A DNA stretch of 64,000 bases from contig NC_136003.1 of the NCBI RefSeq assembly GCF_048128805.1, positions 25,265,340 to 25,329,339 of the forward strand, written 5' to 3'. The position numbers and the translations under genes were made by a program. Below the pieces are notes generated by a model. The model made no database searches, had not been told where the DNA came from, and was given only the letters and a program-made list of their open reading frames with translations. The stretch comes from Centroberyx gerrardi. Its lineage: Eukaryota > Chordata > Actinopteri > Beryciformes > Berycidae. Of this stretch, positions 1 to 64,000 are shown in pieces (the stretch's first letter is position 1; each line of letters begins with the position of its first letter).

Positions 1-1307
1 CACCTACCTTACCAAGGACCAAGTCACCAGCGCCAGCAGCACCGAGCCATACATCAGGTATTCAGACAGACACCCTGTAGCCTTTTTACACAACCAAAAG
101 TGTGCATCAAACAGCACATATCAACGTGTGTAAACAATAGGGATGGGACAATATATTGAAATTCAACATATTGCAATACAAAAATGAGACAATACGAATC
201 GTGGAGCTGAAAAATGAATTGCAATATTAGCTACATTTTATTCTGCTGTAGTAATCACAAATGAGACGGCTTGCTCATCACAATTTCACAAGCTCTCCAT
301 CAAAATTATATTATTTGCACTATTTGAATCTTATTTGCAAGATTTGTGGCTGAGAATTAAACATAATTCGGCACAGCCAGAGTTGGTTGTCATTGAACTT
401 TTATTTATTACATCGCATCGTGGTTGTATCGAATCGTGAACCCCGTATCGCGTATCGAATCGTATCGTGAGATAAACATATCGTCCCATTCCTAGTAAAC
501 ATACTCAAAAGCAACAACACTCACCACGATAGTGAGGCCAGATTTGATGACAACAGATTAAGGCTGGTATATGACCAAACATTCAGTCTAACTCCAAAAC
601 CCCATTTAGATTCCCTGAACTAAGCTTAATCCTGTCTGGAAGCCTACCCACTGTGATCATCCTGCGGTGTAAGATTAAGTGTGCCGCCTGTCACCGACAG
701 GGCTCTGAATCAGGGGTGTCGCTGTGTGGAGCTGGACTGCTGGGACGGAGATAAAGGAGAGCCTGTCATCTACCACGGGCACACTCTCACCTCCAAGGTC
801 CCCTTCAAGGAGGTCATTGTAACCATCGCCCAGTACGCCTTCAAGGTGAGAGAAACCTGAGTCGTCACCTCTTCAGTTTTGACACTATGCAGGCTGTTCT
901 TCCCTCCTACAAATGAAACAACTCAGTGGTACAAGTCAGTAAGCAAATCCAGATTCTTGACTTCTTGCCTCCGCAGACTTGCGACTGAGGCCCTTGTGGT
1001 TACAGTTGCATTCTTGGCTCCGAGGCAGCGCTGCGGTATCTTGGCTTTGACATAGTATAGCATTACAGTGTTAGGTTCTGTGTTGATACAATGTGGTCTA
1101 ATTGCACTTTAATGGTTTGGTGTAACAGTTTCCTATATGGTTCTCCCTGCAGGCTTCCCCATACCCTTTAATCCTGTCGTTGGAGAACCACTGTTCTGTG
1201 GAGCAGCAGGCTGTCATGGCCAAACACCTCCGCACCATCCTGGGCAGCAAGCTGCTCATCAAGCCCCTCAGCGACCAGACACTGAAGGATCTGCCTTCTC
1301 CTGAGGT

Positions 1308-1349
<42 letters not shown>

Positions 1350-3684
1350 ACCTGGTCCCTTTGTCTAGGACTTCTGACCTCTGTGTAGGTGTAAATGCCA
1401 CCAGGCTAGTAATTTGTTCCTGTGGCTCTCCTTGCAGGAGCTGAGGGGGTGTATTCTGGTGAAAGGGAAGAAGGAGATTCCTCACCTGGCTCAGCTGGGG
1501 AAGACCAGCAGCTACACCAGCTTCTCTTCTAGCTCTGAGGACGATTTAGCACCCAAGAAGGATCCTGGGAAGGTCAGCTCAGGAAGATCTGTCGTTGTAC
1601 CTTTGCAATCTGAGAGCTGTTAAAGAAGTTAGTGCAATATATTTGAATAAATATGTTTATATCATCGGCTCTTTTTCATGTTATTTGCCCTTCCTAGGTG
1701 GTCTGTACTAAACTGAGTCCCGAGCTGTCGGAGCTGGTGGTGTACTGCAGGAGCGTTCCCTTCCGTGGGTTTGAAAACACATCCGCAAAACCACCGAATG
1801 AGATGTCCTCCTTCTCTGAGAGCGATGCCCTCAAACTCATCAAAGACTCAGGTAAAGCAGCGGAAAAAACTGCATCCTGACATTATAGAGAGAAAGTCAC
1901 AACATACTGTCACATTGCTTTATATAGAAAATATGATTGTCCTCTGGTGTATTTCTAGCATTTGTTTTCATTTATGCAGGAAAGCTGTTTGTGAGACACA
2001 ACAGCAGGCAGCTGAGCCGGATCTACCCCTCCGGCCAGCGCCTCCAATCATCCAACTATGATCCCCAGGAAATGTGGAACGGTGGCTGCCAGATGGGTTA
2101 GTACTCCAGACCAGAAGGTTGCTGGGATGCTGTTCTGATGGCAGCTAATTTAGTCAATTCATTTGAAAAACACTATGTGCTCAGTAAGTGCCGAAAGAAG
2201 AAGGCTTATCGTACAGAGGATACACTTTCCTTAAATTGCTGCTATGTTATGCCAATGCACACTGATGGGACTGGTTTTTACCGATTTATTTAATTCACTG
2301 ATGCTGAAATGTTTTGTGTTGGTGTGTGTGATTGTGTCTGTTGCTGTGTCACCGTCTCCCCTCTCCTGTGTGCCGGACAGTGGCCCTGAACTTCCAGACA
2401 CCCGGGGAGCAGATGGACCTGAACCAGGGTCGCTTCCTCCCCAATGGTCGCTGTGGATACATCCTCAAACCCAGCTTCCTGTGCAGCCTGTCGTCCAACT
2501 TTAACCCAGAGAACACAGGAGGAGGCCCGGGTCACACCCCCACCCAGCTGACTATACGGGTGAGTGGTGACTTACTGACGAACTTTTGATTGACTCATAG
2601 ATGACGCTCATAGCTTGATGCAACTTTTGAAAGCATATTACTGTTTCACACGGAACACACTATTCATCTTTTAGGGGATATTTTCAATCATGTTCATGTG
2701 AGAATTTGATATGCAAACAGACTGATTGCAGACATTTTGCTTCCAGATAATATCCGCACAGCAGCTGCCGAAAATCAACACAGACAAGGCCAGCTCCATC
2801 GTGGACCCACAAGTGTGGGTGGAAATTCATGGGGTGTCCATTGATAATTCAAGAGACAAAACCCACCGCATTGACAACAACGGTAATTTTGCCATTTCAT
2901 TCCTCACACTGAGCCATGAAGCATCAACCTTAAAGCTTGTATTAGCTGTATTTGATATACGGATGTTTCAACTAGGAAGCCAGTACCCTCATTTTTCATA
3001 CGTACTCAGTTATGATTAACTATTGCTGTAATGTAGGAATTCATTTCAAATGCATTATGAATCTTATAAGGTCTGTTTATGTGTGCATCATCACCTTATC
3101 TTGTTATGCTGGGATGGCAAAAGATACAATGAGGCTTTAAAGTAAGAAAATAACAATCTTTTTGATACTCGATTCTGTGCGGCGCTGATCTTTGAGATAT
3201 TTGTGTAAGAGCCTTTTCTGTCCAAACGCCATTACTAGTTTGTTTGGAAGGTACAGTAGTAGATGATGTTTTTACAGCTCTCTTGCGCCCTCTGCAGGTT
3301 TTAATCCACGGTGGGACTGCAGTCTGAGCTTCCAGCTGCAGGTCCCTGAACTGGCCCTGGTGCGCTTTGTGGTGGAGGATCACGACCACACGGCCAAGAA
3401 CGACTTTGTGGGCCAGTTCACCTTACCGTTCACAAGCCTACGCACAGGTGCTCAGAAACTCCTACTCTAGATATTATGTGACGAGTCATCGTCGCTGTAC
3501 GTTGTTTGTAATGTGTGTATTGTGCTCCTCTTCCTCCTCAGGCTATCGTCACGTTCACTTACTGAAGGCAGACGGCTCCAGCCTGTCCCCCGCCACGCTC
3601 TTTATCCATGTGAAAGTGTCCCGCAGAGGAGTTCCCATCAAAACCGTTTCAGAGCGTATGGCCTTGGCCAAAGGCAAGGCATGA
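1..3684 (+). CDS. plcd3: Phospholipase C-delta (PLCD3-like), 3' part of gene
   Basis: Phosphoinositide-specific phospholipase C hydrolyses PIP2 to IP3 and diacylglycerol at the membrane. Ten exons: 1-57, 701-845, 1153-1305, 1438-1572, 1698-1851, 1980-2096, 2381-2559, 2747-2882, 3298-3447, 3542-3684; all have GT-AG borders and keep phase, giving 455 aa to the TGA. The window starts just after the first catalytic His motif, at TYLTKDQ. The X box continues with CVELDCWDG (Ca2+-binding Glu/Asp) and YHGHTLT (second catalytic His). A Ser/Glu/Lys-rich X-Y linker follows, then the Y box from about [13 protein letters not shown] through [19 protein letters not shown], and a C-terminal C2 domain from [13 protein letters not shown]. 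The PH and EF-hand regions lie upstream of the window. Delta class fits the short linker and a C2 domain at the very C-terminus. The delta-3 assignment rests mainly on adjacency to nmt1, as in human 17q21, so delta-1 or delta-4 is not formally excluded. Confidence 0.88.
138..494. mobile_element. hAT-type MITE in plcd3 intron
   Basis: A 357-bp element is bounded by imperfect terminal inverted repeats: left TAGGGATGGGACAATAT, right end read inverted TAGGAATGGGACGATAT. The flanking 8-mers, GTAAACAA at 130-137 and GTAAACAT at 495-502, match at 7 of 8 positions, which is the 8-bp target duplication typical of hAT elements. The right part is rich in overlapping CGTATCG/GATACGA words. There is no coding capacity, so it is non-autonomous. 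Confidence 0.72.
1309..1348. repeat. (CA)n microsatellite
   Basis: About 20 CA units begin four bases after the 5' splice site of the preceding plcd3 exon (exon end 1305, donor GTAG). The repeat therefore sits inside the donor-proximal intron and would be length-polymorphic. Confidence 0.95.
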
Positions 3685-5250
3685 GACGCATCTGAGCCGT
3701 CTGGAAAACTACATTTCTGACAAGGAGCTTTGAAAAGGAGCTCCGAATGTGAAGAGAGAGACTGCCTGCCGCTGCCTGCCAGTCTGCCAGTCCCAGCCTC
3801 AAGTGTCCAATTTACACCAAGACAAAAAAAGAAAGATGCTGTTTATCAGTCACAGATGAAGAAGAGCCATGGCTGTTAGCAGATAAATTGCCTGGGGCTG
3901 GATAAGAAATTCATGATAGATTGTGGGAGTATCTAGTCTTTTCTTGTCACTGCTGATTGCTCTTACCCTCCATGGAAACGGGACACTGGAGATTAGCTGT
4001 TATGGATTGTGAAACGCTGATATGGGCCCCGTCCCCAAAATTGTTTTTAATGTTTTTATCTTTCATGTGTAGGAGGTTATCCCACATCTGTGGGACAGAG
4101 AATGAAGACATGTTCTTTCATCTTTTTTTTTTTGAAAAATATTTAACATTTTTATACTTCAGTATTGGGTTTTAACTAATAGAATAATATTAGTATTACA
4201 AAAATAGCTCTTACTTGACTTAAGCTGTCTCAGAAGTGTTATGGTTAGGAAGCCAATCATGACTATGGTTGTGTTGGTTTACAGCCAAGATATAAAATGA
4301 AAAATATTATTGTTGCTACAAATTAATATGTTTCAGTACTAAATGTGTTGTAATATGTTTCAGTATTTGCCACAGTTTCTACACATGATGGTGGATCAAA
4401 TGATCAAAGTGTTTATGCAGTTAGTCTAACTTGATACTCTAGATACTCTAACCTTGGCACTTTGGAAATTTCCACATATACAGTATATGAAAAAAAAAAA
4501 CTTGAAATAGTTCAACTAATCAATGTTTGATATAAATGTTATAAACTGTTAGGTTGCTGATAGCTGTTTTCTTATCCAATTTCATTTCAAATTCTGAAAA
4601 AATGATATATACAGTATATATATATATCTATATATAGATATATATATATACAGTATGTCGGTGTTCTTCGCCTTGGCATCATTTCACACATGCTAATGTG
4701 AGCTATTCATAAGTCATGTTTGGCTATTTGCAACTAGGCTACTTACCTTATTCCTACTGAAAAAACTGTATTATTTCTTTTTAGTTGCCAATCTTGTACC
4801 AATCTTACATCAGAACTAGGACAAGGTGGTTGAACATTTGACTGAGGTCATCTAATCCAGCCACCAGTTAGGATACAGTGAGTCATTTCAAACCCTTATA
4901 AGGAGATTCCCAGACGATAAAAGGGTATATTTCACAGTAATGAAAAGATACTACACAGTGTTAGCTAGATTACTGTAATTATATTGGATCAGGATGGGTT
5001 TCCAGAAGTCATGAATGACCCCAGTGGAGGACTGAAGTCATTACCCTTGCAGTGTTAATGCTTATTCTGTGTGAATGGCATTCAGTATTATGTGTCAACC
5101 GATGTAAAATGTAAGAGAAACTACTGTTTTCATAAAAGCACTAATAACACATTGCTGTCCCTGTGCACTTTTTTGCCTTTGTTATGAAATGCTTGTTCTT
5201 TGCTATGAGAGAGAGAGATAAATAGATAGATAGATAGATCATGTTATATA
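3685..5250. other. plcd3 3' UTR and intergenic spacer
   Basis: AT-rich sequence with no supported gene. I found no canonical AATAAA close to the plcd3 stop. A self-complementary TA-rich stretch lies near 4605-4655, and a short (GATA)n run near 5215-5240. The spacer ends at the degenerate copy of nmt1 exons. Confidence 0.6.
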
Positions 5251-5254
5251 GATT

Positions 5255-5565
5255 TTGTTTGCATTTAACAATTTATTTCCTCTTTACCCTCTTAACAGTT
5301 AAACTCATTACAAGCTGATAAGCTGCAGGAGAGCCAGAAGGCCAGTGAACTGCTCTCTGTAGGACAAGTCCCTGCCAAAACAATGGAGGGGGCAGCTTGG
5401 ATTATTTTTACGTCTCCTCTTGAACTCATTATCCTATAAATGACTCTAGGTTGTAGCCTACATTATGCATATCCACCTCAGGTTCCCGTGCTTCATGTCA
5501 AACACTTCACTGTTTTATTTTCCCTCGAGGCGAAATGGCGAGATCACATGGCTCTAGAGCGAGCG
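5255..5565 (+). pseudogene. Degenerate duplicate of nmt1 exon 3-intron 3-exon 4 start
   Basis: Positions 5255-5400 closely resemble the end of nmt1 intron 2 plus exon 3 at about 7826-7950: the pyrimidine tract, the AG, and the exon words AGCTGATAAGCTGCAGGAGA and CCCTGCCAAAAC are shared. An extra base near the exon start puts the copy out of frame, with an early TGA. The part corresponding to the end of exon 3 ([11 protein letters not shown]) is missing. Similarity resumes at about 5405-5555 with intron 3 and the start of exon 4 (ATGGCGAGATCACATGGCTC against ATGGTGACATCACACGGCTC). Because intron sequence is included, this is a genomic segmental copy and not a processed pseudogene. Confidence 0.8.
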
Positions 5566-5745
5566 AGAGAGAGAGAAAGAGAGAGTAAATTAATAAATCC
5601 CAAACTTTAAAATTCAAAATAAACCACCACAGCCAGATTATGAGCATGTGTTTATCTGAACTTTTCTGTTCTTGCAAAAGCCTAGCTGTCTGCCAAAATA
5701 GCTCCATAATGAAAACAGTGAAGACATTTTCATCACAGCTCTGCG

Positions 5746-5750
5746 CCAAT
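5746..5750 (+). promoter_or_regulatory. CCAAT box upstream of nmt1
   Basis: A GCGCCAAT motif lies 63-67 bases upstream of the nmt1 ATG, in a locally GC-richer stretch. I see no TATA box. Assignment as the nmt1 promoter is by position only. Confidence 0.35.
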
Positions 5751-5812
5751 AGCATTCAGGGATCTTTAAAGGCGTCGAGGGCACGCGGTGGCTTCTCACT
5801 TCCTGGTTGAAG

Positions 5813-12435
<6,623 letters not shown>

Positions 12436-14349
12436 CATCCCCTTCTTGCCCCAACCAAGAGTCACCAATAGGCCAGGAGACCACACCAACGCACTGACCA
12501 CCTGACAGATGGACTGATTGACTTCCTGCTTCAGGAAAGGAAACCCACCGCCCATTTTTACTTTTTGACCTTTTGAACTTTGACCTGCACTACCGCTGCC
12601 AGGCAGGGAGCTGGGAGAGTTGGTCCTTCTTCCCGCTCTTCCTCCTCCCTCCATCACATGGACCTTAAGCCATTGTAGTTACCATCCCAAACAACTGTAT
12701 TACATCTGAAGGCTGTCTCGATTGTACCAAACACACATATACACACAAGAACGGTTTGCACAGTTTAATGTATACCAAACTCTCAATGTTGGCATACCTA
12801 CAAAACGTACAATACATGTAAATACCATCAACAAACATAACTGCAAATTATGCCCTAACACACACTAGAACCTAATGTTTTATTTTATTCCTAAATGTTG
12901 GAAGTGCTTTTTGCAATGGGGGGAAAAAATAAATCTGTCATCCTTAAGTTTTAGAGATAAAAAAAAAAAAAATCAAAATGATCAAAAAATATTTTAAAAA
13001 AGATGAGGTAATAAATACCAAAAGTGGACACAAGACAAGGGCTTCTGTCAAGATTTTTCTTTTCACGCTTGAACCTGCAGATTTGCCATCAAACCCTCCG
13101 TTTTAATTTTGGAGTCGTTTCAACGCTCTGCTTGCCGAAGATGTGTGTGTGTGTGTGCCAGAAATGGCGTTCGTCGTTTGGAATACTTCTTCCCATCTGT
13201 ATTAACTTTCATGACCCACTCTCCAGCTTACTACACTAACAGAAGAAGCCCTGTTCAGAAGAAAATAGAACATTGACTGATAAAAATGGACCAGCTCAGT
13301 CCGGGAAAAGAATCGGTACGGACGAGGCTGGACTGTTCTGGGGAGGTCGAGGCGGTTCTGGTGGAGTTTGCTCAACGCGTTCATCAGCAGGGATCGGATT
13401 TCTAATAACACCTCTTGAATTGAGCATGAAAAGCAGTCAGGGGGCTCCAGGACATTGTGCAGGGTGGGTGGGATTGGGGGAAATACCCCGCTTCAAGTGT
13501 TTCTTATGTAAAATGTTGGTTGGAATTGCAAACAGATGTAAAAGAAATGGGTCTCACGGTGTTACGATGCAGGAAACGAATGTGAAGATGCAGGTGAATT
13601 TTTTTGAGCAAAAATAAAATCTAGAAGTTGCTGTGAGGTCTTTGCATGGTTTTTGTCAAGGGGGAAGTTCATGTTCAAGTTCATCATGTTTACACTGAGG
13701 ATATCCTGTATTTATTTTTCCCCCTATCAGGCTGGATTGGTTCTGAATCAAATTTAATGAACTTCAAAATCCAGGAAGTAATTAAGTAGAATGCAATAAA
13801 TAAAAGTTTTCTGATGGCATGTTTAGTGACCACTTTCTGGCATTAGTTGGTGCAGCTGGTACAATTGTGAAAGTAGTTTGTTTTTGTGTACATAAATACT
13901 GATTTGGTTATGGATTTATTTACAAAATTATGGCTTTAATTAAAAAAAATTGTCAGATTGACACAAAAATTGGATAGACCAAACCATAAAGCATAAATAA
14001 ATAAAAGCATAAATATTGACAGTGTTGCCTTCATAAAAAACAAAAAATCTAACCAACATTGACGCCTGTGCATTATTATTATTATTATTGACAATTTTCC
14101 CCATTAGATCCTATTCCAAATACACATGAAGCATATATCCACCAAAGCCGCCACACATCAGATTGGCACAACTAAAGTCATTTTTAGTAATTATTTGCAG
14201 TGCTGTGAATGTGTACATTATAATCTGCAGCTCCACACAAAATGTGACATTTATGTGACATCCAATGCATAAAGGGCCAATATGATAGAACAAGCCTTTC
14301 GTTATGAAATACAAAATCAGACGTCAGCCTCCCAGTGAACTTGACGTTG
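12436..14349. other. nmt1 3' UTR and spacer to retsat
   Basis: Non-coding. A canonical AATAAA lies at 12928-12933, about 500 bases after the nmt1 stop, just before an A-rich run at 12959-12974. Beyond it I see only AT-rich sequence, a short (TG)n run near 13143-13157 and an (ATT)n run near 14073-14090. Confidence 0.6.
12928..12933 (+). terminator. nmt1 polyadenylation signal
   Basis: A canonical AATAAA hexamer in the expected position downstream of the nmt1 stop codon. Confidence 0.6.
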
Positions 14350-14395
14350 ATTGGGTGAAACCGCCTGATACGAGCGAAAGGATGACTGTCATTGG
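14350..14395 (+). promoter_or_regulatory. Two inverted CCAAT boxes at the retsat 5' end
   Basis: ATTGG pentamers at 14350-14354 and 14391-14395 lie 95-140 bases upstream of the favoured retsat ATG. Two inverted CCAAT boxes spaced about four helical turns apart are typical of NF-Y promoters. If transcription starts downstream of them, the upstream in-frame ATG at 14304 is not used. Confidence 0.4.
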
Positions 14396-14489
14396 TCAGT
14401 GTAGCTGTCTGTCAGGCGTGTGGACGGTATTTCTACACGGACCTTGTCCAAACGCGGAAGTGGGCCCACACGCAGAGACACTCGGGACA

Positions 14490-17400
14490 ATGTGGATCAC
14501 TGTAGCTATAGTTTGTGTCGCTTTGGTCATATTTCTGTTGAAATATGTGTTCACCACTCCCGGGCCCTGTCCGTTTGAAGCGGACACTCGAGAGCCGCTG
14601 AAGCCGATGGTTCACAAGAAAGAGAAAAATAAAGTGCTGAAGCAAGGTGAGTTCACTGGAGGTCGTTATGGATTGTTAGGTAACTGTGGCTGCAAAAACT
14701 GAACTGTACAAAATTCATGCAAACAATAAATCTGTTGAGTTTGCTTTGCTTAAAGTGGAATATTATCCTGAACAGTTTTCACATGTTCATTCCTCTGACG
14801 CTGTCTGATCTAGATAGTTGTGTGTAGAGCAGCAAGTCTGTCAGTGTGGGAAACAAGAAACAAGTGTCACCAAAGAATGTGACTGTAAAGACTGGAACAA
14901 TTTGTACAGTGTCGTTGTGCTGCAATACAAGATATTACGTCATGTTTAGTGGTTACCAGGGACAGTTCTAGGATTTTAACTATAGATCCAGTTTTCCAGA
15001 ATATTAATAGAAATAGAGTTAATAGAGAGAGTAAAAATGTGTTGATATGATACTGTATTTCTGGAAGCCAGGGGAAACCGTGAAAGAAGGGACTCAACTT
15101 CAGACCAACTTTCAATCATAATACAATAAATCTTGAATTGATCTTTTGATAGATCATCACGTCTAGGTTTATCAAAGTAAAATCAATCAGATTCTAGCAT
15201 CACAATTGAATTGGAGTTACTAACATTAACATCTGAGAAGACAGTGTCATTTTGTTTTAGAGTGGTTGATTGTCACTGGTGCCATGACCACACTATTGAC
15301 CACATTTTGTTAACTCTTCCTCAGGTTTTCTGGCCAGTAAAGTCCCGGAGAACCTGGATGCCGTTATCATCGGCAGTGGGATCGGTGGGCTTGGGTTAGC
15401 GGTGCTGCTGGCCAAGGTTGGTAAGAAAGTCCTGGTCCTGGAGCAGCATGACCGGGCGGGAGGCTGCTGTCACACCTTCACTGAGAAGGGCTTTGAGTTC
15501 GATGTTGGTAAGAAGATCGCTCCTCTTGTCTGTATCGTGTTGTTATGCTCTCACCTCATTATTCAGAAACATCTCGCATCTAACGTTAGGAAAAGGCTGT
15601 GAAGGCTGGTGTTAGCGATGTGTTTTATCCTGATTTGAATTTCACATACTGGAAAAATATACTACTTGAACCTGCTTTCAAAACACACCTCAAAGTGAAG
15701 TCACAGGTCACAGGAAAATCACTTATCCCAGAGGTTTAAGCTGCAACTTTGCACGTTGGTGGAGCCAAATGGAAGTGAGAGATAACTGTTTGAAAAATTT
15801 GAACTTCAGTACCCAGAAATCCTGTAATGCGATGTCAGTAAACTGCACACAGCTCGCTCATGCAGGTGAGGTGATCATACCCAACACCAGAACTTGGGCA
15901 TTTGGGCGAATAGGGCAAATCTATGGGGTCTTAATTAGTGGGAATGGGATGCTCTCCTCAATTGCAGCCCCACTTTGTGATTTAGGCTGATTAGACAAAT
16001 GTATTCTTGCAAGTCAAGTCAAGTCAAGCCAAGTCAAGTTTATTTATATAGCCCTTTATCACAAGCATGTCTCAGAGGACTTTACAGAGAATGTGTGTAG
16101 CTAGGTCTAACTAAACACAATCAGTGGTGAACAAAATTATGTAGGACAAACATAGCGAAAAACACAAGGTAGGCAAGAGCAGATTTAGCAAGACAAACAA
16201 TCTACCTATTCTACATAGCCTAACCTACCCAGCACCCCAGCCTTAGACCCTAAATGCACACAAGGAAAAACTCCCAGGAAAACCTTAGTAGGAAAACTTG
16301 GAAGAAACCTTGGGCGGGCTGAGGCAAATAGGGATAAAAATCTTGCAAATAGGGATAAAAATCTTGCTTAATGCAGCTTTAAAATGTTGCCTTCCAGCAT
16401 GAAAGTCTTGGCCAACACTTAAGTCTTGGCCAACATTAAAAAATTTTGGCAACATGAAACCCCGCTGTGTCGTAATGCCGTCTGTCTTCCTCCCACAGGA
16501 ATCCACTACATTGGTGACCTGCTGGAGCACAAGCCCTTCCGCTGCATGCTGGACCAGATGACCAATGGGCAGCTGCAGTGGGAGCCTCTGGAGAATCCCT
16601 ACGACCAGGTGGTGCTGGGACCTCCCGACAACCGCCGCGTCTACCCCATCTACAGCGGCCGGACCCGCTTCCCCGAGGAGCTGAAGAAGTGCTTCCCTGG
16701 AGAGGAGAAGGCCATCGACGAGTACATGAAGCTGGTCAAGGTAGGATCCAACCAAATGGTGTGTTTGGTGGCCCTGGGATTGTTGGTGTACTTGTTTATT
16801 ATGTGTAGTTATTTGGGTTAGACCAATGTATCGGTTTGCCGATATATCAGGCCGATATTGGGCTTTTATTACATAATGGATATTAGTCACTCAGTGTTCT
16901 CCACTGCTGATAAGATGGAGGTTCCTCCCTGACCACAGCTACAGAAAAACCTATTGTGAAATTTCATTTTCTTTTTTTTTTTTTTTCATTTAATTTCTCC
17001 ATAATGTTTTTTTTGTGAATTAGCCTAATTTTTCATTTAAAGGCCTAATGTATCCCAGAGTTTCCTCTTACATTGAATAGGTGAGGTGGGTCACTCTGCC
17101 TTAAAGAGCTACTGACACTAAAAGGATTTCATCAGTCTGGGTTTCAGTGGAGAGTTTTAGTGTCCCATGATGGTCTAAATGCTGTTTCAGAGGCTTTTCC
17201 ACCCTGACAAGAATACAGTTCTGGGGGAAACACTGAATACTTGGATTTTCTGGCATGAAAATGGTCAAATCGGCATCTTCAATATTGGTATCTGTACCGG
17301 CCTTCAAAAACCCATATCGGACCTCACCAGTTGCTGACAGGAACGTGAGCTTTGCAGGGTGTAAAGTAATTTGTTCAGTGATGATCTGGCCACTTGCTTT

Positions 17401-20400
17401 CTTATCTAGGCCTTTGCTCTACTTAGTTAAATGTGCGAACGTCCTTTCCTCCCAGTGACCTGTGGGTGCAGAGCTGCACTTTAGCACAGAAAGGCCTCAT
17501 TCAGTAGATTTCTGTTGCTGTTGTCGCTGATAACCCTGTAGAGGGCAAGGGTTGGTAAATCAAAGGTTATCGAGTAATAAGACAAATCTTCTTATTAGTT
17601 GATTTATTACATAACTTCTACATACTTCCCAGACAAAGTTGCATCAGTGTTTTGCATGTGCAGCCAGATCAGGGTAGGTCACCTGTGATAAGGGAGGATA
17701 CATTGTTCTGTGGTAGACTATATCTTATATTTCTGAAGCTACCTAACAGCAAATGCTTTTTTTTGCTCTCTTATTTGCATTTGTTTTGTAACTGATATTA
17801 TGGTTAGGGTTACTGTTTAATTTGAATCCCACAGTTTCAGAGTACAGTGCCTTTTGTTGAGGAGAGCCAACTTTGCATGCTTATTTTAGTGTTAATATAT
17901 TTTAAACACACAAATTCTTCTACAACCATTGTAGTAAAAAAAAAAATTAAGCTGCAGTGAAAATATAGTCAAGCTGCTTTAGAAACCACATTTCACTAGT
18001 TTGTAGGAAAAAAAAACACAAGACACCAATTTATACTTTGGAAAATATGAGTGGAATCATTTATGGAAATCATTTTCATTTTCACTCCAGGATTGTGTGG
18101 CCTTAGTTTCTTCTCCAAATAGAGTTTACTTTACCAAATATTAAAAATAACAACATTTTGATTATGTTCACCTGCCAGTCTGTCATGCCCAGCGTCTGTG
18201 AGTCTGTCTGTGTGTTTTGTGTTCAGAAAACCGGCCGTGGTATTTGGCTCCTCGCTCTGCTGAAGCTCTGCCCCATCCCCTTTGCCAAGTTCCTGGTCTT
18301 CACTGGCCTGGCCAACCGCCTCTCCTTCTTCTTCAAAATTGCGTCCCGCAGCCTGACAGATGTGGTCAATGAACTGACGGAGAATAAGGACCTCAGGGCC
18401 GTCTTCACCTACATCTTTGGCACCTATGGTAGGCTAGGCTGCTGGGGGAAACTGTATTTACTGAACGTTAATTCTTGAGAGTGCTGTCTGTAATTCTAAT
18501 GTTTTGGCTCCATCTTCGACCTGCAGGCAACATGCCAAAGGACACCAGTTTCTCTATGCACAGTTTGCTGGTCGGTCACTACCTGAACGGCGCCTGGTAC
18601 CCTAAAGGAGGAGCCAGTGAAATTGCCTACCACATGATCCCCATCATTGAGAAGGCCGGGGGTGCCGTCCTCGTCCGAGCCCCGGTCAACCGCATCTTGT
18701 TCAATGACGCCAAGGAAGCTTACGGTAGGTTTGACTTTGACTCTTGGCTCTGTTTTTCTGTAAACACAATCGGAGCATGCAGCCCCCACAGAGGAGATGA
18801 TTCACTGTGTTTGTGTTCTGGTTGTTTTCATGGTTTCAGGTGTGAGCGTTATGAAGGGCCAGGAGGAAGTCCATATCCGCGCCCCCATGGTCATCTCTAA
18901 TGCCGGCATCTTCAACACCTACCAGAAGCTGCTGCCCAAAGATCTCCAGGCCATGCCAGGTGAGGGAGGGCATGGACTCAGAAGGGGTTTGGGGATACAG
19001 TAATTATGATAGGTGTAAGTGATGTTGCCATAAAACTATCGTGAATTACTTTTTTCATGACTTCAGTACAGCAATTTGTTTTCATTTCACTTGTGTCTGT
19101 GACCCATTTGTGAAGCTGTATGTGACACTCCTGCCTTGCAGCTATCCAGAAGCAGCTGAGTATGATGAAAAACGGTGAAGGCGGCCTGAGTATTTTCCTG
19201 GGACTGGATGGAACCAAGGAGGAGCTTGGCCTCAAAGCAGACAACTACTGGATCTTTTCCGAGAACAACTTTGATGAGCTGTACGTTGTTTTGCGTCTTC
19301 TCTATTGCTTCTTGTAGTTGATCATGGCCAACTACAGGCCTACCAACAAAAGGCTGCTGTTTAGTTTGCTGCCTTTTACAGCTGTCTCAGCTTTATCTTC
19401 GTCTGCAATTTACAGAATATCTGTCAGAATATCTGTCGTAACTGCTTTCCACATTGAGTGTGAAAGGTCAGGCTTTGCATGGACTTTGAGTTGCTGTGAT
19501 ACAATATAACTCAAGTGAGATAGTACTGGTTTCTTTTGATATGCCATACTTATCTGTTTCCTCAGACAATCTGTAATAGTGTTTAAGTGCCAACCAAAAG
19601 ACAAGATAAGGTTTTAAACTCAGCAACAATACATAGAATATAAAAAGATATTAGGACCCCCTGCTGTTTCCATTATAGACTGACCAGGTAAATCCAGGTG
19701 AAAGCTATGATCCCTATTGATCACACATATCAAATCCACTTTGTTCATGATGGGAAGACGGAGCTTACAGGGAGGAAACAGGTTCAAGAAGGATCTCCAT
19801 GCCTTGAAACAAGTGAGACTTGCATTGCAAAGGGGGGAAAGAGACACCATTAAGAAAGTGGTCCTAATGTTTTGTACAATCACAGAAACTTTTAGGTAAC
19901 TTTTTGTATCTTAATTGAAAAACTCCTGGAAAAACTGTTTAAATTCACCAAACTGACCTGCTTTCTCCTACAGGGTGGAACAGTATCTGAAGGGAAAGAG
20001 GGAGGAGTCGGCTAAAAAGGTACCTCTCCTGTTTGTAGCCTCTCCATCAGCTAAAGACCCGACCTGGGAGGAACGGTCACCAGGTACAAAGACTTGAGAC
20101 ACGGCACTTGTTTAGTTTAGTCACTCCATCCAGAACAGCATTTTGTCCTGTTTTCCAAAGCTTGCAGTGCAACTCATTCAACCACTCCCCTCTTTTTCCA
20201 TTTCCCCAGGCAAATCCACCCTCAGTCTGGTCAGCTTTGCCCGCTACGAGTGGTTTGAGGAGTGGAAGGATGGCAAAGTGTCGAACAGAGGGCCTGACTA
20301 CAAAGAGCTGAAGCAGATATTCATTGACTCTATTCTGGAGGTGGTTATGGACGTCTTCCCCAAGATTAGCAGAGACAAGGTAAAGATCGGGGGTTAATAG

Positions 20401-20801
20401 TTCTCTGGTCGTATGATACAACTTGATAATTCACTGTAGTTTCGTTCAGTGGTTCTCAACTTGGGGTCCGGGGACCACCAGGGGTCCTTGAGGAGGTTCC
20501 AGGGGGTCCCCAGCAAACTGATGAGTTGTTAAACTTCAGCATTATTTCATTTATAAGAAGTTAACTCAATGAAGAAATGTAGACTATTTGGATCATGGTT
20601 TCACTGTTATCTCTCTACCTACAATAGAGATAGTCATGGAATTCTAGACAAAATCATATCTAACAATAAAAATATTCAAATCAAATGGGCGTCCGTGGCC
20701 CTAATGTGGACTACAATAGGGGTCCTTGATATGAAAAAGGTTGAGAATCACTGGTTTAGTTGACACTTCCCTTGACAGTTCAGGTGCCTATTTGTCTTTC
20801 T

Positions 20802-20835
<34 letters not shown>

Positions 20836-21316
20836 GTTGAGTACATTGATGCTGGCACCCCCATCACAAACACACACTACATCGGAGCCCCCAAAGGCGA
20901 GATCTACGGAGCGGACCATGGCATTGAACGCTTCAGCCCTGAACTCAACGCTACTGTGAGACCTCAGACTCCACTGAAGAACCTCTACCTGACAGGTCAG
21001 TGTGTCTCTGCAGCACATCACCACCACACCCAGTCACAGTGTTGGCATCACATTTCCATTTCCCGACAGGACCATATGTCCCGCAAACAGCACACACCAG
21101 CTTTGATGAAAGTCTTATCACGCATTGTCCAAATGGAGTTTTTATGTTGTTGGTTTTTGTATTCCAGGCCAGGATGTGTTTGTGTGCGGCTTCGCTGGCG
21201 CTCTGGCCGGCGCTCTGACCTGTGGCTCCGTCATTCTCAACCGCAACCTGCATCTGGATGCCATCGCCTTGGCCAAGAAAACTAGATTTCAGAATTCCAA
21301 AGTGAAGGGGGAGTAG
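14490..21316 (+). CDS. retsat: All-trans-retinol 13,14-reductase (retinol saturase)
   Basis: Flavoprotein oxidoreductase of the ER membrane that saturates the 13-14 double bond of all-trans-retinol. Eleven exons: 14490-14646, 15325-15507, 16499-16740, 18227-18428, 18527-18724, 18840-18959, 19142-19280, 19974-20083, 20210-20379, 20836-20995, 21168-21316. They total 609 codons plus stop (human protein is 610 aa). The N-terminus is a hydrophobic signal-anchor ([17 protein letters not shown]). A dinucleotide-binding fold follows near residue 66 ([11 protein letters not shown], ending [16 protein letters not shown]). Other conserved blocks are [47 protein letters not shown], and the C-terminal FAD motif [20 protein letters not shown]. 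An in-frame ATG at 14304 would add 62 residues. I prefer 14490 because it gives the anchor at the N-terminus as in known family members. Intron 3 is long (about 1.5 kb) and repeat-filled. Confidence 0.95.
16016..16330. repeat. Dispersed fish repeat in retsat intron 2
   Basis: Starts with AAGTC pentamer reiterations, then TTTATTTATATAGCCCTTTA and TCACAAGCATGTCTCAGAGG, a block very common in fish genomes. A second partial copy lies at about 10905-10960 in an nmt1 intron. The family name was not determined. Confidence 0.6.
16822..17345 (-). repeat. Dispersed repeat family R1, copy A
   Basis: Ends rich in TATCGG/CCGATA words surround a core containing AGAGGCTTTTCCACC and ATGATGGTCTAAATGCTGTT. 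Relatives occur at about 24075-24250 (core only), 41035-41440 and 62975-63400. The last of these carries the same core in the opposite orientation (GGAAAAGCCTCTGAAACAGC). Confidence 0.7.
20447..20753. mobile_element. hAT (Charlie-like) MITE in retsat intron
   Basis: The terminal inverted repeats are CAGTGGTTCTCAAC on the left and CAGTGATTCTCAAC when the right end is read inverted. Flanking 8-mers GTTTCGTT (20439-20446) and GTTTAGTT (20754-20761) match at 7 of 8 positions. CAGTGGTTCTCAAC is the classic end of Charlie-group hAT elements. The length of 307 bp and lack of an ORF make it non-autonomous. Confidence 0.8.
20804..20834. repeat. (TG)n tract abutting a retsat 3' splice site
   Basis: About 15 TG units run directly into the AG of retsat exon 10 (starts 20836) and take the place of the usual pyrimidine tract next to the acceptor. 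Confidence 0.92.
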
Positions 21317-23396
21317 CTACTTCATACAGTAGGAAACCAGCACTCAACGAAGTTACCATGTTCTAATTAACCAATGCAAGGGCTTGAACTCACACAAATC
21401 AAAGAGGATCAAAGGGCTACAGCAACAAACGCACCCATGGGTGGTGTCTATGCAGAAACTCATCCAGCAGCTAACTACCCAAGAAATGAACTATAAATAC
21501 TAAACTGAAGAGAAAAGTTGAATGTTCCACACCAAGCCATACCAGCATTGAGCTGGGTCTCTTTTGCCATATACACTAATTCATGTTTGACCACTAGAGT
21601 TTGTTGTGTAACGTATTTTATTATGAGCAATGCAAGACTGTGATCTTACATGTCTGAGTAATGAGATTGTTGAGCATTTGAACAGTCAACTCGCACATCC
21701 AGGCTATCATGACCTTAACTGTTTATGTAAATGCATTTGTTAATCATTGACTATATTAGAATTCATAAGCAATTCTGTGTGTACCACTTTACTCTAAACT
21801 GGCTGTGCACTTCACTCTGTGCCTAACTACGCAGTATGTTTGGTTTGCAAATTATTACAGGTTATTACAGGTTCTTCCTCTGCTATTAAACAGTACAAGC
21901 AATAAATAGATTGTCATTTGGTTTACTGTCTCACTGTTATTATGTACCGCATGGATTTTTTCACAATGCAGTATGTACTCGCTCCACTGGTACAATCCAT
22001 TCCTTGCTGCATTCCTTATTACATTATTCATCATGCGTTCCCTGTATTGACTCACCGGCTATCAGGCAATACAGGTTCTTTTCTATTGTGGGAAAAAATG
22101 CTGCTACACCTGACCCAACCTGACCTGGGTGGATTTTTCAATTTCTTTAATGCAGTGCTCCTTGTAAACTCCAACATCTGAGTTTGAGAGTCATAAATAT
22201 GACTTGTGGCACACTCTAAAGTGCTTTTGGTTGGAAGTAATAACAAAATGGACCCTGTAACTAAAGTAGTTTATGGTGGATGTTTTATTTTAGAAATCAA
22301 GTGGCACGGAGCTGCTTTATACTGAAGCGCCAGAATGAAGAGGAAAAAAAATGCGCATCAGGCTTGTAATTTATATTTTAATTAATCTATTAGTCAAACT
22401 TTGTTGTATACATCACATGTACCATCAATTGTGGATAGGTTTCTATTCCCTTTGCCCCTAAACATCACATCTCTGCAACTTGGGTGTCACAGATCATGTT
22501 CTCCAGTGATGGAGTGGTAAATTAAAGGATGGGTAACAATCACCACTATAAGCAAAAATCAGTTATATTTTCAGAGAAGCATTCATTTATGCTTGTTTTT
22601 CCTTAAAATGTCCTATGTTCATATAAACTACATCAGTGACTTTAGGTGGGTTTACACTCCACTACATCCCTGTTGATCTCCAATGAGCCATCGAGGGACA
22701 AGAGTGTCCAGGTTTTCCCCTCTTTCTGGTTGGAGTTGTACCAGTGATATCAGCTGATGTTGGAAAATGCCTGGAAGCCTCTGGCATAGAGATCTACCCT
22801 CTTCCCTACTCACAAATACCACTTTTTGTTCGCTAAACTCGGTAAAGTTGCTGTATTCCCGACAGCACCTGAAGGCAGCATTATGTTTGCGCTGCAGTGA
22901 GAATGACAGGAGGGCAACACGTGTAAAACGAGTGGGCAAAGACAGTTGGGGGGGCGAAGGGGTGTGATTTTCTGTCAAATTATTTATGCTAGCCACAAAT
23001 ATGCAGTATCCTCCCCTTGCAGCCAGCGGCATGGTGACCAATGTGCACTCAGTAGCCTGAGGTAAACTAAAAATACTTGAGTAAATTAAGCTTGACTGTA
23101 CAATTACGGAATTTATACATTGATTAACAGTAGAAAAACATGGTTATTCTGCAGTTATGCTCTGTGAAAAGTGATAATTACCCGCTAGTTAACTCGCTAA
23201 ATTCAAATTATTTTCTTAGGCTAGCTACCAGAGGAATGATGCTGCAGTGTCGCTGTTAGCCAATTGACAGGCTTAGATTTATCCCATACGGCTGTCATTA
23301 TCGCTGTGTTCAAGTACATCTAACTTTTTCGTTCCAAAGTAGACATTTTTCCCCTGTGAAAGCCCAGGTTAATATAAATCCTGACTTTGGATAACC
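21317..23396. other. retsat 3' UTR, spacer and 5' flank of the CDK gene
   Basis: No gene is supported here. A canonical AATAAA at 21901-21906, about 585 bases after the retsat stop, is the probable polyadenylation signal. The remainder is AT-rich without an obvious TATA box before the CDK start codon. Confidence 0.55.
21901..21906 (+). terminator. retsat polyadenylation signal
   Basis: A canonical AATAAA hexamer at the expected distance downstream of the retsat stop codon. Confidence 0.55.
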
Positions 23397-26786
<3,390 letters not shown>

Positions 26787-28640
26787 AGATGGAGTGGAAC
26801 GAGGAGTGGAAGGAAGAAAAACTTGAATTCCTTTTGCTTGAGCTTGCCCCACTCTAATGTGTAGGATACTAAAGGGTCTTGTGCCATAAAATCCATTATA
26901 CCTTTTCTTCAGAGGATCTTTTAATTGCTTTTAATATTTGTTCACCAGCATCATGAAAATCCTAATCTGGATCTGTATGACATGGTGTGATCAGGTTCGT
27001 GGGAATACCTTAACACCATTAGTAAACAATAAAGAACGTTAAGCTGGACTCTGAGAACGTGGCTTTTATGGCACAAAGATCCTTAGTATTTATACCATAG
27101 GTGACAGCGGACATGTGTTGATGACGGCCATTTGTGTCAAATTCGATATTTGGTAAACAAAAACACAAGGCAGATTTTTTAAGGTTTGCTACCTTAATTG
27201 ATAATGCACAATTTTTATTTACTTTCTTATATTAAGTGCTGCTTCACCAAATGCAGTGTGCTTCCAGACCGACATGATCTGTAAAACACTTCATTACACG
27301 GTGTGAATAAATGTGTGCATGTAGTTATTATTTGGGAATGTTGCTATTGAAAATAGGGATGTCAAGTTGCTGCAAACTAATGACAATGCTATTATGTGCA
27401 CCATTAAGTTGATGAGGTGTTTTTGTGTTGTTCCACCTTATGCCTTTTGTTCTGTACACATCTGTAGGATGTACTGCTTGATTTTTGTTATTTTCTGCAC
27501 AGAGATTTATGGTGCAATCAGTGGAATAGATGACACCCGTATGTTTGTTTGTATTGACAGTTTGTACAAGATGTTTTCTTAACTTTCCTCATGCATGAGT
27601 TATACTGTTCATTCATAAATATTTCTCTTTGAAACTGTTTTCTGCATTTGAATGCAACCACATTGATAACATTTTTCCTGTTCATGATTAGTTTGAATTG
27701 ATAAGAAATGTTTCATCAAGTCTAGAAGGTAGATTAAAAAATAAACACACTTTGGCCCTGTGACTGAAAGTCAGGAAGACAAGTTTACCTGCATTCATGA
27801 CTTGAGTGTGTATATCAAGCTGTTTATTACTGCAGAGTAGACCTCAGTTATATGTCAAAATATAGAGCAAATCACCGGCCTGCACTTGGACATGGCACTA
27901 TAACAGAGGGTATTTTGAGCAAGCTCACAGATGTTATTTTGAAAGCTTTATCGTTGGCCTTCTCACATCCAGTGGAACAGTCATCGCTATATCTCACCCC
28001 TGACTTGTTGCCTAATTTGTACAAGGACATCTGCTGTGTACTTCCCCTTGCAATGTATTCTGGTCCTGTGCTTGAGTGAACAGTTAATTTAAGTGCCTCA
28101 TACACGGAGCATGAGAAACCCTTTCCCTTGCAGCTTGACTATGTGAACAGAGGGAGGCAGTGTTGAGTTTCCCTTCACCAGCAGAGGAAGACCAGTTGTC
28201 CTATTAACAGTGCCATTCAGGAATAAATAGAATTTGGATCCAAAATAATTAAAAGCTGTCAAGTCATTCAGCCAGGAAGATTTATGTTTCTTATTAGATT
28301 ACTTTCAAACAATTTATAGATGTGGCTTCCAAAATGAAGTCCGGGGGCCTCAGGGGTCCTAGAAGGAAGTCCCAAACAGAATGAGGACTAGTTTAATTTA
28401 GCAATTATTTCACTAATGCATGATGATGCTTATTTTGTTCAAATGTTCCCTTCTCCCCACTCACAATATAGGCACTAATTCTGCATATAGTTCAAAAACA
28501 AAAATCTAATGTGTAATGTGCATCTATTTTGGGGGGTGCTTGGCATGAAAAAAGCTAGGTAACCCCTGCTGTGGACTGCTGGTGTGTTCACTGTGCTGCA
28601 GACAGCGGGCACCAGTGCCAACACCAACTTTTTTTTTTTT
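26787..28640. other. CDK 3' UTR and intergenic spacer
   Basis: A canonical AATAAA at 27028-27033, about 240 bases after the stop, is the likely CDK polyadenylation signal. Further on there is AT-rich DNA. A degraded repeat at about 28320-28570 shows GGGGCCTCAGGGGTCC and GGTAACCCCTGCTGTGG, resembling the ends of the hAT copy at 20447. A poly-T run lies at 28629-28653. No gene is supported. Confidence 0.5.
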
Positions 28641-28649
28641 TTTTTTTTT

Positions 28650-28911
28650 TTTGGATCCATTGGCAGTCACTGACCATTCCCTTTGTGACTTTGCTGTCTG
28701 CTGCTCGCCTGTGTGAATTTCGGTGTCCGTGTCCCAGCCTTGGCCCCCCCTGTGAGGAATGCCAAATCGAGGGGAGGGGGGTTATATGCGGTTATATTTT
28801 TAACGGGGACAGAGGAGCGCTCACCCTACATGGGCTTTGACGCTCTCCGCGGCTGCAGCGGCGCACTCATGTCCACTTCACCCGGTGCGCTCCGACCGCC
28901 GCGCAGTGCAT
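28650..28911 (+). promoter_or_regulatory. Candidate svil promoter and non-coding exon 1
   Basis: A CpG-containing, GC-rich island in AT-rich surroundings ends in a strong donor, GCAT|GTAAGT (exon end 28911). It is a plausible 5' UTR exon for the svil transcript, whose first coding exon has an acceptor at 32366 and untranslated sequence before the ATG. This is inferred from composition, donor quality and position only. Confidence 0.35.
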
Positions 28912-30854
28912 GTAAGTAGATGTGTGTGACACTTAGATCTGTATGAACCCTTTTTTTTTACCATAAGTCATTCGCATTTTATGATCAGTCATCTGTATCC
29001 TACTGGGTATTTCTTATTTCTAAGATCCCGTTTCTACACGTCGGACGTGTAATGAGGGCTTTTGGCTACCGTGGACACTGGATAGGGGAGTGTGGTTTTA
29101 GTTTTGTTGAGTCATTTTGTGTGCCTTTTGAATGAAATGTTATTCCCCAGTGTCTATAGGAATGATCTAAACACAGTGGCATTTTGACAATAGGTACATG
29201 AGGTCGCTTGGGCATGTTTTAAACTTTTTACGCACAAAGTTGCGCACGAATGAAACTGCCAGAACCTTTTATCTACCTGCCTTGCAGTTTGTATAAGCAT
29301 ATGCCAGTCATTATTTCCCAACCAATTTAATTGTTTCACTCGACATGAATGTGTTTGTCGGTCGTTAAGATATTCAGAGTTGCACACTTCAGCGCTTTAT
29401 ATCTTGTGACTTTTGTCTTGGCAGTAAATTAGGAAATTTGACCCAGCTGAAATTTTGGTAATTTGACTCAGTATCAGTTACTATAAATGAAGTCATTTGA
29501 CTCAACGTCAATTACGCTGGTAGAAAATGACTTGTATATGGCGAGAGAGGATATGGTAGCCTACTGTATTACTGTAGAAAAGATAGACAGGCTACAGAGA
29601 GAGCTGTGTGATATCATACTTTAATCATCATCTACTATTGATGGTGACCAACCCACATGGCTGGGTGGACATCTGTCGGACAAAATTATCTCCTTCTCTT
29701 CATATACAAATGCATTAAAAACAATCAACTGTTAATGTGTCACACCATGCTGGGAGCTGAGCAGTGGATTGTGGTGGGTGGAGGAGAGGAGAGTTGCTCC
29801 ATTGTCATTCTCTAACTTCCAGCCACATGCCCCTTCCCTCTGGTCATCTATGATTATGGTGTTGTTATAGGCAGAGAGCAGAGGACAAGACTTTCATCTT
29901 GAGATAGGTGACTTAAACTTGTCCATGTTGTTCAAGATTTGTACTGTTACATGCCAACTGTGTCCAGATATTCATCGGTGAAAGGGGAAGCATGGAGGAA
30001 AGGCTTCTGGTGATTTGTCCTTGTGCTCCATGGGGGGGCTTTTGTGCAGGGAGCACAGCCAGGACAGCTCTAATTGGGTAGATGCTAATTCTTGGCCGGC
30101 TCTTTAATCTGACTCACTCTACTGCTGCTGGACACCTTGTGATGGGAGGTCATCTTGTTATGTAACATCTAACATGGCTGCCCTGCTGATCTCAGGTGAG
30201 TCCAGTCAGTCTAGTAGAGAACCAAAAGTTGGGGCAGTCAAGTATCTTTAGAGCTGGTGGCAGTTTTGTCCTTCATCCTGATGTGTACATTCAATTAGAG
30301 TCCATAAAGGTTTGTTTAAAAGTGCCAGTCAGGTAGTTGAGGAAGTTGTCTGTTAAATTGCATGGAAGATTAGAATTTATGTCCTCAGCTCAGCAAAGTA
30401 ATGGCCTTCCTTTAAACTCTGCTGCATATGACGAGCTTCGTTCTCTGCCTTCCTATTTGAATATTATGGTGTTACTGCAGTGTAAGATAAGAGCCTGCCT
30501 TGTCAGAGAATGGGCCTCGTGTGCTCATCTGCAGGCTTCAGTCCAAGCTAGTGTCAACTAGTGTCACTGGATTAGAAGCCGATGATCCACGTTGAGCCTC
30601 GACGGCAATCTCTCCTCCAATCAACAGTCGCCTAGCCTGTCACGTGACCTTCGCTCTTTACACAAGGATGGCCACTCTTTCAACTCCTACTTGCTCATGT
30701 TCTGCCAGCAAAAACACAAAGAGCGTGGCGTCAGGCAAACACCGGGGATGTTTGTGCCTTGCTCTCTGTCGGTCTGGAGAGGGAGGTGTCCTTTCTTGCT
30801 CCAGTTGCCTGAATGTTTGTGTTCAAAGCACATGTACACACATTTTGCATTGCA

Positions 30855-30895
<41 letters not shown>

Positions 30896-31501
30896 CCTCG
30901 ATCTTGTTGTCTCACAGGGATCAGTGCGTCTGACAGCTCAGCTCATTAAAGCTCTCAGTGTCATGGCCTGTTCCTGTCGTCTACGGCCATTTCAGATGCA
31001 CACTCACCTGCCGACGACACAGTCACTCTGTCTGCATGTGTGGCCATCAGTCCTTTCAGTATGAAGAGACTCCACATGACCACACCGCATCCTCTTTATG
31101 GCTGTTCCTTTCACATCACTGACAGAGGACACACCAAGAGTTGTAGCGACTTTGACATTAACGTTCTGTAGTCTGTTTTGTCTGTTCGCTCCATATTTCT
31201 TTCAAACAGTCCAAGAGTGCAGCAGTGATGGCCACCTGTTTAATTGAAATGCAAAGTTGCGTCTATTAGTTTGTGCAGCTCTACTGCGACCGGAGCCATT
31301 CAGCCCTGCAGCAGCTCCCTCTGTTGTACTAAGTCCACGGCTCACACCTCTTTGTTCTGCAGGCTCTATTGTGCTTCCTCTGTGAGGGGAAAGCACCAGG
31401 AATGCTGACACCCACCAGTTTTTGGAAAACTCTCTCCCTCACATACACACAATCACACACACATACACACAAACACTCATTTATGTTTGTACACAATTGT
31501 G

Positions 31502-31537
<36 letters not shown>

Positions 31538-31688
31538 TAAATATTTGCCAACTTAGCTGATGGTTACATGCTGTCTTGAAATGCAAATCGGGTTATGTCA
31601 ATATTTATATATGGTTTATGGCTTCAGGCCTTGTTAGTGTTGTGTACACACATCCAGGAAACCATGTAGCCAACAGGGACCATTTTGC

Positions 31689-31720
<32 letters not shown>

Positions 31721-32366
31721 ATGTTGCCTTGGTGTTTCATAATTCAGATTCACGATAATGTATGATAATGTATGAGCATTCAAACAAATATGAAACCATA
31801 GCTAATCCGATATGGTCTGTGTTTTTGATGGACAACATGCTGATGGGCAGCAGTCTAACTGGCTTTGCCGCTTGCTGTGTAACAGTTGAACAAGAAGCAG
31901 CGCTTATTCAGCTTAAGTTAAGTTACTTACAGTAGCAGATATAAAGCTTACTGAAAAGACAGGAGAGCCTGCAGACTCAGTGCCACCAAGGCCTGGACCC
32001 AGAGTGCAGCTGAGCCACTGTAGTGTTGGGTTTCAGTGCAAGGGGAGATTCCTGCATGGCACTGCAGGCTGGAGCAGGTCATCTTACATGGACTTCAGCA
32101 AGAAAGAGGAGAGACACGTAAATGAAGGATGTACTTGAAGAAAAATTAGGGTTTCTATAATGAAGGTAGCAGTTCATAGATGTCATCATGGTACTTTCTA
32201 GAGACTAGAGTCATATTAATTTATGACTTGAGTGATGGCATATAGAGAAGATATAGGGAAGACAAATAACGGAGACAATTGTTGAATGAAGAGTGAATGT
32301 GCATGCAATGTTTTGGTGACAAGCCAAGCTCATTACCTATTTTTTCTTTGCTCCCTCCTCTTTTAG
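28912..32366. other. Putative svil intron 1
   Basis: No coding exon is supported. It contains (CA)n at 30856-30894 and 31503-31532, a (TG)n tract at 31690-31719, and otherwise unique-looking AT-rich DNA. Confidence 0.45.
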
Positions 32367-35300
32367 GAGGAACACCTCACCCAGCGAGGAACTGATTGGT
32401 TTGCAACTTCTGATTAGTGGAACCTGTCAGGATATCAAAGAGCACAGTAAAGCTGGAGTTGTTTGGATCCACTGGAACCTGAGAAGTTTTCTCTTAGCTG
32501 AAACGTGGAGAAAGAGCAGCCCATCTGCTTCCCATTCCTAAATGCCTTGTCATTGTCAGAGGAGCAGAGAATCAGCTGAGACCTTCTGAGGGACATGGAC
32601 ACCATGGAGAACCCCGTCCTGGAGCCCAGATCGGAGCGGATCGCCCGCTATAAGGCTGAGAGGAGACGGGAGCTGGCTGAGCGCTATGGCAACTTGGAGG
32701 AGCTGCCTTCCAAGTGTGTGAGGAGGGATGGGAGGGAGGCGTGTGACCCAGCTGCCCACAAAGGGATGCTGAGCTCGGACGGCCCGCCGGCCCTCAGCGA
32801 GAGGGTCAACGGCAGGACACGCGGGGTTGCAAACGGCTTTGAGGCAGACGCTCTTGCAGAGTCCACATACCTGAGAAGGTGAGTCCTGTCTGGAGTGAGC
32901 GAGGCTGGTGAAGAAGATTAGAGTCATATTGATTGATTGCATACTGACACCACTGGCGGGAATGCAAATAATCCCTGTCCTTTTTAGGGCTACAAAGAAG
33001 AAGTGTTAACATTCCTTGTTAGCCTGTTGTTGGCGAGACCAATAACAAATTTATTAAGTAATACTGTGAACTTGGTATAAGTCTAAGTATAGGTACAGCA
33101 TATAGGTGACTATAGTTGTGTTTAGTGCTGAGAGTGGGTGTGGAGGGGGTTGGTTCTGGTTCTAGGAACTTACTGCTGAACCTTCTCTAGGCATCATGAG
33201 TCTAATTCAACCAAACATCGATGAAGCAAGGAGCCGACTTCATTACCAGCTCTCATCCTTTTTTCCCCTTGACATCCAGGCCAGGTTTCTACATAGGTGC
33301 TCTTTCAAAATGGAATAATTATTACTGTACATCATATCTTGTGTATTGGCAAATGTTAACCACTTTTGTAGCACCATATTAATGAGTAGACACTGATGTA
33401 GACAGAGTGAGAAAGGAATTCATGTAGTTGTATGCGCTTACAATGTACGTTGTATGTACTTTGTATGTATGTGTTACGTTTGCTGAGTCCACTTCAGCAT
33501 CTTTTGTATGTGAACTATGCAGAATATGCACATGAGCCAGTAGGGTTGTTTTATCCTTTACAGCCATGAAAACAGTATTGCTGTCTTTCCTGTTGTTTGA
33601 GACTATAGAGGAGCAAAGCAACTAGCCTATGCTGTGCCTGTTGTATATGTACTGTATATGTATATGTATACTGAATGTATATGTATATGCCTGTTGTATA
33701 TGTCTGCTGTATGTAGATCCTCACCAGATCTGGGTCAAATAGTATTTTGAATAGTTCTTACAATTTGAGTTTAACCTTTAATGAGTTGGCATACCATAAA
33801 TTAAGAAGAGAACCAGAAAGTTAAGACAATCACAGGAAAATATTTAAAAGAACATTTAAGGGGGGTTGACAGCTGAAAACTTGAAACTTGAAAATCCCGC
33901 CCATCTAGTACTCCAAGCAGGTAACATGTGGACTTTCCAAACACTATCTGACCCCGGGCTGGTCCTCACCGGCGACCTTTCAGCAGCACCAGTTCCTTGA
34001 GCTCATCAGTTGCTGTACGGCCTTCGTTACTAATTAAAACTGAGAGTCTAAATCAGTGGGTCCCAGCAGGGCGTTTTAAAGCAGGGTTAAGACCAACCTG
34101 ATTCCTCCCATGCATTTGGTTGGTACTCTCCCAGCTAGACACTCTTTCCCCTCATGTGGTTAGAGTGCTTCCTCCAGGAACTAGCATTATGTGACAGTAG
34201 CTGGCCGCCTCTTTACTCTCAGAAAAAAACCTACAACATTGCACCTTTTGCCAATGGGGCTGTACATTTTTGATGAAAAGGTTCAACGTTGTCCTTTTTT
34301 CTCTGAGAGTGTTCCTCACCCCACGTTCCGTTCCCCACTCCTGCATCCTCACCTGCTTCCCCTCACTCCCGCCCCCTCCAGGCAGGGTTCCCAGGACTCT
34401 GCCAGCATGCTGAGTGGGGGGGGGGCTCCCGTCCCCCATGACTCCCCTGGACTCGATGCCCCCCAGCTGCACACTCGGGTGTCGGTGGGCCAGTTGAGAA
34501 GTGCCCTCCTGCAGCAGACCGGGAGCGGAGCGCAGCCCGAGAAAGTGTAGGGTCACCCGCATGTGTGTGTGTGTGGGTTTGATCCAGACTGTCAGACTGT
34601 GTATCTCTGTTGGGATTTGTTGCCCTCAACATCTTCTTCCCTTTCCTTCTACTGTGTGTGTGGATGATAGCCCCGATGCTGGGCGAGCCACATCCTCTCT
34701 CGACCTGGCTGTGAAGCCGGGCGGTGGCTCTGAGGGCGGCCGGCGACGCACCCGGCGCTACCTCCCCGGTGGGTCAGGTGGGGGGCGCAAGACCGGCGAG
34801 CGCTTCCGGACACAGCCGATCACGGCCAATGAGATGCAGGAGAGCAGCGGGTAGGGGCCGTGTGCTGTGGTCATGGTGAAAACAGCATGGGTCCGGTCTG
34901 GGCCGACGAGCCGCCCAGCCTGGTCGTTCCCGAGGCGGACGTTGTTTGCAGTGTTCCTGTTTCTTTGCAGTGTTCTGCCGGCACATTTTCAAAATAATGA
35001 CTGATAATACTAAGTTGCATGACAGTGTAAGAGCTTTCTGACCAGGAGCATCTGTTTCAGTCCATGTGGTTTCATGTTGACTATACTTTGACATATAAGA
35101 TTGAAAGCCATTATGTTTTAGAGAGTGGTGTCTGTAAACCCGAAGATAATGGCAAAGTCCCTGCTTGTAATATTATTTATCAACATAACTTCCAAACCCA
35201 ATTACATCAACTACATTTATGGGGACAAATTGGAGCAATTGCTGTTGACTGACAAGATGTTATTATTTGGTCAATGTGATAAATTATTAGACATAGGTCA

Positions 35301-36058
35301 CCAAGATATCAGTATAGAGGGAACATTGGTCCTGAATGCTGGAATTTTTTTAGGCATTCAAATAAATTGCTGGTGATTTTTGCTTGATATTTGCTCTCCA
35401 TTATAAAAAAACACACCATTGAATTTGGACTCCCTTAGGCTGAGGTATGGCAAGTGCAACACCATCACATAAACAGTTGACACCCATGGGTGGAGTGGTT
35501 TGCATGTGTTTGCACTCCTGGAGGCCTTCATGACCTCCGCAGTGCATGCAAATATGACACAGTATCCCGATTGTGTGCGCTGGATACCGAAGCACAAAGA
35601 CAAGCATTGTAAGCTCCGGCAGGAACCGAGGGAGAACCGAAATGAGCACAAAGCATAAAGTCCACATCATCTTCCTGCTCTGTCTTCATATTTCACTCGG
35701 TGACCTCATGTTTTGCCTCTTCTCTCTCTTCTTCCAGGTTGTTAAATACAGAGGAAGAGGAGAACTCCAAAGGTAAAACTCTTTGCCCTCCCGGCTTGGA
35801 TCACACGGTTTGTTATTGTGTTTGGGGACAAACAGCTGATCTATTGTCTGTTATACTGGTGTACTGGCACTGTGTCCAATGACAGAGAGAGAAGAGAGAG
35901 AGAGAGAGCGAGAGAGAGAGAGAGAGAGAGGGAGAGGTATTGTGGTCACACTACCACAATACAGGTCACCACTGACACTAGATAATGTTAAACAATGACA
36001 AAGTAGAGCTTAGCACACGTGTATACACACAAACACACTCACTCACACACGCACGCAT

Positions 36059-36114
<56 letters not shown>

Positions 36115-39100
36115 ACTCACAAGCTAGGAGGGAGAAAGTTGCATGTCATAGTACTTGTGTCTACAAATTGTGTGAGATAAGAGGCCACACAACAGGCTGC
36201 TGCTCTTGACTTTGCTGTTATTGCAAACAAACCGAAGGAGAATATACTGTAAACAGTCTCCTCACGCATTATTTTGACCAAATTCATCCCCACTAGGCCA
36301 TCCGTTTTAAAGATTTGGGTTTAAACCCAATTTCACACCTCTTCCCAGAGATTTTCTATCACGCATTTTTATCTATTATCTATCTTTGCTTGGACAACAG
36401 CTCGGTGCTTATTTAGTGAAGCAAAAAAAAATATTGGAGTGTGTATCCGACTTACAGATCTGCCTCCATAAAACTCTAACCTTCTTATCGCTCATCAAAT
36501 ACATCAGAGGTTTTATTTTTAGGCTCACCCTGCGAGCCCACATCAGAATGCTAAATCTCCTCAGTGATGATAGATTTATGTATCGTAAACCCGGGTCAGC
36601 AGTGGATCGCTCCCAAAGTCCCTCCCACCCTCGACCCCACCATAACAAGATTACACCCACTTCTTCACAAAGATCAGCTTACCATGAGTTTACACCATCA
36701 GGCAACAAGTGCAGAAACAAGTGTGAAAATCTAATGTTTTATTGCTATTGGGACTGTGAATTCCAGGCCACAAGTCATACATTTTTTCTCTACCTTATAC
36801 TATCCATTTTTATTATGATCTCCACCTAAATTCACTTACTGTAAGCTGAAGCAAATGATGCATGCCTTTTTTATGATACTACACAGATACATCTTACTGA
36901 ATTTCTTATAGAACATATCCACATTTTGTGCGATGGAGATAGCTTTTCTTCCCAACTGCCTTGGCAGGGAGGGAGGTTTTGGTCTTGCCAGGCTGGTAGC
37001 TTAGCTCCGCCAGATAAGAGATAGCAGTGCGGTGCCATGTGACAGGAGTGTATGCCAGGTGCGAGATGGCTCATGGCCTCACACGAAGGGATCAGTCTCA
37101 GATCTGTCTCATTGTGTCCTGATGACTGACAGACAGCTTCTTTGCTCTATGCTCAAGTTATCTCCAGCCCAGCTTCCTTTGCCTGTGATGATTAGGCCGA
37201 ACTGTGTGTATGCAGCAGGACTGTTAGCTATGAATATGTAAAGTTTGAGGGGATGAAGTTCTAGGGGGAAACGTGCTGTCCAAAGTTGGTATGTTACTCT
37301 GTAACCAGGGTCTGAAATTTACTTTTTCATCAACTGGCCACAGTTGATAAGTGGTGTGGGAGTTTCACCACCAAATGTAATTTCATAGCTGCCAAAGTAG
37401 TTTTTAGATTGATGGAAGAGAGACAAAATTTGCCAGCATTTGTCTGGTAGTTAATTTCCAGCCCTGTTTGTAACTAAGCCTTTCTCTAATGCTGATAACT
37501 CTGTCTGTCTGGAGTGTATGATAAAGTTCATCATGTGTTCTTGCAATTTTTTGTGACATGATGACCTATGTCTTTTTCTCACAGCTGATGTGAAGACGGA
37601 TGACAGAGCCAAGATGAGTGTGGCAGCCAAGATGTCTTTGTTTAAAGTAAGTCTATGTTAGTCTCAGCACTGAAACTGGATCCTTTTCTATAGCTGGTCA
37701 TGCCCTGCCTCCATGTCTCTCTTCTGTGCTGTCTGACTTAATGCCTGATCCTAAATGAATCTCTATGGAGATCCTGATGATGGACTCATGGCTAATGTCC
37801 GCTTCCCCATCCAACATGACTGTGCATTCATTCACAGTCACAACAGAGTTATCACAGGGTGTTTCTGAAAGTTTGTTTCTGACAATTAAGCCATTAAGAG
37901 GATGTCAGATCCTTGATGAACTCGTCTATCCAGAATTGCTTCCAAGACATACACACCTTAACGGCGGCACATTGAAACGCATCTGTTACTAAAGCATCCC
38001 AATGTGACGTCTTAAACAGGATTAGGGGCTAATGCTCTGGACTGCCGATAAGTTGTAGAGAAATTTATGAAACAGCCAGAGAGAGAGCGCTGTCTGTCAC
38101 CGGCTCTCACCTCAGCTGCTCACCTTACAGTCTGAGTCGCATGGTGAGCCAGCGCTGAGCACGCAGAACAGAACCCGCTCACGTTGAGGAATATGAATGG
38201 CCAAACAGGTGTTGCCCTCAGATCCACAGCTTAGTTTGATGGTACAGTGTATCTGAAAAAAGAAAGACTCAATTTATAGTGTGCAAAATACATATACAAA
38301 ACAGACCGTGCAAGTCCCGAACCTCGACATTCTTACTTTCCATCATCTAAATTAATCATCTCTTGCTGAAGCCCTTTGAAGTCTCCATCTCTATACAGAA
38401 GATGAAACAGTCTGTGGGTTTCCTTCATGCTGGCTTTGAAATGCAATCTCGCCCCGCCGTCTTTGATTTCCCAAACATTTGCAATGTCCACCAACAACAC
38501 CCCCCCCCCCCCCGCCAATAACAGTATTCCACCTCCTGCATGGTTTTTAGTCATGAAGCATCTGTCAAAACCAGGTGAAAATGTGCCAGACAGTGTATTG
38601 CCATTAACAACCATGGCAGCGGTGTTATAATTAGCCTGTTGGTCCGTGGAGGCAGGCAGGGAGGTAACTGAAGCCGGCACAGCTCTGGTTACACTGTGAC
38701 CTGTAGGGCTGGCATTCTATCCCCATCCGTCAGTAGCCAAGACGCTCCACCTTACAGCTAGCTGCTTTATTCACCAGCTATCTGACCCACTTCCCCTCCC
38801 TCCATCCATACAAATAGAACCAGAGACATTAGGAGAGGGAGTTTTCACTGCCATTTTTGTGGTCTCCCTTATTACTTATTTAGCAGGTTGAGTCAGTCAG
38901 CTGAATCGGCTATTTGACCTGAATGCTGGGGTCCACCTGCGGCAAAGGCCTTGTTGAACCAAATGTAATGGTCAGATGTCACGTATCAATATTAATGTCT
39001 GCCCGCCGACCTCTCGCCGTCTCCTCTGCAGGAGCTGGAGAAGACCGCCGCCCCTGAAGCGTCCGCCTTCCTGAAGCCTCGCTCCGGGAGCGTTTGTCAT

Positions 39101-42100
39101 GAGCGCAGGGTGCGCCGTGGCAACGAACATCGCTTCCTCACTCAGCCTATCACCTGTGAGGAAATGGTGGCCATCAGGTGGGCTGTGTGGAAGCCTAGTG
39201 GTCAGATAGAGGGAGATGTAGTAGTGGTAGTTGTACTTCACCGATCCCTCTGGAAATTCCTTCATCACTGAAACACCACAAGTGATACAATACACAGAAC
39301 AAAGAGCAATCAATCACTGGTCATATAGACATAATCAGTTACATACAAAAACATACAGTAAATAATGATTAGTGCCCATGCTACTGGGGAGCCAATGGAG
39401 TTGTGCCTGGTTCAGATACAACTCCATTGTGTTCATTCTAAAGCCCAATTGCACAAATGATGTGTTTGTATCTTGGTGAATATTTGCATTTTGTGTGAGC
39501 TGCTATAATGCAGCTTTAGCACTAGGAGTACGTAGACTGAAGGATGGAAGTTTTTTTCATGGAATTTGATTGAATTCTGAACAGTTTTATATAAAACCTA
39601 AAGTTGGCATGGCTGTACCTGAGAGAACTGAGCTTGGTCAGTTGGAGAGATTCCTAGTCTCTACTTAGATCCCACCGACAGGATTGTAAAACACAGATTT
39701 ACAACCGTGCATTTAAAAGGTCTCACATTGTGTTCCAGTCAATCCAAATCAATGGCATTCGACCGCCACCGTTCATGTGACTATTTTACTGTGTTTCATA
39801 TCACATCCACTCCCTGGCAGCGCCCCCCAACCAGCGGCACCAGTTGAGGTCCAGGCTGTGCAGCCTGAGTCAGCGGAGGATGATGAGAACTGCAAGCTGA
39901 GCATGAGTGAGAAGCTGGCCCTCTTCAACAAGCTGTCGCTGCCGGGGAGCCAGGGGGGCGGCCATGCTGAGGGCCCCCCAGAGAGACGCAGGCAGAAGGG
40001 GGCTCGCTACCGCACACAGCCCATCACCGTGGAGGAGGTCAGCCTGGTGAGTAGGGGAGACCCAAAACAATACGAAGTCAAGTCAAACTTTCATGGAGAA
40101 AATATACATATATGTATATCACAGAATGCACACACGCCCACACTACCCAACCATAGACACACACACACACACACACACACCCCAACAATAGAAGCAACAC
40201 ACTTATACACAGAGAGATAAAAGGACAAAAGAGAAAAGTTTTAAGTCTGCTTTTAAAGAAATTAAGACAGCGATGGCTGTCAAGCTTCAAACAAAAGTGA
40301 TTACACCCATCTTTGATTAAATAACGTTAAATAATGTTTCTAAATGCTGCTTTGCTAAGATGCAAGTCCATTTTAACTGATTATCTCTCACTGTGTCTCT
40401 CCCTTGCTCTCTATCTCTGTTCAGCTCCAGAAAGGTCCTGTACAGCTTCCTGCGTTTTGTCTGTCCCCTCACCTGTCCGACAGGCAGCAGGCCCTGTCTG
40501 TCAACCTAAAACCCAGCGAGGTTCGTCTTACCCAGCCACGACCCGACACCGGTCCCGGGCCCGGGGAGCCCAGCCCGACCCAGCAGGGCCTGCCGCGCTG
40601 GGACTCGGAGCCGGGCATCAGAGGAATCCTGAAGAAGAGCCGCTCTGGAGGTCCGGAGTGGAGCGGGACAGACGTCAGCCAGACGGAGGCGCCGTTCAGC
40701 CAGGAGCAGAACGGTGGAGGTTGGGGAGACGCCGGCATCCAGGAGAAGACGGAGGGGACGCAGGAGAGGCAGGAAATTTGCCCCGCGCCACGGAGGGAGA
40801 GACGTGGGGTTTCGGGGGCGGATGGAGGCCCGCTGCCTGTCGCTCCCTGGAGGCAGAGGGGTCGAGCCAGGAGGGAGACTATTGCCTGTACCCCAGTAAG
40901 ACCCTTATCAGAGCAGGAGTCCCCCCAGGAGGAGAGGCCCGACCAGGCCAAGCCGCAGGAACAGCCTGGTTCCCCTGTGGAGCACAGCTCAGACACTGCT
41001 GGGACAGACAGGTAAATAACTGGAATTGGGTTGGACTGACCGATACTCACCTTTTATTAAAAATCGGATATCGGTCAGTCAGTGTCGTCCACCTTTGATA
41101 TGATGGATGTGATGCAGTTTGATTAATTACAATACTGCACTTGTTGTATATGGGAAGCCCTTAACCTGCATCAGATTCCACACAACTATGCATGAATATG
41201 TTATGATGAAGATTATGATGGTTTCAATAGAGAGTTTCAGTGTGGTCTAAATGTTGTTTAAGAAGCTTTTCCACTGGAGAATTCTGTGGGAAACATGGAA
41301 TGCTTGCAAATTTGGGGATTTTTTTGGCATGAAAATTCTCAAATTTAAAGATATTATCAGTACAAATATCAGCTATTAGCAGCTTCAATCCATAAAATAT
41401 CGGTATTGACCTTCGAAAACCTGTATCGGTCAAACCTTAAACTGGAATATTGTAGTCACATCTGACTGAGCATTTGTGAGCAAAACAAGATGAGAAGTAG
41501 CGGTTAGAGAGACCATCCCATAATCTGAAGGTCTCAGGTTCGGTCCGAGCATGTGTCCTCCTGACGAAGTGTCCCGGAGCAGCACACTGCAGCCCTATCT
41601 GCTCTGGATGGGAGAGTGTTGTTGGTAATGTTTTGATATACCATGTTCTTAATTTTGCCCACTGTCTGATCTGTCCAGGGGGCAAGAGGATGAGGAAGAG
41701 AGTGGGAGGAGCCTGCAGAAAGAAACCTCACCTGTGGGACACGTTCAGGTGACCCTGGTAGACAGCAGCACTCAACTGCAGGAGGAAGAAAACACCAGCA
41801 GTAGTAAGGTAAGAGATAGAGAAACCATCTGCCTTTGTTTGGCAGTTGTTAGTTCTTTAACACTGCTTCTATTTAATGTCTTCAATACGTACAATCACAA
41901 TCTCAGTGGACTAAATCCAGTCTTAGCCTGGAAATCACAGCTGCAGTCTGAGAGGTTGCTCTACGGGAGGTTCACCCCCAGTCTGCAGGGGGTAATAGTC
42001 TGCAAAGGCCATGGCTTTCCCCTTCCGTAATCTCTAATCCTCTGAGGGTCTAGTTTGGAGCCAGTGGGGTTCAGACTGTCGGCAGAGAGAGGGACAATGA

Positions 42101-45100
42101 TTGGTGGTCAGCAGAGGGTCTACAGCAAAACAGTAAAGTTTACACTGTAAAGAATGTCCATCTTTAACAAGTCGTATATAAAGTCTGAAAATCTTGTTTT
42201 TCTTAAAACACGTGAAAAATTCTGCCAATGGGTTCAGATAATACCACCTGCTTATATTCTATTTGACATTTTTCCATGCGATTTCCATGAAATTATCTAC
42301 TTTCCCCATGGGGATCAATAAAGTTTCATCTTATTGTATTTCAGGAATTTTCTACAAACAAGTGTCAGTATCTTGAAACAAGGGAGAATATGGCAGAACA
42401 CTCTTGCATCAACAAAAACCATGCTTGACTCAAGAAGATTCTTGAAACAAGTTGATTTGCATTGGAAACGAGTGAAATTATCTCACCTAATTGGCAGATT
42501 TTGGCAGTGTCCCGGTCTAAAATCTCTGGAAAAGTGGCCAGTACCTGCAGTGTGACAGGAGTGCATCAACTCAGGACCATGGAGGAAATTATTTGTGGTG
42601 TTTACAGGGTTGTTGGGGTCACTGTTCCTCCCATGCTTGAATCCAGAACGGGAAAAGCCCAGTTGTTAGATCGGGGTATTTGTCATTCCACTGAAACCAG
42701 ATATAGCATCTCCTAGCAACAGCACACTGCTTTTGGTATGTGCTAAATGTCTTGAGATCAGACTTATGTTACTGGGGAACATGTGCAGTATGGTTGGGGA
42801 TAATTTACTGAGATGGAATAGACTGACTCAGAATGATGTGGAATGTAAACAGAAGAGACTATTAAGGTGGTTAGATGCTGACCGCCTTATGACCCTCTGC
42901 TCTCAGCTGCACCATGGCGACAGCATGTGTAAGATAAGATAAGATAGCACTTTATTAGTGTGTTTGTACATGTATGTGTGTATATATTCATGTAAATCGA
43001 ATTTGCCTGTTCTATTTGTATATTCATAACAAGATTCAGACACTTTTTTCCTTTTCATGATCTATCTCCCTGCTTTTTCCCCCATGCTGCCCTCTGTAGG
43101 AAGAAAATGAAATCTCCCATGATGAGACTGTCAACCCTCAGTGCTGGGTAAGCCTCAGTGACTGTATTGTATTACTTCTACCTAATGTAAAACCACATAG
43201 ATCCTTTTGAATCTGGATTATCAAAATGTCAATTTTTCAGGTGTTCTCTGCAGTAGCTTCACCCACCCACTCTCCCTTCTACTCCCTCTTCCCTCCCAGG
43301 ATCCAGTTTTTGCCTCTGTCTTTTCTAGCACTACACCTCAGTATATCATGTGTTTCAATCAGGTAAATGAGACAATGCTGTACACATGTGTGGGCCAGTG
43401 CATGGTGATTAACTATGGCTTTTGGGCTGCAGTGTCTTGTATGCAGTTAAGAGTTTAGACGGTTTGTCTCGCCGCACTTATGCAGATTCTGGCGGCTGTG
43501 ATTTTACAGAGCTGATGTGTGACTTTTCACTCATGCTGATGAGTGTAGAATCCCGTCATCCGCAGAGTGTTTCTGGTTTGAAAGTGCTCCGTTTCTGAAG
43601 TGATGCAGTTCAGCTCTCTCTCTCTCTCTCGCTTGCCGTTTCCTTGTTGTTCCTCATAATTCCATGCCCTACTTCTTCTCCTAGTTCTCCCAACAGTAAT
43701 TAACGCTACCTGTTGCTGCCACCTTATTCTATCTCTGCCAATCCCACATTGTGTTTTCTCTCCATCCTCAGACTAACCAGTCATTTGAGGCACAAGAAGT
43801 CTCCTCTCCCACCCAGAACCAGCCTCAGCCTCAGTGGAGACAGAAGGTGATGCAGTCCGACGCATGTTTTGAATTCAGATGTTTAAATATATCGGTACGT
43901 ACGACACAAAGGCGTTCTAATCCTAATAGACCTGTTTCTCTGGTTGTACAGGCTAAGGGAGCTGAGGATGAGCAGCCTCAGACAGTCATGGCTGAGCAGC
44001 TGAACACACAGCAGGATAGAGAAGAGCAGGGGAAAACCACGGAGGACTCAGCCCAGTCTGCTGCGGCTGGACGCATGGCCAAGAGAGGTGAGATTTCACT
44101 CGCACTTATTCACTTTCACCATCATTCTCACTTTCTCTGTATCTTTGAACGCAACCTCAGTAGGTTTGCCTTCGTCGCTTCCTTTTTGTCGTCTTGCTGC
44201 TTATCTGTCTTCATCTGTGTTTTACCCACTAGGTCTGGGGTCTCCAGAATCAGACAGAGATGATACTTCTCACAACAAGAGACCCTCCACCGGAGCCCCA
44301 GCATGCCCACATGAAGGTCAGTGGTGGAAAGAGTACTAAAATGTCCTACTCAAGTGGAAGTATTGTTACTTTGCTGATATTTTATTTAAGTAAAAGTAAA
44401 ATTACTGGTGTAAAAATATACTTAAGTAAAAGTAAAAAGTTACCAAGTTGCTTTTTCAAAAAGAGAATGTTGTTAGATGTGATGTGAGTTCAAACTCGAA
44501 TCTTTTAATTTTAAATTTGGAAAATAAAGGCAGATTACTCTTCTCTTCTTTGCTGACTGACCGTTCACCATGAATGGCTCCACAATTTGCCAGATTATCC
44601 AGTTTTTGTTGTTTATGGAGAGCCACAAAATCTAAAAAAAGTTTAAATGTACAATAGTACAATACTTAGTAACGTGAGTAAATGTAATTAGTTACTTCCA
44701 TCCTGGATGAAGGTTAGCAGAGCATCAGACCATATAACACCGGCTCTATATTCAAACTCTTGTTTCCTGTTTGTAAATCTGTTCTTGTGTTGTTTGCCTA
44801 ACAGAAATCTACCTGCAGCCTGGGATGGAGGTGGAAGGTAAGACTAAAAGCTAGACAGACTGGAGCCCCTTCCTAAAAAGGCACATTGATGTGTGCCGTT
44901 ACAGCTATAGAATTACATCAACAAGTGTATTACACAAATAATAAACACAAACAACAGTTACCTTATGTTTGTGCTTGCCATGTTAAATCTTGAGTGAAAT
45001 AATCTATCGTTTTCTTCCATTTCCACCCCCAGCAGCAGCGCTGAACGTCCCACTCCCAGTGGCTCCACAGGAGGTGAAGGAGGTGATGCCCGTGGATGAA

Positions 45101-48100
45101 CCGAACACGTTTGACGGCTGTTTCTACAGGGAGCGCTCTCCTCCCTCGGCCTGCGCCCCGCCTCCCTGTGGAGATGCTGCTGCAACAGAGCTGGAGCAGG
45201 ACCTGAGTGTCCTCTGCCAGACCAACACACCCATGTGAGTCTGTTTTTTTTTTTTTTTTACAATGGATTATGAGATTATTAGGCTTTGTCACAGCCATAT
45301 CATACATATCTTAAATATTCAGGGATGAGGTTGAGTAAATCCACCTACACTCAGATTACTTAGCTTTTTAACCACAGAATAGAGTTCACCCACCTGTTTT
45401 AGGCTGATATAAATTAGACATAAATTACTTAAGTAGTAATAATATTCTGTGAGTTATGTGATAGTCTTGTAAGGATCAGAAAGTATAATTGATTTTTGTT
45501 TATACTGGTGGTTGTTTGCCTTATGCCAATATGGTTTATCCACCTTTTTATTTACCACTACATCACTGATTATATTGATATTGTCAATACTGACTGACAG
45601 ACACTGGATTTTGGAAAGCATTCTTTGTTTTAAGTGGGTTTCCATGGAGACCAAACTAACGCCTTAAACTTGTGTGTGTGCTACATTTGTGCAAACATGA
45701 TGTAACACATGATGTTTGGTGCAGACTGACCTCAGCTGTAGCAGAGCACCGGCGTGCGGTGCGTCCGTCCCGTCGGACCCAGGGCTCCAGGAACCCTCTG
45801 CGGGCTCTGGCAGCCCGGGACGACATCAGGCAGGACTACATGGGGGAGAGAATCAATGTAGCTACCGAGGAAAGCAACAGGATCCAAGCAGAGAATAGTG
45901 AGTCAGAACTTTCCCCAACTTCCCACTCTTTTTTGTTTTTTTTGGCTGCTTTCACTCTCTCTTCACTTTTTCTCCCCCGTTGCTCATCTGTCTCTTCTTG
46001 TGTCTGTTCCTCCCACCAGAGTCTAAGAATTCCTCCATGGCGGATTTGCGGCTTGCCAGATCAGAAGACTTCAGCAGCGTCGCCGCCTCAGATGCAGCGA
46101 CTAACAAGTCCAACCCTCCCTTCAGCAGCCTCATGCTCATTCACATCAAAGGTCAGAAGAGAGATGTGTGTGTGTGTGTGCGCGCCTGGGTGTCTGCATG
46201 CGAGTATGCGTGACAATCCCTGTGTGTTCCTGCGTTTATATTAACTGGTACCTGTGGTGACAGGTAGGCGGCAGGTCCAGGCCCGTCTGGTGGAGCCCTC
46301 GGTGCGGTCTCTGAACAGCGGAGACTGCTTCCTGCTCGTCTCTCCAGACCGCTGCATCCTGTGGAGCGGAGAGTTTGCCAACGCCCAAGAGAAAGCCAAG
46401 GTACCAGTGAGGATGCTGACCCTAACATGCTGTAATGTCAATGTCCTGCTAACCTGGTGCAGCTTAGTCTGCGATCAATACAGTATGTTGTCAGCATGAA
46501 ATACATAAACACTCTTTCTGGGTGTTACCATATCCCAAATGGGTGATGTCATGACAGTACTGAGGATGCTTAGCGCTCTCAATTCACACAATCAAAATCA
46601 CCTTTATTCATGTATATATGTATGCATTACACACACAGGGTTGGGTAGGTGTACTGTGTAATGTATTCCATTACAGTTACTAGTTACCTCATCAAAACTG
46701 TAATCAGCAACGTAATCTAAGGGATTACCCACACTCAGTAATATATTCTGATTACTTTCAGTTACTTTCATATTACTTTGCTGTTCAAACTTCAGGAAGA
46801 GGACTTAGAACACCTGTCACTATTTAAATGGCCTTGTTCTCATTTTCACTTTAAAAATATCCCCAGAAGTAATCCTCTAATTTTTCACAACTATCTGTAA
46901 TAAGAATACATCATTTTTTTAGGTAACATAACAGAATACAGTTAAATTTTTTGTGTTTAGAACATGTAATGCAGTTCAGGCAAGAAATTTAACCGGGACT
47001 GCAAGAAACCATATTTGGGATTTAATATCCCAGTCTGTCAGTGCTGTTGATGTTTCCAAACACACCTTCAGACTGCAAAAGAAGATGGCATGATTTGAAG
47101 CGGAGAACAAAGGAGAATGTAGGGGAGCTTTATTCATTTATTTTTCATGACACAATTGCATCCTGTCACTGCATCCTTTGTTTGTCATTGCATCTCACTG
47201 CATCCCAAAATAAACTAGAAGGGCACTCGGAGAGCGCAGACCTCCGCCAAGGCCAATCCAGTCTTCTATGATATGCAAATGTGCAAGCGCAACCAATATG
47301 GAATGGGTTCTTCCTTGGCCCATGCTACACCCTTCCACCAAGTTTCATGAAAATCGGGCCAGTAGTGTTTCAAAAGTATATTATATACATGTATTATTAC
47401 ATGTATACATGTATTCTATATTTATTCTGTTCAAAAGCTTTGTTTGATTATTGTTATCATCAGCAGCTAATTATTACATTTAATGGGGGGGACTATTTAA
47501 CTTTTTCCATTACTGCACACTGGTGGCAGTGACAAGGCAGAATCAGAGCGGGTGCAGCAGAAGGAAAACCGCTCTCAGATTGGCCCGGTCGGCCAAAGGT
47601 GCTACTGGAACTGCAATACCGCCACAAACAACACTTCCATGTTGATTTTTTAATTTGACACCGCTTGGCCAATAAGCGAAAAAAAACTCTCTGAAAATGG
47701 TCAGTAAGTGGTCATGCAAGCTATGGTATTAGGAGATGCTGGAGATGAATTCATTTCAAAACAACAGCTGCATATTCACATGAACAGGCATTAAGGTGTT
47801 TGCAGACTGTGCCATTTTGTCCATCTTATTGCCGTCCCAGACACATTTTTCACATCTGGGAAATTGTCTTCAAAGATGGTTAGCAGTCTTTGTTCATTCA
47901 GTGGGACAAGGTCAAGATCAGCCAATCCATGGAACGGCCTTAATATGTAGCCTACAGTCTGACAGGCTGATAATAAAGATTTTACTTCTCTCCAATTACA
48001 CAGTCCAACATAAAGTGAACGCAAAAGACGGTTACAATCACACAGTCTGCAAAAAGCTTCAGCTATGTAGCCCCATTCACACTTAATCATTTTTTACTCA

Positions 48101-51100
48101 TTTACACTTACTGTGCCAGGGGACGCTCATAATCCAGATGTAACATTGAAAGTAAACAAAGTGGTGAATCTCCTCTCAGGCAGAATGTAACTACTTTTGA
48201 TACGATTGCAGCTGCAATGATTGTGGCCTTATTAAGTTGTGTTAAAAAATAAAATACTCATGTTATTTAAAATGATGGATTACATTCGTCAATGCAGCGT
48301 TATGTCTCTGAGCAGTTTTTAATGGATTTTAAAAAACAATAGGAGCCTTTGACTTCTGGGAGGTCGGACAAACCTGCAGTAGAACAGACAGTAGGTGCTT
48401 CTGACTGGCAAATACATCGGTGGGTTTAGACTTTGCATGGGCATTAAAGGGTATATGTGTCACATTTCTGCCTTACTGAAGCATAATATGACTAGTAAAT
48501 ATCAGCAGAGGTTCCTGAATAGTAGTGAGTGAAACAAAGTGAACAGCCACGGCGCACGCGCTGCAGAGATTTCTGCATTCACCTGCTCTACTCTGTACCT
48601 AAATTAAGGCTGACACCTAGTTCCCAACATTACCCATTATTTCTAAACTTGCTATTGGTCTCAGCAACAACCGTCTGAAAGGACCTGAGGACCACACTGG
48701 AAAAAAGGCCACTTCAAAAATAAGTAAAAAAAAAATTAAAACAAGATGTTTTTTGCTTGTAATAAGTAAAAAAATCTGCCAATGGAACAAGTGAAAATTC
48801 ACTTGTTAAGATTTCTTGAAATAAGATTTGATATTTAGGCCTTTCAAGATAAAAGAGATCTTGAAATTAGCTGGGAAAACTCATTTTTAGCTATATTTTA
48901 CTAGTATTAGGAAGTGTTGTGTCTCATAATAAGCCTGTAATGCTCAGAAGTAGTATTTTTTCCCTCAAAAGTAGCTTTTTGTTTTTTTTACCGTTGATGT
49001 CATCCTCTTCATTTCAAGTGTATTTAACTTATTTTAAGTTCTATAATAGTGACACTGGTCTAGATTTAAGACCATCACCTACTTGAAATAAGATTAGAAA
49101 GTGATATTTAAGCATTTTAAGATAAAATATGTCTTGAAGTTAGCTGGAAATACTCATATTGAGCATTTGTTACTAGTATTAGGAAGTGCTTTTTGTGTCA
49201 TAATAAGCCATAATTCTCCAGCCTGGCATCCTTTTCATTTCAATTCAAGTGTATTTAACTTATTGTAAGCTCTACAATAGTGATGTTGTTCTAGATTTAA
49301 GACATTCACCTACTTCAAATAAGACTGAAAAAATGAAAACTAGTCTTGCATTAAACCAACAAATGCTTTATTTTCTCTGCATAAAAGGAACCGTGCTTTT
49401 AACTTTTTAGCTCTGTGGAATGCAGGAGTAAACATACAGTTCTGACAAACCAGTGCATTACATGGAGACTTGTAACAGCAGTGTATGACTGGAGCACCAT
49501 TCACCCCTCCCTCTCTCCCTCCCTCCAACCATCCTCTTTCGCCACACAACAAAAGTCCCATGGACAGAGGTCTGTTTTTAAGCTATGCAGAACATTTGCA
49601 TAGAATGAATACAATTTTGCACTGGCATTAGTTTTTTCCAATATGTTTTGGCTCACAGTGTGTATGGAACTGTAATAAAAATAAGGAAAACATAGCAGAA
49701 CATGCCAAATATGTGTGTGGGTTAAGGTCGGACCCGAACATCTGACCAATGTGTCCCTCAATACACCTACAAATTGCTCATTATTGTAACATTCAAATTA
49801 AGGGTTTTGGGCTAACATTAACGTTGGGCTAACTTGGCTAAATTCCAACCAAGAATCAATGGCAATGACCGTGGATTGTAGGAGCCTAGAATAGAATCGC
49901 AGAGAGAGAGAGAGAGAGAGCGAGAGAGAAAGAGAGAGAGAGAGAGCGAGAGTGAGAGAGAGAGATCTATCCTATAGTCCACATCTAACCATTGGCTTTA
50001 TTGGCCATGCCCTTCTTGTAAGATGGTGTGAGATCTCGCTCATGGATTGTGTCCAAGAGGACCTCCGCTTGTATGACTGAAAGCAGAGTGGCTACACACT
50101 TGGGGTACGTAAGGTGTAGGGCATAATAGTAGGCTATAAGGTATAAAGCACCCTCGGTAACCTTGTCTTTTGGGAACGTAGTTATCGGCACATCTCCTAC
50201 AGCCAGGAGGCAGTTGGACGAACTCATAATCAGGACTGGACAGGAGAGAGGGTGCTTCTTCAAGTAGGCATCGGGGTCTTCTTTTTCCTTAAACACATAA
50301 CACAGACATCCTTCAATCAGGATAATGCACTTTTGTTTCAAGGATCATTTCGGTATTTTGGAACCTAAGCCATTTTAGAAGGTTGTTTACAATCAAATAT
50401 AACTTTCCAAAGCAAAATTCTGACGAAAGGTGCAGTACTGAGAAAGTTACAGCTGAAGTTGCTGCTTGTAACTGCCCCAATGCATTTCCTGTTCACATAC
50501 GTTGTAAGCCTTCCAAAACACTGAAAACGTATGTTTTCGAAATCAATAGGCTTAAAGAATAGCAAAATGCGTCTCTGCTGTACAAAATTGTGTTGCTAAA
50601 CACACTGTATTTGAATTTATAGGAATGTATTTAGATTTGTTGGGCTAGCCAAGGCTAGGCTAGTCTTGCAAGGTCTTCATTAGGTCTATAAAACCTGCTA
50701 CTAACCATGTAATGCGTCCATTTTTTGTACATACTGTAACATTGAGAGCTACACACACAAATCCTGTTTCCAAAAACAAATGTTTTGGGTGTCTTTGAAG
50801 GCTTAGAACATACAGTATGTGAATAGGAAATACATTGAGAGCAGTTAGAAGCAGCACCTCCAGCTATAACTTTTTCAATACTGCAGTAGAAATTATCCTG
50901 TAACGTTTTACACAGCTCACCTCGAGGACATGCACCAGAGCCTCACTCGCATCTTGTAGCCTCTTCGGAGGAGCAGACGTAGAGGGGAACAGTGATGGCA
51001 GCACACGTAGGATCCCGACAGCCTGTTCAACTGTTGAGGAAAAGATTCATTACTTTTACACTTACATAAAACGCATGAGATCAAATCTGATCAACGGTAT

Positions 51101-52779
51101 ACAACAGATATAATGCTTTAAAAAACAGAAACATTCAACGAACGATGGGATAGCCATCATAGATGAAAAAGAAGAAAGACAAGAAAAGACACTAGCACAT
51201 GAACTTGACAATTAACATGCCCTAATATCCACCCTGACCCTGATCACTAATAACATCAAAACATCATTGCTTACCTTTGTCTATTCCCATTGGGGGTTTC
51301 AGCATCTTTTTCCATACGCCAAAAAACTGCACCTTCTGGCAGAAGTCGTGCCATCTTCCCTTCAGTTCATCAATGTAGTGGCTGTTATCCTTGTCCAAAA
51401 TGCGTCGAAGCTCCCCCATCACCTATGAAATATATCCAATATACCAATACAGACATTTGAATGCATCACTTAGGAGGAGGAAATTGGTATATAAAACATT
51501 GTTCTGTGTGGTACCACGTTTTGAATTATGCCCAGTCAATAATGACTTGCATGTCCAATGTCCTTGAAACAAGGATATGCCTCTAGAATTTTCTCGTGTC
51601 TGTCCTCCTCGCGAACGGAATTGGAATCAATGAATGCTCTTCTGGCCGCAAATTCCAAATCCAGGAGCTGAGAGACAGAGTCCATGGTTGCTGGACTGTC
51701 GGTGTCTGGACTGTCGATGTCTGCAGGCTTGTTAGCTGTAAGACACAAACATACATAATTAAACCCTTGTGCTTCACTTTAAAAAAGTTCCTTAAAGGAC
51801 AAAAATGTCTGTGTCAAAAAACTGCCATAAAAATATTATATATTAATATTATTTTCCACTTTCACTGAGTTAAATCTTTGAACCAACTTCAGCCCTGATC
51901 ATAACTACCAAATATTCATTCATTTTTCAGAATTTTAACCCTTTAAATGCCAGTTTGTTTACATAATGCAACTGTTGTTTTTTATGAAAAAAAACAAAAA
52001 ACACAAAAATTGAATTATTTTCTGTATACTAAAGTAGAAAGAAAGCTGAGGATCTCCTGTGACCTCACAATGAGCTGCTATACACAGGAACACACAGGCG
52101 CTCATCTGCATAGGCAGACTCCAGAGGTGAACCTTAAGTCACAATGGCTGAGGTGATGAAGCTGAACATTCCATGGACAATAAATACCAGTGTTGAGGCT
52201 TCAGCCCGTCATAAGGCGACTGAGACTCACAGTGAACCTCAACACAGCGGAAATCGTAACCTCAGGACTTTTTTCGACACAACCTACAAGGAATCTGAAT
52301 CTGACTTACAAGTTTGATGACGGTAAGTAAAGACTTTAACTTTCTCAAATTAATATTAGGAAATATTATCAATGTAAAATATTAGAAATGTGGCGAAATG
52401 TGGGGAAGGTAAAAGGGCACCTGTTCTCTAGCTCTCTAGTCTCTCCTCTATTGGAGAAAATGGTAGAAAAATGGGAAATTATGTAATATATATATATTTA
52501 ATTATCTGTCCAAACTAACCCAGACTGTTCAGGGTGATTTAGTGTACAAGTGCATGCTTGGTACCCATTTTAGTGCGTGTTGGCCCAGTATGGGTTATCC
52601 AATCTTTAAGCCACCTTGATTCTCAGGTTGAACTGCACTACATGTCCCATGATGCATGTCAGTCATAGTGTTAACACAGAACTTGAGTAGATATAATGTA
52701 GTTTCAGTAAAAACAAAGATTTGAGTGATCTACCCTGCCCCCGACTTCACACACACACACACACACGCACAGGCACACA

Positions 52780-52811
<32 letters not shown>

Positions 52812-55800
52812 GCCATCATTCCTAAGTCTGTGTATTTGCAGATTGACTCAATTTCTAATAGACTTACTTGTCATTTTTAGCTAGGTATAGGCCTTTTTAG
52901 CCCTTCCCATAATGCTTTGCTTTACCAGTCGTTCCGCTCAATACACCGCCAGCTGACTGCCGTTGAGTCGTACTGAAGAGTGTAATACTGTGGCTGTAAC
53001 TTAATAAAGTGCCTATAAACAACTAAATCAGAGTTAATGTTACTTGATTGGACATTTCCAACTCGTTAGTGGAACACCAAGTACTTTTAATCAAGATGAT
53101 CAACCGGGACAAACTTATTTCAGATTACTTGAGATATTTGGTCACAGTTAGCTAGCAGTTTGAGAGGTTGTAATCACCGACTTGTGGTTGTACTGGGAAA
53201 TTAACTAAACTAAAAAATAAATATGAGTAAATGTTGCCTTATAAGTTTTCAGCTGTCATTGTATTTATCTGACTATCAACTATTTTTTTGTGAGTGAAAA
53301 TTTCAACATACAAGTTCTCAGATCGCATTCTTCAAGTTCTCAGATCGCATTCTACAAGTTCTCAGATCAAGTCTACAAGCTCTCGGGTTTTGCAACATAA
53401 ATACCTTCATAAGCATTCCCTGCACTATATTGGGATGTAGGTTGTGTTTGTGAGACATGGAGATGAAATGAAATGACAATTAACCATTATTCTTCTTCTG
53501 CTCTTCTCTTCTTCCAGACGCTCATACTGAGCAAGGACTCTGTCAGGAGGGTCCTCAAGGGGGCACTCTTACAGGAAGATGACCAGCGATACAGCTGTCG
53601 AGCAGAACGCAGGCTAGTCTGGAGTCGGCTGATCAATTTGATCAATAAGGTCAAGGTCACCAATCCAGACCTGCGCTTCACCGACAATCCAAAAGAGGCC
53701 ACGCTGCATCTCAACCTTGAGAACGCACTCTGGATGTTGTCAACTCACTACTTGACAGTACTGGATATGCTGGAATACGCGAATCCATCCAACTCCGGAT
53801 CGGCACTTTGGGATACGTTGTTCGTTGTTGTACCTTCCCGTGCACCCCAGCCATCCCGTACCTCCCGGGCCTCCCGTGCCCCCCAGGCCCCGCGTACCAC
53901 TCAGGCCTCCGGTACCACCCAGGCCTCACGTACCACCCAGGCCCCGCGTACCACCCAGGCCCCACGTACCACCCAGGCCTCGCGTACCACCCAGGCCCCG
54001 CGTACCACCCAGGCCTCCGGTACCACCCAGGCCTCCGGTACCACCCAGGCCCCGCGTACCACCCAGGCCTCGCGTACCACCCAGGCCCTGCGTACCACCC
54101 AGGCCCCGCGTACCACCCAGGCCTCCGGTACCACCCAGGCCTCCGGTACCACCCAGGCCTACCACCCAGGCCTTGCGTACCCCACAGGCCTCGCATACAT
54201 CCCAGTTCTCCCGTACCACCCAGGCAACCGGTACCGCCCAGGCCTCGCGTACCACCCAGGCCCCCTGTACTACCTATGCCCCGTGTACCGCCCAGACCCA
54301 GCGTACCAGCCAGGCCCCGCGTACCACCCAGGTCTCCCGTACCTCTCAGGCCACCAGTACCAGGCTGACAACGATCTGACCCCAGAAAGTGAGCATGAGG
54401 CTGCCTCGACGTCCGCTGTAACAACTGTTAATGAGGACATTCTGGATAAGGACTCCGAGTCAGCCCTCACTGAGTTGGCAAACAAACTCAGGGCTGCCAC
54501 TGAAAGAGCCGAGGCCAGTATGGATTTGATAGAGAAGAAGTCTCTTATGGCCTCAGACAACTTGGCTCCAACTGATAAGGCAGCAGATGCCACTATGGAC
54601 AGCAAGGTGTCTGATACCCCTGACCTTCCTCCAAGCAACTTGGCCACAAACTGCCTGGGCAAAACCAACAGCAAGGCAGTTGAGTCGGATGACAGCCAAG
54701 TGAAAAAGCCAAGGGCAAAAAAAGAGAAGGGTAGCACAAGATTTTTCAGAGGACTCTGGAAATTTCTGACCTTCACGCCTGATATTGAAGACGACCATGC
54801 TGACGTTTACTTTGCGGAGGACTTCGCTTGGGACGTCACTGTTCAAGCTCCCAGCCAGAGGGAGAAAAAAAAGACGTGCATCGAACAGGAGGAGGACGAT
54901 GCTTCAGACGTCAGTGATGAAGCCCATGGCAAGAGGGCAAAGAAGAAGAAGGGTGTCAGGAGATTTTTCAGAGGCTTCTGGAAATCTCTCGCCTGCACAC
55001 CTGATATTGAAGACGACCATGCTGACGTTTACTTTGCGGAGGACTTCGCTTGGGACGTCACTGTTCAAGCTCCCAGCCAGAGGGAGAAAACAGACGGAAG
55101 AGGACAATGCTTCGGCCTTCAGTGATAAAACTAAGAGGCCGAAGAAGAAGGGTGTCAGGAGATTTTTCAGAGGCTTCTGGAAATCTCTCACCTGCACATC
55201 TGACATCAAACAGGAAGACCACCATGCTGAAGTTTACTTTGCTGAGGACTTCGCTTGGGACGTCACTGTTCAAGCTCCCAGCCAGAGGGAGAAAACAGAC
55301 AGAAGAGGACGATGCTTCGGCCTTCAGTGATAAAACCAAGAGGCCGAAGAAGAAGAAGGGTGTCAGGAGATTTTTCAGAGGCTTCTGGAAATCTCTCACC
55401 TGCACACCTGACATCAAACAGGAAGACCACCATGCTGAAGTTTACTTTGCTGAGGACTTCGCTTGGGACGTCACTGTTCAAGCTCCCAGCCAGAGGGAGA
55501 AAACAGACAGAAGAGGACGATGCTTCGGCCTTCAGTGATAAAACCAAGAGGCTGAAGAAGAAGAAGGGTGTCAGGAGATTTTTCAGAGGCTTCTGGAAAT
55601 CTCTCACCTGCACACCTGACATCAAACAGGAAGACCACCATGCTGAAGTTTACTTTGCTGAGGACTTCGCTTGGGACGTCACTGTTCAAGCTCCCAGCCA
55701 GAGGGAGAAAACAGACAGAAGAGGACGATGCTTCGGCCTTCAGTGATATAACCAAGAGGGCAAAGAAGAAGAAGGGTGTCAGGAGATTCTTCTGGAAATT

Positions 55801-58800
55801 TCTATCCTTCATGCCTGACCCTGAACAGTAAGACCACTAAGCTGAAGTCACTGTTCAAACCCACAGCCTGTGGGTTCAAACCCACAGGATCTAGAACAAG
55901 AAGAGGATGATAACACAAACAGTGTAGATTAACATCATAGAACCACCTACCTCCATCTGTTTCCCTCTTCAAAATAATAAAAAAAAATAATCTACATATT
56001 ACTTTGTTGGTTATATATTATTTTATTCATTGCTTTTTAATATGCTGAATTTACAACCTAGTGCACTATGATGGTGCATCAATGAGACATCATCTTAAAA
56101 TATTATATAATATAATATTGAGGGGCAAATTCACAAAAGGATTGCGCGGCTATTGCTGACGCTAAACCTGTGCAAATAACACAAAAAGAAACCGTGTAAT
56201 TCACAAAGCACTCGCAAAGGGTGACATGCCCCGCTAACTGCGCTGCCACGCAATAGCGTCTCGGTGCTCCTGTGCTATTTGCACGTATTTTAGGTAATAT
56301 GTATACATTTGGCGCAAAATTGGCCCCTTTCTATGCAAATGAGCCTCATTGCAAAAACAGTCCAATTCACAAAGGTCGGCGCTAATTGCCACACGCAGTT
56401 AGAGTGAAATTATTAGCGTCTTCAGAGAGTTGGTGGTAACTGAAGCGCATTTATAAGGGGTGTCACGCCCAGACTGTATCACTTGTTAAATTAACTGAGA
56501 ATTGAATTGAATTGACCTTGCAAATGTCTCTGCAACAATTCCTTTGTGTGACCTAAAAAATAAAATTGTCTGTACATACAGTCTGTAAATAATATTTTGA
56601 CATTAGTATTATTATTACTATAGAACTTTAACACAGATTGCTTCACAAACAGAAGCAAATAAATCAGTACAACCAAACAATCAATACAACTCAATTTCTC
56701 ACTCTGAAAATATTTTCACTTATCTCACTAGTCAGCACAGTGGGCTTTATTTTGGCCTAAAGATTCAGCACCATGGACAGCCCCGCTCAAACTCATTTAC
56801 AGTATTACCTCCGCCAAGGAGGTTATGTTTTCGGTGCGTTTGTTTGTGTGTTTGTTTGTCTGTCTGCAGGATTACGGAAAAACTACTGGCCCGATTTTCA
56901 TGAAACTTGGTGGAAGGGTGTAGCATGGGCCAAGGAAGAACCCATTAAATTTTGGAGCGGATCCGTATATTGGTTGCGCTTGCACATTTGCATATCATAG
57001 AAGACTGGATTGGCCTTGGCGGAGGTCTGCGCTCTCCGAGTGCCCTTCTAGTTTATTTTGGGATGCAGTGAGATGCAATGACAAACAAAGGATGCAGTGA
57101 CAGGATGCAATTGTGTCATGAAAAATAAATGAATAAAGCTCCCCTACATTCTCCTTTGTTCTCTGCTTCAAATCATGCCATCTTCTTTTGCAGTCTGAAG
57201 GTGCGTTTGGAAACATCAACAGCACTGACAGACTGGGATATTAAATCCCAAATATGTAAATATATGAAATATAAATTTCTTGCCTGAAGTTTTGAGGAAT
57301 GCCTCTGCACCTCGTCCGTCAGGACTTGCAGCTCGCGGTCTAAAAAAATCATTTTTCTCTAAGGCAACATTTATACTTTACCACATTGATAATTGCAATC
57401 AGATGCAAAACAGGGGCAAATTGTACTCAGTTGCAACAGGTTATGGGCGTGTTTGCGCTGGCATATCATTAGCGCAATATCTTTTGTGAATCGGTCCTTG
57501 AGACGGAGCAAATAGCGGTTGCAAATGATACGCAATTCATGGTGCTATTAGCGGCCGCAATCCATTCTTTGTGAATTCGCCCCTGAATGTGTTGTTCTCC
57601 AGGCCTCGGAGCTGGCATCGGTCATCCAGAGCCAGAGGGACCTGGGCTGTCAGGCCTCCCAGGTGCTTCATCTGGAGGAGGGGCTGAACTCCGACAGCAG
57701 CCTGGCCGCAGACTTCTGGAGCCTTCTAGGAGGAAGGATGCAGTACAGAGGTCAGAGTTCAAACCGGCTACTTGGTCGCAAACTTCCCCAGTTATCCCCC
57801 AAAAAGTAGACTGATTTGTCACTTCATTGAACACATAAAACAAAGGGACAGATGATAAAAAAGAGGACTAGCTTGACCTTATTCAGAAAGGCTGTCCATT
57901 TCTGCATTTACATTTTACTGTACATTTTAGGCATTTCGCTGATGTTTTTATCCAGAGTGACTTTTAACCAGAGCAACAGTAGAATAAGCTTCAGTTCCTT
58001 GATTACCAAAAACAAGGAACCAGTAAGAGATACAGAGAGAGGCAGAAGGGATTTTTCTACTTTACCTTTCTTTAAATGTATTTGTGTGCAGCTGGATAGT
58101 ACAGTATGTTTTTCTGTATGCTGCTGCCCACAGGAGCAGGAGCGCCGGAGGAGGATGATCAATTCGAGCTGGGTGTGGTGGAGTCCAACTGTGTCTACAG
58201 ACTGGTGGAGAACAGACTGGTGCCTCATGAACAGGCCTGGGCTTCAATACCCAGCATCTCCCTGCTGGGCCCCAGTGAGGTCAGGCTCTTCTAGATTCTG
58301 GTTGCATAGTAGATATTTTTGCTGATTATTAATTAATATACAAGATTACATGTGTGTGTGTCTCCAGGCCCTGGTGTTTGACTTTGGCAGTGAGGTGTAC
58401 CTGTGGCATGGAAAGGATGTTTCCCCTAGCAGCAGGAAGGTTGCTCTACAGCTGGCTCAGCAAGTGTGGGTGGGAGTTTATGACTACAGCAACTGTAGAG
58501 TCAACCCACTGGATCCCACACAGTGTAACCCCAGCATACAGCTGTAAGTCCACATTACAGACACTGAAACTCCAGAATAGAGCTGTAAAACCACATTACA
58601 GACACTGAAACCCCAGAATACAGCTGTGAGTCCATATTATAGATGCTGAAACCCCAGAATACAGACACTGTAAACCCAGAATACAGCTGTAAATCTAGAT
58701 TACAGACACTGAAACCCCAGAATACAGCTGTAAAACCACATTACAAACTCCAAAACCTCAGAATACAGCTGTGAGTCCACATTACAGACACTGAAACCCC

Positions 58801-59711
58801 TGAATACAGCTCTAAATCCACATTACAGACACTGAAACCCCAGAATACAGCTGTAAAACCACATTAGAGACACTGAAACCCCAGAATACAGCTGTGAGCC
58901 CAATTACAGACACTGAAACCCCAGAATACAGCTGTAAATCCACATTAGAGACACTGAAACCCCAGAATACAGCTGAGTCCACATTACAGACACTGAAACC
59001 CCAGAATACAGCTGTAAATCTAGATTACAGACACTGAAACCCCAGAATACAGCTGTAAATCCACATTAGAGACACTGAAACCCCAGAATACAGCTGTGAG
59101 TCCACATTACAGACACTGAAACCCCAGAATACAGCTGTGAGTCTGCACTACACGTGGTAAAATAACAGTGTGTAGCTGTAAGTCCCCACTACACATCGAG
59201 ACCCCAGCATACTACTGTAGATCTACAATAAACATAGTAAAACCAAAGCATATGGCTATAATCCCACACTACACATGGTAAAACCCCAGCATACAGTATT
59301 AAGTCCACACCACATGCAGTAAAACCCCAGAGCGCTGCTGTAGGTCCACACTACACACAGTAAACCCAAAGCACACTGCTGTAAGTCCACACCACACACT
59401 GAAATACTAGCATGCAGTCGGAAGGTAAAAGCCCACTCTTCCTAGAAGTCTAAATTACTTGTACAGTAACCCTACACAACTGTAATGCCACAATACTCTC
59501 ACTGAAACTACAGCACACTAAGACACAGCATGCAACTCTACTGTAAATCCACACTACACTCTGCAACCCAATGTATAGCCATAGACACTATACACACTAA
59601 AGCCCAGAATATACCTATATGTAGAAGTATAAGCAATGCAGTAACCTGAAGCTCCACATATATGTGATTTACAGTAACATGGAAAAATAGGCACATTGAG
59701 GGAGATAGTTA

Positions 59712-59777
<66 letters not shown>

Positions 59778-61395
59778 TATATTATATTAGAGATAGTTTA
59801 TTTTGATTGTTGATCTTTGCATTCAGAGATTCTAATTAGTATCTTACATATTATTCTGTTTCATCAAGTATTAATGCTTAATAATTGAATCAAAAAAGTG
59901 CATTTTGATCAAACCTATTCTGGCATAAAATTGGTCTCCTGTAAGGTTAAATGAGCCTGGGTTCATGGCTGTCTGATGAAGAGCGCTATGCTTGACAAAC
60001 ATCAAACATCAAACTTCATCAAACTAAAAAAATGTATACACCTTGGGTGCAGCTTTCTCTGTGCAGACTCAACTTTTGTTGCATGTTTTTGTTTTGTTCA
60101 CTTATCTTGTATCCTCAGGCGGGGAGAGGGGCGTCCGAGCTGGGCGCTGTTCGGCTGCGTGTCAGAGAGCAGCGAGACGGCTCTCTTCAGAGAGAAGTTC
60201 CTGGACTGGACATGCAGGAGCGGGGGCCAGGAGGAAGCTGCTCCGGTGAAGGACGAGACACAGGTCCATCTCACAATTTCATGATTCAAAGTCAGACTTT
60301 GGCCCAATTTTCAGAACAGTTTCAATGTGCAATGCTCTTAGTGCAAAGAGCCAAACTAACTTTCCAAAATCTTACCGTAAGACACAAAATGGTGTGCTTA
60401 GATGCAAAGTGCACAAGCTCGTCTTCTCAGAATTCAAACTCCCCCCACCTTTTACAAAATAAGTAGAATGTCCCAATGCTTATTACTAGACATGCAGTTC
60501 ACTAAATCAGTTCAGCATGTATTTTCAATTGTGTTGTGTTACTTCTCATAACATTGCCCATGTTAGTAGCACTGCAACACAATAGCCAATCCCTTCACTA
60601 CATAAAAGGCTGTTAGAAAACCTGTATGACTGTTTCTAAAATAGCAACAGCGTTTTAGGTAACTAGTGCTATTTTTATTTTTGGTTTCTTTGGTTTACTG
60701 TTACTGCAAAAATAATGCAATGTATTGAGTTTCTGTTTTGTGTACACCTTACAGTATCATGCTGCTATAGCGGTGACTATAAAAGAAAAAATAATAGAAA
60801 ATGACCATTGCAAAATTATTTGATAATGACCATTTTATTTTGAAATGCAAAAAATACTAAAATTCAAACAGGAACAAAGTATAGAATTTGCATTTGAAAC
60901 TCATTGCACTTTGAAACGCTGCTGTGAAAATGGAGTCAAAGCAATTATAAAGGAAGAGATAAGCTCTATAAATGTAACCCTTTAACCTTTTAACTCTTTA
61001 ACCCTTGTAACTAACTGAAATTCTCGTCTTTCTCTCTCTCTCTGCTGTTCATCCTGCCACAGTCCGTCCCCTCCCAGTCTTCCCAGTCTTCCCAGTCTGT
61101 TTCCCCTCAGTCGGAGCGTCTGTGCCCCTGTGATGCCAAAGCTCTGGTGTCGGGCCAGGGGCTGGTAGGCGACGGCTCGGTCCGTAACGTGCTGGGCGGG
61201 GTCGACGTCCAGAGGGGTCACGGCGTCGTCATGCTGGATGACGGACGTCAGATGGAGCTCAACACGGTTGCCGTGGATACCTGGCACGTCCAGGAGTTCG
61301 ACGACAGTGAGGTCCCAGTGGAGAGCACCGGGCAGCTGCATGAGGGAGACTCATACGTCATCCGCTGGACGTACGGCATCGGCTCTGCTGGTGAG

Positions 61396-61436
<41 letters not shown>

Positions 61437-63981
61437 CAGGCAAGAGCTGGGGAAAAATCCCTTCTATTTCTTTCCTTAGCTCTCTTTGTTTTCCTAGCAC
61501 TTCCCTCTTACATAATCATTCTGTGGTCCCAAGAATATGACCTTTGCACTCCTTATTTTTGGTTGCTTTTAATTTTTGGTGCTATAAGAACTGAGCTTAT
61601 TCTACTGTTGCAGTCTTTGTCATGGTAAGGTGCTCCAGATGAGAGCGTCAGCTGAATGCCTAAAATATAAATGTAAATAATTTGTTATTCATACAATCTA
61701 ATGATTTACCTAATTTCTGTGGTAGGTAAGACGAACAGCCCAGATGACCAGAGCACTGGTCCCGGACAAGAAAGCACCGCCTTCTTCCTGTGGCGGGGCC
61801 GTCACTCCAGTGTCAGCGGGCGGGGCACTGCTGCTTTCCTGTCCATCGGACTCAACAGCCATGAAGAAACACAGGTATTTTTTTTTTTGTTTTTTTTGTT
61901 TAGCCTTTATTTTACCAGGAAGTCCCACTGAGATTCAAAATCTCTTTTCCAAGGGAGACCTGGCCAAGAAATGGCGGCAGGGGTTACACAATGAAACACA
62001 CAATACAAAATAGCAAAATATGTACAAGACCACAATTTAGATCAGAAACAGGAGCACGCATCTTGCATAAGACTGTGGATACTTTGTTTCAACTGATTTA
62101 GGGGAATAACATGGTCATGCTGGAGCTTTGAATGGAGATTGTTCCAGCACCAGGTTGCAAAATAATCAAATGCCTTTTCACCAAAAACAGTTCTGATTCT
62201 GGGAACTTTAAGAAGAATGCAGGACTGTGATCTAAGCACAGTGCCGTCAGCATGGATGAATGACTGAATCCTACAATCCAAAGCAATACTAGTATTCATA
62301 GAAGCCCATATACTGACGTGTTCAGTAGTGTTCTGCTAACAGGAGTGGTGTGTTGATAGTGTTGTGTTGTATCTGAAGGTGGTGGTGCCTCAGGGAAAGG
62401 AGCCTCCCTGCTTCCTGCAGCTCTTCCAGGGAGGCCTGGTCATTCACAAGGGCAGGCGAGACGATGCCTCCACTAACACAGGTACACTCACTTCTGTTTG
62501 GCTGTTTCAATGTGTTTCTCCCTCCTTTTACGCACCTGTACACACTGTCCCTTACATATTTTTGTTTATATGCAAACCATCTCATTGGGCAAATTGCACA
62601 AGAGAGTCAGGAGGTCTCCAGTCCAGTGCATCTGTGATTTTTATTGTTTTATTGTTTTCCTTGCAGCAGCGTGGCGTCTGTTCTGCATGCGGGGGGAGCT
62701 CCCAGAGGAGGGCTCTTTGTTGGAAGTGGACTGCTGCTGCGCCGGCCTGCGCTCCAGAGGCTCCGTCGTCCTGCTCAACAGCCAGCAGGCGGCGCTCTAC
62801 CTGTGGCACGGCTGCAAGGCCCACGCCAGCTCCAGAGAGGTCAGCAAGAGGGCAGTGGAGCGCCTCACTGACACGTGAGTCTCATATTCTCAACGTGCTT
62901 TTTGAATGATTGTGATGTCCAATAATGTTTTCAGCATTCAAGTACAGTTGTATGAATGCTGTTATATTGATGCATATTAGAGTTCAACTAATATGGATAT
63001 TTGAAGGCTGATACTAGTATTTTTAGACTGAAGTCGCCAATAGCCAATATTTTGTGCTAATATTCATCATCGACCATTTTTGTGCCAAAGTATTCACTGT
63101 TTCCCCCAGAATTCCCCCCTGGAAAAGCCTCTGAAACAGCATTTAGACCATCATGGGACATTAAAACTCTCCACTAAAATCCATACTCCTGAAATTCTTT
63201 TATGTGACTTTAAAGCAGGGTGAGGCAGGCTTGATTGCAGGTCTTTAGACTGCCTCCCCTGATGCTGATGAGTAAAATCATATCCTCAGCTCCATCATAT
63301 CAGCAGAGAACAACATTGACAGACCGATAATATGTTTTTTATTGTAAAGCCAATATTGGCCCAACATATTGCACCCCAACTGATGTATCTGTCTAACCCG
63401 AACACAAATGCTGTTTTACTTGACTAAAACAGCAAAGTCTTGAATCCTGTTTCACATTGTAAAATTTGTGTGCGTGTGTGTGTGTGTGTGTGTGTATGTG
63501 TGTGTGTGCTAGGTGCCCACCCGAGCTGGGCCTCAGCAGCAGCAGTCTTGTTACGGTGCAGGTCGTAGAGGAGGGTTCAGAGCCTGCAGACTTCTGGACC
63601 GCCCTGGGACAGATGGACAGGAAGGCCTACGACTGCATGCTGCAAGGTACACAACAACAACAACAACAACACATACACACACACTGGCTCTGTCCATCAA
63701 CAACCCCAGGACAGCACCATCTATATCACAGAGCTTACCCAATATAAACTCATCTCAACTGACTTTTTCCACAGTCATTTGAAATTGTAAATACTAGTTA
63801 GCAGCTGCTGTGTGTCCTCTGTCAGATCCAGGGAAGTATAACTTCACGCCGCGTCTCTTCCATCTGAGCGCTTCCTCCGGCAGCTTCCAGGGCGAGGAGC
63901 TGCAGAGTCCGGCCCGGCTGCCGGGGCTTGTGATGGCCATGCCCTTCGTCCAGGAGAGCCTGCGCTCTGTACCGCAGCCAG
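32367..63981 (+). CDS. svil: Supervillin, 5' UTR and 29 coding exons, 3' end beyond window
   Basis: Membrane-associated actin/myosin-II scaffold of the villin/gelsolin superfamily. After an untranslated 32367-32594, coding exons are 32595-32878, 34382-34546, 34671-34850, 35738-35772, 37585-37646, 39032-39177, 39821-40046, 40425-41011, 41679-41808, 43100-43147, 43300-43362, 43772-43846, 43952-44087, 44233-44316, 44805-44837, 45033-45234, 45725-45897, 46020-46151, 46264-46400, 57603-57750, 58134-58279, 58368-58543, 60119-60263, 61063-61390, 61726-61874, 62379-62481, 62667-62874, 63513-63646, 63826-63981. These give 1530 codons, every junction in phase. The N-terminal [19 protein letters not shown] motif is diagnostic of supervillin. 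Disordered N-terminal segments hold repeats of R(T)QPIT and [13 protein letters not shown] type. The conserved linker [19 protein letters not shown] leads into gelsolin-like repeats from about residue 913 ([64 protein letters not shown]). The headpiece lies beyond the window. Which fish paralogue (a, b or c) is not decided. Confidence 0.93.
34213..34312. mobile_element. Small inverted-repeat element (MITE-like hairpin)
   Basis: About 100 bp lie between ACTCTCAGAAAAAAACC and TTTTTTCTCTGAGAGT, whose reverse complement starts ACTCTCAGAGAAAAAA. The inner parts also pair (CAACATTG against CAACGTTG). It is located in svil intron 1, about 70 bases before coding exon 2. I did not find an unambiguous target duplication. 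Confidence 0.5.
35883..35938. repeat. (GA)n tract
   Basis: Imperfect GA reiterations interrupted by AA, GC and GG, in a svil intron about 110 bases after a 35-bp exon. Confidence 0.85.
36059..36111. repeat. (CA)n microsatellite
   Basis: About 26 CA units within svil, preceded by degenerate CA/CTCA sequence. It is among the longest dinucleotide arrays in the window. Confidence 0.95.
41035..41440 (-). repeat. Dispersed repeat family R1, copy C
   Basis: Flanked by TGACCGATACT and GTATCGGTCAAACC. The core shares GTGGTCTAAATGTTGTTTAA and AGCTTTTCCACTGGAGAATT with copy A. It lies directly after the donor of the large svil exon 40425-41011. Confidence 0.65.
42130..42560. repeat. Dispersed repeat, svil intron
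   Basis: Contains TCTGCCAATGGGTTCAGATA and AGTGTCAGTATCTTGAAACA, related to the block at 48690-48850 (TCTGCCAATGGAACAAGTGA). Probably the same MITE family in decayed form; boundaries are uncertain. Confidence 0.45.
44319..44706. mobile_element. hAT-type element inserted at a svil 5' splice site
   Basis: Starts CAGTGGTGGAAAGAGTACT and ends in AGTTACTTCCATCCTGG, which read inverted gives CCAGGATGGAAGTAACT. The inside is rich in AAGTAAAAGTA words, a family abundant in fish genomes. It is bracketed by perfect 8-bp direct repeats ATGAAGGT at 44311-44318 and 44707-44714. The left repeat contains the last six bases of svil exon 44233-44316 and the GT of its donor. Confidence 0.82.
46974..47371 (+). 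repeat. Inverted repeat, left copy, with Myb/SANT-like ORF remnant
   Basis: Near-identical to the reverse complement of 56883-57291. A stretch of about 36 codons (47041-47150) encodes [22 protein letters not shown], resembling the Myb/SANT-like protein of PIF/Harbinger transposons. It continues with TGCATCC reiterations and TGATATGCAAATGTGCAAGC. The terminal repeats seen around the right copy are not visible here, so this copy is partial. Confidence 0.75.
48690..49330. repeat. Repeat with internal direct duplication
   Basis: Two halves of about 200 bp are related: 48830-49040 and 49090-49300. Each has TACTAGTATTAGGAAGTG, TCATAATAAGCC and CAAGTGTATTTAACTTATT..AAG in the same order. The block starts with TCTGCCAATGGAACAAGTGA, shared with 42220-42235. 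Confidence 0.65.
49902..49965. repeat. (GA)n tract
   Basis: Imperfect GA reiterations just downstream of the stop codon of the minus-strand gene fragment at 49985. Confidence 0.85.
49985..51735 (-). CDS. SAMD3-like family protein, 3' part, antisense in svil intron
   Basis: Four minus-strand exons, 51735-51551, 51422-51275, 51030-50921 and 50287-49985, join in phase to 247 codons ending in TGA. Visible blocks are [62 protein letters not shown], a Pro/Ser linker ([15 protein letters not shown]), [20 protein letters not shown] and [21 protein letters not shown] recognise this as the C-terminal module of a multicopy fish family annotated as sterile alpha motif domain-containing protein 3-like. 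No SAM domain was found upstream. The first exon begins with an acceptor in phase, so earlier exons are missing or unrecognised, unless translation starts at the internal [11 protein letters not shown]. The donor of the first exon is GC (CAT|GCAAGT); the others are GT. There are no internal stops. Function is unknown. Confidence 0.7.
52180..52186 (+). promoter_or_regulatory. TATA-like box of the orphan gene
   Basis: ATAAATA lies about 135 bases upstream of the ATG at 52317 and would place a start site near 52210. Position only. Confidence 0.35.
52317..55125 (+). CDS. Unrecognised repeat-rich protein, two exons
   Basis: Exon 1 contributes only ATGACG (52317-52322) before a strong donor, CG|GTAAGT. 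Exon 2 runs 53518-55125 after a long pyrimidine tract and CAG, joining in phase to 537 aa. Residues 1-100 look globular and alpha-helical ([56 protein letters not shown]). Residues about 127-283 are an 18-bp minisatellite read first as [12 protein letters not shown], then as YHPGPA-type units. An acidic, Ala/Ser/Thr-rich helical part follows ([20 protein letters not shown]). Last come two copies of a module: a basic amphipathic motif ([17 protein letters not shown]) plus an acidic stretch ([20 protein letters not shown]). No signal peptide or known domain was recognised. It lies inside svil intron 19, same strand. I assign no function. Confidence 0.6.
52748..52812. repeat. (CA)n microsatellite, interrupted
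   Basis: CA reiterations with CG, GG and AA interruptions, inside the single intron of the orphan gene. Confidence 0.93.
53887..54360 (+). repeat. Coding 18-bp minisatellite, open in all frames
   Basis: The consensus unit is GTACCACCCAGGCCCCGC or a one- to two-base variant; about 26 units. Because 18 is a multiple of three and no phase of the unit makes a stop, every frame on both strands stays open over most of the array. The three + frames read TTQAPR, PPRPRV and YHPGPA. The first two thirds are homogeneous and the last third, from about 54160, is diverged. Confidence 0.92.
54720..55831 (+). repeat. Tandem array of a C-terminal coding module, units 3n+1 long
   Basis: Six copies of the module that starts with the [11 protein letters not shown] motif. 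The GGT codon or its equivalent before that motif lies at about 54730, 54952, 55151, 55359, 55567 and 55775. Spacing is 222, 199, 208, 208 and 208. Copies 1-2 share a frame; each later copy is displaced by +1. In copies 2-5 the frame runs on to GGCCTTCAGTGA, ending proteins in CFGLQ (stops at 55125, 55330, 55538, 55746). Copy 6 lacks part of the motif and ends at 55831. Confidence 0.9.
55976..55981 (+). terminator. Polyadenylation signal after the orphan gene
   Basis: AATAAA in an A-rich context, about 850 bases after the first stop and 145 bases after the last array copy. If used, the transcript would include all six module copies. Confidence 0.4.
56809..57053. repeat. Nested repeat with ACCTCCGCCAAGG ends
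   Basis: Left end ACCTCCGCCAAGGAGG; right part CCTTGGCGGAGGTCTGCGCT followed by CTCCGAGTGCCCTTCTAG. It includes CCCGATTTTCATGAAACTTG. This is a very common fish repeat, inserted in or fused with the Harbinger-like element. Confidence 0.6.
56883..57291 (-). repeat. Inverted repeat, right copy
   Basis: Reverse-complement counterpart of 46974-47371, about 9.5 kb apart, with small indels (for example around ATATGTAAATATATGAAATA at 57250-57270). Together the two copies bracket both nested genes. Confidence 0.78.
58529..59600 (+). repeat. Tandem array reiterating a svil exon end and 5' splice site
   Basis: Unit of about 38-45 bp: CCCCAGAATACAGCTGTRAG then TCCACATTACAGACACTGAAA. The first unit is the end of svil exon 58368-58543 (CCCCAGCATACAGCT) plus its donor GTAAGT. 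About 14 close copies run to 59150. Many retain CAGCT|GTAAAT, GTAAAA or GTGAGT. More diverged copies (AGCATACAGTATTAAGTCCA, CTGCTGTAAGTCCACAC) continue to about 59600. Confidence 0.88.
59714..59776. repeat. (TTA)n microsatellite
   Basis: About 20 TTA units followed by TATAT-type decay, in the same svil intron as the splice-site array. Confidence 0.95.
61398..61433. repeat. (CA)n microsatellite
   Basis: About 18 CA units begin eight bases after the donor of svil exon 61063-61390. Confidence 0.95.
61895..62335. repeat. Dispersed fish repeat in svil intron
   Basis: Begins near CCTTTATTTTACCAGGAAGT and continues CCCACTGAGATTCAAAATCT, a block I recognise as widely repeated in fish genomes. The right boundary is uncertain. 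It fills most of the intron between exons ending 61874 and starting 62379. Confidence 0.6.
62975..63400 (+). repeat. Dispersed repeat family R1, copy D
   Basis: Contains GGAAAAGCCTCTGAAACAGC, ACCATCATGGGACATTAAAA and GCAGGGTGAGGCAGGCTTGA. It is the opposite orientation to copy A at 16822-17345 and the same as copy B at 24075-24250. Confidence 0.7.
63466..63510. repeat. (TG)n tract abutting a svil 3' splice site
   Basis: TG reiterations with CG and TA interruptions end in GCTAG at the acceptor of svil exon 63513-63646. Confidence 0.9.
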
Positions 63982-64000
63982 GTGAGTGGAGGCTCAGCTC

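Follow-up and report, generated by a model that had tools for sequence, protein, structure and literature searches.

The NLR-C and PIM-like families are lineage-specific amplified gene families of teleosts, and gene segments can move through circular intermediates. A further kind of described system is the nested gene: the part of the published account used here (PMC3933685) presents the LRRTM genes in alpha-catenin genes as nested genes lying within introns.

The locus considered here lies in an intron of the supervillin gene (SVIL) of Centroberyx gerrardi, in a window of 64,000 nucleotides that is the whole stretch of DNA analysed (assembly GCF_048128805.1, NC_136003.1, positions 25,265,340 to 25,329,339). 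Like the NLR-C and PIM-like families, the gene found in this intron has many intact copies, near-identical and diverged, clustered and dispersed, together with fast-evolving repeats; unlike them, it has an N-terminal domain and C-terminal modules for which no Pfam family rises above its cut-off. As with LRRTM and alpha-catenin, to the extent covered by that part of the account (PMC3933685), the whole gene sits inside a host intron, with the difference that the SVIL-intron gene is a recent segmental insert and one of many copies. Our joint reading, to which we assign a probability of roughly 70%, is that of a two-exon gene from a family that grew in clusters and by dispersed segmental duplication, carried by a repeat unit in the SVIL intron and encoding a putative scaffold protein. 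With about 49 loci, a conserved modelled domain and a record of recent movement, a fish "orphan" of this kind becomes testable as a family. Literature searches for a gene nested in supervillin and with four family peptides found no paper, and related queries showed nothing on the family among the papers listed, which does not mean that it is unpublished.

The nested gene and its paralogues

Every element of the two-exon model proposed in the first-pass annotation was seen: a start codon, a GTAAGT donor at 52323, an acceptor ending at 53517, a phase-0 join and a frame of 537 codons (Table 1). The coding part of exon 1 is ATGACG alone (52317-52322), and at base level ATGACG/GTAAGT joins TTCCAG/ACG at 53518 in phase 0. 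The proposed nesting in a supervillin intron also held. With a stretch of human SVIL as the query, tblastn placed SVIL exons upstream (46272-46403) and downstream (57573-57749, starting at 57603 as judged by the acceptor), all on the strand of the nested gene, and a complete gene lies between these two host exons. The gene had further been drawn to 55831; its stop codon already falls at 55125, within the second module. A frame upstream of the start codon, opening with an ATG at 52144 and closing with a TGA at 52317, was rejected as an alternative coding exon: it carries indels in loci L021 and L024, the latter without the ATG. The intron of the nested gene contains a 22-bp tandem repeat at 53309-53384.

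Table 1. Features of the SVIL-intron insert, in window coordinates
Feature	Position	Strand	Remark
Inverted partial copy of the inside of the Harbinger-like element	46975..47363		Matches 56877-57288
Segment found after the gene's 3' end in other loci	47364..48694		Upstream of the gene here
Four exons of a gene of presumed fish SAMD3-like type	49985..51735	-	Head to head with the nested gene
TATA-like box (AATAAATA)	52179..52186	+	Found in 12/12 alignable paralogous loci
Exon 1	52212..52322	+	5' end inferred, ~30 bp past the TATA-like box
Intron 1 (GTAAGT...TTCCAG)	52323..53517	+	
Exon 2, coding part including stop codon	53518..55125	+	537 codons in total with exon 1
N-terminal domain	53518..53835	+	~106 residues; confident predicted fold
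18-bp minisatellite	53846..54362	+	TTQASR-type, then YHPGLA-type hexapeptides after an internal frame change
Acidic middle	54363..54738	+	Basic KKPRAKKEK end
Two in-frame C-terminal modules	54739..55125	+	Basic-aromatic amphipathic helix and acidic-aromatic tail
Further module copies	55160..55870	+	Out of frame, untranslated in this copy
Poly(A) signal AATAAA	55976..55981	+	
Non-autonomous element, presumably Harbinger-like	56122..57583		16-bp inverted ends (one mismatch), TGA on both sides; 3' unit boundary of the gene

The gene had been described as an orphan, and as a singleton it is not one. Searched against its own genome, the N-terminal domain gave 57 matches on 16 contigs, which fall into 50 groups at a 4-kb gap and about 49 loci, one frame on C1 being split. 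No internal stop interrupts 54 of these matches, three contain internal stops, and several further partial matches look like remnants. Among the best 36 (79-100% identity), the frame that holds the match is open over 490-2174 codons in 35 cases and over 163 codons in one, on C21 at 17.11 Mb. A search with the 72-residue module yielded 150 matches; of its 185 candidates, 150 were scored. The exon structure is shared as well. The TATA-like box, present in each locus aligned over exon 1, takes the form TATAAATA in L027; the start and donor ATGAC[GC]/GTAAGT are kept in 11 of these 12 loci; and the acceptor CTTCTTCCAG precedes 17 of 19 domain rows at the same place or within one codon, the other two being internal domains. 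Many paralogues with a common exon structure make this an amplified multigene family, and our data show the nested gene to be a member, coding in character, of a real family amplified within the C. gerrardi genome.

Copies are clustered on C14, with five at 3.02-3.05 Mb, on C17, where three lie within 25 kb, on C23, where 0.3 Mb contains seven loci, and, more loosely, on C5. In the tree, the window copy groups with copies on C11, C17 and C18 (support 98/91). Distant members on C21, C12 and C1 hold two or three domains per frame. One of the loci, L029 (C1:17453300-17456300), is possibly an ancestral-type member; it belongs to an open frame of 2759 codons in which the N-terminal domain occurs three times (39-43% identity), along with long internal repeats.

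For the domain of the window copy, dN/dS (NG86) lay at 0.25-0.35 in each of the 11 comparisons with members at 79-88% identity. Four nearer copies gave 0.25-0.81, the near copy L016 gave 0.81 and L025 gave 0.46, and the 11 most distant rows gave 0.39-0.73. Of the 351 pairs in all, 341 were usable; the ratio was below 1 in 323 of these, with a median of 0.56, and variable sites in 16 main-family rows were distributed 24/20/41 over codon positions 1/2/3 (p=0.012). The dN/dS, codon-position and tree counts are not independent, since the rows are related. Judged from these substitution patterns, the N-terminal domain is under constraint.

C-terminal modules and the standing of the window copy

The minisatellite centre and the fast-evolving character that had been ascribed to the gene were both borne out. 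The suggested amplification of the C-terminal module stands for the DNA, which holds a real 208-bp array (successive spacings of 222, 199, 208, 208 and 208 bp), but not for the protein, where no more than two copies stay in frame. The spacings shift later copies out of frame, and 55126-55831 is therefore noncoding in this copy. Compared with the first linker there is a 14-bp gap, which shifts the frame in the second copy and the three full ones that follow, so that the second in-frame module runs into a frameshifted tail and the protein ends in GRGQCFGLQ (this and the following ends are given up to the stop codon). Frameshifting through the module array was considered and rejected, as this gap, shared among copies, accounts for the shift. 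Because the shifted end was found in seven of eight near-identical loci, it is no assembly slip; the eighth, L016 on C21, is cut off earlier, being truncated to 146 codons. The end RKFLCCMPDPEQ occurs in five loci (L018, L019, L022, L024 and L028), FMPDPEQ in L025, APSQRN in two C14 loci and SGTE in two C21 loci, and the PDPEQ frame of other members persists in the window as a remnant ending at 55831. The window subfamily would have lost its MPDPEQ-type C-terminus by frameshift, and unit duplication would then have spread the loss.

The 15 most amphipathic 18-residue segments of the protein are all located on the two module helices, with a moment of up to 0.68. On that ground we infer binding to a membrane or another acidic surface. 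Combining an N-terminal binding domain with basic-aromatic amphipathic helices, the protein could be a scaffold or tether, in which the domain would associate with a partner or with itself, the hypervariable minisatellite spacer would set reach or valence, and the helices would bind membrane (or calmodulin or nucleic acid).

It is possible, if on balance unlikely, that the family is functional and the SVIL-intron copy a passenger, a segmental duplicate of recent origin that is now silent or on its way to extinction. The frameshift common to the near-identical loci and the truncation of L016 are consistent with such a fate, and since the C-terminus of its subfamily is frameshifted, the window copy may be drifting. 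A recent arrival is also suggested by the gene that stands head to head with the nested gene: its region is co-duplicated in six of seven judgeable near-identical loci at 95.5-97.8% identity (L014 is without it, and L015 ends before the gene). Against this, the frame, the TATA-like box, and the start and splice sites of the window copy are intact, and dN is lower than dS against each of the four near copies, if barely so for L016. The four exons of the neighbouring gene, which we take to be SAMD3-like, are open when joined, and its first intron is GC-AG. Pfam gave no match in this gene, and no SAM domain was found upstream of this minus-strand gene, in what was a weak test.

The insert unit and its spread

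Near-identical copies of large parts of the insert are found on C11, C17, C18 and C21, and the copies differ in what adjoins the gene. In nine of 20 loci mapped (L014, L017-L019, L022-L025 and L028), the gene is followed by the segment that starts at 47364 in the window. At base level, the 3' end of the gene in L014 and L025, ATATTGA, runs directly into GTGTTTCAAAAG, which is window sequence from 47364 onwards (junction ATATTGA/GTGTTTC); the order in L024 was likewise read at base level. In the window itself, ATATTGA is followed by the 1.46-kb element and not by this segment. At 12.47 Mb on C17 (L041), the element is followed directly, and in direct order, by the 47364 sequence, and in the 10.2-Mb cluster on the same contig (L012) the 3' end of one unit is separated from the start of the next, at 47505, by a partial element plus some 1 kb of other sequence. 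The insert is one repeat unit (47364-56122), with its usual 3' flank now upstream of the gene.

Considered as a whole, the family has grown in the clusters on C14, C17, C23 and C5 and by dispersed segmental duplication. On the simplest reading, the element would have entered a junction between units of a tandem array, and one unit would then have been copied into SVIL. The join into SVIL was complex, because an internal piece of the element is present, in inverted orientation, on the left side of the insert. The unit may have travelled as a circle, by a template switch or through activity of the element itself. Its ends differ from copy to copy: on the left they fall at 47364-47366 (L040, L041, L043) or 47505 (L039, L042, L012), and on the right at 56117 (L009), 56372 (L013), 56758 (L012), 57254 (L010), 57586 (L016) or 57600 (L015). 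As in movement through circular intermediates, unit and 3' flank stand in a permuted order when compared with other loci; unlike in such movement, excision from a tandem array would account for this order just as well.

More tentatively, and with considerable doubt on our part, a new vertebrate domain with its own fold may have founded a spreading family, from which a cassette whose ends coincide with a Harbinger-like element was dropped into the SVIL intron. If this were true, the cassette would comprise the nested gene and the head-to-head gene, moved as a unit into a conserved cytoskeletal gene.

That the 10-kb insert as a whole is a transposon, with the gene as its cargo or as the transposon's own protein, appears improbable. 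The intron content does have inverted arms of about 400 bp at both ends, up to 99% complementary, and large insert portions are near-identical on the four contigs named above. However, the right arm falls within a separate element that has inverted ends of its own and is flanked by TGA on either side, and the left arm is an internal fragment of this element without that end, so the arms were rejected as the ends of a single 10-kb transposon. Terminal inverted repeats with a target duplication do not bound the insert, and, besides the element, the copies showed no terminal sequence shared by all of them. Inspection of the list of open reading frames by eye revealed no transposase frame.

The element, whose Harbinger-like identity is our assumption, holds a sub-threshold Myb/SANT-like remnant. 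It stops some 20 bp short of the supervillin 3' splice site, which places it in the SVIL branch-point region. A 41-bp minisatellite of about 18 copies or more occupies 58520-59399 in a supervillin intron.

The N-terminal domain and the coding character of the frame

To return to the reading as a two-exon family gene, its N-terminal domain is conserved across paralogues and has a confidently predicted fold, in line with the earlier description of the N-terminus as non-random. An alignment of 27 rows (A1) has invariant N49, P50, L65, L74, L85, W98 and F102. AlphaFold2 reached a pLDDT of 92.4 and a pTM of 0.85 with this alignment, versus a pLDDT of 44.8 with a single row. The modelled order (E3-5 H6-20 H27-48 E53-55 E63-65 H67-75 H81-86 H96-101 E102-104) points to a predicted alpha/beta fold. 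Fold searches against PDB and viral models gave no convincing match to the predicted domain, and a profile of the 27 members found nothing significant among PDB sequences. In Pfam-A, the window protein scored 23.1 bits with Cementoin (cut-off 27; in the minisatellite), 13.2 with DUF6468 (26.9) and 10 with Imm42 (27.2); for the 27 members, nine families appeared at E<=1 (best E 0.012), none of them in the window copy and none at its cut-off. In the sense of a gene outside the known Pfam families, the term orphan therefore remains apt, and the domain is undescribed as far as the searched libraries go.

A diverged ADP-ribosyltransferase-type domain is highly improbable. Pointing to such kinship is a weak similarity to the NCBIfam model XopAI, that of a bacterial ART-fold effector, which matches 16 of the 27 members (best E 1.3e-5; 6.2e-4 for the window copy), with none of eight reversed or shuffled controls matching any model at E 1. 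However, the window copy scores 19 bits against a cut-off of 300, and the match (model positions 54-129 of 251) stops before the beta-sandwich lobe at any offset to the 296-residue protein, in which this lobe comprises residues 194-296 according to the part of the XopAI account used here (PMC6829252). The domain, at 106 residues, is without such a lobe, and the NAD-binding beta-sandwich beside a helical lobe that marks R-S-E mono-ADP-ribosyltransferases is absent from the model, which has four three-residue strands. The 27-member profile found no chain of this type among PDB sequences at E 10, the fold searches listed none, and no Pfam family was at its cut-off. We did not file the domain as an ADP-ribosyltransferase because the XopAI score is far under the cut-off and the catalytic lobe is unreached.

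Simulated sequences were first-order Markov sequences of the same composition. They were open over 53518-53835 in 96 of 5000 cases, over 54364-54956 in one of 5000 and over 53518-55125 in none of 5000, and the longest stop-free run was 552 codons here versus 236 in 20 simulated windows. Codon-usage scoring, trained on a small set of 660 SVIL/RETSAT codons only, ranked frame 0 best among the forward frames. Over the N-terminal part, a reverse frame with three stops outscored frame 0, and composition-matched null sequences reached the observed score in 515/3000 cases for the N-terminal part, 232/3000 for the middle and 22/3000 for the module. For the N-terminal and middle parts, the support from codon usage is weak, and the reverse frame scores higher over the former; for these reasons the coding case rests on the paralogues. 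A chance open frame in intron DNA, lengthened by a minisatellite that is stop-free in all three forward frames, is a negligible prospect and is refuted by the paralogue data, the unrepeated parts being open and conserved over about 49 loci with an excess of third-position changes. Elsewhere in the window, at 14289-21285 on the plus strand, lie the exons of a further gene, presumably retinol saturase-like.
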